This document shows, piece after piece, positions 1 to 49,372 of a stretch of 49,372 nucleotides of DNA. Below the pieces are notes generated by a model, which was given only the letters and a program-made list of their open reading frames with translations, made no database searches and was not told the DNA's origin. The stretch's first letter is position 1. Each line of letters opens with the position of its first letter. The stretch lies in assembly GCA_004366205.1 (NCBI GenBank), contig SIRW01000114.1, positions 1 through 49,372 of the forward strand, given 5' to 3'. Source of the stretch: Actinomycetota bacterium. GTDB taxonomy: Bacteria; Actinomycetota; Acidimicrobiia; Acidimicrobiales; CADCSY01. The translations under genes were made by a program, and so were the position numbers.

Positions 1-687
1 CTCCTCGTACAGCAGCCCGCCGAGGCGCTTGGACTCGGGCACCCCGTGCTGGTGGTAGATCTCGGTGCCCGGCGTGTCGCGGTGGAGCTCGGGCCCGCCG
101 TTGTAGTGGATCGACACGAACGCCCGGGCGCCCAGCCGCACCGCGATCTGGGCCCGGGCGAGCAGCGTGATGCGGTAGTCGCCCGTGCGGGTCAGCACCA
201 CGGTGTAGCCGGCCTCTTCGAGGGCGGCCTTGGTGTGCTGGGTGACGAACCAGTTGAGGTCGGCCTCCCGCAGGCCGTTGTAGCCCACGGCGCCGGTCTC
301 GGAGCCGCCGTGGCCCGGGTCGAGCACGACGTCGGCCGAGCGCAGTGGGGTGCCGCCGACCACGAGCGCCTCGTTGGAGCACGGAGTGAGCACCCGCCAG
401 GCGTCGCCCTCGCGGCCGAGCACGGGCAGGACGTAGCCGGCCGGGGTGACGAGCGCCCCGGCACCGGGGTCGGCCACCGGCGCCTGACCGACGGGTTCGG
501 CGACCTCGGGCTCGGTGCCGGGCTGCTCGGCGGTGGGCCCCTCGGGCTCGGCCGCGGGTGCGTCGGTGGCCGGCGTCGTGGTCGTGCGCTCGGCCCGCTC
601 GAGGGGCAGCGCGGCGCTGTCGCCGGCGCAGGCGCCCGCCACGAGGGCGAGGACGACCAACAGGGGGAGCAGGACCGTCCGCCGCAT
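1..687 (-). CDS. N-acetylmuramoyl-L-alanine amidase lipoprotein, C-terminus cut by window edge
   Basis: Cell-wall amidase that would cleave the bond between muramic acid and the stem peptide. The first 20 residues form a lipoprotein signal: two Arg, a Leu/Val-rich stretch and lipobox LVAGAC with Cys20. An acidic Pro/Thr-rich linker follows to about residue 75. The Amidase_3 zinc fold then begins with DPGHGG (His125), Glu140 and SIHYN (His193), the expected metal-ligand pattern. The 229 visible residues stop mid-domain at the window edge. I chose ATG 687 because GGAGGG lies just upstream; ATG 699 is the alternative. It lies 110 bp after sucD and may have its own promoter. Confidence 0.88.
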   Translation of the reverse strand, partial: MRRTVLLPLLVVLALVAGACAGDSAALPLERAERTTTTPATDAPAAEPEGPTAEQPGTEPEVAEPVGQAPVADPGAGALVTPAGYVLPVLGREGDAWRVLTPCSNEALVVGGTPLRSADVVLDPGHGGSETGAVGYNGLREADLNWFVTQHTKAALEEAGYTVVLTRTGDYRITLLARAQIAVRLGARAFVSIHYNGGPELHRDTPGTEIYHQHGVPESKRLGGLLYEE

Positions 688-797
688 TCCCTCCAGCATG
701 GCGGCACGCGGTCCCGACCACACCGCGAGCGGCGCAATTTTCCCGGATCGACCCGCGCGTGGACGCACGAGTGCGCGATCGGCCGGAACGCGCGGGA

Positions 798-1682
798 CTA
801 CAGGTTCTTGACGGCCTCGGCCATGAGCTCGCCGGCCTCGGTCGGGTTCTGGGCGACCAGGACCCCGGCTTCGCGCAGGGCGTCCATCTTGGCTTGGGCC
901 GTGCCCTTGCCGCCGGAGACGATGGCGCCGGCGTGGCCCATCTTCTTGCCGGGGGGCGCGGTCACCCCCGCCACGTAGGCGGCGACGGGCTTGTCCATGT
1001 TGCCGGCGATGAAGGCGGCAGCCTCCTCCTCGGCGGTACCGCCGATCTCGCCGAACATGATGACCGCCTTGGTGTCGGGGTCGGCCTGGAACGCCTCGAG
1101 GCAGTCGATGAAGCTCGTGCCCGGTACGGGGTCACCGCCGATGCCCACGCACGTGGTCACCCCGATGCCCTTCTCGGTGAGCTCGTTGAGCGCCTGGTAG
1201 GTGAGGGTGCCGGAGCGGCTGACGATGCCGACGGGCCCGCCGGCGGTGGCCACCTCGGCGGGGATGAAGCCGATGTTGCACTCCCCTGCCGTGAGGATCC
1301 CGGGGCAGTTCGGTCCCAGCACGCGCGAGCCGGGGTGGTCCTGGGCGAGCTTGTTGTAGAACCACGCCTCGTCGTGGGCGGGGATGCCCTCGGTGAGCAC
1401 GACGATGAGCTCCATGCCCGCTTCGGCCGCCTCCATGACGGCGTCCTTGGCGAACGGCGCGGGGACGATCACCATCGAGGCGGTGGCGCCGGTCTCGGCC
1501 CTGGCCTCGGCCACGGACGCGAACACGGGGATGCCCTCCACGTCGGTGCCGGCTTTCTTGGGGTTGGTCCCGCCCACGACCTGCGTGCCGTAGTCGCGGT
1601 TGCGCAGGGCGTAGAATCGGCCCTGCGAGCCGGTGATGCCCTGCACGATCACCTTGGTGTCGCGGTTGACGAAGATCGACAC
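798..1682 (-). CDS. sucD: Succinyl-CoA synthetase (ADP-forming) alpha subunit
   Basis: Alpha subunit of succinyl-CoA synthetase, 294 aa, full length for the family. It interconverts succinyl-CoA and succinate with substrate-level NTP formation in the TCA cycle. The N-terminal CoA-binding Rossmann domain begins with a nucleotide loop (VQGITGSQG). The C-terminal ligase domain has [12 protein letters not shown], whose His is the phosphorylated residue in this family. The start codon is GTG. It begins 4 bp after the sucC stop, so the two subunits are almost certainly co-translated. Confidence 0.97.
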
Positions 1683-1686
1683 GGGT

Positions 1687-2832
1687 TCAGGCCCCCTTGG
1701 CGAGCTCGACGGCGGCCCGGGCGGCCTCGAGCATGGTCGGCTTGGAGATCAGGGTGTCGGACTCGTGCGCCGCGAGGATGGCCCGGCCCTCCTCGGCGTT
1801 GGTCCCGTCGAGGCGGATCACGATCGGGCTGCGCAGCTCGACCCGCCCGAGGGCGGTGACGATGCCGTTGGCCACGTCCTCGCCCTTGGTGATGCCGCCG
1901 AAGATGTTGATGAAGATCGCCTTGACCTTGTCGTCGGTGTTGATGACCTCGAGGGCGTTGGCCATGACCTCGGCCGAGGCGCCGCCGCCGATGTCGAGGA
2001 AGTTGGCGGGCTGGCCGCCCACCTGGTTGACGACGTCGCAGGTGCTCATGGCGAGCCCGGCGCCGTTGGCGATGACGCCGACGGTGCCGTCGAGCCCGAC
2101 GTACTGCAGGCCCTTCTCGTGGGCGAGGCGCTCGCGCTCGTCGATCGACTCGAGGCCCTCGAGCTCGTCCCACTCGGGGTGGCGGAAGCTGGCGTTGCCG
2201 TCGAGCGTGACCTTGGCGTCGAGCGCGTGCAGCTTGCCCTCGGGCGTGAGGATGAGCGGGTTGATCTCGACGAGGTCGGCGTCGCCCTCGGTGTAGGCCC
2301 GGTACAGCTTCTGGAGGATGTCGACGGCGCCGTCGGTGGCCCGCTCGTCGAGCCCGGCCTCGGCGACCCACGCCCGGGTCTGCTCCTCGCTGAGCCCGGC
2401 GACGGGGTCGATGTGGATGCGGGCGATGGCGGCGGGGTCCTCCTCGGCGACCTGCTCGATGTCGACGCCGCCCTTGGCCGACAGCATCCCGAGGTGGCGC
2501 TTGGCCGAGCGGTCGAGCGTGAAGCTGGCGTAGTACTCGGCCTCGATGTCGCTGGCGCGCTCGATCCAGAGCCGGCGCACCACGTGGCCCTTGATGTCCA
2601 TGCCGAGGATGCTCTCGGCGTGGGCGCGCACCTCGTCGCTGGTGTCTGCCAGCTGGATGCCGCCGGCCTTGCCCCGGCCGCCCACCTGGACCTGGGCCTT
2701 GACCACGACGGGGTAGCCGATGCGGTCGGCCACGGCGACGGCGTCGTCGACCGCATCCGCGGTGTCGCCCGGCGAGACGGGGATCCCGAAGCGGGCGAAG
2801 AACTGCTTGCCTTGGTACTCGAAGAGGTCCAC
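1687..2832 (-). CDS. sucC: Succinyl-CoA synthetase beta subunit
   Basis: Beta subunit, 381 aa, with an N-terminal ATP-grasp domain (MDLFEYQGKQFFARFGIP start; Lys-rich VVVKAQVQVGGRGKAGG loop) and a C-terminal CoA-ligase domain ending in INIFGGITKGEDVANGI. It binds nucleotide and the succinate half-site, and pairs with SucD, whose gene follows after 4 bp. The GTG start has a GGGGAGG sequence directly upstream. The preceding gene encodes a B12-binding mutase subunit 28 bp away, linking this enzyme to propionate/methylmalonyl-CoA entry as well as the TCA cycle. Confidence 0.97.
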   Translation of the reverse strand: MDLFEYQGKQFFARFGIPVSPGDTADAVDDAVAVADRIGYPVVVKAQVQVGGRGKAGGIQLADTSDEVRAHAESILGMDIKGHVVRRLWIERASDIEAEYYASFTLDRSAKRHLGMLSAKGGVDIEQVAEEDPAAIARIHIDPVAGLSEEQTRAWVAEAGLDERATDGAVDILQKLYRAYTEGDADLVEINPLILTPEGKLHALDAKVTLDGNASFRHPEWDELEGLESIDERERLAHEKGLQYVGLDGTVGVIANGAGLAMSTCDVVNQVGGQPANFLDIGGGASAEVMANALEVINTDDKVKAIFINIFGGITKGEDVANGIVTALGRVELRSPIVIRLDGTNAEEGRAILAAHESDTLISKPTMLEAARAAVELAKGA

Positions 2833-2860
2833 GCCTCCCCTTCCTCGTTCGTCGGTGCGG

Positions 2861-3277
2861 TCAGTCGCCGGCGGCCGCGGCCCGTTCGTCGAGGGCCTGG
2901 CGCAACCAGTCGATGATGGTGGCCATCGGGGTCCCCGGCGTGAAGATCCCGGCGACGCCGAGCTCCTTCAGCTTCGGGATGTCGGCGTCGGGGATGATCC
3001 CCCCGCCGAACACGAGCACGTCGTCGAGGTCGCGCGCCCGCAGCTCCTCGATCACCCGGGGGAACAGCGTCATGTGGGCGCCGGACAGGAGCGACAGGCC
3101 GACGGCGTCGGCGTCCTCCTGGAGGGTGGTCTCGGCAACCTGCTCGGGTGTCTGGTGCAGGCCAGTGTAGATGACCTCGAACCCGGCGTCGCGCAGCGCC
3201 CGAGCGATGACCTTCGCCCCCCGATCGTGACCGTCGAGACCGGGTTTGGCGACCACGACGCGGTAGTGGGTGTCCAC
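2861..3277 (-). CDS. Stand-alone cobalamin-binding subunit of methylmalonyl-CoA mutase type
   Basis: A 138-aa protein made of a single B12-binding Rossmann domain. It has the base-off/His-on signature DGHDRG near residue 16 (Asp-x-His-x-x-Gly), then LSLLSG and FGGGIIP loops that cradle the nucleotide tail. This matches the small subunit of split methylmalonyl-CoA mutases; the catalytic TIM-barrel subunit is not in this window. Position directly before sucCD fits conversion of methylmalonyl-CoA to succinyl-CoA to succinate. Start is GTG; a TAGTAT box lies 9 nt upstream, so the mRNA may be nearly leaderless. Another acyl-CoA mutase such as ethylmalonyl or isobutyryl type cannot be excluded. Confidence 0.88.
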
Positions 3278-3286
3278 GAGGCCGCG

Positions 3287-3292
3287 ATACTA
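3287..3292 (-). promoter_or_regulatory. -10 box (TAGTAT) for the B12-binding subunit/sucCD operon
   Basis: TAGTAT on the minus strand ends 9 nt before the GTG at 3277. No convincing -35 was seen. Given several other start codons here with the same arrangement, this is a plausible near-leaderless promoter. Confidence 0.4.
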
Positions 3293-3333
3293 GGCCCTCG
3301 GCTGCCGCCGACCGGCAGTCGAGCGCCGACCCC

Positions 3334-3786
3334 ATGAGCTCCTCCACCCGTGCCGTCCTCGTCGCCGCCGCCGGTGTGCTGACCGCCGTCGCCCTCGTCG
3401 TGCTGCTCCTCTTGATGGCAGGCGGGGGCCAGGTCGAGGTGCGCCTCGGCGACGACGAGTTCAACGCCGGGCACGTCGAGCGCCTGGCGGGCGCCGTCGA
3501 GCGCGACGGGCCCATCCTGTTCCCCGACGCCTCGCCCGCCCGCGCCCGGGACGTGTACCTCCAGCACCTGGGCGCCACTCCGGAGGAGGGCTGGATCGCC
3601 ATGGCGGCCCAGGCCCCCGGCGCCGGGCGCGAGTGCGTGCTGCGCTGGGACCCCGCCACGCGAACGTTCAGCGACCCGTGCGGCGACGCCGAGTTCCCCG
3701 AGGACGGCGAGGGCCTCCCCCGCTACCCCACCCGGATCGAGGAGGGCCGCCTGTTCGTCGACCTCCGCGCCGAGCAGGCGCCCTGA
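3334..3786 (+). CDS. Membrane-anchored Rieske-like protein without cluster ligands (unknown function)
   Basis: 150 aa. Residues 8-29 form one strongly hydrophobic N-terminal segment (Val/Leu/Ala) that would anchor it with the rest outside. The second half reads like a Rieske fold: an EC motif, then LRW, F, DPCGDAEF, and an ending GRLFVDL. In a Rieske protein of the bc1 type these places hold CxHxGC and CPCHGSxF. Here only the two Cys that would form the structural disulfide are kept; the two Cys and two His iron ligands are replaced. Residues 40-70 have no recognisable domain. It runs toward pcrA and is alone on this strand. The fold call is inference from pattern. Confidence 0.7.
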   Translation: MSSSTRAVLVAAAGVLTAVALVVLLLLMAGGGQVEVRLGDDEFNAGHVERLAGAVERDGPILFPDASPARARDVYLQHLGATPEEGWIAMAAQAPGAGRECVLRWDPATRTFSDPCGDAEFPEDGEGLPRYPTRIEEGRLFVDLRAEQAP

Positions 3787-3812
3787 CGGGCGTCACGCAG
3801 GCAAAGGGCGGA

Positions 3813-6098
3813 TCAGCCGAGCTTCTCGAGCGGCGACCAGGAGAGCAGCAGGCGCTTCTCGCCGGCGTCGCGGAAGCGCACGAGCGCCTCGGCCTTGTCG
3901 CCGGTGCCGGTGATCTCCAGCACGACGCCCTCGCCGAAGTGGTTGTGGCGCACGTCGTCACCGGCCCGGAGGCCCAGGCGCTCGGCTCCGGTGGCCGCCG
4001 GGGGGGTGCGGCGCCCGCCGCGGATGGCGGACTCGACCACCCGTGAGCGCCCGCCGAACACCCGCCCGCCCGGCTCGGCGTCGCGCTCGGCCGTCCAGCC
4101 GCCGCTGCCCGCCCGGCGGGTGCGGCCGCTGTCGCGCCCGACCTCGCGCACGAGGCCCTCGGGGATCTCGTCGAGGAAGCGGCTGGGTGGGTTGTACTGG
4201 GTGGCGCCGAACAGGGTGCGGCACCAGGCGTGGGTGAGGTAGAGCCGCTCGCGGGCCCGGGTGATGCCGACGTAGCAGAGGCGGCGCTCCTCCTCGAGCT
4301 CCTGGGGCTCGCCCAGGGCCCGCATGTGCGGGAACACGCCGTCCTCCATGCCCATGATGAACACGAGCGGGAACTCGAGCCCCTTGGCCGAGTGCAGGGT
4401 CATGAGCACGACCGTGGTCTCGTCACCGTCGAGGTCGTCGGTGTCGGCGACCAGGCTCACCTGCTCGAGGAACTGCTCGACCGACTCGGCCTCGCTGGCC
4501 ACGCCGACGAGCTCGCCCAGGTTCTCGATGCGGCCCTCGGCCTCGGCCCGCTCGGGCCCGCTGCCGGTGGCGGCGGCCTCGAGCTCGCCGAGGTAGCCGC
4601 TGTCGGTGAGGGCGACCTCGAGCATGGCGCCGGGCCCGTCGTCGACGCGGGCCCGCACGGTGTCGAGCAGGGCGAGGAAGTCGGCGATGCCGGCGACCGC
4701 CCGCCCGCTGACGCCGGCCTCGGCGGCCTGGTGCAGCGCGACGTGGAACGGCACGCCCGCGTCGGCCGCCCAGGCGTCGAGCTTGGCCACCGTCGTGTCG
4801 CCGACCCCCCGCTTGGGGACGTTGAGGACCCGCTTGACCGACACCTCGTCGGCGGGGTTCACGGCGGCCCGCAGGTAGGCGAGGGCGTCCTTCACCTCCC
4901 GCCGGTCGTAGAAGCGGGTGCCGCCGATGACCTTGTACGGCACGTTCAGCCGGACGAGCTGCTCCTCGAGCGCCCGGCTCTGGGCGTTGGTGCGGTAGAA
5001 GACGGCCACGTCGCCCCAGCGGCGCCCCTCGGCGTGGTGCAGCCGGGAGATCTCCTGGGCCACCCAGACGGCCTCGTCGGTGCCGTCCTCGGCCTGGAAG
5101 CGCACGATGGCCTCGCCGGTGCCCTGGTCGGTCCACAGCTCCTTGGGGGCCCGGCCGAGGTTGTTGGCGATGACGGCGTTGGCGGCGTCGAGGATCGTCT
5201 GGGTCGACCGGTAGTTCTGGTCGAGCACCACCACCGTGGCGTCGGGGAACGCCTCCTCGAACTCGAGGATGTTGCGGATGTCCGCCCCCCGGAACCGGTA
5301 GATCGACTGGTCGCTGTCGCCGACGACGCAGATGTTGCGGTGCTCCCCGGCGAGGAGCAGGACGAGCTCGTTCTGGGCGCGGTTGGTGTCCTGGTACTCG
5401 TCGACGAGGACGTGGCGGAACCGGCGGCGGTAGGTCTCGAGCACCTGGGGGTGCTCGCGGAACAGGCGGACGGCCACGGTGAGCAGGTCGTCGAAGTCCA
5501 TGGCGCTGGCCCGCTCGAGGCGGCGCTGGTACTCGGCGTAGACCTCCGCGATCCTGCGCTCGAAGGGGTTGCGGGCCCGCTCGGCGTACTCGGCGGGGCC
5601 GATGAGCTCGTTCTTGGCGGTGGAGATCGCCCCGTGCACGCCGCTGGGCGTGAAGCGCTTGGTGTCGATGTTGAGGTCGCGCAGCACGTAGCCGGTGAGG
5701 CGCACGGCGTCGGCCTGGTCGTAGATCGTGAACGACCGGGAGTAGCCGAGCTTGTCGGCGTCGCGCCGCAGGATGCGGGCGCAGGCGGCGTGGAACGTCA
5801 TCACCCACATGCGGCGGGCCACGGGCCCCACCAGCGCCTCGACCCGGGCCTTCATCTCGTCGGCGGCCTTGTTGGTGAACGTGATCGCCAGGATCTCGAA
5901 CGGCGACACCCGCCGGTGGGCGATCAGGTGGGCGATGCGGTGGGTGAGCGCCCGGGTCTTGCCCGAGCCCGCCCCCGCCACGACCAGCAGCGGCCCGTCG
6001 CCGTGCGTCACCGCGTCGTGCTGGGCGGGGTTGAGCCCCGCCAGCAGCTCCTCGGCGCCGAAGACGGCCTCGGTTCCTTCCACGGGCGGCGACTCCAT
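3813..6098 (-). CDS. pcrA: ATP-dependent 3'-5' DNA helicase, PcrA/UvrD family
   Basis: Superfamily 1A helicase of 761 aa, acting in DNA repair and replication restart. Walker A AGAGSGKT is at residues 41-48. Motif II LVDEYQDTN, the GDSDQSIYRFRGA motif, the QNYRST motif, TLHSAKGLEF and the motif VI VGITRARERLYL all follow in normal order. A Tudor-like C-terminal region (DDVRHNHFGEGVVLEI) matches the PcrA RNA-polymerase-binding tail. The reading frame stays open far upstream, but homology begins near ATG 6098; a GTG at 6110 is the other option. TAGGGT lies 10 nt upstream of the ATG. Divergent from the sulfatase gene across 54 bp. Confidence 0.96.
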   Translation of the reverse strand: MESPPVEGTEAVFGAEELLAGLNPAQHDAVTHGDGPLLVVAGAGSGKTRALTHRIAHLIAHRRVSPFEILAITFTNKAADEMKARVEALVGPVARRMWVMTFHAACARILRRDADKLGYSRSFTIYDQADAVRLTGYVLRDLNIDTKRFTPSGVHGAISTAKNELIGPAEYAERARNPFERRIAEVYAEYQRRLERASAMDFDDLLTVAVRLFREHPQVLETYRRRFRHVLVDEYQDTNRAQNELVLLLAGEHRNICVVGDSDQSIYRFRGADIRNILEFEEAFPDATVVVLDQNYRSTQTILDAANAVIANNLGRAPKELWTDQGTGEAIVRFQAEDGTDEAVWVAQEISRLHHAEGRRWGDVAVFYRTNAQSRALEEQLVRLNVPYKVIGGTRFYDRREVKDALAYLRAAVNPADEVSVKRVLNVPKRGVGDTTVAKLDAWAADAGVPFHVALHQAAEAGVSGRAVAGIADFLALLDTVRARVDDGPGAMLEVALTDSGYLGELEAAATGSGPERAEAEGRIENLGELVGVASEAESVEQFLEQVSLVADTDDLDGDETTVVLMTLHSAKGLEFPLVFIMGMEDGVFPHMRALGEPQELEEERRLCYVGITRARERLYLTHAWCRTLFGATQYNPPSRFLDEIPEGLVREVGRDSGRTRRAGSGGWTAERDAEPGGRVFGGRSRVVESAIRGGRRTPPAATGAERLGLRAGDDVRHNHFGEGVVLEITGTGDKAEALVRFRDAGEKRLLLSWSPLEKLG

Positions 6099-6108
6099 CG
6101 CGGCACCC

Positions 6109-6114
6109 ACCCTA
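6109..6114 (-). promoter_or_regulatory. -10 box (TAGGGT) for pcrA
   Basis: TAGGGT on the minus strand, 10 nt before the pcrA ATG. A -35 is not obvious. It would give a leader of only a few nucleotides. Confidence 0.35.
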
Positions 6115-6139
6115 CCGGCGGCCCGTGACGGCACCGTCG

Positions 6140-6145
6140 TAGGCT
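6140..6145 (+). promoter_or_regulatory. -10 box (TAGGCT) for the sulfatase, leaderless arrangement
   Basis: TAGGCT followed by exactly 7 nt and the ATG at 6153. This spacing places the transcription start at the A of ATG, the usual layout of actinobacterial leaderless genes. No ribosome binding site is present. Confidence 0.5.
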
Positions 6146-6152
6146 CGCCGCC

Positions 6153-7682
6153 ATGGACGAGCCCGCGGCCCCGGCCACCGGAGCGCCCGGCAGCGCCGTC
6201 GTGGTGCTGCTCGACAGCCTCAACCGGCATCTGCTCGGCGCTTGGGGCAGCGACGAGTTCGACACACCGAACCTCGACCGCTTCGCGGCCCGGGCGGTGT
6301 GCTTCGACCGGCACCACGCCGGCTCGCTCCCCTGCATCCCCGCCCGGCACGACCTGCTCGTCGGGGCCCTCGACTTCCCCTGGCGGCCCTGGGGTTCGAT
6401 CGAGGTGTGGGAGTCCGCGATCACGGCGTCGCTCCGCAGAGCCGGGGTGGCGACGATGCTCGTCACCGACCACCCACACCTGTTCGAGACCGGGGGCGAG
6501 AACTACCACACCGACTTCCTCGCCTGGGACTACCTGCGGGGCCACGAGAGCGACCCGTGGCGCACCCGGCCCGACCCGTCGTTCCTCGGCGTGCCCGTGG
6601 CCGAAGGCGAGCGCTGGCACCCCTACGACTACAGCCGCAGCTGGTTCCGGGTCGAGGAGGACTTTCCCGGGCCCAAGACCATGGCGGCGGCGGCCCGGTG
6701 GCTCGACGAGCACGCGCCGCACCACGACCGCTTCTTCCTCTTCGTCGACGAGTTCGACCCCCACGAGCCCTTCGACACGCCCGAGCCGTACGCGTCGATG
6801 TACGACCCCGACTGGGACGGGCCCCGCCTGATCTGGCCGCCGTACGCCCGAGGCGTGCTGCAGAAGGGGCTCCTCACCGCCCGCGAGGCCCGGCAGCTGC
6901 GGGCCGCGTACGGCGCCAAGCTGACGATGATCGACGCCTGGTTCGGCCGGGTGCTCGACGCCCTCGACCGCCAGAGCCTGTGGGAGCGCACGGCGGTGAT
7001 CGTGCTGTCGGACCACGGCCACTACCTGGGCGAGCGCGACATCTGGGGCAAGCCGCCGGTGCCCGTCTACCGCGAGCTGGGCACGGTGCCGCTCATGGTC
7101 GCCTGGCCCGGCGTCGAGCCGCGCCGCGTCGATGCCCTCACCACCACCGTCGACGTGCACGCGACCATCGCCGACCTGTTCGCCGTGACCGTCGACCACG
7201 TGACCCACGGCCGCTCCCTCGTGCCGCTCGTGACCGGCGGAGCCCGCTCGGTGCGGGACCACCTGCTGTGCGGGGTGTGGGGTCGCGAGGTGCACCTCGT
7301 CACCGCGACCCACAAGTACGCCCGGGCCCCGGAGGGCGCCAACGAGCCTCTCTCGATGTGGTCGAACCGCTGGTCGACGATGCCGGTCCCGGCGGTGCCC
7401 GACCTGCGCCTGCCACCCCCCGACGGCCGCGCCGTGCTCGACCGCATGCCGGGCTCGACCGTGCCGGTGATCCGCCAGCCGTTCCGTGAGGGGGACCTGC
7501 TGCCCTACTGGGCGTGGGGCGGGTTCAGCGGGAACCACCTGTTCGACCTCGAGGACGACCCCGACGAGGTGCTGAACCTGGTGGGCACCCCGCTCGAGGC
7601 GCGCCTGGCCGGGGAGCTCCGCGACGCGCTGCTCGCCGTCGACGCTCCTGCCGACCAGCTGGCGCGCCTCGGCCTGGCGTGA
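6153..7682 (+). CDS. Cys-type sulfatase / alkaline-phosphatase superfamily hydrolase
   Basis: 509-aa member of the sulfatase family. An early metal-binding strand (VVVLLDSLNRHLLGAWG) is followed by PNLDRFA and by SLPCIPARH. In that last motif Cys61 sits in CxPxR, the site that formylglycine-generating enzyme oxidises to the catalytic residue. SDHGHYLGERDIWGKPP in the middle is the second metal and substrate motif. No signal peptide is seen, so it is probably cytoplasmic. Substrate is unknown; arylsulfatase or phosphonate monoester hydrolase activity would both fit. No formylglycine-generating enzyme gene is in the window. Ends 1 bp from the convergent hydrolase gene. Confidence 0.88.
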   Translation: MDEPAAPATGAPGSAVVVLLDSLNRHLLGAWGSDEFDTPNLDRFAARAVCFDRHHAGSLPCIPARHDLLVGALDFPWRPWGSIEVWESAITASLRRAGVATMLVTDHPHLFETGGENYHTDFLAWDYLRGHESDPWRTRPDPSFLGVPVAEGERWHPYDYSRSWFRVEEDFPGPKTMAAAARWLDEHAPHHDRFFLFVDEFDPHEPFDTPEPYASMYDPDWDGPRLIWPPYARGVLQKGLLTAREARQLRAAYGAKLTMIDAWFGRVLDALDRQSLWERTAVIVLSDHGHYLGERDIWGKPPVPVYRELGTVPLMVAWPGVEPRRVDALTTTVDVHATIADLFAVTVDHVTHGRSLVPLVTGGARSVRDHLLCGVWGREVHLVTATHKYARAPEGANEPLSMWSNRWSTMPVPAVPDLRLPPPDGRAVLDRMPGSTVPVIRQPFREGDLLPYWAWGGFSGNHLFDLEDDPDEVLNLVGTPLEARLAGELRDALLAVDAPADQLARLGLA

Positions 7683-7683
7683 G

Positions 7684-8475
7684 TCACGCCTGGAGGCGGT
7701 CGACGAGGTGGGCGAGGACCCGGTCGAGGGCGGCGCTGGTCGGGTGACCGGGCTCGTCGACGAAGTGCTCTGTGAGCACCGAGTGGGCGTTCCTCGGGAT
7801 GCCGTGGGGGTTGCCGGGGGACGAGTCGATCTCGACGGCGATGAAGGCGTCGCCCAGCAGCTCGCGCAGGCGGGCGAAGCGCTCGGGCGGCGACAGCTTG
7901 TCGTGGGTGAACCGCAGGCCGAGCACGGCGCAGCCCTCCTCGACCGCCCGTCGCCGCACCGTCTCGACGTCGGCGGGTGCGAGGTGCAGGTCGCGCCGGT
8001 GGCTCCTGGTCAGCCCGAGCGGCAACGACGGCTGGCTCAGCACCGGGGCGGTGACCGAGGGGTCGAGCATCATCCCGAGCCCGAACCCGCCGGTGAAGCA
8101 CATGCCGACGACACCGATCCCGGATCCGCCACGCCCCTCGTGCAACGAGCGGGCCAGCGCCCGCAGCCAGTCGGTGACCGGCGCGGTGCGGCCCCGGGCG
8201 AGCGCGGCGAACTCCCGCGACACGCACGCGGCGGGGAAGGACCGGGCGTAGCTCGCCAGGTTGCCGGGCCGGCCGGGCTCACCGAAGAGCGACGGCATGG
8301 CGACGGTGAACCCGGCGTCGACCACCCGCCGCCCGAAGGCCGCCACGAGCGGCGTGATCCCCGGCGCCTCGTGGATGACCACCACCCCGGGCCCGGAACC
8401 CGCCCGGAACACCGAGCGGGTCTTCCCGCCGTGCTCGAACGTCGTCTGGGTGAACCCTTCCAGCGCCTCGGCCAT
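7684..8475 (-). CDS. Dienelactone hydrolase family protein
   Basis: 263-aa alpha/beta hydrolase. VVIHEAPGI holds Glu36 of the oxyanion and catalytic relay, and VGMCFTGGF holds nucleophile Cys126 in the G-x-C-x-G turn typical of dienelactone hydrolases. A late NPHGIPRNAHSV segment supplies a candidate catalytic His. No signal peptide. The ATG is preceded by a GAGGGGAGC stretch. The family opens cyclic esters in aromatic degradation, but many members have other substrates and nothing nearby points to an aromatic pathway. Convergent with the sulfatase gene with 1 bp between stop codons. Confidence 0.87.
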   Translation of the reverse strand: MAEALEGFTQTTFEHGGKTRSVFRAGSGPGVVVIHEAPGITPLVAAFGRRVVDAGFTVAMPSLFGEPGRPGNLASYARSFPAACVSREFAALARGRTAPVTDWLRALARSLHEGRGGSGIGVVGMCFTGGFGLGMMLDPSVTAPVLSQPSLPLGLTRSHRRDLHLAPADVETVRRRAVEEGCAVLGLRFTHDKLSPPERFARLRELLGDAFIAVEIDSSPGNPHGIPRNAHSVLTEHFVDEPGHPTSAALDRVLAHLVDRLQA

Positions 8476-8565
8476 CGCCTGCTCCCCTCGCCGCTCGCTG
8501 CCATTCTCCTACGCCCGGCGCACGCGGGTGCCGCAAGGGAACGGGGCGGTTGCCGCCGCGAGCGC

Positions 8566-8790
8566 TCAGGCAGGGCTGAGCTCGCCCTCGCGCTCGGCGA
8601 GGCGGAGCAGGCGCTCGGTCTCGACCGCGACGAGGCGCTCGGCGATGTCGGGATCGGTGCCGTGGCCCCGTGCGGCCCGCACGATCAGCGCCTGAGGAGA
8701 GAGGATGCGCCGCTCGACCCACGCCGAGAGGCTCAGCACTCCGATCAGTGCCAGCGGCACGACCAGGACGAGGAGGAGCTCCCAGCTCAT
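8566..8790 (-). CDS. Small single-pass membrane protein, unknown
   Basis: 74 aa from ATG 8790. Residues 3-22 (ELLLVLVVPLALIGVLSLSA) form one membrane helix, followed by a basic WVERRI boundary and a charged helical tail rich in Glu/Arg. Not recognised. A longer version from GTG 8829 adds 13 polar residues; neither start has a good ribosome site. It follows guaA by 57 bp and may be the last gene of guaB3-guaA. Confidence 0.55.
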   Translation of the reverse strand: MSWELLLVLVVPLALIGVLSLSAWVERRILSPQALIVRAARGHGTDPDIAERLVAVETERLLRLAEREGELSPA

Positions 8791-8847
8791 GGTCTGCACT
8801 GTTCCCGGATCGGTGGGCCGGTCAAACACGCAGCGTGCGGACCGCCG

Positions 8848-10401
8848 CTACTCCCACTCGATGGTGCCCGGGGGCTTCGAGGTGATGTCGTAGGCCACCC
8901 GGTTCACGCCCGGGACCTCGTTGATGATGCGGCTGGCGAGCCGCTCGAGCACCTCGTAGGGCAGGCGGGCCCAGTCGGCGGTCATGGCGTCGTCGCTGGT
9001 GACGGCCCGCAACACGATCGGGTGCCCGTAGGTGCGCTCGTCGCCCATGACCCCCACCGAGCGCACGTCGGCGAGCAGCACTGCGAAGGCCTGCCACACG
9101 TCCCGCTCGAGGCCGGCCCGGCGGATCTCCTCGCGCACGATGTGGTCGGCCTGGCGGAGGGTCGCCACCTTGTCGGGCGTGACCTCGCCGACGACCCGCA
9201 CGGCCAGGCCCGGCCCGGGGAAGGGCTGGCGCCACACGATCTCCTCAGGCAGGCCCAGCTCCTCGCCGACGCGGCGCACCTCGTCCTTGAAGAGGTTGCG
9301 GAGCGGCTCGACGAGCTCGAAGTCCATGTCCTCGGGGAGGCCGCCCACGTTGTGGTGGCTCTTGATCCGGGCGGCGTCCCGCGTCCCGGACTCGATCACG
9401 TCGGGGTAGAGCGTGCCCTGCACGAGGTAGCGGGCGTCCTCGAGACCGCCCGCGGCCTCCTCGAAGATGCGGATGAACAGCTCGCCGATCGCCTTGCGCT
9501 TCTCCTCCGGGTCGACGACGCCGGACAGGCGCTCGAAGAACCGGTCGGCGGCCCGGACGTGCTGCAGCTCGATGCCGTGGTGGCGGTGGAACGTGTCGAC
9601 CACCTGCTCGCTCTCACCTTCGCGCATCAACCCGGTGTCGACGTAGACGCAGGTGAGCTGCGGACCCACCGCCTTGTGGACGAGGGCGGCGGCGACGGCC
9701 GAGTCGACCCCTCCCGACAGAGCGCAGATGACCCGCCCCGATCCGACCTGCTCGCGCACGGCCTCGACCGACGTCTCGATGATGGAGGTCATCGTCCAGG
9801 TGGGCCGTGCCCCGCACACGTCGTAGAGGAAGCGCTTGAGCACGTCCTGGCCACGGGGGGTGTGGGCGACCTCGGGGTGGAACTGCACGCCGTAGATCCG
9901 GCGCTCGTCGGACTCGAGGACGGCCACAGGGGCGTCGGGCGTGGACGCTACGGCGCGGAAGCCGTCGGGGGGGCGCACGATCGAGTCGAAGTGGCTCATC
10001 CAGACCGGCTGGCTGGCGGGCAGGTCCTCGAGCAGGCGTGAGCCCTCGCCCACGGCCATCTCGGTCCGCCCGTACTCGCCCCGGCCGGTGCGGGCGACCT
10101 CGCCGCCGAGCTGCTGGGCGACGAGTTGGGCGCCGTAGCAGATGCCGAGCACCGGGACGCCGGCGTCGTACACGGCCGGGTCGATGACGGGCGCCCCCTC
10201 GACGTGCACCGACTTCGGGCCGCCCGAGAAGATCACCCCGACGGGCCGCCGGGCCCGGATCTCGTCCGCGGTGATCGTGTGCGGGACGATCTCGGAGTAG
10301 ACGTGCGCCTCGCGGACGCGGCGGGCGATGAGCTGGGCGTACTGGGCGCCGAAGTCGACGACGAGAACGGTGTCGAAGTCGTCGTGGGGCTCGGAGGTCA
10401 C
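8848..10401 (-). CDS. guaA: GMP synthase (glutamine-hydrolysing)
   Basis: 517 aa, full length. Makes GMP from XMP, ATP and glutamine in purine synthesis. The N-terminal class I glutaminase domain has GICYGAQ with Cys88 and QFHPEVAHT carrying the triad His and Glu. The ATP-pyrophosphatase domain has the [13 protein letters not shown]-loop near residue 230, and the C-terminal dimerisation domain ends [17 protein letters not shown], the family's conserved end. GTG start. It begins 21 bp after guaB3, so the two purine genes form an operon. Confidence 0.97.
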
Positions 10402-10422
10402 GGTGGCGGTGCGGGGGCGGCT

Positions 10423-11589
10423 CTAGCCGCGGCCCATGCCGATGCCCTGCGATCGCTGCAGGGCCTTGCCCTCGGTGAGCAGTGCCGGCGCGACCATGAC
10501 CTCGGCCTTCTGGAACTCCTTCACGCTCTCGTAGCCGCAGGTGGCCATGGACGTGCGGAGAGCGCCGAACAGGTTGAGGCGGCCGTCGTTCTCGTGAGCG
10601 GGACCGACGAGGATCTCCTTCAGGGTGCCCCGCACCCCGACCTCGACCCGGGCACCGCGGGGCAGCGTGGGATGGAAGGTGGCCATGCCCCAGTGGAAGC
10701 CCCGGCCCGGTGCCTCGGCCGCGGCTGCGAGGGGCGAGCCCAGCATGACGGCGTCGGCACCGCAGGCGATCGCCTTGGCGACGTCGCCACCGGTGCTCAT
10801 GCCGCCGTCGGCGATGACGTGGCAGTAGACGCCGGTCTCGTCGAGGTGGCGCATGCGGGCGCCCTTGGCGTCCGCGATGGCGGTGGCCTGGGGCACCCCG
10901 ATGCCGAGCACGCCCCGGGAGGTGCAGGCGTTGCCGGGGCCCACGCCGACGAGCACGCCGGCCGCCCCGGTGCGCATGAGGTGCAGCGCCGCCTGGTACG
11001 ACGCGCAGCCCCCGACGATGACCGGGATGGGCAGCTCGCGCACGAACTTCTTGAGGTTGAGGGGCTCGGCGGTCTTCGAGACGTGCTCGGCGGAAACGAC
11101 CGTGCCCTGGATGACGAGCACGTCGAGCTCGGCCTCGAGGATCTGGGCGGCGAAGGCTTCGGTGCGCTGGGGGGTGACCGAGGCGCAGGAGACCACGCCG
11201 GCCTGTTTGATCTCGCGGATGCGCTGGCCGATGAGCTCGGGCTTGATGGGCTCGCTGTAGATCTCCTGCATGCGGCGGGTGGCCTTGTCCGCGGGCAGCT
11301 CGGCCACCTCGTCGAGGAGCGGGTCGGGATCCTCGTAGCGGGTCCAGAGGCCCTCGAGGTTGAGCACGGCGAGGCCGCCCAGGCGCCCGATCTCGGCGGC
11401 GGTGGCGGGGCTCACGACGCCGTCCATGGCCGCGGCCATGAGCGGCAGGTCGAAGCGGAAGGCGTCGATCTCCCAGCTGATGTCGACGTCTTCGGGGTCG
11501 CGGGTCCGCCGGCTGGGGACGATGGCGATGTCGTCGAACCCGTACGCCCGTCGTCCGGACTTGCCGATCCCGATCTCGACCTCAGCCAC
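10423..11589 (-). CDS. guaB3: GuaB3 family IMP dehydrogenase-related protein
   Basis: 388-aa TIM-barrel protein of the IMPDH/GMP reductase superfamily without CBS domains. It opens with KSGRRAYGFDDIAIVPSRRT and has the catalytic loop GVGPGNACTSRGVLGIGVPQ, with Cys as nucleophile, followed by IADGGMSTGGDVAKAIACGAD. The GuaB3 clade is typical of actinomycetes, and whether its members act as IMP dehydrogenase, GMP reductase or something else is not uniformly settled. I use GTG 11589, with GGAGGG about 12 nt upstream; the longer frame lacks homology. Adjacent guaA argues for a role in guanine nucleotide balance. Confidence 0.9.
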   Translation of the reverse strand: MAEVEIGIGKSGRRAYGFDDIAIVPSRRTRDPEDVDISWEIDAFRFDLPLMAAAMDGVVSPATAAEIGRLGGLAVLNLEGLWTRYEDPDPLLDEVAELPADKATRRMQEIYSEPIKPELIGQRIREIKQAGVVSCASVTPQRTEAFAAQILEAELDVLVIQGTVVSAEHVSKTAEPLNLKKFVRELPIPVIVGGCASYQAALHLMRTGAAGVLVGVGPGNACTSRGVLGIGVPQATAIADAKGARMRHLDETGVYCHVIADGGMSTGGDVAKAIACGADAVMLGSPLAAAAEAPGRGFHWGMATFHPTLPRGARVEVGVRGTLKEILVGPAHENDGRLNLFGALRTSMATCGYESVKEFQKAEVMVAPALLTEGKALQRSQGIGMGRG

Positions 11590-11627
11590 GGTCTGCCACC
11601 CTCCGCTCGACACCCGGTGAAGGTCTG

Positions 11628-11633
11628 ATCCTA
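11628..11633 (-). promoter_or_regulatory. Possible -10 box (TAGGAT) for guaB3-guaA
   Basis: TAGGAT on the minus strand, 38 nt before the guaB3 GTG, leaving room for the GGAGGG ribosome site. No convincing -35. Confidence 0.35.
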
Positions 11634-11714
11634 CCGGCTCGCGGCGCCCCCGTGGCGTCCTTCCGGCCGCTGCCCGACCCCACGAGGGGAACGCACCCGA
11701 CCTCCTCACCCCGT

Positions 11715-11827
11715 GCGCGTTTTATCGATTCACCCACCGAATCGGCCACCGAATCACCGACCGAATCGGTCGCCGAATCGCCCACCGAATCGGTTGCCGA
11801 ATCGCCCACAGAATCGATAAAACGCGC
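11715..11827. repeat. 17-bp perfect inverted repeat framing the 12-bp array
   Basis: Left arm 11715-11731 (gcgcgttttatcgattc) is the exact reverse complement of right arm 11811-11827. The outer flanks continue the symmetry loosely (CCCC on one side, GGGG on the other). The arms contain TTTTATCGAT, which is AT-rich against its surroundings. The 79 bp between the arms is the repeat array. Confidence 0.92.
11733..11816. repeat. Seven 12-bp tandem repeats (iteron-like)
   Basis: Seven head-to-tail 12-bp units, consensus (c/g)(c/t)(c/t)(a/g)cc gaatcg. Units 1 and 5 are identical (cccaccgaatcg) and unit 7 differs by one base. The even units begin with g and vary more, giving a hint of 24-bp higher-order periodicity. 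Unit junctions create CCGAATCGG, close to a palindrome, so each could be a protein-binding site. There are no spacers, so it is not a CRISPR. Confidence 0.9.
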
Positions 11828-11945
11828 CGGGGTGGGAATGCGGGGGGTGCGGGGTGCGGCGTGCGGGGTGCGGCGTGCGGGGGTCGGTGGTGGGGTAGCG
11901 GAGTGCGGGGCGGGCCAGGGGCGGGGCCGGGGTGGGGCGGGCCGG
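11828..11945 (+). repeat. G-rich tract with 7-bp/14-bp tandem repeats, G-quadruplex-prone
   Basis: The plus strand is dominated by runs of 3-6 G. Within it a 14-bp unit (gtgcggggtgcggc) occurs twice in tandem at 11847-11860 and 11861-11874, plus a partial third copy. It sits just beyond the 3' end of the 129-aa gene. Confidence 0.7.
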
Positions 11946-12335
11946 TCAGCCCTTGAGGGCCCGGAGCACCTGCTTGGCGATCTGGGCGTTCATCTCGTAC
12001 ACGGCTGCCCGGGTGGCCCCCTCGACCCGCTTGACGAGGCTGCCGCCGGTGAGCTCAGCCAAGGTGTCGAGGCCGGCGATGACGGCCTCTTTCGTCTGGT
12101 CCGTGGCCTTGTACCCCGCGGACGTCAGTGAGCGGAGCAGATCGGAGTCCGCGATGGGCCCAGGGGCGGCAGCGGCCACCACCCGCAACGCCTCCTTGGT
12201 GAGCTCGGCGCCTCGCTCGACGGCCTCGACGGGCGTGAGGTGCGCCTCCTCGGCGCCCTCGAGGCTGGCCAGCCAGCGCTTGACCTTGAGGACGATCTCG
12301 TCGTGCGTCTCGCCCTCGAAGCTCAACGTCGCCAT
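11946..12335 (-). CDS. Hypothetical protein, helical, unknown
   Basis: 129 aa from ATG 12335: MATLSFEGETHDEIVLKVKRW start, then mainly amphipathic helices rich in Ala/Glu/Leu with no membrane segment or signal peptide. Not recognised. The middle (SDLLRSLTSAGYKATDQTKEAVIAGL) could be a small helical DNA- or protein-binding unit, but I cannot name one. The start is supported by TACGCT 6 nt upstream, which would make it leaderless; the longer upstream frame overlaps the microprotein gene and looks non-coding. Confidence 0.7.
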   Translation of the reverse strand: MATLSFEGETHDEIVLKVKRWLASLEGAEEAHLTPVEAVERGAELTKEALRVVAAAAPGPIADSDLLRSLTSAGYKATDQTKEAVIAGLDTLAELTGGSLVKRVEGATRAAVYEMNAQIAKQVLRALKG

Positions 12336-12341
12336 GGGCGG

Positions 12342-12347
12342 AGCGTA
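12342..12347 (-). promoter_or_regulatory. -10 box (TACGCT) for the 129-aa gene, inside an inverted repeat
   Basis: TACGCT on the minus strand ends 6 nt before ATG 12335, a leaderless layout. It lies largely within the left arm of the inverted repeat 12343-12367, so a protein binding the palindrome would cover the promoter. Confidence 0.45.
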
Positions 12348-12367
12348 GCCCCGCTCGGGGGCTACGC
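12343..12367. repeat. 10-bp perfect inverted repeat between microprotein and 129-aa gene
   Basis: Arms gcgtagcccc (12343-12352) and ggggctacgc (12358-12367) with a 5-base loop. It spans the TAG stop of the 19-aa gene and the -10 box of the next gene. As RNA it would be a strong hairpin without a U-run, so either a weak terminator for the microprotein transcript or an operator. Confidence 0.7.
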
Positions 12368-12421
12368 CAGCAGGATGATCAGGATGATGATGAGGATCAG
12401 GGTGCCGATGCCGATGTACAC
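12362..12421 (-). CDS. 19-aa hydrophobic microprotein
   Basis: GTG-started frame encoding VYIGIGTLILIIILIILLA, a nearly pure Ile/Leu membrane helix. An excellent AGGAG lies 7 nt before the start, better than most neighbours. It sits 33 bp after the epoxide-hydrolase-like gene and 26 bp before the 129-aa gene on the same strand. Function unknown; hydrophobic microproteins of this size often modulate a membrane partner. The composition is hard to explain by chance in very GC-rich DNA because the codons are ATC/CTG/CTC rich, but conservation has to be shown. Confidence 0.6.
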   Translation of the reverse strand: MYIGIGTLILIIILIILLA

Positions 12422-12454
12422 GGTTGTCTCCTGGGGGGTGCGGCGATGTCGGCC

Positions 12455-13402
12455 TCATTGATCCCCGGCCAACCGCCCACCGAAACGCACCAGCAGATCG
12501 CCGCAGAACGCTCGAACACCGCTGACCAGGGCATTCGGCGCCTCCCAGGGGACGAAGTGCCCGCAGTCCCGGAGCAGGAACGGTCCGACGTGGTCGGGGA
12601 AGACGACCGCGGCCATGCGGTCGAAGTCCGGGTACAGGACGTGGTCGGACGGCCCGAACAGGATCAGCGCCTGGACATCGGGGTTCCGGGCCAGGAGCGC
12701 CGGCTCGGAGCGGGCCGCCTCGGTGAACGCGCTCTCGTAGCCGCCGAAGCTCGCCCGCAGCCTGTCGCCGTCGCCGAAGGGCTCGGTGTGGAACGCCACC
12801 TCCTCGGGCGTGAAGGCGCCGGGGTGGGCCCAGAATCGGGACGTGTAGAAGGTGGCGACGTAGCGGCGGCGCTGCTCGGGTGTGGCCAGCTCGGCGGCGA
12901 GGGCGTCGGCGTCGGTGCCCTGCCGGACGAAGTAGTCGGCGGCTTCGGCCGGGGGGCGGGTGCGCATGCCGGCCATGCGCGCACGGTCATAGGGCAGCGG
13001 CGAGTTGAAGAGCACGAGCCGGTCGACCAGGCCGGGGAACCGCAGCGCCAGGTCCTGCACCACGGGCCCGCCGAGGTCGCCGCCGACGGCCACCACCCGC
13101 TCGTGACCCAGGTGATCGCCCACCAGGGCGGCCAGGTCGCGGCTGTGAGCGGGCACGTCGTGGAAGCCGTCGGGCGCGACCTCGCTGTCGCCGAAGCCGC
13201 GTAGGTCCGGCGCGATCACCTCGAAGCCGGCAGCGGCCAGCGGTGCGACCACCCGCCACCAGATCCGCTTGGTCTCCGGCCACCCGTGAACCAGCAGCAG
13301 GGGCACCCCGCCCACCCCGGCGCGCACGTACACCTGCCGGAAGCCGCGCCGGGCGTGCTCCTCGGTCGGGAAGGCGGCGGGGTCGAGGCCAGGTTCGTCC
13401 AT
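12455..13402 (-). CDS. Alpha/beta hydrolase, epoxide hydrolase-like
   Basis: 315 aa. LLLVHGWPE (residues 36-43) is the HGxP oxyanion motif of epoxide hydrolases and haloalkane dehalogenases. VAVGGDLGG places an Asp nucleophile at residue 109, PDLRGFGDSE precedes it, and RDCGHFVPWEAP near the C-terminus supplies the catalytic His. A cap domain lies between. The Asp nucleophile separates it from Ser esterases. No signal peptide. ATG 13402 is chosen because TACGGT lies exactly 6 nt upstream (leaderless); GTG 13408 is possible. Substrate unknown. Confidence 0.87.
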   Translation of the reverse strand: MDEPGLDPAAFPTEEHARRGFRQVYVRAGVGGVPLLLVHGWPETKRIWWRVVAPLAAAGFEVIAPDLRGFGDSEVAPDGFHDVPAHSRDLAALVGDHLGHERVVAVGGDLGGPVVQDLALRFPGLVDRLVLFNSPLPYDRARMAGMRTRPPAEAADYFVRQGTDADALAAELATPEQRRRYVATFYTSRFWAHPGAFTPEEVAFHTEPFGDGDRLRASFGGYESAFTEAARSEPALLARNPDVQALILFGPSDHVLYPDFDRMAAVVFPDHVGPFLLRDCGHFVPWEAPNALVSGVRAFCGDLLVRFGGRLAGDQ

Positions 13403-13408
13403 CGGCAC

Positions 13409-13414
13409 ACCGTA
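13409..13414 (-). promoter_or_regulatory. -10 box (TACGGT) for the epoxide hydrolase-like gene
   Basis: TACGGT on the minus strand followed by 6 nt and ATG 13402, placing the transcription start at the start codon. Confidence 0.5.
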
Positions 13415-13424
13415 GGGCCGTGGC

Positions 13425-13430
13425 TACGCT
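13425..13430 (+). promoter_or_regulatory. -10 box (TACGCT) for the DUF554 gene
   Basis: TACGCT followed by 8 nt and GTG 13439 on the plus strand. It is back to back with the divergent box at 13409-13414, both within 36 bp between the two start codons. Confidence 0.45.
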
Positions 13431-13438
13431 CGCGGCCC

Positions 13439-14242
13439 GTGCGTGGCCTCGGGACCGCCGTCAACGTCGCCACGGTCCTCCTCGGCGCCGGTGTCGGGGT
13501 GCTCCTCGGCGGCCGCCTCCCGGAGCGGGTGCGGGTGGCGGTGCTCTCGGGCATCGGCCTGGTGACGCTCGGCGTGGGCGTGCGCAGCTTCCTTGAGACC
13601 GAGAACGCCGTGATCCCGGTCGTGGCGATCGTGCTCGGCGCGCTGGCGGGCGAGGCGCTGCGCCTCGAAGCGCGCCTCGAGGGGCTGGGTGAGGCCATCC
13701 GCCGCCGGGTCGAGGGCGACCGGGCGCCGGCCACGCCCCGGCCGCACAGCTTCGTGGAGCGGGAGCCCGACGAGCTGACCCTCGCACCCGCTCCGGGACC
13801 GGCCGCGGCCGCCACGGGCCCGCAGGGCGCTCGGCCGGCGCGCTTCGTGGACGGGTTCGTGACGGCCAGCCTGACGTTCTGCGTGGGCGCGCTGACGATC
13901 GTCGGCGCCCTGCAGGACGGCATCAGCGGCGACCCCGAGCTGCTGATCGTGAAGGCCGCGCTCGACGGGATCGTGGCGGTGGTGTTCGCCTCGGTGTTCG
14001 GGATCGGCGTGGCGTTCAGCGCTCTCAGCATCCTGGTGCTCCAGGGCGCCATCACCGCCCTCGGCGCCGTCGTGGGCGACACGCTCCTCTCCGAGCGGAT
14101 GATCGCCGAGCTGGAGGCCACCGGCGGCGTGATGATCCTGGGGATCGGGTTGCGCCTGCTCGACATCCGGCGGGTGCCCGTCGGCTCGATGCTGCCCGGC
14201 CTGGTGGTCGCGCCGCTGCTCGTCGCCGCCTTCGTGCGCTGA
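13439..14242 (+). CDS. DUF554 family membrane protein (YqgA-like)
   Basis: 267 aa. The N-terminus RGLGTAVNVATVLLGAGVGVLLG is the hallmark of the DUF554 family, followed by further helices around LSGIGLVTLGVGVRSFLE, AIVLGALAGEALRLE, FCVGALTIVGALQDG, ALDGIVAVVFASVFGIGVAFSAL and LVVAPLLVAAFV; about six to seven membrane segments. A polar, Pro/Ala-rich cytoplasmic loop of about 60 residues follows the third helix, longer than I expect for the family. Molecular function of the family is unknown. The GTG start is set by the leaderless -10 box. Confidence 0.85.
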   Translation: MRGLGTAVNVATVLLGAGVGVLLGGRLPERVRVAVLSGIGLVTLGVGVRSFLETENAVIPVVAIVLGALAGEALRLEARLEGLGEAIRRRVEGDRAPATPRPHSFVEREPDELTLAPAPGPAAAATGPQGARPARFVDGFVTASLTFCVGALTIVGALQDGISGDPELLIVKAALDGIVAVVFASVFGIGVAFSALSILVLQGAITALGAVVGDTLLSERMIAELEATGGVMILGIGLRLLDIRRVPVGSMLPGLVVAPLLVAAFVR

Positions 14243-14260
14243 GCCCGCCTGCGGGCGGGC
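14243..14260. terminator. Hairpin between convergent DUF554 and NUDIX genes
   Basis: gcccgcc (14243-14249), loop tgcg, ggcgggc (14254-14260), directly after the DUF554 TGA and 7 bp from the stop of the opposite gene. GC-only stem and no U-run, so it could serve either strand weakly. Confidence 0.4.
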
Positions 14261-14267
14261 GGGCCCT

Positions 14268-14846
14268 TCAGGCGTGGGTGCCGGTGACGAGCGCCAGCAG
14301 CTGGCGGAGCATCGACGCGGTGGCCCCCCACACGGTGTCACCGTGCAGCTCGAAGAACCAGACCGGCCGGTTGACGGGCCCGATGCCCCACCGCTCCTCC
14401 CGGAACACCTCCTCGAGCAGGAGCTCGGCGACCGGCACGTGCAGGACGCGGTCCACCTCGTTGGGGTTGGGCGTGAGCTCGGGCCGGCCGGGCAGCACCC
14501 CCACGTACGGGACGATGAACGACCGGCTCGAGACCGTCGTGAGGTGGTCGAGCTCGCCGATGACCTCCACGGTGTCGGGATCGAGGCCGATCTCCTCCTG
14601 GGCCTCGCGCAGCGCCGTGGCGACGAGGTCCTCGTCGTCGGGGTCGGCCCCGCCGCCGGGGAAGCTGACCTCACCCCGGTGCGAGCGCAGGTGCTCGGCC
14701 CGCCGGGTCAGCACGACGTGGAGCGCCCCACGCTCCTCGTAGAGGGGGGCGAGCACCGCCGCCGCCCGCATACCCGGGACCTGCAACGGTGCGGGCCGGG
14801 CGGAGCGCCGGGTGAGCGCCGCCCGGACGCGCTCGACGGTGGCCAT
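14268..14846 (-). CDS. NUDIX hydrolase, CoA pyrophosphatase type
   Basis: 192 aa from ATG 14846. VVLTRRAEHLRSHRGEVSFPGG matches the CoA-specific signature LLTxRxxxLxxHxGxxxFPGG. The canonical Nudix box runs from residue 66 (G, five residues, E, seven residues, REAQEEIGL), giving the Mg-binding glutamates. It would split CoA and its oxidised or acylated forms into phosphopantetheine and 3',5'-ADP. The family in bacteria is named NudL; I leave the symbol open. The frame upstream of ATG 14846 is not conserved-looking. Confidence 0.9.
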   Translation of the reverse strand: MATVERVRAALTRRSARPAPLQVPGMRAAAVLAPLYEERGALHVVLTRRAEHLRSHRGEVSFPGGGADPDDEDLVATALREAQEEIGLDPDTVEVIGELDHLTTVSSRSFIVPYVGVLPGRPELTPNPNEVDRVLHVPVAELLLEEVFREERWGIGPVNRPVWFFELHGDTVWGATASMLRQLLALVTGTHA

Positions 14847-15055
14847 CGACCCGAGATCCTCGATGCCCGACCAGGGCGCGGGGTCACCGGGACGGGTGCC
14901 CGGTGGGCGGGGGATGCGCTGGGCGCCGCCCCGCCTCGGGGGCCCGGTCACCGGCCCTCCCACGGGGCGGGGCGCGCCGGTGCGGATCTCGCCCGCCCGG
15001 GACCGGCGCGGTACGATGGGACCGGTCGCGAGGCACGCGGACCGGGGGGGGAAGC

Positions 15056-15328
15056 ATGGGTCTGTTGGACCGGATCCGGAAGGCGCAGGGCGAGCTCGAC
15101 GAGACCGCCCCGGCCATCGACCTGACCGAGGCCGCCGGGCGCGGCGCCCCCGGGCAGCCAGCCGTCGGCGAGCGCAAGCCCGTCTGGGGCCGGCCGAGCC
15201 GCTGCCCGGACTGCAACGGTCGGGGTTACCTCGACCACATCGACCTGCACCGCCGGGTCATGTACCAGCACTGCGTCGACTGCATGCACAAGTGGGAGAT
15301 CGCCGAGGCCGACACCGTCCCGGCGTGA
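15056..15328 (+). CDS. Small zinc-ribbon protein, unknown
   Basis: 90 aa. The N-terminal third is a charged helix (MGLLDRIRKAQGELDE), then a Gly/Pro-rich linker, then RCPDCNGRGYLDHIDLHRRVMYQHCVDCMHKWE with two CxxC pairs about 21 residues apart: a zinc-ribbon. The CPDCNGRGY segment resembles the knuckles of DnaJ-type or transcription zinc ribbons. Strong purine-rich stretch (GGGGGGGGAAG) right before the ATG. Function unknown; convergent with the 54-aa gene. Confidence 0.75.
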   Translation: MGLLDRIRKAQGELDETAPAIDLTEAAGRGAPGQPAVGERKPVWGRPSRCPDCNGRGYLDHIDLHRRVMYQHCVDCMHKWEIAEADTVPA

Positions 15329-15346
15329 GCGGCTGCACCCAGCCGC
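15329..15346. terminator. Hairpin between two convergent small genes
   Basis: gcggctg (15329-15335), loop cacc, cagccgc (15340-15346). It lies in the 28-bp gap between the zinc-ribbon gene and the opposite 54-aa gene. No U-run; modest support. Confidence 0.35.
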
Positions 15347-15356
15347 ACGCCGGCTG

Positions 15357-15521
15357 CTAGGCGTCCCGGTCGCCGTCGCCGGACGTCGCCAGCTGCTCGA
15401 GCAGGTCACGCAGCCCCCCCGTCTTGAGGTTGGCCATCACCCTGCCGGGGGGCGTCTCGCCGCGCTCCCACTCCATCCACCAGGCCAACAGCTTTGCCGG
15501 GTCGGCGGCAGGTCGCTCCAT
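15357..15521 (-). CDS. 54-aa conserved-looking hypothetical protein
   Basis: Begins MERPAADPAKLLAWWMEWERG, followed by ETPPGRVMANLKTGGLRDLLEQL and a short acidic end. Two helices, no membrane segment, no metal motif. The Trp-rich first helix and the TPPGRVMANLKTGGL loop look like a real folded unit. Start set by TAGGCT 8 nt upstream. Function unknown. It lies just downstream of groESL but beyond a strong terminator, so it is a separate transcript. Confidence 0.65.
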   Translation of the reverse strand: MERPAADPAKLLAWWMEWERGETPPGRVMANLKTGGLRDLLEQLATSGDGDRDA

Positions 15522-15529
15522 GGTTTGCG

Positions 15530-15535
15530 AGCCTA
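15530..15535 (-). promoter_or_regulatory. -10 box (TAGGCT) for the 54-aa gene
   Basis: TAGGCT on the minus strand, 8 nt before ATG 15521; leaderless arrangement. Confidence 0.5.
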
Positions 15536-15562
15536 CCGGCGGCTCCTGGGATCGCCGAAACG

Positions 15563-15592
15563 ACGAGCGGCGCCCCGAAGGGCGCCGCTCGT
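15563..15592 (-). terminator. groESL terminator hairpin with UUCG loop
   Basis: A 13-bp perfect stem (acgagcggcgccc / gggcgccgctcgt) closes a tetraloop that reads UUCG in the groEL transcript, an unusually stable cUUCGg loop. It starts 24 bp after the groEL stop. Only a short U-run follows (gUUUcg). Confidence 0.75.
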
Positions 15593-15615
15593 GCGGACTT
15601 CGAGCGTCGGGAGGG

Positions 15616-17268
<1,653 letters not shown>

Positions 17269-17562
17269 CTACTTCTTGACGATGGCGAGCACGTCGCGGC
17301 TGGTGAGGATCAGGAGGTCCTCGCCGTCGACCGTGATCTCGGTGCCGCCGTACTTGCTGTAGACGACGGTGTCACCCTCCTTGATGTCCAGCGGGATGAT
17401 CTCGCCGGTCTGGTCCGAGCGACGCCCGGGACCGACGGCGAGGACCTCACCCTGCTGGGGCTTCTCCTTGGCGGTGTCGGGGATCACGAGCCCGCTGGCG
17501 GTGGTCTCCTCCGACTCGCCGGGACGCACGACGATGCGGTCCTCGAGGGGCTGGAGCTTCAT
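17269..17562 (-). CDS. groES: 10-kDa co-chaperonin GroES
   Basis: 97 aa from ATG 17562, the lid of the GroEL chamber. [14 protein letters not shown], then the mobile loop [29 protein letters not shown], and the [18 protein letters not shown] core are all standard. GGAGG lies 9 nt before the start. The frame is open to 17607 but the CIRCE element starts at 17601, so ATG 17562 is right. Confidence 0.98.
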
Positions 17563-17600
17563 GCTGTGGCGCCTCCGTGTGTCTGGTCGACGTTCGACCG

Positions 17601-17627
17601 TTAGCACTCGACTGTTGCGAGTGCTAA
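17601..17627. promoter_or_regulatory. CIRCE operator (HrcA-binding)
   Basis: Perfect TTAGCACTC-N9-GAGTGCTAA inverted repeat just upstream of groES. It is the known binding site of the heat-shock repressor HrcA, whose gene is not in the window. It overlaps the transcription start region. Confidence 0.97.
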
Positions 17628-17656
17628 CGATAGAGGCGGGATCCGGCGTTCTGCAA
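17627..17656 (-). promoter_or_regulatory. groESL promoter
   Basis: On the minus strand TTGCAG (17651-17656) and TATCGT (17627-17632) are separated by 18 bp. The -10 abuts CIRCE, so bound HrcA would block initiation. Confidence 0.7.
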
Positions 17657-17670
17657 GTGGAGCCGGTGCA

Positions 17671-18720
17671 TCAGCCGAGCCGGAGGTTGGGGTCGGCGCC
17701 GGCGTCGAGGGGGGAGGGTCCGTCGGACCCCAGGCGCCACCAGCCCGCCGCCGCGACCATGGCGGCGTTGTCGGTGCACAGCGAGCGGCTCGGGAGGAAC
17801 CCCCGCAGCCCGTCCTCCTCGCACACGTCGAGGAAGCGCTCGCGGAGCCGGGAGTTGGCGGCCACGCCCCCGCCCAGGCACAGCCCCTTCGCTCCGACCT
17901 CGGCGGCCGCCCGGCGGGCTTTGGCGACCAGCACGTCGACGACCGCCTCCTGGAAGCTGGCGGCCACGTCGGCGGTGTCGCTGTCGGGGTGCTTGCGGAC
18001 GTGGTTGATCACGGCGGTCTTGAGGCCGCTGAAGGAGAAGTCGAGCCCGGCGTCGAGCATGCCCCGGGGGAAGTCGATGGCGGTGGCGTCGCCCGTCGCG
18101 CCCAGCCGGTCGATGGCCGGGCCGCCGGGGTACCCGAGGCCGAGGTAGCGGGCCACCTTGTCGAACGCCTCGCCCGCGGCGTCGTCGAGCGTCTGGCCGA
18201 GCAGCCGGTAGCGGCCGTGGTCCTCCATGGCGATGAGCATGGTGTGGCCGCCCGAGACCAGCAGCACCACGAGGGGCAACTCGAGGTCGGGCTCCTCCAG
18301 GAACGCGGCGTACAGGTGGGCCTCGAGGTGGTTCACGGCCACGAACGGCACGTCCCACACCAGCGCCAGCGCCTTGGCAGCCGACACGCCGACCAGCAGC
18401 GAGCCCACCAGGCCCGGCCCGACCGTGGCGGCGACGGCGTCGACCCCGTCGCCGTCGATGCCGGCCTCGACGAGCGCCTCGGCCACCACAGGCGTGAGGA
18501 GCTCGACGTGGGCGCGGCTCGCGATCTCGGGCACGACACCGCCGAAGCGGGCGTGGAGGTCGACCTGGCTGCTGACGACCGAGGACAGCACCCGGGTCCC
18601 GCCGGCGACCACCGCGGCCGCTGTCTCGTCGCAGGAGGTCTCGATGCCGAGGATGCGGGTGTCGGGCCCGGGAGCCGCGGTGGGGCGGGTGGAGGGCTCG
18701 TCGGCGAACAGGGTGCTCAT
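17671..18720 (-). CDS. tsaD: tRNA N6-threonylcarbamoyladenosine (t6A) transferase TsaD
   Basis: 349 aa from ATG 18720. Transfers threonylcarbamoyl to A37 of ANN-decoding tRNAs. ILGIETSCDETAAAVV opens the ASKHA fold, NHLEAH gives the metal-binding His131 and His135, and LLVSGGHTML, DFSFSGLKTAV and LGGGVAANSRLR are the family motifs. The ATG overlaps the rimI stop by four bases (ATGA), so translation is coupled to the rest of the tsaE-tsaB-rimI group. Confidence 0.97.
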   Translation of the reverse strand: MSTLFADEPSTRPTAAPGPDTRILGIETSCDETAAAVVAGGTRVLSSVVSSQVDLHARFGGVVPEIASRAHVELLTPVVAEALVEAGIDGDGVDAVAATVGPGLVGSLLVGVSAAKALALVWDVPFVAVNHLEAHLYAAFLEEPDLELPLVVLLVSGGHTMLIAMEDHGRYRLLGQTLDDAAGEAFDKVARYLGLGYPGGPAIDRLGATGDATAIDFPRGMLDAGLDFSFSGLKTAVINHVRKHPDSDTADVAASFQEAVVDVLVAKARRAAAEVGAKGLCLGGGVAANSRLRERFLDVCEEDGLRGFLPSRSLCTDNAAMVAAAGWWRLGSDGPSPLDAGADPNLRLG

Positions 18721-19304
18721 CGGGGCGGCGGCTCCGGGTGCGGTCGGTCGGTCACGGTGGATCCCGTCAGGGTCGCCTCGATGCGGGCGAGCCGGGCGGC
18801 GTAGCCGGCGCCGTCGACGTCGTGGGCCCACATGACGAGGGCGTCCTCGCCGGTCTCGACGTAGTAGTTGCGGCGCACCCCGGCGGGGGCGAACCCGAAG
18901 CGACGGTACAGCGCCTGGGCGGCCTGGTTGCCCATGCGGACCTCGAGCGTGATGGCGGTGATCCCCCGCTCGATCCCGTCCCGGACGAGCGCGAGCAGGA
19001 GGCGAGCGCCCACCCCCCGCCGCTGCCATGCAGGGTCGACGGCCAGCGTGGTCACGTGCCCCTCGCCGGCGACCAGCATGAGGCCCCCGTACCCGACGAC
19101 GGTCTGCCCCACGCGGGCGACGTGGTAGATGCGGTCGCCCCGCAGGCTGAGCTCGCTCATGAACAACCCGAGGTTCCAGGGGCGGGGGTAGACCTGCGCC
19201 TCGATGCGCAGCACCGATCGCAGGTGGCGCCGGCGCATCGGCGTGACCTCCACGTCGAGGGGCGCGCCCTCGGCGACCCGTCCGGCGAGGGCCACCCGCC
19301 TCAC
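18717..19304 (-). CDS. rimI: Ribosomal protein S18 alanine N-acetyltransferase RimI-like (GNAT)
   Basis: 195 aa. GNAT fold: VEVTPMRRRHLRSVLRIEAQVYPRPW, the acetyl-CoA loop TLAVDPAWQRRGVGARLL (R/Q-x-x-G-x-G/A), EVRMGNQAAQALYRRFGF and VRRNYYVETGEDALVM. These match RimI, usually embedded with tsaB/tsaD. GTG 19304 overlaps the tsaB stop (GTGA) and is chosen; GTG 19295 or the internal ATG give shorter forms. A ~30-residue C-terminal tail rich in Arg/Pro goes beyond the domain. Real target in this organism is inferred from family and position. Confidence 0.88.
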   Translation of the reverse strand: MRRVALAGRVAEGAPLDVEVTPMRRRHLRSVLRIEAQVYPRPWNLGLFMSELSLRGDRIYHVARVGQTVVGYGGLMLVAGEGHVTTLAVDPAWQRRGVGARLLLALVRDGIERGITAITLEVRMGNQAAQALYRRFGFAPAGVRRNYYVETGEDALVMWAHDVDGAGYAARLARIEATLTGSTVTDRPHPEPPPR

Positions 19305-19999
19305 GCCCCCGCCCGGGACTGCCAGTTGATCTCGGCATCGGCCTTGCGCAGGTAGAGCGGCTCGAGCTCCCACGAGTTGACCCACTCCTCGCGCAGCGCC
19401 TGGGCGTGGGCGAGCGCCACCAGCGACGTGGCGAGCGGGTAGGCGTTGACGGGCTCGCCGAACTCCACCCGGGCCATGTCGTCGAACTGCTCGGCGTACC
19501 GCAGGGCGCCGTCGCCGAGCACCAGGCACTCCTCCCCGGTGGCGACGAGCTCGGAGGCGAGGTCGCCCGGCTTGCCGAGCTGGTAGTGGCCGAGGCGCTG
19601 GACGCCCCCGGGCACCTGACGGTAGAAGGCGTAGAACAGCTCGCCCCGGCGGGCGTCGATCACCGGGACGATGAGGCGGTGGGTGTAGCGCACGGCGAAG
19701 GCGAGGAGGTCGAGGCTGGAGACGCCGATCATCGGGACGCGCAGGGCATGCGCCATGGCCTTGGCGGTGGCGACCCCCACTCGGAGCCCCGTGAACAGGC
19801 CGGGCCCGATGTCGACGGCCACCACGCTGATCTCGTGCAGCTCGATGCGGGCCTGCCGGCGCACGAACTCGATGCCGGGCGCGAGCACCTCGGCGTGGCG
19901 CCGGCCCCGAGCGGCGTGGAACGAGGCGAGGACGCCCTCGTGGCCGCCGATGGCGCAGCCCACCTGGGCGGTGGCGCTCTCGATGCCGAGGATCAGCAC
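19301..19999 (-). CDS. tsaB: t6A synthesis protein TsaB
   Basis: 232 aa, GTG start. ILGIESATAQVGCAIGG opens an ASKHA-like fold, with DIGPGLFTGLRVGVATAKAMA as the second signature. It is the degenerate partner of TsaD that supports its activity. The middle (VIDARRGELFYAFYRQVPGG) is typical. It starts 7 bp after the tsaE stop and overlaps rimI by four bases. Confidence 0.94.
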   Translation of the reverse strand: MLILGIESATAQVGCAIGGHEGVLASFHAARGRRHAEVLAPGIEFVRRQARIELHEISVVAVDIGPGLFTGLRVGVATAKAMAHALRVPMIGVSSLDLLAFAVRYTHRLIVPVIDARRGELFYAFYRQVPGGVQRLGHYQLGKPGDLASELVATGEECLVLGDGALRYAEQFDDMARVEFGEPVNAYPLATSLVALAHAQALREEWVNSWELEPLYLRKADAEINWQSRAGA

Positions 20000-20006
20000 G
20001 GCGCCG

Positions 20007-20495
20007 TCACCCCCGGTCGATCCACGGGTCGAGGACCTGGGTGACGGCCGCCAGCCGGTTGGACCACGAGGGGCCCGCCGCCCGCACGGTGATCTCGCGC
20101 TCGTCGTCGCCCTCGCCGAGGTGGAGCCGGAGCTCGAGGAATTCCGAGGGGATGGTGGGGATGATCACGTCCCCCCACTCGACGACCGTGACGGCCTCGT
20201 CGTCGACCAGCTCCGGGAGGCCGACGTCGATCGCCTCCTGGAAGGTGTCGAGCCGGTAGACGTCGAGGTGGTGGACGCGGAGCCGGCCGCCGTCGTAGGT
20301 GCGGGCGATGACGAAGGTCGGGCTGGTGACGGGCTCGTCGACCCCGAGCTCGGCGGCCAGGCCCTGCACGAAGGCGGTCTTGCCGGCGCCGAGGTCCCCG
20401 GCCAGCAACAGCACGTCGCCGGCCCGCAGGAGCCCGGTCAGCGCGGCGGCGAGCGCCTTGGTGTCGTCCACCGACTTGGTGCGGGCGCGGATCAT
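20007..20495 (-). CDS. tsaE: t6A synthesis ATPase TsaE
   Basis: 162 aa. Small P-loop ATPase that works with TsaB-TsaD. Walker [15 protein letters not shown] is followed by [22 protein letters not shown] and VVEWGD, all diagnostic. ATG 20495 overlaps the udg stop (ATGA). The C-terminal ~30 residues are longer than the minimal family member. Confidence 0.96.
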
Positions 20496-21058
20496 GCGGT
20501 CGGCGCCCCGGCGAGGGCGAGCTTGGCCCGGACCAGGTCGGCGCGCATCTGCGCCATCGCCTGGCCCCCGCCCCGGAGCACGGCCGCGGGGTGGAACGTG
20601 GGGATGACGACGGCGTCGTCGAGCGGGAACGTGCGGCCCCGCAGCCTGGTGATCCCCTCGGTGGTGCCCAGCACCGCCCGGGTGGCGACGTTCCCCAGCG
20701 TGACCACGACCCGGGGTCGGATCGCCGCGAGCTGGGCGTCGAACCACGGACGGCACGCCGCAAGCTCGTCCGGGCGCGGATCGCGGTTGCCCGGGGGCCG
20801 GCACTTGACCGCGTTCATCACGTAGCAGTGCTCCCGGGTGAGGCCCATCTCCTCGCGCACGAGGCGGTCGAGCAGCTGGCCCGAGCGACCCACGAACGGC
20901 AGGCCCTGGCGGTCCTCCTCGGCGCCGGGCCCCTCGCCCACCAGCACGAGGTCGGCGTCGGGGTTGCCCATCCCGAACACCACCTGCGTGCGGCTCTCGG
21001 CGAGGGAGCAGCGCGTGCACGCGCTGGCCTCCGCGGCGAGGCTCGCCAGATCGGACAC
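20492..21058 (-). CDS. Uracil-DNA glycosylase, family 4 (Fe-S)
   Basis: 188 aa. Removes uracil from DNA. Cys pair CTRC near the N-terminus and Cys residues around [18 protein letters not shown] fit the 4Fe-4S cluster of family 4. [24 protein letters not shown] is the active-site motif and TFHPAAVLR holds the second. I choose GTG 21058 because TAGGAT ends 7 nt before it; ATG 21067 overlaps that -10 box and would add three residues. Stop overlaps tsaE. Confidence 0.92.
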
Positions 21059-21065
21059 GGGCCGC

Positions 21066-21071
21066 ATCCTA
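21066..21071 (-). promoter_or_regulatory. -10 box (TAGGAT) for udg-tsaE-tsaB-rimI-tsaD
   Basis: TAGGAT on the minus strand then 7 nt to GTG 21058; leaderless layout. It would let the t6A genes be transcribed apart from the alr group. Confidence 0.45.
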
Positions 21072-21120
21072 CCCGTCCCGCCGCCCCGCTCCCCGGGGGA
21101 GGCGGGCGGCGCGCCGGCGC

Positions 21121-22008
21121 CTACCCGGGCGCGACCGCCACCCGGACGGCGGCGGCGAAGGCGACGGCGGCCAGCGCCCGGACGGCGTCGGGCGGGGCCG
21201 CCACCCCACCCACGGCGGCGGCCACGACGGCGTCGCCGTCGACGGAGGTGTGCGCCGGGTGCACGGCGCGGGCGAGGCCGTCGTGCCCCCCGCCGGCCAC
21301 CAGCAGGCAGCCCGCCTTGTCGAGCTCGGCGTTGGTGGCCACCAGCCCGATCGTGGTGTTCGTGAAGGGACCGCCGTGGTGCCCCGGCCCGGCGCCGGGC
21401 GGGGGCGCCGGCCACGACGGGCCCGGCTCCTCGCCCGGGGCCAGGACGTCCCCGAAGGCGTTCACCGCCACCAGGGCACCCACGACCAGCTCACCGTCGC
21501 GGACCGACGCCGTGCCCACCCCACCGGCCCGGGTGGCGCCGGGACCCCGCCACTTCCCCACCGTCGCCCCCGTGCCCGCGCCCACCGCACCGGTGGCGGG
21601 TGGCTCGGCGCGGGCGGCGACGCACGCGGCGTAGCCGTCGTCCGGCGCCGGGCGCACGCGGGCGTCCCCGACGGCCAGGTCGAACAGCGCGAGCGCCACG
21701 ACGATGGGCACGGGGCCGGCGGGCGTGGCGAAGCCCGACCCGCGCTCTTCGCAGAACCGCATCACCCCGTCGGCGGCCGCCAGCCCGAACGCCGAGCCCC
21801 CGGTCAGGAGCACGGCGTCGAGCCGGTGCACGAGCCGCCCGGGTGCCAGCAGGTCGGTCTCGCGGGTGGCCGGCGCGCCGCCCCGCACCTCGCCCGAGGC
21901 CACGGTGCCCTCGGGCAGCAGCGCCACCGTGCAGCCGGTGCGCGCCGTCGCGTCGGTCCAGTGCCCCACCCGCACGCCGGGCACGTCGGTGATCGAGCCG
22001 GCGCTCAC
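21121..22008 (-). CDS. P1 family (DmpA/S58-like) peptidase
   Basis: 295 aa. Starts AGSITDVPGVRVGHWTDATARTGCTVAL, the family opening, with VLLTGGSAFGLAAADGVMRF. FTNTTIGLVATNAELDK holds the Thr/Ser region where these N-terminal nucleophile enzymes self-cleave and act. They trim N-terminal residues from small peptides or amides; specificity here is unknown. Rich in Ala/Gly/Pro linkers around residues 205-225. GTG 22008 overlaps the alr stop (GTGA), so it is translated after alanine racemase. Confidence 0.9.
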   Translation of the reverse strand: MSAGSITDVPGVRVGHWTDATARTGCTVALLPEGTVASGEVRGGAPATRETDLLAPGRLVHRLDAVLLTGGSAFGLAAADGVMRFCEERGSGFATPAGPVPIVVALALFDLAVGDARVRPAPDDGYAACVAARAEPPATGAVGAGTGATVGKWRGPGATRAGGVGTASVRDGELVVGALVAVNAFGDVLAPGEEPGPSWPAPPPGAGPGHHGGPFTNTTIGLVATNAELDKAGCLLVAGGGHDGLARAVHPAHTSVDGDAVVAAAVGGVAAPPDAVRALAAVAFAAAVRVAVAPG

Positions 22009-23183
22009 GGCTCCCCCCGGTAGACGCGAGGCACCCGAGGACCGATGCCGCACACGACCTCGTAGCTGATCGTGCCGAGCAGGCCGGCCCACTCGGCAGC
22101 GGTGACCTCATCGTCGCCCTGCCTTCCGATGAGCACGACCTCGTCGCCCGGCGCCACGGCGGCGCCGGCTGCGCCCGGGGCACCGCAGTCGACCAGCAGC
22201 TGGTCCATCGTCACCACCCCGGCGAGCGGGCGACGGCGCCCACCGACGAGCACGGTGGCGCCCACGTCGAACAGCCGCCGGGGCACGCCGTCGGCATAGC
22301 CCAGCGGTACCGTCGCCACGACGGTGTCGTGGGCGAACCGGCGCCGGAGCCCGTAGGAGGCAGCCTCGCCGGCCGGCACGACGCGCACGGTCGTGATCCG
22401 GCCCCGCAGCGACAGGGCGGGCCGCAGGTCGGCCATCCCCTCCATCGCCGGTGACGGCGCCAGGCCGTAGACGGCGATCCCGCACCGGACCAGGTCGCGG
22501 CGGGCGGCAGGATGGCCGATGGCGGCCGCCGAGTTGGCGACGTGGACGAGCCCGGGGTCGATCCCCGCGCCCCGCAGCTCGGTCAGGACGGCGTCGAAGC
22601 GGGTCAGCTGCTCGGCGGTGAAGGCGTTGTCGGGCTCGTCGGCCACCGCGCAGTGGGTCCACACCCCCGCGAGCTCGAGCTCGGGGCGCTCGACCACGGC
22701 CCGGGCCCGAGCGAGGGCGTGCCCGGGCTCGACCCCCACCCGGTGCATCCCCGTGTCGACCTTCAGGTGCACCCGCAGCGGCGGTCCACCCGCCGCCGCA
22801 ACGGCGACGGCGAGGGCGTCGATGCCGGCCTCGGTGTACACGGTCGGGATGAGGCCGTGGGCCACGGCCAGCGGCGCCTCGGCCGCCGACGGCTCGGTCA
22901 GGACCAGGACGGGTGCGAGGATGCCGGCGGCCCGCAGCTCGGCGCCCTCCCCGGCCAGGGCGACCGCCAGCCAGCTGGCTCCGGCGTCGAGCGCGGTGCG
23001 GGCGACGGGGACGGCGCCGTGCCCGTAGCCGCCGGCCTTGACCACGGCGCAGAGGGTCGCAGGCGCGGCGAGCTCCGCCAGCACGGCGACGTTGTGGCGG
23101 ACGGCCGCCAGGTCGACCTCGGCCCACGCCGGCCGCCCGGCCAGCGTCGGTGCCGGCTCAGGTGCCGGCGGGGCGCTCGCCAC
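22005..23183 (-). CDS. alr: Alanine racemase
   Basis: 392 aa PLP enzyme making D-alanine for peptidoglycan. AEVDLAAVRHNVAVL opens the barrel; CAVVKAGGYGHG carries the PLP lysine at residue 49 (the two residues after KA are GG, where N/D and A are commoner). LKVDTGMHRVG and the C-terminal VPLGYADGVPR, GVVTMDQLLVD motifs are present. GTG start overlapping the preceding CBS gene by 26 bp, so the first ~10 Ala/Pro residues may not all be translated. Confidence 0.95.
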   Translation of the reverse strand: MASAPPAPEPAPTLAGRPAWAEVDLAAVRHNVAVLAELAAPATLCAVVKAGGYGHGAVPVARTALDAGASWLAVALAGEGAELRAAGILAPVLVLTEPSAAEAPLAVAHGLIPTVYTEAGIDALAVAVAAAGGPPLRVHLKVDTGMHRVGVEPGHALARARAVVERPELELAGVWTHCAVADEPDNAFTAEQLTRFDAVLTELRGAGIDPGLVHVANSAAAIGHPAARRDLVRCGIAVYGLAPSPAMEGMADLRPALSLRGRITTVRVVPAGEAASYGLRRRFAHDTVVATVPLGYADGVPRRLFDVGATVLVGGRRRPLAGVVTMDQLLVDCGAPGAAGAAVAPGDEVVLIGRQGDDEVTAAEWAGLLGTISYEVVCGIGPRVPRVYRGEP

Positions 23184-23643
23184 CGACGATCGCCTTCAGG
23201 ATGTCGCCCCGGGCGATGATGCCGACGAGGCGGCCGTCGGCGTCGACGACCGGCAGGCGGGAGTGGTGATGCTCGTGCATCAGGGTGGCGGCCTGCTCGA
23301 CCGTGTCGTCGGGCCGGCAGGTGATGACGTGGGGCTCCATGACCGAGCGCACCTCGGCACCCACGGCCTTCTGGATCTCCTCCTCGACCTCGCGCTGGGA
23401 TCCCGGCAGCACGATCGTGGCCCCGAACAGCGACACCACCGTCGGCATGTGGATGCGGGTCTCCTGCACGATCAGGTCGTCGGAGGTCAGCATCCCCACC
23501 ACCACACCGTCGTCGTCGACCACCGGGCCGCCGTCCACCCCGCGCTGGACCAGCCGGCGCATGGCGTCCTCGACGCGCTCGTCGGCACGGAACGACAGCA
23601 CGTCGGTGGTCATGACGGCGGAGACGGGCGTGTTCCGGGGCAT
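23158..23643 (-). CDS. CBS-domain pair protein
   Basis: 161 aa made of two CBS repeats. First: VMTTDVLSFRADERVEDAMRRLVQRGVDGGPVVDDDGVVVGMLTSDDLI. Second: VMEPHVITCRPDDTVEQAATLMHEHHHSRLPVVDADGRLVGIIARGDIL. About 30 residues with a hydrophobic VVSLFGATIVLPGS patch lie between. Such modules sense adenine nucleotides. Nothing else is attached. ATG shares its A with the nnr stop codon (TGATG). Position between nnr and alr is suggestive of metabolic control but unproven. Confidence 0.9.
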   Translation of the reverse strand: MPRNTPVSAVMTTDVLSFRADERVEDAMRRLVQRGVDGGPVVDDDGVVVGMLTSDDLIVQETRIHMPTVVSLFGATIVLPGSQREVEEEIQKAVGAEVRSVMEPHVITCRPDDTVEQAATLMHEHHHSRLPVVDADGRLVGIIARGDILKAIVGGERPAGT

Positions 23644-24998
23644 CAACCCTCCAGGAGGTCGTCGAGGACGGCGGGCAGGAGGTCGACGAGGTCGCCGGCC
23701 ACCAGACCGTGGCGCCAGCCTAGGGTGCCGGCCGCACCGTGGACGTGGGCGGCGCTCGCCGCCGCCGGCGCGGGGGCGACGCCCCGGGCGAGCAGCGAGC
23801 CGAGCACCCCGGCGAGCACGTCGCCCGTACCCGCCGTCGCCAGCCGGTCGTCGCCCGCGGCGGCGAGCAGCACGAACCCGTCGGGTCCGGCCACACAGGT
23901 GGTGGGACCCTTCAGCAGCACCGTGGCGCCCAGCCGGGCGGCGAGGCTGCGGGTGGCCTCGAGGCGGTCCGCGCCGGGCGGGCCGCCGGCGAGGCGGGCG
24001 AACTCGCCGTCGTGCGGGGTGAGCACGGCCGGCGCCTCCCGACCGGCGAGCACGCCGGCCGCCGACGCGCCGAGGGCGGTGAGCCCGTCGCCGTCGACGA
24101 CCACGGGCACCGGCGCGTGGGCCACCACCTGGCGGACCTGCTCGGCGGTGCCCTCGGCGCGGCCCAGGCCGGGACCGATGACGAGGGCGTGGAAGCGGTC
24201 GAGGGCCCCGAGCACCTCCGGCGCCCAGTGCTCGCCGGGAAGATCGAGGCCGACGGCCTCGGTGGGCGCGCCGGCGGGCGCACCGCCGGGTGTGCCCAGG
24301 CGGACGTAGCCGGCACCCGCCCGCTGAGCCGCCCGGGCCGTGAGGGTGGCCGCCCCCGGCATCCCGGGAGAGCCGCCGACGACGAGCACCGCCGAGCGCC
24401 ACTTGTGGTCGTCGGGCTGGCGGACCGGCCACCAGGCCAGCACGTCGTCGTCGTCGACCACCGCCGCCCGGGCGCCGCTCACGTCGAGGCCGATGTCGGC
24501 CACGTCGACCTCGCCGACGTACCCGGCGCCGGGGTGCAGCAGCAGGCCAGGCTTGAGCGCCGCGAACGTGACCGTCCGGTCGGCGGGCAGCACCCGCTCG
24601 GCCACCTCTCCTGTCAGCCCGTCGACGCCGCTCGGGATGTCGACGGCCAGCACCCGGGCGAAGCCCGGCTCCGGCGCCCGGTACGCGCCCCGGAACCCGG
24701 TACCGAAGGCGGCGTCGACCACCAGGTCGGCGTCGGGGAGCACGGGCGGCGCCTCGCCGGCGTCGAGGACCCGGACGCGCACCCCGGCGCGGCGAAGGCG
24801 CCGGGCGGCGTCCCGCCCGTCGTTGCCGTTGTTGCCCTTCCCGGCGAGCACGACGACGCGCCGCCCGTAGGCGCCGCCGAGCAGGTCGAGCGCCGCCCGG
24901 GCCACGGCGTGGCCCGCCCGGCCGATGAGCACCTCGACGGGCTCGGGCGCGGCGGCGTCGATCTCGGCCATCTCGGCCGGCGTCACCACCGGGATCAT
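23643..24998 (-). CDS. nnr: Bifunctional NAD(P)H-hydrate repair enzyme (epimerase/dehydratase)
   Basis: 451 aa. Repairs hydrated NAD(P)H. The N-terminal epimerase half (to about 210) has AGKGNNGNDGRDAARRL and VLAVDIPSGVDGLTG. The C-terminal dehydratase half has VGGSPGMPGAATL, GPGLGR, VVDGDGLTAL, VLTPHDGEFARL and TAGTGDVLAGVLGSLLA. Both active sites look intact. ATG 24998 has TACGGT 7 nt upstream (leaderless), so it may have its own promoter within the long run. It lies 48 bp after acpS. Confidence 0.95.
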   Translation of the reverse strand: MIPVVTPAEMAEIDAAAPEPVEVLIGRAGHAVARAALDLLGGAYGRRVVVLAGKGNNGNDGRDAARRLRRAGVRVRVLDAGEAPPVLPDADLVVDAAFGTGFRGAYRAPEPGFARVLAVDIPSGVDGLTGEVAERVLPADRTVTFAALKPGLLLHPGAGYVGEVDVADIGLDVSGARAAVVDDDDVLAWWPVRQPDDHKWRSAVLVVGGSPGMPGAATLTARAAQRAGAGYVRLGTPGGAPAGAPTEAVGLDLPGEHWAPEVLGALDRFHALVIGPGLGRAEGTAEQVRQVVAHAPVPVVVDGDGLTALGASAAGVLAGREAPAVLTPHDGEFARLAGGPPGADRLEATRSLAARLGATVLLKGPTTCVAGPDGFVLLAAAGDDRLATAGTGDVLAGVLGSLLARGVAPAPAAASAAHVHGAAGTLGWRHGLVAGDLVDLLPAVLDDLLEG

Positions 24999-25005
24999 CC
25001 CCGAA

Positions 25006-25011
25006 ACCGTA
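25006..25011 (-). promoter_or_regulatory. -10 box (TACGGT) for nnr
   Basis: TACGGT on the minus strand, 7 nt before ATG 24998. Confidence 0.45.
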
Positions 25012-25046
25012 CCGCCGCCCGCCCGGTCATCGTCCGGTGCGCCAGG

Positions 25047-25412
25047 TCACAGCGCGACGGCGATGGCCTGGGCGACCCGGTCGGTGTGGGTGAGGGTGAG
25101 GCGCCACTCGGTGACACCCCGCTCGGCGGCCAGCTCGGCCGCCCGGCCGTGCAGGCGCACCGCCGGCTGACCCGACGGTGCCTTCACCACCTCGACGTCG
25201 CGCAACGGGAACCGCCACAGGCCCACCCCCATGGCCTTCATCACCGCTTCCTTGGCGGCGAAGCGCGCCGCGAGGCGCTCGGCGGGGTCGCGCCGCCGGT
25301 TGGCGTAGGCCACCTCGGCCTCGCTGAACAGCCGGTCGACGATGCGAGGGGTGCGCTCGAGGGCCCGCCGGAACCGGTCGAGCTCGACCAGGTCCGTCCC
25401 GATCCCGATCAC
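25047..25412 (-). CDS. acpS: Holo-[acyl-carrier-protein] synthase
   Basis: 121 aa. Adds phosphopantetheine to ACP for fatty-acid synthesis. GIGTDLVELDRF supplies the metal-binding Asp and RLAARFAAKEAVMKAMG the Glu/Lys of the active site; EWRLTLTHTDRVAQAIAVAL is the C-terminal strand set. GTG start overlaps the glmS stop by four bases (GTGA). Confidence 0.95.
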   Translation of the reverse strand: MIGIGTDLVELDRFRRALERTPRIVDRLFSEAEVAYANRRRDPAERLAARFAAKEAVMKAMGVGLWRFPLRDVEVVKAPSGQPAVRLHGRAAELAAERGVTEWRLTLTHTDRVAQAIAVAL

Positions 25413-28400
25413 CGCCCGGCCTCGCGCCAGCGCTCGGCCATGGTGTGCACCGGGACGGTGAGCAGCTCGATGACCGGCTGCTCGCCGAGCAGGTCCTCGC
25501 GGAAGGTGGGCTCGGTCTCGGTGACGGCGTCCTGGATGGCGGCGAACCGGCCCCGGTACCCCTGGAGCACCCCCCGCATCACGGGTGCGGGCAGGCGGTC
25601 GTGGAACCGCACGTGCAGGAGCGTCAGTCCCGTCGCCTCGTCGTCTTTCACCTCCGGCACCACGATCAGCGTCCGGCCGTCGCTGCGGCCCACCGCCACG
25701 GTGACCTCACGCTCGAGGGCGGCGCGACGCTTGATGCCCCGCAGGGTGGGATCGTCGGCCGTGCGGGACCGCAGCTGGCGGGCCACGCCGCCCTGGTCGA
25801 GCACGTGGGCGGTGGCCGTCCCCGCGGCCACGTCGCCGTCGATCCGGTAGCGGGTGTACCCGGTGACCTCGGCGACCGCGGGGTCGAGCGCGGCCAGGGT
25901 GCGGAGTGCCCGGTAGGTGAGCAGGTCGCGCGGCGCCCCTGCCTCCAGCACCTCGCGCACGAGGGCGGCGGCCAGGAGCGACTCGTCGGCCCGGGAGATG
26001 CCCACGGTCACGGTCTTGGCCTGGTGCTTGATGGCGTCGATGGGCCGGGTCAGCTCGTCGATGGCCTGGCTGAGGACGTCGACGAGGTCGTCGATGAGCA
26101 CGCTCGGGGTGCCCACCTTCCCCAACTCCACCTGGTAGTGGTCAAGCGGCACGACACCGGTCGCGTAGCGGAGCACGGTGGCGAGGCGCACCGCCGTGCT
26201 GGCCTCGAGGCTGCCGTCGTAGGCGCCCGTCTGCAGGCCGGCGAAGAACGCCCGGGCGGGGGCGTCGAGGCCGTGACGGAGGCGGTCGAGCAGGTCCACC
26301 GGGTCGCCGGCCGACACGAGGGCCTCGACCGTGGCGCGGCTCTCGCGCAGCGGCAGGGCGAGGGCGTCGATGGCCAGCGCCGCCTCGTAGCCGAAGAGGT
26401 GGCCGCCCATGGCCGACAGCACGAAGGCCAGGTCGGGGTCGACGGCCGGTACGAAGAAGGCGTCGAGGGCGGCGCCGAAGCGCGACTCTCCCTCGGTGGC
26501 GATCACGATCGGCGCCGCCTTGTGCGCCCGGTAGATCGCCACCTCCTTGGCGACGTCGTCGGCGTTCGACCCCGTGAGGCCTGCGGCGCACACGAGGATC
26601 ATGGGCTCGGCGGACAGGTCGATGTGCTTCTTGTCCTCGGTCACGTCACAGGCGATCGACTTGTACGCCAGCTCGGAAAGCTTGATCCGCACCTCCTCGG
26701 CGGCGACCCGGTTGCGGCCGTTGCCGACGACCGCCCAGTAGCGGCGGTGCGGGGCGTGGCGCTGGGCGGCCTCGGCGATCACCGGGCGCAGCGCCAGGAC
26801 CCGCTCCATGGCGTCGGGCAGGTCCCGCACGGCGCGCAGCACCCGGTCGGTGCGCTGGGGGTCGGGGTCACCCGCGGCCTGGGCGAGGGCGGCGGCCAGC
26901 ACCACGCCGGCCCCCACCTGGGCGTAGAACGCCTTGGTGGACGGCACGCTCATCTCCACGTCACGCCCGTCGGACGTGTAGAGCACGCCGTCGGCCTTGT
27001 CGGTGAGGTCGCTGTTGCGCCGGTTGACGATGGCGATCACCCATGCGCCGCGGTCCCGGGCCAGGTCGACGGTGCGGTTCGTGTCGGTGGTCGTCCCCGA
27101 CTGGCTGATCGCCACCACGATGGTGTCGCCCATGTCGCTCCGCAGCCCGAACCCCGACAGCTCGGTGGCGGGAAGGGCCTCGACGTCGATGCCCGCGCCG
27201 GCGACGGCGTCCTCGACGAGCCGGGCGACGGCCTGACCGGCGACGGCGGCGGTGCCCTGCCCGATGACCACCACCTGGCGGATCGCCCGATTGGCGAGCC
27301 GCTCGGCCAGGGCGGGCGGGATCGTCTCGGGCCCGACGGTGACGGTCAGCAGCCCGTCGCCGTCGGTGACGCGACCGCGCAGGGTCTTGCGCATCGAGCC
27401 CGGGGCGTCGTGGATCTCCTTCAGCAGGAAGTGGGGGAAGTCGCCCCGGTCGATGTCACGGGTGGTTATCTGGGCGGTGGCCACCTCGTCGGGCGTGACC
27501 GGCAGGATCGTGCCGTCGTAGGAGCGGCGCTCGATGCCGTCGATCCCGCCCGCCCGGTCGCCGTCGAGGACGACGATCTGACCCCGGCTGTTGACGGGAT
27601 CGTCGGGGTTGGACGGCGTCTCGCCGTCCAGGCGGAGGTAGTGGCGCGTCTCCTCGACGAGCCCGTAGGGCTCACTGGCCACGACGAAGGCGTCCTCGGC
27701 GAGACCGACGTAGAGGGCCTGGCCGCTGCCCCGCAGGCCCAGCAACAGGGTGTCGGGGTGGTCGGCCGCACCGGCCGCGACCGCCACCGACCCCTCGAGC
27801 GCGGCCATCGTGCGCCGGAACGCCTCGTGCAGGGCCTCGCCGGCTGCGAGGCGTCGGGAGAGCAGCGCCGGGATGACCTTGGCATCGGTGGTGATCTCCT
27901 CGGCGATGCGCAGGCCCTCGGCCGCCCGGAGGTCGGCGTGGTTGTCGACGTCACCGTTGAGCACGGCGACGGTGTAGGGCCCCTCGGTGTCGCCCTCCTC
28001 CTCGTGGTTGAGCGGGTGGGCGTTGGCCTGGGAGATGATGCCCACGCTGGCCCACCGGGTGTGCCCCAGGACCGTGGCCCGGGCGCCGGGCGACGACAGC
28101 GCCAGGTGCAGCAGCTCGTCACCGCGGATGGCGGCGCGCAGGGAGCGTACGTTGTCGCCCAGCTCGCCGATCTCGGCCGCCGCCTTGTACACGAACGACA
28201 GGTGGCCGGCGGGGGTGCGCACGGCCATCGAGCCGAAGGACCGGTCGGTGGCCCGGTCCGCCAGCAGCGCCTGGACGCTCGGGGACCCGAGGTCGAGGCC
28301 GTGGCCGCGCACCAGCACGTGCACGCCGGCGGAGTCGCGGCCGCGCACCTCGAGGCGGTCGAGACCGGCCAGGCACACCTGCACGGAGTGCAGGGCCTCG

Positions 28401-28861
28401 ACGGCAGCGGGGCCGACGTGACCGGCCGCCAGGTCGTCGATCGCCCGCGCGGCCCGTACCCGGTCGCGACGCACGGCCCACACCACGTCCTTCAGCCGCA
28501 CCAGCACGGCGTTGACCGACTCGAGCTGAGCGGTGTCGAAGCGGCTGCCGTCGCGGTCGAGGTCGGCTTCGAGAGCGGCGAGCCCCGTCTCGAGCTCGCC
28601 CAGGTCGTGGTCGATGGCCACGCCGAGCGCCCGGCTCTCGAGCAGGCGGGTCACCCCCGGGACGCCCCGGAGCATGGCGTCGACCGCCTCGAGGTGCCCC
28701 GCCGCCGCCTCGGCCGCGGCCATGAGCCCCGGCGCGTCGGTGGCGCTCCGCCGCAGCCCGGCCCAGGCGTCGAGCGCGGCCCGGAGCTCGGCGCCGACCG
28801 TGTCGACGGTCGGCACGGGCCGCGTGGCGGGGCGGCGGACGACGGCGATGATCCCGCACAT
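25409..28861 (-). CDS. glmS: Oversized glutamine--fructose-6-phosphate aminotransferase
   Basis: 1150 aa against about 610 for ordinary GlmS. Makes glucosamine-6-phosphate for cell wall. Cys2 nucleophile in MCGIIAV is intact. Residues ~10-170 are an inserted, mostly helical Ala/Leu/Asp-rich segment; glutaminase then resumes with RGRDSAGVH, GHTRWAS, NAHPLNHE and LNGDVDNH. DFPHFLLKEIHDAPGSM begins the isomerase half. The first SIS domain has SQSGTTTDTN (about 586) and PSTKAF; the second SIS runs to about 880. The last ~270 residues have no match I recognise. SIS and glutaminase motifs look active. No Shine-Dalgarno; TAGGCT lies 11 nt upstream. Immediately follows glmM. Confidence 0.9.
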   Translation of the reverse strand: MCGIIAVVRRPATRPVPTVDTVGAELRAALDAWAGLRRSATDAPGLMAAAEAAAGHLEAVDAMLRGVPGVTRLLESRALGVAIDHDLGELETGLAALEADLDRDGSRFDTAQLESVNAVLVRLKDVVWAVRRDRVRAARAIDDLAAGHVGPAAVEALHSVQVCLAGLDRLEVRGRDSAGVHVLVRGHGLDLGSPSVQALLADRATDRSFGSMAVRTPAGHLSFVYKAAAEIGELGDNVRSLRAAIRGDELLHLALSSPGARATVLGHTRWASVGIISQANAHPLNHEEEGDTEGPYTVAVLNGDVDNHADLRAAEGLRIAEEITTDAKVIPALLSRRLAAGEALHEAFRRTMAALEGSVAVAAGAADHPDTLLLGLRGSGQALYVGLAEDAFVVASEPYGLVEETRHYLRLDGETPSNPDDPVNSRGQIVVLDGDRAGGIDGIERRSYDGTILPVTPDEVATAQITTRDIDRGDFPHFLLKEIHDAPGSMRKTLRGRVTDGDGLLTVTVGPETIPPALAERLANRAIRQVVVIGQGTAAVAGQAVARLVEDAVAGAGIDVEALPATELSGFGLRSDMGDTIVVAISQSGTTTDTNRTVDLARDRGAWVIAIVNRRNSDLTDKADGVLYTSDGRDVEMSVPSTKAFYAQVGAGVVLAAALAQAAGDPDPQRTDRVLRAVRDLPDAMERVLALRPVIAEAAQRHAPHRRYWAVVGNGRNRVAAEEVRIKLSELAYKSIACDVTEDKKHIDLSAEPMILVCAAGLTGSNADDVAKEVAIYRAHKAAPIVIATEGESRFGAALDAFFVPAVDPDLAFVLSAMGGHLFGYEAALAIDALALPLRESRATVEALVSAGDPVDLLDRLRHGLDAPARAFFAGLQTGAYDGSLEASTAVRLATVLRYATGVVPLDHYQVELGKVGTPSVLIDDLVDVLSQAIDELTRPIDAIKHQAKTVTVGISRADESLLAAALVREVLEAGAPRDLLTYRALRTLAALDPAVAEVTGYTRYRIDGDVAAGTATAHVLDQGGVARQLRSRTADDPTLRGIKRRAALEREVTVAVGRSDGRTLIVVPEVKDDEATGLTLLHVRFHDRLPAPVMRGVLQGYRGRFAAIQDAVTETEPTFREDLLGEQPVIELLTVPVHTMAERWREAGR

Positions 28862-28875
28862 GGGTGGAGGTGAGC

Positions 28876-30228
28876 CTACGCCCCAGCGGCCCGCTCGACC
28901 GCTGCGACGAGCCGGTCGACCGCGGCCCGGGCCTGGGCCTCGGTGGGCGCCTCGGCCATCACCCGGACGACGGGTTCGGTGCCGCTGGGGCGCAGCAGCA
29001 CCCGGCCCGACCCGCCGAGGTCGCGCTCGACCGCCGCCACGTCGGCGGCGACGGCCGTGACCAGCTCGGCCGCCCCCCGCCGCACCTCCACGTTGCGCAG
29101 CACCTGGGGCAGCTTCGTCATGGCGGTCCCGGCGAGCTCCGACAGCGGCCGGCCGCGGCGGTGCACCACGTCGAGCAGCTGCAACCCGGTGAGCAGGCCG
29201 TCGCCGGTCGAGGCCAGGTCCCGGAAGATGACGTGGCCCGACTGCTCGCCCCCGAGCGTCAGCCCGTGGCGGTCGAGCGCCTCGAGCACGTGGCGGTCAC
29301 CGACCGGTGTCTCGACCACGCCGATGCCCCGCTCGGCCAGGCCCAGCCGCAGCCCCAGGTTGCTCATGACGGTGACGGCCACGGCGCCGCCGGCGAGCAC
29401 GCCGCGCTCGTGGCGGTCGATGGCACAGACGGCGATGATCTCGTCGCCGTCGACCACCACGCCCCGCTCGTCGACGGCGACGACCCGGTCGGCGTCACCG
29501 TCGAACGCGAGGCCGGCGTCGGCCTGCCGGTCGGCGACCACCTGCTGGAGCCTGCTGGGGTCGGTCGAACCGCAGCCGGCGTTGATGTTCGTGCCGTCGG
29601 GCTCGGCGTGCAGGACCGTGACCGACGCCCCGAGACCGCGCAGCACGTCACCGGCGATCGCCGATGCCGCGCCGTGCCCGCAGTCCACCACGACCCGCAC
29701 GCCGTCGAGGCGCCGGCCGTCGAGCGAGCCGGCCAGCGCGTCGAGCCAGCCGGCGGCGGCCTCGGGGCGGTCGACCACGGCGGCGACGTCGCCGCCCGTG
29801 CGGGGCGGCCGGCCGCCGGCGTCGGGACCGCCCGCCAGTATGCGGTCGAGCTCGGCTTCGACGGCCGCCTCGTCACCGGCGGACAGCTTGCGACCGCCCC
29901 GCCCGAAGACCTTCACGCCGTTGTCGGGAAAGGGGTTGTGCGAGGCCGACACCACGGCCCCGGCGGCGTCCTCGGACGCTGCGATCCAGGCGATCCCGGG
30001 CGTGGGCAGCACGCCCACCCGCTCGACCTCGACGCCCTCGGCGGCGAGCCCGGCTGCGAGGGCGGCCTCGAGCAGCGGGCCCGACCGGCGGGTGTCACGC
30101 CCGATCACCACGCGGGGCGGCGCCAGCACCCGCCCGACGGCCCGCCCGAGGGCCAGCACCAGCTCGGGGCTGAGGTCGCCGTTGGCGACGCCGCGGATCC
30201 CGTCCGTGCCGAACCGCGGCCGGGCCAC
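28876..30228 (-). CDS. glmM: Phosphoglucosamine mutase
   Basis: 450 aa. Converts glucosamine-6-P to glucosamine-1-P, the step after GlmS toward UDP-GlcNAc. RFGTDGIRGVAN at the start, the phosphoserine loop VVSASHNPFPDNG, the metal loop FDGDADRVVAVDE, LGGEQSGHVIF and the phosphate loop LLRPSGTEPVVRVM are all present. GTG start, 2 bp after the rpsI stop. Its TAG overlaps the possible glmS -10 box. Confidence 0.97.
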   Translation of the reverse strand: MARPRFGTDGIRGVANGDLSPELVLALGRAVGRVLAPPRVVIGRDTRRSGPLLEAALAAGLAAEGVEVERVGVLPTPGIAWIAASEDAAGAVVSASHNPFPDNGVKVFGRGGRKLSAGDEAAVEAELDRILAGGPDAGGRPPRTGGDVAAVVDRPEAAAGWLDALAGSLDGRRLDGVRVVVDCGHGAASAIAGDVLRGLGASVTVLHAEPDGTNINAGCGSTDPSRLQQVVADRQADAGLAFDGDADRVVAVDERGVVVDGDEIIAVCAIDRHERGVLAGGAVAVTVMSNLGLRLGLAERGIGVVETPVGDRHVLEALDRHGLTLGGEQSGHVIFRDLASTGDGLLTGLQLLDVVHRRGRPLSELAGTAMTKLPQVLRNVEVRRGAAELVTAVAADVAAVERDLGGSGRVLLRPSGTEPVVRVMAEAPTEAQARAAVDRLVAAVERAAGA

Positions 30229-30230
30229 GG

Positions 30231-30623
30231 TCAGCGCTTGGAGTACTGCGGTGCCTTGCGGGCCTTCTTCAGCCCGTACTTCTTGGACTCCTTCTCCCGG
30301 GCGTCGCGGGAGAGGAAGCCGGCGCGCTTGAGCGTGACCCGCAACTCGGGGTCGAGCTCGACGAGGGCCCGGGCGATGCCCAGGCGGAGGGCGCCGGCCT
30401 GGCCCGACACGCCGCCACCGTCGATGGTGGCGTCCACGTCGTACACCTCGTCGGTGCTGGTGATGCGGAGGGGCTCGGTGACGATCATGCGGTGCGTGTC
30501 CGACGGGAAGTAGTCGGCGATCGGGCGACGGTTGATCACGACGTGACCCGAGCCGGGGCGCAGGCGCACCCGGGCGACGGCCTCCTTGCGGCGGCCGGTG
30601 GACTGCACGAGCGGCTTGGTCAC
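30231..30623 (-). CDS. rpsI: Ribosomal protein uS9
   Basis: 130 aa from GTG 30623. [19 protein letters not shown] start and the C-terminal [11 protein letters not shown] tail that reaches the P-site tRNA are typical. The GTG overlaps the rplM stop (GTGA). The frame is open for nearly 600 further codons upstream but that part is antisense to the dehydratase gene. Confidence 0.98.
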
Positions 30624-31090
30624 GCGGAAGCTCCTTGCTTCGACTCGGCCCGGCGGGCCGCGGGGACCTCGAGGGGCTGGGGCTGCTGGGCCTCGTGGGG
30701 GTGGTCCGGGCCCGCGTAGACCTTGAGCTTGCGGATCATCTGGCGGCCGAGGCGGGTCTTGGGGAGCATGCCCCGCACCGCCCGGCGGACGGCCTCCTCG
30801 GGCTTGCGGGCGAGCAGGCCGGCGTAGAGCTCCTGGCGGATGCCACCGGGATAGCCGGTGTGGCGGTAGACGACCTTGCGGTTCGCTTTGTCGGCCGTGA
30901 GCACCACCTTGGCGGCGTTCACGACGATGACGTGGTCCCCGGTGTCGAGGTGGGGGGCGTAGATCGGCTTGTGCTTGCCGCGCAGCACCCGGGCGACCTC
31001 GGTTGCGAGGCGGCCGAGCACCAGCCCGTCGGCGTCGACGACGTGCCAGGCGCGCTGGATCTCGGTTGGTCTGGGCGAGTACGTGGGCAC
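30620..31090 (-). CDS. rplM: Ribosomal protein uL13
   Basis: 156 aa from GTG 31090. [40 protein letters not shown] and the [28 protein letters not shown] segment identify it. A 20-residue Gln/Ala-rich tail extends past the usual end. First gene of the long minus-strand run; promoter candidate at 31163-31192. Confidence 0.97.
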
Positions 31091-31162
31091 GCGCGCAACT
31101 TCTCTCTCGATCGATCCGGATGGTCCTCCGGGCCGCGCCGCGGCGCTCGGGGACGGCTGCCC

Positions 31163-31192
31163 AGGATACGGGTGCGTGCCCGGGAGCGGCAA
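31163..31192 (-). promoter_or_regulatory. rplM-rpsI operon promoter
   Basis: TTGCCG (31187-31192) and TATCCT (31163-31168) on the minus strand, 18 bp apart, about 70 bp before the rplM GTG. Confidence 0.55.
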
Positions 31193-31211
31193 GTGCGGCA
31201 CGATCTCCCCG

Positions 31212-32414
31212 GTGATCAGCCTGGCCGACATCCGCGACGCGCGCGAGCGGGTGGCTGCGGTGGTGCGCCCGACGCCGCTCGTGGCGACCGACTCGCTGTC
31301 GCGGCTCACCGGCCGGGCGGTGCTGCTCAAGCCCGAGCACCGGCAGCGCACGGGCTCGTTCAAGGTGCGCGGCGCCCACAACCGCATCTCCCGGCTCGAC
31401 CCCGAGCGGACCCCCGGGGTGGTGGCGGCGTCGGCAGGGAACCACGCCCAGGGCGTGGCGCTGGCCGCGACCCTGTCGGGCCTGCCCGCGCTGATCGTCA
31501 TGCCCACCGGTGCCTCGCTGCCTAAGGTCGAGGCGACGAAGGGCTACGGCGCCGAGGTGCGACTGCAGGGCGACACCGTCGACGACGCCATCGCCGCCGC
31601 CCTCGAGCACGCCGAGCGGACCGGCGCGGTCTTCGTCCCACCCTTCGACGACCCGCTCATCGTCGCCGGTCAGGGGACGATCGGGCTCGAGATCGCCGAG
31701 GAGGCCGGCGACCTCGACGTCGTGGTCGTGCCCGTCGGTGGCGGCGGGCTCATCGCCGGTGTGGCCACGGCCCTCGCCCGCAGTCGCCGGTCGGTGCGGG
31801 TGGTCGGCGTCCAGGCCGAGGGGGCCGCCGCCATGGCGGCATCGCTCGAGGCCGGCCGTTGCGTCGAGCTCGACTCGGTCGGCACGATCGCCGACGGCAT
31901 CGCCGTGCGCGCCCCGTCTCCGCTCACCTTCAGCCACGTCCAGGCCTACGTCGACGACGTCGTCACGGTGTCCGACGAGGAGATCAGCCGTGCCCTCCTG
32001 CTGCTCCTCGAGCGGGCCAAGGCGGTGGTCGAGCCCGCCGGCGCCGCGGCGCTGGCCGCGGTGCTCGCCGGCCGGGTGCCGGGCAGAGGCCCGGCGGCTG
32101 TGGTGCTCTCGGGCGGCAACGTCGACCCGCTCCTGCTCATGAAGCTCATCGACCACGGCCTGTCGGCGGCCGGGCGCTTCCTGGTGCTGCGGGTCGTGCT
32201 GCCCGACCGGCCCGGCTCGCTCGCGGCGGCCACCGCCGCCGTCGCCGAGCTCGGCCTGAACGTGCTGTCCGTCGAGCACCACCGCTCGGGCGTGGCGCTG
32301 GGGGTCGACGAGGTCGAGGTGCTCCTCACCCTCGAGACCCGCGACCCCGACCACCGCGGCGCCGTCGTCGCCGACCTGCGGGCACGGGGCCTGCGCGTCG
32401 ATTTGGTCCGCTGA
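31212..32414 (+). CDS. Threonine dehydratase (threonine ammonia-lyase) with ACT domain
   Basis: 400 aa PLP fold II enzyme giving 2-oxobutanoate and ammonia. Lys51 in GSFKVRGA binds [14 protein letters not shown] and [11 protein letters not shown] bind substrate and phosphate, and [10 protein letters not shown] closes the catalytic domain. An ACT domain ([24 protein letters not shown]) ends the protein, so allosteric control is likely. Could be the biosynthetic ilvA or a catabolic tdcB-like form; the single ACT repeat and length favour the short type. GTG 31212 is the likely start; another GTG lies 39 nt upstream. Confidence 0.92.
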
Positions 32415-32440
32415 CCCGGCGGCGGCCGCCGGGTCAGCGG
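32408..32440. terminator. 15-bp perfect palindrome spanning both stop codons
   Basis: ccgctgacccggcgg (32408-32422), 3-base spacer, ccgccgggtcagcgg (32426-32440). It contains the TGA of the dehydratase gene (32412-32414) and, mirrored, the TGA of the convergent gene (32434-32436). Likely a two-way terminator; no U-run on either side. Confidence 0.65.
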
Positions 32441-33195
32441 TCGTCGTCGCGGGGCAGGGCCTGCGGTGGGAGGCGCTGGGTGTCGCGGGGGTCCTGCGGC
32501 GGCAGCTTGGTGGTCTCGCCGGGGTCGACGTCGCCGGGTGCCTGCGGCGGGGGCTCGGGGACCGGCGCCGGGGGCACCGGCTCCGGCGGCGGCTCGGGGA
32601 CGGGCGGAACCGGCTCCGGCGGCGGCTCGGGGACGGGCGGCTCGGGGACGGGCGGCACCGGCCCGGGCGGTGGCTCCGGCGCCGGAGCAGCGCCGCGGTC
32701 GGCGAGGACCCCGAGGCGGGTGAGGTCGTCTCGGGCCGCAGCCTCGACCAGGGCGACGCCGGCGGCGGTGGCCGCCAGGGCGATCGTGCCCACGTTGGTG
32801 AGGAACGCCGCCACGGCGACGGCGGCGTCGACGTCGGCGGTGAGGTCGGCGACGAGCCGCACGAGGCCGAGCACGGCGAGCAGGCCGCCGAGCGCCACGA
32901 TCGACAGGCGCACGACGCTCGTGCCCACGGCGTCGGCCGGCCGGGACGCCACCGGCTGATGCAGCACCAGGGCGAGCAGCAGCAGGGCGGCGAAGGGCGG
33001 GGTGAGGGGGGCGAGCCCGCTCCGCCAGCGGCCCCCGAAGTCGACGCCGGTGCGGCCCACGACGACCAGCAGCATGGCGAGGACGACGAGGGCGACGACG
33101 CCGACCAGCACGGCGGCCGCCAGGTTCCGCGCCCGCACGGGGTCGAGCCGCACGGGCCCCATGGCGACCTCGCGGCCGCCCGGTGTGTCCGTCAT
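32434..33195 (-). CDS. Membrane protein with proline-rich C-terminal tail, unknown
   Basis: 253 aa. About four hydrophobic segments (around residues 25-46, 64-80, 94-115 and 125-150), then from about residue 165 a Pro/Glu/Val tail with repeats of [15 protein letters not shown] and a polar end ([16 protein letters not shown]). Pro-rich tails of this kind often sit on the cytoplasmic or wall side as spacers or binding platforms. Not recognised. ATG 33195 has GGGAGG about 10 nt upstream. Follows truA by 61 bp. Confidence 0.75.
32552..32690. repeat. In-gene direct repeats encoding the proline-rich tail
   Basis: A ~33-bp unit (core ggctcggggacgggcgg followed by aaccggctccggcggc) recurs with variation at least three times. 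Copy number is likely to vary between strains by slippage. Confidence 0.75.
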
Positions 33196-33256
33196 GGGCG
33201 GAAGCCTCCCACGGACGGGCCGGGCTCGAAACCCCCCGGAGCGATCCGCACGACGG

Positions 33257-34054
33257 TCAGTAGCGGACCGACCAGAGGCACAGCCCGTGGGGCGGGGCCA
33301 GGTCGCCGGCGGCGGCCCGATCGCGCGCCCGGAGCATCCCGGCGACCTCGCCCGCCGTGCGCTTGCCCAGGCCGACGTCGACGAGCGTGCCGACCACGGA
33401 TCGCACCATCTGCTGGCAGAACGAGGACGCCTCGATCTCGAAGCGCAGGATGCCGTCGTCGAGCGGGACCCAGCGGGCCTCGAGCACGCGCCGGACCATC
33501 GACGGCTCGGGCGCACCCGCACGCACCCGGGGGCGGCGGCAGAATGTGCTGAAGTCGTGCTCGCCGATGAGGGGGTCGCAGGCGAGGCGCATGGGCGCCA
33601 GCTCGAGGGGCGGAGCCACGTGCCAGGCGGTGGCGGCGAGGAAGGGATCGGGCACCGGCCGGTTGAGGACCGTGTAGCGGTAGCGCCGGGCGCGGGCCGA
33701 GCGGCGGGCGTCGAAGTCGGGGGCGGCCACGGCCGCCTCCCGCACGACGATCTCCGGACCGCACAGGGCGTTCACGGCCTGCTGGAGCACGGCGGGGTCG
33801 GTGCCGAGGGCGGCGTCGAAGCTCACCACCTGGCCCCACGCGTGGACGCCGGCGTCGGTGCGCCCCGCGCAGCGCAGCGTCACCTGGTGCCCCAGCACCC
33901 GCTCGAGGGCGGCGGCGAGCGTCCCGGCGACGGTGCGCACCCCCTCGTTGCGGGCGAACCCGCGGAACCCCCGACCGTCGTAGGCGACGACCAGCCGCAC
34001 CCGCACCGTCTCGCCGGGGGTGGCGACCCCCACGGTCTCGTCGAACAGGGTCAC
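33257..34054 (-). CDS. truA: tRNA pseudouridine(38-40) synthase TruA
   Basis: 265 aa. VAYDGRGFRGFARN opening, catalytic Asp in RCAGRTDAGVHAWGQV, RRYRYTVLNRPVPDPF and SFCQQMVRSVVGTLVDVGLGK are diagnostic. GTG start with a 10-residue N-terminal extension before the usual VRVRLVVAYDG. Last gene of the alpha-type ribosomal operon, 27 bp after rplQ, a common place for it. Confidence 0.96.
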   Translation of the reverse strand: MTLFDETVGVATPGETVRVRLVVAYDGRGFRGFARNEGVRTVAGTLAAALERVLGHQVTLRCAGRTDAGVHAWGQVVSFDAALGTDPAVLQQAVNALCGPEIVVREAAVAAPDFDARRSARARRYRYTVLNRPVPDPFLAATAWHVAPPLELAPMRLACDPLIGEHDFSTFCRRPRVRAGAPEPSMVRRVLEARWVPLDDGILRFEIEASSFCQQMVRSVVGTLVDVGLGKRTAGEVAGMLRARDRAAAGDLAPPHGLCLWSVRY

Positions 34055-34081
34055 GGGAGGCCGCGCCCGGTCGCCGGAGGC

Positions 34082-34435
34082 TCAGACGAACTCGATGCGG
34101 GCCATCGGCGCGTTGTCGCCGTGGCGGGGGCCGAGCTTGAGGATGCGGGTGTAGCCACCAGGACGCTCCTCGTAGCGCGGGCCGATCTCGTCGATGAGCT
34201 TCTGGGTCATGTCCTTGTCGCCGAGGTAGGCCAGGATCTGGCGGTGGCGGTGCAGGCCGCCCTTCTTGGCCTTGGTGACGAGCTTCTCGACGATCGGGCG
34301 CAGCGCCTTGGCCTTGGCCTCGGTGGTGACGATGGCCTCGGCGGCGATGAGCGACGCCGCCAGGTTCGCCATCATCATGCGCTGGTGCGAGGCGGATCCA
34401 CCGAACCGGCGGCCCTTGATGGGGGTTGCGGGCAC
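34082..34435 (-). CDS. rplQ: Ribosomal protein bL17
   Basis: 117 aa, GTG start, [24 protein letters not shown] opening, then a helical core and the [25 protein letters not shown] end. 4 bp after rpoA. Confidence 0.98.
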
Positions 34436-34439
34436 GGTG

Positions 34440-35378
34440 CTACTCCTTGTTGCGCAGGGTGAGGCCGCGCTCGTCGAGCTTCTGGATGACCTCGTCGAGG
34501 GACTTCTGGCCGAAGTTGGTGATGGCCAGCAGGTCGTCCTCGGACTTCTCGAGGAGCTCCCCGATGGTGTTCACCTGGGCCCGCTTGAGGCAGTTGCGCG
34601 GACGCTCGGACAGGTCGAGGTCCTCGATCGGCAGGTCGAGGTCGGGCGAGCCGCTCGTCGCCGAACCGACGTCGCCGAGCTCGAGGCCCATGGGCTCCTC
34701 GCTCATGTCGGCGACGAGCGCCACCAGCGAGCGGAGCGTGTCGCCGGCCGACGCCAGCGCGTCACGGGGGCTGATCGACCCGTCGGTCTCGACGTCGAGC
34801 ACGAGCCGGTCGTAGTTGGTCGACTGCTCGACCCGCGTGGGCTCGACCTCGAAGGTCACGCGCCGCACCGGGGAGAAGATCGAGTCGACGGGGATGAGGC
34901 CGATCGTGCTCGAACGCTGGTTGCGCTCGGCCGAGACGTAGCCCCGGCCCCGCTCGACGGTGAGCTCGACGGCGAGCCGCCCCTTGCTGTTGAGCGAGGC
35001 GAGGTGCAGCTCGGGGTTCAGGATCTCGACATCCGCGTGCGGCTCGATGTCACCGGCGGTCACCTCGGCAGGGCCACGCACGTCGAGGCGCAGCGTGACG
35101 GGCTCGTCGACGTGGCAGCGCAGCACCACGTCCTTGAGGTTGAGGATGATGTCGGTGACGTCCTCGGTGACGCCGGCGATGGTCGAGAACTCGTGGAGGG
35201 CGTCGTCGAAGCGCACCTGGGTGATCGCCGCGCCGGGGATCGACGAGAGCAGGGTGCGGCGCAGCGAGCTCCCCAGGGTGTGCCCGAAGCCGGGCTCGAG
35301 GGGGCCGATGGCGAACCGCTGCCGGTTGCCCTCCGGCTCCCCGAGCGCCTCGACGGTGGGACGCTGGATGACGAGCAT
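34440..35378 (-). CDS. rpoA: RNA polymerase alpha subunit
   Basis: 312 aa. The N-terminal assembly domain has [28 protein letters not shown], and the C-terminal domain has [45 protein letters not shown], the helix-hairpin-helix that touches UP elements and activators. Full length; ATG start. The linker (around 225-240) is short and acidic. Confidence 0.98.
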
Positions 35379-35404
35379 CGGGGTACTCCTTGCGATCGTG
35401 GGGG

Positions 35405-36034
35405 CTACTTGGAGTACAGCTCGACGATGAGCTGCTCCCGGACGGGGACGTCGATGTGCTCGCGAAGGGGAAGGTCGCGGACCGTGACCTGGGCGCCCTC
35501 GCCCCCCACCTCGAGCCAGGGCGGCACGGCCCGGTCGAGCGTGTCGATGTTGTGGCGGACCACGATCATCTGCTTGGCCCGGTCGCGCAGGGAGATCACG
35601 TCGCCCTGGCGGGCCTGGTAGCTGGGGATCGTGACCCGGCGGCCGTTGACGTCGATGTGGCCGTGGCGGACGAGCTGGCGGGCCTGGGCCCGGCTGGCTC
35701 CCCAGCCGGCCCGGTACACGACGTTGTCGAGGCGCAGCTCGAGCATGCGCAGCAGGTTCTCGCCGGTGACCCCCCGCTGGCGGGTGGCCTCCTTGTAGAG
35801 GTTGCGGAACTGCTTCTCCATGAGGCCGTAGATGCGGCGGGCCTTCTGCTTCTCACGCAGCTGCACCAGGTACTCGGAGTCCTTGCTGCGCAGGCGCGTG
35901 CGGCCGTGCTCACCCGGCGGGTAGGGCCGGCGCTCGATCGGGCACTTCATCGAGTCGCACTTGGCGCCCTTCAGGAACAGCTTCATCTTCTCCCGCCGGC
36001 ACAGGCGGCAGACGGGACCGGTGTAACGAGCCAT
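35405..36034 (-). CDS. rpsD: Ribosomal protein uS4, zinc form
   Basis: 209 aa. [26 protein letters not shown] carries four Cys (CxxC and CxxxxC), so the zinc-binding C+ form. An S4 RNA-binding domain follows ([34 protein letters not shown]). 26 bp before rpoA. Confidence 0.98.
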
Positions 36035-36062
36035 CAGTCGAACTTCCTCGCGCTCGGCACCG

Positions 36063-36461
36063 TCAGACCCGGCGCCGCTTGGGGGGCCGGCAGCCGTTGT
36101 GCGGCACCGGCGTGACGTCCTTGATGCCGGCCACCTCGATGCCGGCGTTCTGCAGGGACCGGATGGCGGTCTCGCGACCGGAGCCGGGGCCCTTCACGAG
36201 CACGTCGACCTTGCGGACCCCGTGCTCCATGGCTCGGCGGGCGCACTGCTCGGCGGCCAGCTGGGCGGCGAAGGGCGTGGACTTGCGGGAGCCCTTGAAC
36301 CCGACGTTGCCCGCTGACGCCCAGGCGAGGGTGTTCCCCTCCTGGTCGGTGATCGTGATGATCGTGTTGTTGAACGAGCTCTTGATGTGGGCGACGCCGT
36401 AGGCGACGTTCTTGCGCTCGCGGCGGCGGGGACGCCGCCCTCCGGCCCGGGGCTTGGCCAT
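36063..36461 (-). CDS. rpsK: Ribosomal protein uS11
   Basis: 132 aa. Basic start, [46 protein letters not shown] and a [13 protein letters not shown] tail. ATG shares one base with the rpsM stop (TAATG). Confidence 0.98.
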
Positions 36462-36838
36462 TACTTACGCACCTTCTTCTTGCCGGCGACGGTCTTCTTG
36501 GGGCCCTTGCGTGTGCGGGCGTTGGTGTGGGTGCGCTGGCCGCGCACGGGCAGGCCGCGGCGGTGGCGGAGGCCCTGGTAGCAGCCGATCTCCATCTTGC
36601 GCTTGATGTCCTGGGACACCTCGCGGCGCAGGTCGCCCTCGACCTTGAGCTCGGCGTCGACGTGGTTGCGGATGCGGGCGACCTCCTCGTCGGTGAGGTC
36701 GCGCACCCGGGTCGCGGCGTCGATGCCGACGGCCTCGCACAGCTGGCGGGCCGTCGACGGGCCGATGCCGTAGATGTAGGTCAACGACACCTCGAGCCGC
36801 TTCTCGCGGGGGATGTCGACTCCGGCGATGCGAGCCAT
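36461..36838 (-). CDS. rpsM: Ribosomal protein uS13
   Basis: 125 aa. [26 protein letters not shown] start, a helix-two-turn-helix core, and the [19 protein letters not shown] tail. 4 bp after rpmJ. Confidence 0.98.
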
Positions 36839-36842
36839 TCAG

Positions 36843-36956
36843 CTACCCCTGACGCTGCTTGTGCTTCGGGTTCGTGCAGATGACGCGCACCCGCCCGTGC
36901 CGGCGGATCACCTTGCACTTCTCGCAGATCTTCTTGACGCTGGGCTGGACCTTCAC
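36843..36956 (-). CDS. rpmJ: Ribosomal protein bL36, zinc form
   Basis: 37 aa from GTG 36956: [21 protein letters not shown], then the C and H of CTNPKH, completing a CxxC...CxxxxH zinc knuckle. Exactly the usual length. First gene of the transcript starting near 37091. Confidence 0.97.
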
Positions 36957-37097
36957 GTTCTCGTCTCGTCTCCTCGACGCAGCGGGCGGCCGGGACCGCA
37001 CGCGGCCTCGGCCCTGGCGCGGGCGGGTCGGCTGGCTGGGTTGGCCCCGACGCCGGGCGGCGCGGACGCGCGCGGGCCGCACGGGAGCCGACGAGAG

Positions 37098-37126
37098 ATG
37101 CTAGCGCGCCACCTCCGCTGTTCCAA
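37098..37126 (-). promoter_or_regulatory. Promoter for rpmJ-rpsM-rpsK-rpsD-rpoA-rplQ-truA
   Basis: TTGGAA (37121-37126) and TAGCAT (37098-37103) on the minus strand with 17 bp between. It starts right after the adk stop and leaves a leader of about 135 nt before rpmJ, GC-rich and likely structured. Confidence 0.6.
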
Positions 37127-37138
37127 AAGGTACGGGGC

Positions 37139-37813
37139 TCACGACGAGCGCCGGTGCTCGCGGGCGGCGTCCACGGCGCGGATGAGGCGGTCGGTGACCT
37201 CGTCGGTGGTGCCCGTGCCGTCGACCTCGACGAGCTCGTCGCGCGCCGCGTACCACGTGATGAGCGGGGCGGTCTGCTCCTCGTAGAGGTCGAGGCGGCG
37301 CCGGATGGCCGCCTCGGTGTCGTCCTCGCGCTGGACGACGTCGGAGCCGCACACGTCGCAGGTCCAGTCGACCTCGGGCGGCGCCGCGGTGGAGTAGTTG
37401 GCGCCGCAGCCGACGCAGACCCGGCGGGCGGCGAGGCGGCCGAGGACGACCTCGGTGGGCACGTCGAGGTTGACGGCGAGGTCGATGCCGCGCGGTTCGG
37501 TGATGCGGGCCAGCGCCTCGGCCTGGGTGACCGTGCGGGGGAACCCGTCGAGGATGAACCCCCGGTTCTTGGTGTCCTCGTGCTCGAGGCGCTCCTCGAC
37601 GACCCCGATGATGACGTCGTCGGGCAGCAGCTCCCCGGCGTCCATGTACTCCTTGGCCTTGCGGCCGAACTCGGTGCCCTCGCGCACGGCGGCCCGCAGC
37701 ATGTCGCCGGTGGAGATGTGGGGCACCACGTAGTGGAGCGACAGGCGGGTGCACTGCGTGCCCTTCCCGGCTCCCTGGCGGCCGAGCAGCACCAGCCGGG
37801 CGCCGGGGATCAC
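37139..37813 (-). CDS. adk: Adenylate kinase with zinc-binding lid
   Basis: 224 aa. P-loop GRQGAGKGTQ (11-20; the more usual form is GPPGAGKGTQ), HISTGDMLRA, GFILDGFPRTVTQAEAL for AMP, and a lid with CVGC and CDVC that binds zinc. GTG start. Follows secY by 40 bp, the standard spc-operon neighbour. Confidence 0.97.
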   Translation of the reverse strand: MIPGARLVLLGRQGAGKGTQCTRLSLHYVVPHISTGDMLRAAVREGTEFGRKAKEYMDAGELLPDDVIIGVVEERLEHEDTKNRGFILDGFPRTVTQAEALARITEPRGIDLAVNLDVPTEVVLGRLAARRVCVGCGANYSTAAPPEVDWTCDVCGSDVVQREDDTEAAIRRRLDLYEEQTAPLITWYAARDELVEVDGTGTTDEVTDRLIRAVDAAREHRRSS

Positions 37814-37853
37814 CGCTGCACCTCGCCGGCGCGGACGTCGACGGCGGGCATGC

Positions 37854-39155
37854 CTAGCGGAGGAAGCCCTCGTAGTTCCGCATGTTCAGCTGGCTGTCGA
37901 TCTGCTTCATGGTCTCGAGGGCGACGCCGACGGCGATCAGCAGCGACACGCCCATGAAGTCGATGAAGCTGATGTCGAGCACGATCACGAGGAACGAGGG
38001 CACCAGCGCGACCGCGGTGATGAACAGGGCGCCCGGCAGCGTGATGCGCGACAGGATCCGGGCCAGGTGGCGCTCGGTCTGCGGGCCGGGCCGGATGCCG
38101 GGGATGAACCCGCCCTGCTTGCGGATCGTGTCGGCCTGCTTGGCGGGATCGAAGGTGATGGCCGTGTAGAAGTAGCAGAAGAACACGATCATCAGCCCGA
38201 AGAACACGATGTGCACGAAGCTGGCGGGGTTGAACAGGTTGTCGTCGACGAAGGTGCGCACCCGGTCCCAGAACCCGCCGGGTGGCATCACGTTGGTGAG
38301 CAGCGCCGGGAGGTAGAGCACCGAGCTGGCGAAGATGATCGGGATCACGCCCGACTGGTTGACCTTGAGGGGGATGTAGGTGCTCTGGCCCCCCATCATC
38401 CGCCGGCCCACGACCCGCTTGGCGAACTGCACCGGGATGCGACGCTGGCCCTGCTCGACGAACACGATGCCGACGAGGATCAACAGGGTCAGGGCGAGCA
38501 CGACGCCGAACATGCCGCCGCCGTCCTCGACCATGAGCCGGTAGCCCTGGAAGGGCATCTCGGAGACGACCGAGGCGAAGATCAACAGCGACATGCCGTT
38601 GCCGATGCCCCGCTGGGTGATGAGCTCACCCATCCACATGAGCAGCGCCGTCCCGGCGGTGAACGTCAGCACGATGAGCAGCACGCGGGGCACGCTGAAC
38701 TCGGGCACCACGACGATCTGGGTGGGCAGGAGGCCCCCGCCGCCCTGGTGGAACAGGAACGTGAGGCCGGTGGACTGGATCACCGCCAGGGCGATGGTGA
38801 GGTAGCGGGTCCACTGGGTGATCTTCTTCTGGCCGATGGCGCCCTGCTCCCGCCACTGCTCGAGCTTGGGGATCACCACCGAGAGCACCTGGATGATGAT
38901 CGAGGCGGTGATGTAGGGCATGATGCTCAGCCCGAACACGGCGAAGCGGGTGAGCGCGCCGCCGGAGAACAGGTTCAGCAGCGAGAGCACCCCGCCCTGG
39001 CGGGCCTCCTCCTGCAGCTGGCGTACGGCCTCGAAGTCGATGCCGGGCACGGGCACGAACGCACCCAACCGGTAGAGGGCCAGGATCGCCAGCGTGAACA
39101 GGATCTTGTTCCGCAGGTCGGGGACCCGGAACATGTTGAGCAGGCTGTGCAGCAC
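37854..39155 (-). CDS. secY: Protein translocase subunit SecY
   Basis: 433 aa, ten membrane helices. Opens LNMFRVPDLRNKILFTLAILALYRLGAFVPVPGID, with the plug region after it, and ends LNMRNYEGFLR. GTG start. Forms the membrane pore with SecE/SecG. Downstream of rplO as usual. Confidence 0.97.
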   Translation of the reverse strand: MLHSLLNMFRVPDLRNKILFTLAILALYRLGAFVPVPGIDFEAVRQLQEEARQGGVLSLLNLFSGGALTRFAVFGLSIMPYITASIIIQVLSVVIPKLEQWREQGAIGQKKITQWTRYLTIALAVIQSTGLTFLFHQGGGGLLPTQIVVVPEFSVPRVLLIVLTFTAGTALLMWMGELITQRGIGNGMSLLIFASVVSEMPFQGYRLMVEDGGGMFGVVLALTLLILVGIVFVEQGQRRIPVQFAKRVVGRRMMGGQSTYIPLKVNQSGVIPIIFASSVLYLPALLTNVMPPGGFWDRVRTFVDDNLFNPASFVHIVFFGLMIVFFCYFYTAITFDPAKQADTIRKQGGFIPGIRPGPQTERHLARILSRITLPGALFITAVALVPSFLVIVLDISFIDFMGVSLLIAVGVALETMKQIDSQLNMRNYEGFLR

Positions 39156-39205
39156 GAAACGCGCTCCTGAGGGCTCGTGGCGGCGGGAACGGGCCCGCGG
39201 TCGAC

Positions 39206-39694
39206 CTAGCGGTTGCTGTTGGCGCTGCCCCGGGCCGGCGGGCGGCCCTGCCGGTAGGGCAGCGGCAGGACCTCAACCGTACCGCCTGCCGCCGTGATCG
39301 CCTGCTCGGCCGCCTTCGAGAACGCGTGGGCGCGGACCGTGACGGCGCGGGTCAGCTCACCGCGGGCGAGCACCTTCACGAGCTCGCCCTTGGGCACGAG
39401 CCCCGCGGCGTGCAGGGAGGCGGGGGTGACCTCGTCACCGCTGAACGCCTCGATGGTGTCGAGGTTGACGGCGTGGTACTCGACGCGGAACGGGTTGCGG
39501 AACCCGCGCAGCTTGGGCACACGCCGCTGCAGCGGCATCTGGCCGCCCTCGAAGCCGGCAGGGACCCGGCCGCGCGCCTTCTGGCCCTTGGTGCCCCGGC
39601 CCGCGGTCTTGCCGCCCCGCCCGGCGATGCCCCGGGCCACGCGCTTGCGTCGCCGGTTCGACCCCGGCGCGGGCTTCAGGTCGTGGATCTTCAT
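39206..39694 (-). CDS. rplO: Ribosomal protein uL15
   Basis: 162 aa. MKIHDLKPAPGSNRRRKRVARGIAGRGGKTAGRGTKGQ start and a C-terminal KAAEQAITAAGGTVEVLPLPYR. ATG overlaps the rpmD stop (ATGA). ~15 residues beyond the usual end, Arg/Ser-rich. Confidence 0.97.
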   Translation of the reverse strand: MKIHDLKPAPGSNRRRKRVARGIAGRGGKTAGRGTKGQKARGRVPAGFEGGQMPLQRRVPKLRGFRNPFRVEYHAVNLDTIEAFSGDEVTPASLHAAGLVPKGELVKVLARGELTRAVTVRAHAFSKAAEQAITAAGGTVEVLPLPYRQGRPPARGSANSNR

Positions 39695-39909
39695 GTGGTG
39701 CTCACCTCGGTGCGGCCGCCGGTGGCGGCGTCGTCGACCTCGACGACGGTGATCAGGTGGGGGACCCGGGCGATCATGCCGCGGATCTCGGGGCGATCGG
39801 GCAGCACCCGGGTCTTGCCGATGCGACCGAGGCCCAGGGCGCGCAGGGTGCCGCGGTGCTTGGGCTTCACGCCGATGGCGGAGCGCACCTGGGTGACCTG
39901 GAGCGCCAT
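39691..39909 (-). CDS. rpmD: Ribosomal protein uL30
   Basis: 72 aa. VTQVRSAIGVKPKHRGTLRALGLGRIG core and VRGM-type RGMIARVPHLITVVEV end, plus a ~12-residue tail. TGATG overlap with rpsE. Confidence 0.97.
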   Translation of the reverse strand: MALQVTQVRSAIGVKPKHRGTLRALGLGRIGKTRVLPDRPEIRGMIARVPHLITVVEVDDAATGGRTEVSTT

Positions 39910-40478
39910 CAGGCAACCTCCTCGGGCGTGTGCGGCGCCCGCTCGGCGTCGCGGTAGCCCCGCAGCAGGCCAGCGGGCGTGATCTCCTCGGGGGACTTGC
40001 CCCGGGCCCGGGCGACCTCGTCGGGCCGGCGCTGGGCCTTGAGCCCGGCGATCGTGGCCCGGGCGACGTTGATGTGGTTGGCCGAGCCCAGCGACTTGCA
40101 CAGCACGTCGTGGATGCCGGCCTCCTCGAGGATGACGCGGGCGGCGCCGCCGGCGATCACGCCGGTACCGGGTGCGGCGGGCTTCAGCAGCACCCGGGCG
40201 GCGCCGTACTCCCCGATCACGGGATGGACGATCGTGGTGCCCGCCCGGGGCACGGCGAAGAGGTTCTTCTTGGCGTCCTCGGCGCCCTTCTGGATGGCGA
40301 GGGGCACCTCCCGGGCCTTGCCGTAGCCGAGGCCGACGTGACCGTTGCCGTCGCCGATCACCACCAGGGCGGCGAACTGGAAGCGGCGACCGCCCCGCAC
40401 CACCTTGGCGACGCGCCGGGGGCGCGTGATGAGGCGGGACTCCCGCAGCTGGATGTCGGTGGGTGGGGTCTGGGGCAT
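39909..40478 (-). CDS. rpsE: Ribosomal protein uS5
   Basis: 189 aa. [37 protein letters not shown] is the S5 RNA-binding domain; [25 protein letters not shown] follows. ATG start. Confidence 0.98.
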
Positions 40479-40498
40479 GCGATGTGCTCCTCGGTGGT

Positions 40499-40867
40499 TC
40501 AGAACTCGAGCCCGCCGTCGCGGGCGGCGGCGGCGAGGGCGGCGATCCGGCCGTGGTAGCGGAAGCCGCCCCGGTCGAACACGACGCGGGTGATCCCCGC
40601 CTGCTTCGCCCGCTCGGCGACGAGACGGCCGACCTCGGTGGCGGCATCCGCGTTGCCGGTGCCGCCGGAGCGGCCCCGCAGCTCGCCCTCGTGGGTGGAG
40701 GCCGCGACCAGCGTCCGGCCGCTGCGGTCGTCGATGACCTGGGCGATGATGTGGCGGTTCGAGCGGTACACGGCGAGGCGGGGGCGCTCGGGGGTGCCCC
40801 GCACCTTCTTGCGCACGCGCACGTGCCGGCGCTTGCGGCCCTGGTGCTTCTTGGTGACGTTGCTCAT
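40499..40867 (-). CDS. rplR: Ribosomal protein uL18
   Basis: 122 aa. [33 protein letters not shown] and [22 protein letters not shown] identify the 5S-rRNA-binding protein. Confidence 0.98.
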
Positions 40868-40881
40868 GTGGTCTCCGTGGG

Positions 40882-41421
40882 CTACTTGGCGGCCTTGCCG
40901 GCCTTGCGGCGGACCTGCTCGCCGAGGTAGCGGACGCCCTTGCCCTTGTACGGCTCGGGCTTGCGGATCTTGCGGATGTTGGCGGCGACCTGGCCGACGA
41001 GCTCCTTGTCGATGCCCGACACGGCGATCCGGGTGGGCTGGGGCACCTCGAAGGTGACGCCGTCGGGTGCCTCGACGTGCACGGGGTGGCTGAAGCCCAG
41101 CGCCAGCTCGATGCGGTTCGGGCCCTGCGCGGTGGCGCGGTAGCCGACGCCGACGATCTCGAGCTCCTTGGTGTAGCCGTCGGTGACGCCGGTGACCATG
41201 TTGGCCACCAGGGACCGGCTGAGCCCGTGCAGGGCGCGGTGGCGGCGCTCGTCGTCGGGCCGCTCGACCAGCAGCTCGTCGTCGTCCTGGCGGATCGTGA
41301 TCGGCTCGGGCAGCTCGCGGGCGAGGGTGCCCTTGGGGCCCTTCACCGTGACCGTGCGGCCCTCGATGGTCACCTCGACGCCGCTGGGCACCGGGATGGG
41401 GTTCTTGCCGACGCGACTCAT
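40882..41421 (-). CDS. rplF: Ribosomal protein uL6
   Basis: 179 aa. [33 protein letters not shown] start, two homologous halves, and the [23 protein letters not shown] end. Confidence 0.98.
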
Positions 41422-41428
41422 CGGTGCA

Positions 41429-41830
41429 TCACCACACGTAGCAGAGGACCTCGCCGCCCACGTGGCGCTCGCGCGCCTCGCGGTCGGTCATGAGGCCCTG
41501 GCTGGTGGACAGGACGGCGACACCGAGCCCGCCGAGGACCCGGGGCAGGCGGTCGGCCTGGGTGTAGACGCGCAGGCCCGGCTTCGAGATGCGGCGCAGG
41601 CCCGAGATGGTGCGGGCCCGGTCGGGCGAGTACTTCATCGTGATCGTGAGCACCCGGCCCGGACCGCGGTCGTTGTCGGTCACCTCGAAGCCGGCGATGT
41701 AGCCCTCCTGGCGCAGGATCTCGGCGAGCGCCTCCTTCAGCTTCGACGAGGGCATGCGCACCGTGTCCTGGTAGGCCAGGTTGGCGTTGCGGATGCGGGT
41801 CAGCATGTCGGCGATCGGGTCGGTCATCAT
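41429..41830 (-). CDS. rpsH: Ribosomal protein uS8
   Basis: 133 aa. [17 protein letters not shown] start (ATG 41830 or 41827; GGGGAGG spacing favours 41830), then [32 protein letters not shown]. Assembly protein of the small subunit and, in known cases, translational repressor of the spc genes. Confidence 0.98.
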
Positions 41831-41846
41831 CGCTGCTCGCCTCCCC

Positions 41847-42032
41847 TCACCAACTCGCCTTCGTGACGCCCGGCACCTCGCCGGCGTGGACCATCTCCCG
41901 CAGGCAGACCCGGCACAGGCCGAACTTGCGGTAGACCGCCCGCGGGCGACCGCACCGCCGGCACCGGGTGTACCCGCGCACCTTGAACTTGGGCTTGCGC
42001 TGCTGCTTCTGGATCAGTGCCTTCTTGGCCAT
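41847..42032 (-). CDS. rpsN: Ribosomal protein uS14, zinc type (type Z)
   Basis: 61 aa. [22 protein letters not shown] has two CxxC pairs, the short zinc form. Standard spc position between rplE and rpsH. Confidence 0.98.
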
Positions 42033-42052
42033 TCGTGACTCCTCGTGCCCCG

Positions 42053-42625
42053 TCAGGCGGCGGTGTCGCGGCGGAACGGGAAACCGAAGGCGTCGAGCAG
42101 CGCTCGACCTTCGGCGTCGGTGCGGGCGGTGGTGACGATCGTGATGTCCATGCCCCGGGGGGCGTCGACCGAGTCGTAGTCGATCTCGGGGAAGATCAGC
42201 TGCTCGGTCACGCCGAACGTGTAGTTGCCCCGGCCGTCGAACGAGTTCGGCGGCAGGCCCCGGAAGTCGCGGATGCGGGGGATCGCCAAGGCGATGAGCC
42301 GGTCGAGGAACTCCCACATGCGGTCACCCCGGAGGGTGACCTTCACGCCGATGGCGTTGCCCTCGCGCAGCTTGAAGCCGGCGATGGACTTCTTGGCCCG
42401 GGTGACGACGGGCTTCTGCCCGGTGATCTGCTCGAGGTCGCGCACGGCGCCCTCGAGGAGCGACTGCTGCTGGAGGGCGGCGCCCACGCCCACGTTGAGC
42501 ACGATCTTCTCGAAGCGCGGGACCTCCATGACGTTGGCGAGGCCCAGCTGCTCCTTGAGCTGGTCGCGGACCTGCTCGTCGTAGCGGCGCCGCAGGCGGG
42601 GCGCCTCGCGCACCGGCCCGGCCAT
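42053..42625 (-). CDS. rplE: Ribosomal protein uL5
   Basis: 190 aa. [45 protein letters not shown] and [10 protein letters not shown] are diagnostic. TGATG overlap with rplX. Confidence 0.98.
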
Positions 42626-42957
42626 CAGAGATCACCCCCGCACTTCTTGCAGACCCGGTGCTTCGTGCGGCTGGGCTTGGCGGTGGTGCCCTCCTCGAAG
42701 CGGTACCCCACCCGGGTGGCGGCACCGCAGCTGGGGCACACGACGGCCACGTTGGAGACGTGGATCGGCATGTCCTTGTCGATGATCCCGCCCTGCATGG
42801 TCATGCGGGTGGGGCGCTGATGGCGCTTGGCGAGGTTGACGCCCTCGACGATGACCCGGCGCTTGTCGGGCAGCGCAGCGGACACCACGCCCTCCTTGCC
42901 GCGGTCCTTGCCCGCGAGCACCCGCACCCGGTCGCCCTTCTTCACCTTCATCCCCAT
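42625..42957 (-). CDS. rplX: Ribosomal protein uL24
   Basis: 110 aa. [28 protein letters not shown] motif, then CPSCG and CKKCG zinc-like pairs near the end. Directly abuts rplN (stop TAG adjacent to ATG). Confidence 0.97.
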
Positions 42958-43326
42958 CTAGAGCACCTCCGGGGCGAGGGAGACGATGCGCATGAACTTC
43001 TTGTCGCGCAGCTCGCGGCCGACGGGCCCGAAGATGCGGGTGCCGCGCGGCTGGAGCTGGTCGTTGATGAGCACGGCGGCGTTCTCGTCGAAGCGGATGT
43101 AGGAGCCGTCCGGGCGGCGCTTCTCCTTCTTGACGCGCACCACGACGCAGCGCACCACGTCGCCCTTCTTCACCGCCGCGCCGGGGATGGCGTCCTTCAC
43201 GGTGGCGACGAACACGTCGCCGATGGACGCGTAGCGACGCCGCGAGCCGCCCAGCACCTTGATGCAGAGCACCTCCTTGGCGCCGGAGTTGTCGGCCACG
43301 CGCAGCCGTGACTCCTGCTGGATCAT
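42958..43326 (-). CDS. rplN: Ribosomal protein uL14
   Basis: 122 aa. [27 protein letters not shown] and a standard barrel. ATGA overlap with rpsQ. Confidence 0.99.
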
Positions 43327-43637
43327 CGGGCCCGCTCCACGATCTCGACGAGCCGCCAGCGCTTGGTCTTCGACAGCGGCCGGGTCTCGGCCACCCGGAC
43401 GCGGTCGCCGACCCGGGCGTCGTTGGCCTCGTCGTGGACGTACAGCCGCTTGGTGCGCTGCACGGTCTTGGCGTAGCGGCGGTGGCGGACGCGGTCGACG
43501 ACCGTCACGACGACGGTCTTGTCCATGCCGGTCGAGGCCACGGTGCCCTCGCGGACCTTGCGCCGGTTGGGCCGGCCACCCTCGGGCGTGCCGGCCTCGG
43601 GGGCCGCCGCCGGGCTGTCGGCTGTGCTCTCGCTCAT
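43323..43637 (-). CDS. rpsQ: Ribosomal protein uS17
   Basis: 104 aa. A ~25-residue Ser/Ala/Pro-rich N-terminal extension precedes [33 protein letters not shown] overlaps the rpmC stop (ATGA). Confidence 0.97.
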
Positions 43638-43861
43638 GCGGACTCCTCGGTGCTGTCGGGTGCGGACCCGACGAGCTGGCGGGCGCGGATCTCGGTCTTG
43701 ATGCGGGCGATGTCGCGCCGCACCTGGCCGAGGCGCGCCGGGTTGTCGAGCTGACCCGTGACGTGCTGGAAGCGGAGGTTGAACAGCTCCTGCTTGGCCT
43801 CCCGCAAGCGGGTCGCGACCTCGTCGTCGTTCAGCTGCTGGAGCTCTCCCATCGACACCAT
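43634..43861 (-). CDS. rpmC: Ribosomal protein uL29
   Basis: 75 aa. [36 protein letters not shown] and [14 protein letters not shown], two long helices, with a short acidic tail. Confidence 0.97.
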
Positions 43862-43864
43862 CGG

Positions 43865-44281
43865 TCAGATCTCCTCGTGGCGGGTCACGAACTTGGCCTT
43901 GATCGGCAGCTTCTGGATGGCGCGCTCCATGGCGCTGCGGGCCAGGGCCTCGTCGACGCCCGCCAGCTCGAACATGATGCGACCGGGCTTGACCACGGCC
44001 ACCCAGCGCTCGGGGTTGCCCTTGCCCGATCCCATGCGGGTCTCGGCCGGCTTCTCGGTGACGGGCTTGTAGGGGAAGACGTTGATCCAGACCTTGCCGC
44101 CGCGGCGGATGTGGCGGGTCATGGCGATTCGGGCGGCCTCGATCTGGCGGGCCGTGATCCAGCCGGGCTCGACGGCCTGGATGCCGTAGTCGCCGAAGGC
44201 CAGGCGCGTGCCGCCTTTGGCGTTCCCCTTCATGCGGCCCCGCTGGTGCTTGCGGTGCTTGACCTTCCTGGGCATCAACAT
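43865..44281 (-). CDS. rplP: Ribosomal protein uL16
   Basis: 138 aa. [24 protein letters not shown] start, the [33 protein letters not shown] loop near the peptidyl centre. The frame is open upstream, antisense-like; ATG 44281 is the conserved start. Confidence 0.98.
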
Positions 44282-44283
44282 GG

Positions 44284-45218
<935 letters not shown>

Positions 45219-45219
<1 letters not shown>

Positions 45220-45992
45220 TACTGCTCGTCCTTCCGTTCGCCCTCGTCCTCGGCCGCCTCGGTGATCTCGGCGACGGGCTCCTCCCCGCCCGGCTCCTCG
45301 GTCTCCTGCGCCGCCACCACGGCGGCGTCCTGCTGATCGGCGATGCCGGCCTCCTCCGCAACGGTCTCCGGCGCCTCAACGCCGGCGCCGGCATCGGTGC
45401 CGGTGGCCTCGGCCGCTTCGAGCGCTTCGAGGGCGGCGTCCTGCGGATCGGCGATGCCCGCCTCCTCCGCGGTGGTCGTGGGCTCCTCCGCCTCGGGCGC
45501 CTCGGCGTCGCCCGCACCACCCCGCCGCCGCCGGCGGCGGCGCTGCTCGGCGGCCTCCTGGGCGGCCCGGCGGGCGGCCCGGCTGCCGGGGCGGGCGGCC
45601 TCGCGCTGGCGGCGCCGCTCGAGCTCGTCGGCGGGCAGGCGGTCGACGATGATCGTGATGTGGCACATCCGCTTGCGGATGCGGGTGGCCCGGCCCCGGG
45701 CGCGGGGCCGGAAACGGCGCAGCGTGCGGCCCTCGTCGGCGAAGCACGCCGCCACGTAGAGCTCGTCGGCGGGGAGGCTGTCGTTGTGCTCGGCGTTGGC
45801 CACGGCCGAGGCCAGCACCTTGCGGATGACCCGGGCGGCGTCCCGCTCGGTGAACCGCAGGATCTGCTCGGCCTCGGTGACGTCCTTGCCGCGGATCAGG
45901 TCGAGCACGACGCGCGCCTTGTAGGCCGACATGCGCACGTGCCGGGCGACGGCCCGGGTGCCGGGGCGCTCGTTGGTCTTCGGACCGGTCAC
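45219..45992 (-). CDS. rplV: Ribosomal protein uL22 with 140-residue extension
   Basis: 257 aa versus the usual 110-130. The core ([24 protein letters not shown]...[22 protein letters not shown]) ends near residue 118. A basic helix ([34 protein letters not shown]) follows, then an acidic Ala/Glu/Thr-rich tail with two copies of [13 protein letters not shown] and an EPGGEEP segment. The core includes the tunnel-lining hairpin. GTG start; rpsS stop overlaps (GTGA). Confidence 0.96.
45321..45470. repeat. 39-bp direct repeat inside rplV
   Basis: 45321-45359 and 45432-45470 are identical except at two of 39 positions. They encode the duplicated AEEAGIAD segment of the uL22 tail, so the tail grew or is maintained by a recent duplication. 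Confidence 0.85.
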
Positions 45993-46267
45993 CGGCGGCC
46001 TCCGCGCTCCTGGCCGGCGTGGAACCGGAACGTGCGGGTGGGGGCGAACTCGCCGAGCTTGTGGCCGACCATGGACTCGGTGACGTAGACGGGCACGTGC
46101 TTGCGGCCGTCGTGCACGGCGATGGTGTGGCCGACCATCTCGGGGATGATCGTGGAGCGCCGGGACCAGGTCTTGATCACGCGCTTTTCGTTGTTGGCGT
46201 TGAGCTCGTCGACCTTCTTCAGCAGGTGGTCGTCAACGAACGGGCCCTTCTTCAGGCTGCGGGGCAT
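45989..46267 (-). CDS. rpsS: Ribosomal protein uS19
   Basis: 92 aa. [23 protein letters not shown] start, [30 protein letters not shown] core. Confidence 0.99.
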
Positions 46268-46273
46268 GGCGGG

Positions 46274-47110
46274 CTACCTCCGGGCGCCGCGCGTGCGGCG
46301 ACGGCGGACGATCATCTTCGAGGACTGCTTCTTCTTGCTGCGCGTGCGACCTTCGGGCTTGCCCCACGGCGAGACCGGGTGACGGCCACCGGACGACTTG
46401 CCCTCGCCGCCGCCGAGCGGGTGGTCCACGGGGTTCATGGCCACGCCCCGCGTCTGGGGGCGGACGCCCTTCCAGCGGTTGCGGCCGGCCTTGCCGATCG
46501 ACACGAGCTCGGCTTCGGCGTTGCCGACCTCGCCGACGGTGGCCCGGCAGTCGATGGGCACCCGGCGCATCTCGGTGCTGGGCAGGCGCAGGGTGGCGAG
46601 GTCGCCCTCCTTGGCCACCAGCTGCACGCTCGAGCCCGCGCTGCGGGCCATGCGGCCACCGGCGCCGGGCTTGAGCTCGACGTTGTGCACGGTGGTGCCC
46701 ACCGGGATGTAGCGCAGGGGCAGGGCGTTGCCGGGGCGGATCTCGGCGCCCTGGCCGCTCTGGAGCACGTCGCCCACGGCCACCCGGGCGGGCGCCAGGA
46801 TGTAGCGCTTCTCGCCGTCGTGGTAGTGCAGCAGGGCGATGCGGGCGTTGCGGTTCGGGTCGTACTCGATGGCCGCGACCGTGGCGGGCACCCCGTCCTT
46901 GGTGCGCTTGAAGTCGACGATGCGGTACCGCTGCTTGTGGCCGCCGCCGCGGTGGCGGGCGGTCTTGCGGCCATAGGCGTTGCGGCCACCGGTGCCGGAC
47001 TTGGGCGCGAGCAGCGAGCGCTCGGGCTTGTCCTTGGTGATCTCGGAGAAGTCCGAGACCGTCTGGAACCGGCGACCGGGGCTGGTCGGCTTGCGCTTCC
47101 TCAAGGCCAT
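46274..47110 (-). CDS. rplB: Ribosomal protein uL2
   Basis: 278 aa. [14 protein letters not shown] start and [31 protein letters not shown], the catalytic-centre loop with its conserved His. ATG 47110. Confidence 0.98.
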
Positions 47111-47120
47111 GACGGTGTCC

Positions 47121-47411
47121 TCACGTCTCGAACAGCTCGATGCGGTCACCCTCGGCGAGGGTGACGATCGCCCGCTTGGTGTCGGGGCGCTTGCCCCATG
47201 TCCAGGTGCGCCGGTTGCGCTTGCGCTTGCCCTGGCGGTTGATCGTGTTCACCTTCACCACGCGCACGCCGAAGATCGACTCGATCGCCTGGCGGATCTC
47301 GGTCTTGTTGGCCGAGCGATGGACCTTGAAGGTGTAGGCGTTGGCGTCGAGCAGGGCGTAGGACTTCTCGCTGACGACCGGCTCGAGGATCACGTCGCGG
47401 GGGTCCTTCAC
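47121..47411 (-). CDS. rplW: Ribosomal protein uL23
   Basis: 96 aa from GTG 47411 (GTGA overlap with rplD). [41 protein letters not shown] core, [19 protein letters not shown] end. Docking site for chaperones at the exit tunnel. Confidence 0.97.
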
Positions 47412-48028
47412 GACGCACCTCCTGTCGGCAGGGTGGCCTGCGTGAACACGACCCAGTCGCTGCAGAGCACGTCGTAGGCGTTGAGCTCGCCGGCGGCGAC
47501 GAGGTGGACGTCGGGCAGGTTGCGGAAGCTCTTGGCCGCCACCTCGTCGGTGGCGGGGTCGAGCACGATCAGCACCCGGCCCGAGAGGCCGAGGGCGCTC
47601 AGCGCGGCCTTGGCGTCGCGGGTGCGGGGCTCGAGGAAGTCCCAGGCCTCCACCACGACGACCTTGCCGTCGGCGGCCCGGTCGGACAGCGCCGAGTGCA
47701 GGGCCAGGCGGATCATCTTCTTCGGGGTGCGCTGCTTGTAGGAGCGGGGCTTCGGGCCCAGGGCGACACCACCGCCTCGCCACTGCGGTGCGCGGATCGA
47801 GCCCTGGCGGGCCCGGCCGGTGCCCTTCTGGCGCCAGGGCTTTGAGCCCCCGCCGCGCACCTCGGCGCGGGTGCGGGTGCTCTGGGTGCCGGCCCGGGCG
47901 GCGGCGAGCTGGGCGGTGACCACCTGGTGCATGACCGGCACGTTGGGTTGCACGCCGAACACGGCGTCGTCGAGCTCGACGGCGCCCGTCGCCTTGCCGG
48001 CCTTGTTCTTGAGGTCGACCGTGGTCAT
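47408..48028 (-). CDS. rplD: Ribosomal protein uL4
   Basis: 206 aa. [45 protein letters not shown] is the tunnel loop; [27 protein letters not shown] follows. ATG 48028 shares a base with the rplC stop (TGATG); GTG 48031 also possible. In known cases L4 represses this operon. Confidence 0.97.
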
Positions 48029-48669
48029 CACTTCCTGCCCTTCACGGCGTCACGCACGAGCACGAGCCCGCCGCGGGGGCCGGGCACGGCGCCCTTCACG
48101 AGCAGCAGCTCGCGCTCGGGATCGGACTGGACCACCTCGAGGTTCAGGGTCGTGACCCGGTTGGCCCCCATGCGCCCGGCCATGCGCGTGCCCTTGAACA
48201 CCCGGGCCGGCGTGGCGCACGCCCCGATGGCTCCAGGAGCACGATGGACCTTGTGGGCCCCGTGCGACGCGCCCAGGCCCCGGAAGTTGTGGCGCTTCAT
48301 GACACCGGCGAAGCCCTTGCCCTTGCTGACGGCGGTGACGTCGACCTTCTCGCCGGGCTCGAGCAGCTCGGCGGTCAGCTCCTGACCGACCTGGTAGCCG
48401 CTCGAGTCGTCGACGCGCAGCTCGACCAGCCGAGCGCCGGGCTCGACGCCCGCCCGCTGGTAGTGGCCGGCCTCGGGCTTGGTCAGCCGGCTCGGCTTCC
48501 TGGTGCCGTAGGTGACCTGCACGGCGCTGTAGCCGTCGCGCTCGGGGGTCTTCACCTGCACCACCCGCACGGGCGCGACCCGCAGGACGGTGACCGGCAC
48601 GACCCGGTTCTGGTCGTCCCAGACCTGGGTCATGCCCACCTTCTCGCCCACGATCGCCTTGTTCGCCAT
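48028..48669 (-). CDS. rplC: Ribosomal protein uL3
   Basis: 213 aa. [28 protein letters not shown] start and the [49 protein letters not shown] loop. ATG 48669 is chosen over an upstream frame from 48720. Starts a separate transcript by the promoter at 48863-48892. Confidence 0.97.
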
Positions 48670-48695
48670 GGCGACTTGTCCGTCCTTTGACTCCG

Positions 48696-48754
48696 GGCGT
48701 GCAGGGCGCACGCCGCTCACGCGAACGCTCCGCTCGGGTGTCCCCGGCGGAGCG
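48696..48754. promoter_or_regulatory. Two hairpins in the rplC leader
   Basis: Stem 1: ggcgtgc (48696-48702) with gcacgcc (48708-48714), 5-base loop. Stem 2: cgctccgc (48726-48733) with gcggagcg (48747-48754), 13-base loop. Both lie in the predicted ~190-nt leader of rplC and could be an autoregulatory ribosomal-protein site. Sequence does not tell me which protein would bind. Confidence 0.45.
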
Positions 48755-48862
48755 CCTGTTCGGTTGTGCCCACCGGTTCCCGCGCGGAGGCGGGCCTGAT
48801 GGGACCTCGGTTGCCTACAGGGATCGGCTCACCGGCCGGGTGGCCGGGAGCGCAGCCGTCAG

Positions 48863-48892
48863 AGCATACCCAGCGCCCCCCGCCGGTTCCAA
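48863..48892 (-). promoter_or_regulatory. Internal S10-operon promoter before rplC
   Basis: TTGGAA (48887-48892) and TATGCT (48863-48868) on the minus strand, 18 bp apart. The -35 sits in a palindrome, CCCCCCGGTT-GG-AACCGGCGGGGGG, that begins a few bases after the rpsJ stop, so it may double as a terminator for tuf-rpsJ. Confidence 0.6.
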
Positions 48893-48907
48893 CCGGGGGG
48901 GCGGCGG

Positions 48908-49225
48908 TCAGGCCTGCTGGATCTTGATCTCGATGTCGACGCCGGCGGGCAGATCGAGCCGCTGCAGCGAGTCCACGGTCTTGGCGCTGGGCTCGAGGAT
49001 GTCGAGCAGCCGCTTGTGGATCCGCATCTCGAAGTGCTCGCGGCTGTCCTTGTCCTTGTGCGGCGAACGGATGACCGTGAACCGGTGCTTCTCGGTGGGG
49101 AGCGGCACCGGGCCCCGGACCGTCGCCTGGGTGCGCACGACCGTCTCCACGATCTTCTTCGTGGACTGGTCGATGATCTCGTGGTCGTACGCCTTCAGGC
49201 GGATCCGGATCTTCTGCTGGGCCAT
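48908..49225 (-). CDS. rpsJ: Ribosomal protein uS10
   Basis: 105 aa. [25 protein letters not shown] start, [31 protein letters not shown] core. ATG 49225, 19 bp after the tuf stop; no clear ribosome site, so it is probably coupled to tuf. Confidence 0.98.
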
Positions 49226-49244
49226 CTGTTCGGGTACCTGTTCG

Positions 49245-49372
49245 CTACTTGATGATCTTGGTGACCCGGCCCGCGCCCACGGTGCGGCCACCCTCGCGGA
49301 TCGCGAACCGCAGGCCCTCGTCCATGGCGATCGGCTGGATCAGCTCCACCGTCATCGTCGTGTTGTCCCCCG
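49245..49372 (-). CDS. tuf: Elongation factor Tu, C-terminal end only
   Basis: Only the last 42 codons are in the window: [20 protein letters not shown], then [20 protein letters not shown] and a TAG stop. This is the C-terminal beta-barrel end of EF-Tu. The rest lies beyond the right edge. Position just before rpsJ is the usual str-S10 junction. Confidence 0.95.

Follow-up and report, generated by a model that had tools for sequence, protein, structure and literature searches.

Does a GlmS of nearly twice the usual length still make GlcN6P, and what might its additional parts be for? Through GlmS, carbon and nitrogen are committed to peptidoglycan, and GlcN6P (glucosamine-6-phosphate) is the first cell-wall sugar precursor. 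The question is raised by a gene on the reverse strand (25409..28861) of the 49,372-nucleotide stretch of DNA analysed here, which we call the window. As the initial annotation had claimed, the encoded protein is of nearly double length: 1150 amino acids in a single intact frame, with an ATG start and no internal stop, against about 610 in the canonical enzyme. Overall, we believe that this long GlmS is the organism's only glutamine-dependent GlcN6P synthase, a divergent form that is probably regulated via a tethered lid, and we give this reading a probability of roughly 0.6.

Gene context and domain anatomy

The protein begins with MCGIIAV. Its upstream neighbour is glmM (28876..30228, reverse strand), whose stop codon lies 14 nt from the glmS ATG, and its own stop codon overlaps, within GTGA, the GTG start of an acpS-like gene (25047..25412, reverse strand, 121 amino acids) that is assigned by sequence pattern only. 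Pfam recognises GATase_6 at residues 263-397 and one SIS domain at 528-657. The NCBIfam GlmS models, which have cut-offs of 418 and 381 bits, match at 233-251 bits (E ~1e-70) and cover residues 248-830 only; for the TIGR01135 equivalog in particular, the score is 232.8 bits against the 418 needed, over model positions 59-589 of 607, which places the protein outside the curated equivalog. No normal GlmS domain match therefore reaches over the extra regions. When the two extra pieces were searched alone against Pfam, as had been suggested, no supported family was found, and the C-terminal piece showed no consistent Pfam or NCBIfam family across 58 homologues.

An alignment of 42 long and 5 canonical Acidimicrobiia sequences gives the following anatomy, with all coordinates on the reverse strand. 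Residues 1-8 (28838..28861) form the first glutaminase strand and carry the nucleophile Cys2, the Cys1 of E. coli. Added helices at residues 10-150 (28412..28834; 50% mean conservation) stand after this strand and before the native helix that precedes RGRDSAG. An insert of 160 amino acids had been described at this point; the added helices are indeed there, but only about 140 residues are additional, the rest being the native first helix (151-169). The remaining glutaminase domain spans residues 160-400 (27662..28384), with RGRDSAG at 173-179, HTRWAS at 267-272, NG at 302-303 and D326, and the alignment places further added length at about 190-250. There follow an enlarged interdomain linker (401-470; 27452..27661), delimited from alignment and model, and the tandem SIS isomerase domains (471-835; 26357..27451), which contain SQSGTT at 586-591, K727, E730 and H746.

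The 270 residues previously reported as an unexplained C-terminus are foreign to Pfam and NCBIfam, as stated, but they are not one piece. They divide into a helical insert between SIS2 and the C-tail (836-935; 26057..26356), the canonical GlmS C-tail or lid, now internal (939-957, RPIDAIKHQAKTVTVGISR; 25991..26047), in which K949 corresponds to E. coli K603, and a C-terminal alpha/beta extension of 193 residues with a predicted PAS/GAF-like fold (958-1150; 25412..25990). The segment VTVGISRADES, earlier read as the strand pattern of a separate domain, is thus mostly the canonical lid (AKSVTVE, the Lys603 region) moved inside the chain. Canonical Acidimicrobiia C-termini end in ...DxPRNLAKTVTVE, whereas the long forms read ...RPxDAIKHQAKTVTVGISR and then run on into further sequence. 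Conservation in the protein peaks at residues 935-957, where the mean column identity is 0.96 across the 58 homologues.

Catalytic residues and predicted structure

For site mapping the residue numbering and roles of E. coli GlmS were carried over to the long form by alignment, and conservation was scored over 58 homologues. In the glutaminase domain, C2, R173, G174, D176, S177, R269, W270, H282, N302, G303 and D326 are invariant, and the catalytic set known by its E. coli counterparts (Cys1, R26-G27, R73-W74, H86, N98-G99 and D123) is complete. In the isomerase domains and lid, G536, T537, S586, Q587, S588, T591, V639, S641, K727, E730, H746, A948 and K949 are invariant, and the set corresponding to E. 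coli T302, S347-Q348-S349, T352, K485, E488 and H504 is likewise complete. The SIS motifs are intact, as first noted, though S303 is Ala538 here. The lid motif AK-S/T-VTV is kept as A948-K949-T950-V951-T952-V953, internal instead of C-terminal. Several differences from E. coli are fixed in the clade (Y28R, T76S, H77V/I, S303A, S604T and E608G, the last at the terminal position of the E. coli enzyme, where the long form has no chain end), and with these substitutions the kinetics or specificity of the long GlmS could differ.

The AlphaFold model of the full protein has a mean pLDDT of 88 and falls below 50 only at 273-275 and in the lid at 948-957. Aligned with VIA-align 2, it superposes on E. 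coli GlmS 1jxa with Z 40.3 and rmsd 4.0 over 593 aligned residues (model 2..953 on chain 1..606) and on human GFAT-1 with Z 40.7 and rmsd 3.6 over 598, and in this prediction the long GlmS is shown to have a complete GlmS fold. Of the 239 residues of the E. coli glutaminase domain 1xff, 234 align at 1.7 Å across model 2..466, and the N-terminal insert therefore fits without disrupting the glutaminase fold. The additions appear to be separately folded, as had been proposed: residues 836-1150 alone are predicted at pLDDT 95. As in canonical GlmS, glutamine would be hydrolysed at Cys2 and ammonia passed to the SIS site, where Fru6P would be converted to GlcN6P with E730, H746, K727 and K949.

Distribution, gene order and history

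A survey of 296 genomes of Acidimicrobiia, of the kind that the initial annotation had recommended, found a long relative in 119 (counted by hand) and a canonical GlmS above the TIGR01135 cut-off in 159. The class long relatives are mostly full length and 54-66% identical, with divergent families down to 45%; families are uniform for either form, and none of the 119 long-form genomes in the class sample holds both (hand comparison). Outside the class but within the phylum, nine genomes carry the long form and eight of these lack a canonical GlmS; the other, a MAG of 6.5 Mb, holds both, with contamination possible. A scan of the contig collection gave at least 566 encoded relatives, and the best 80 of these, which were kept, come among others from Aquihabitans sp. 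G128 (complete chromosome, NZ_CP077604) and from MAGs of Microthrix and Ilumatobacteraceae. No long form was found in the plasmid and phage collections. The notion that the gene is an assembly or frameshift fusion has a negligible chance of being correct: we found no point in its support, and the same length and order of parts recur in more than 100 independent genomes, among them the single-contig genomes G002, G003 and G110 and the Aquihabitans chromosome, which excludes an artefact of this kind. Rather than a one-off, the long form is the usual GlmS in a large part of Acidimicrobiia and in some sister lineages. It is a real and widespread variant, undescribed in the literature we searched, where no account of a long GlmS was found.

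In the source genome, which is 100% complete, no other protein qualifies as GlmS. The second, normal glmS that had been suggested as worth looking for is absent, and a hidden copy was considered and rejected, since of the two weaker class II amidotransferase matches that remain, one is PurF, encoded downstream of PurL, and the other is AsnB. There is also no NagB match in this genome that would offer the NagB route to GlcN6P.

Gene order, compared by tblastn with the neighbour genes of the window, is alike on long and canonical contigs: rpoA, truA, rplM, rpsI, glmM, glmS, acpS, nnrD/E, alr and tsaE, with small variations. The long glmS thus sits in the canonical slot of its relatives, which is the best genomic evidence for an equivalent function. 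At the same time, the two forms are far apart in sequence. In the core, long forms share 62% identity with one another and canonical Acidimicrobiia forms 51%, against about 28% between the two. A tree of the core groups the long forms in a single clade, whose stem measures 2.7 substitutions per site; it lies outside the canonical GlmS of Acidimicrobiia and joins a haloarchaeal sequence at 88%, a placement for which long-branch attraction is a concern. By these sequence comparisons the long forms did not derive recently from the local canonical gene; either replacement from outside or very fast divergence may account for them. A tree of neighbouring genes, built from few sites, mostly separates the genomes with the two forms but places a few canonical genomes among the long ones, at about four parsimony changes, and later swaps between forms in some lineages are possible.

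Consider, then, whether this divergence has carried the protein away from GlcN6P synthesis, to become a GlmS-like amidotransferase with an altered substrate or product. The core at about 28% identity to canonical GlmS, the long stem, the fixed substitutions in both active sites and the score under the equivalog cut-off all point in that direction. Nonetheless, we regard this as very improbable, because the gene occupies the canonical glmS slot beside glmM, all long-form genomes in the class sample lack a canonical GlmS, and the equivalents of K485, E488, H504, K603 and the phosphate-site residues are invariant. The identity of the long form as GlmS is, as far as comparison can show, well supported, because the fold is complete, the mapped residues are invariant, the operon slot is the same and the long and canonical forms exclude each other in the class sample.

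The C-terminal domain and a tethered lid

The C-terminal extension is conserved at 0.68 across the 58 homologues, near the 0.72-0.75 of the core, and its invariant polar residues are Y1005, R1033, K1044, D1061, R1063 and E1115. The best PDB match of residues 966-1150 is the PAS region of the large glutamate dehydrogenase L-GDH180 of M. smegmatis (7jsr, chain 175-361), with a Foldseek probability of 1.00 but an E-value of 0.013, and with VIA Z 9.5, rmsd 4.5 and 14% identity over 163 aligned residues. Behind it, at Z 6-8, come sensor domains of the GAF, PAS and dCache types, which match residues 965-1087, and a viral fold library gave no useful match. The predicted fold is thus PAS/GAF-like, but this is only a lead and common descent with the L-GDH180 PAS region is unproven, because profile comparison gave no support: hhalign against an L-GDH180 profile, a shallow set of 9-11 sequences from related genomes, returned a probability of at most 1.8%.

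What might such a domain do in this position? The lid, a free end in canonical GlmS, would here be held between the helices at 836-935 and the domain at 958-1150. If the C-terminal domain moves, the lid should be affected, and allosteric control via the lid is in turn the most economical reading. In detail, the domain might sense a metabolite or a partner and alter the ordering of the lid, and hence the coupling of sugar binding, ammonia transfer and glutaminase activity, a scheme whose chances we put just short of even. For the helical inserts, a role in oligomerisation or in supporting the C-terminal domain is probable. Added regulation or a link to a partner, as the initial annotation proposed, is plausible, with a predicted PAS/GAF-like fold directly behind the lid.

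An unlikely but substantial alternative is that the additions are architectural, giving a different oligomer or docking to a partner such as GlmM without any sensing of small molecules. In the model both inserts are all-helical, the N-terminal insert is just 50% conserved, as a scaffold would be rather than a catalytic surface, and the operon partner glmM adjoins glmS. However, the C-terminal domain is nearly as conserved as the core and has invariant polar residues, and a PAS/GAF-like sheet is a fold mostly used in sensing. Returning to control through the tethered lid, we tentatively propose, while leaning somewhat against it on balance, that the long forms are a separate GlmS subfamily whose lid is joined covalently to a PAS/GAF-like sensor, with allosteric control, at the protein level, of entry into cell-wall synthesis, and that this subfamily took the place of the canonical enzyme, at the same locus, throughout a large clade of actinobacteria. 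If true, a lid connected in this way to a folded domain of the same chain would be a new control principle for GlmS, and the long form would offer a direct test of how lid motion gates ammonia transfer. In practical terms, equivalog cut-offs miss the sole GlmS of many genomes and would give these a false look of amino-sugar auxotrophy.

Comparison with known systems

Bacterial GlmS (TIGR01135 / PRK00331; E. coli 1jxa and 2j6h) shares with the long form an Ntn glutaminase, two SIS domains and a C-tail lid, together with the mapped catalytic residues and, in the class, the operon slot with glmM. It differs in being about 610 rather than 1150 residues long, with about 28% core identity, and in lacking the inserts at 10-150, in the linker and at 836-935 and the 193 residues that follow the now internal lid. 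In ribozyme-controlled glmS the ribozyme stands upstream; here the gene follows glmM immediately, and the window has no Rfam match, whether to the glmS ribozyme or to another RNA. Besides the ribozyme, small RNAs are known to control bacterial GlmS. A separate protein, GlmR, is also among the known controls (PMC6171935), and bacterial GlmS is taken to be without the eukaryotic UDP-GlcNAc feedback (PMC7000685).

Eukaryotic GFAT-1 (6svq and others) has the same fold and is also a GlmS-type enzyme above the bacterial standard size, but in the human protein the lid stays at the C-terminus. The UDP-GlcNAc site of human GFAT-1 consists of T447, T458, G461 and H463 (PMC7000685), and these residues are not conserved in the long GlmS, which has V612, A623, V626 and Y628 at the aligned positions. 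Feedback of the GFAT type is therefore unlikely, and regulation would need another ligand or partner. A possible parallel to the arrangement is mycobacterial L-GDH180, whose PAS module is likewise added to a large enzyme, one of glutamate metabolism, and has been proposed as a metabolic sensor (PMC8175468); there, however, the PAS domain precedes the catalytic core in the chain, whereas in the long GlmS the PAS/GAF-like domain is C-terminal.

Distribution and genomic context of the long GlmS

In the tree built from the genes that flank the glmS slot, three genomes with canonical GlmS (G059, G127 and G123, represented by loci L152, L150 and L158, respectively) are placed inside the long-form group, and their nested position suggests that the canonical gene has returned to this slot, unless it reflects noise. 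The sole genome in which we observed the canonical and long forms together is G335, a 6.5-Mb MAG with 5% contamination, where they lie on contigs C155 and C313 (loci L159 and L168).

A 1142-aa ORF runs antisense across the entire glmS gene (window positions 25445-28873, plus strand), and is most likely a shadow ORF arising from GC-rich codon usage.

The large glutamate dehydrogenase (PF05088) is missing from the window's own genome, G000, and of 59 relatives only 11 have it; thus, if the PAS-like domains of GlmS and glutamate dehydrogenase are linked at all, the link does not run through co-occurrence of the two enzymes.

A short GlmU

GlmU in G000 (contig C50, 62450-63505; locus L198, 1480-2574, minus strand) is only 364 aa in length. 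It matches TIGR01173, covering positions 2-344 of 452, and by this comparison its acetyltransferase half is without its end. Across orders, GlmU ends at approximately 336-362 within the order of the window's genome, with one fragment shorter still, and does so independently of the form of GlmS, as the short protein is seen with both long and canonical GlmS. In nearly all other orders, GlmU is full length.
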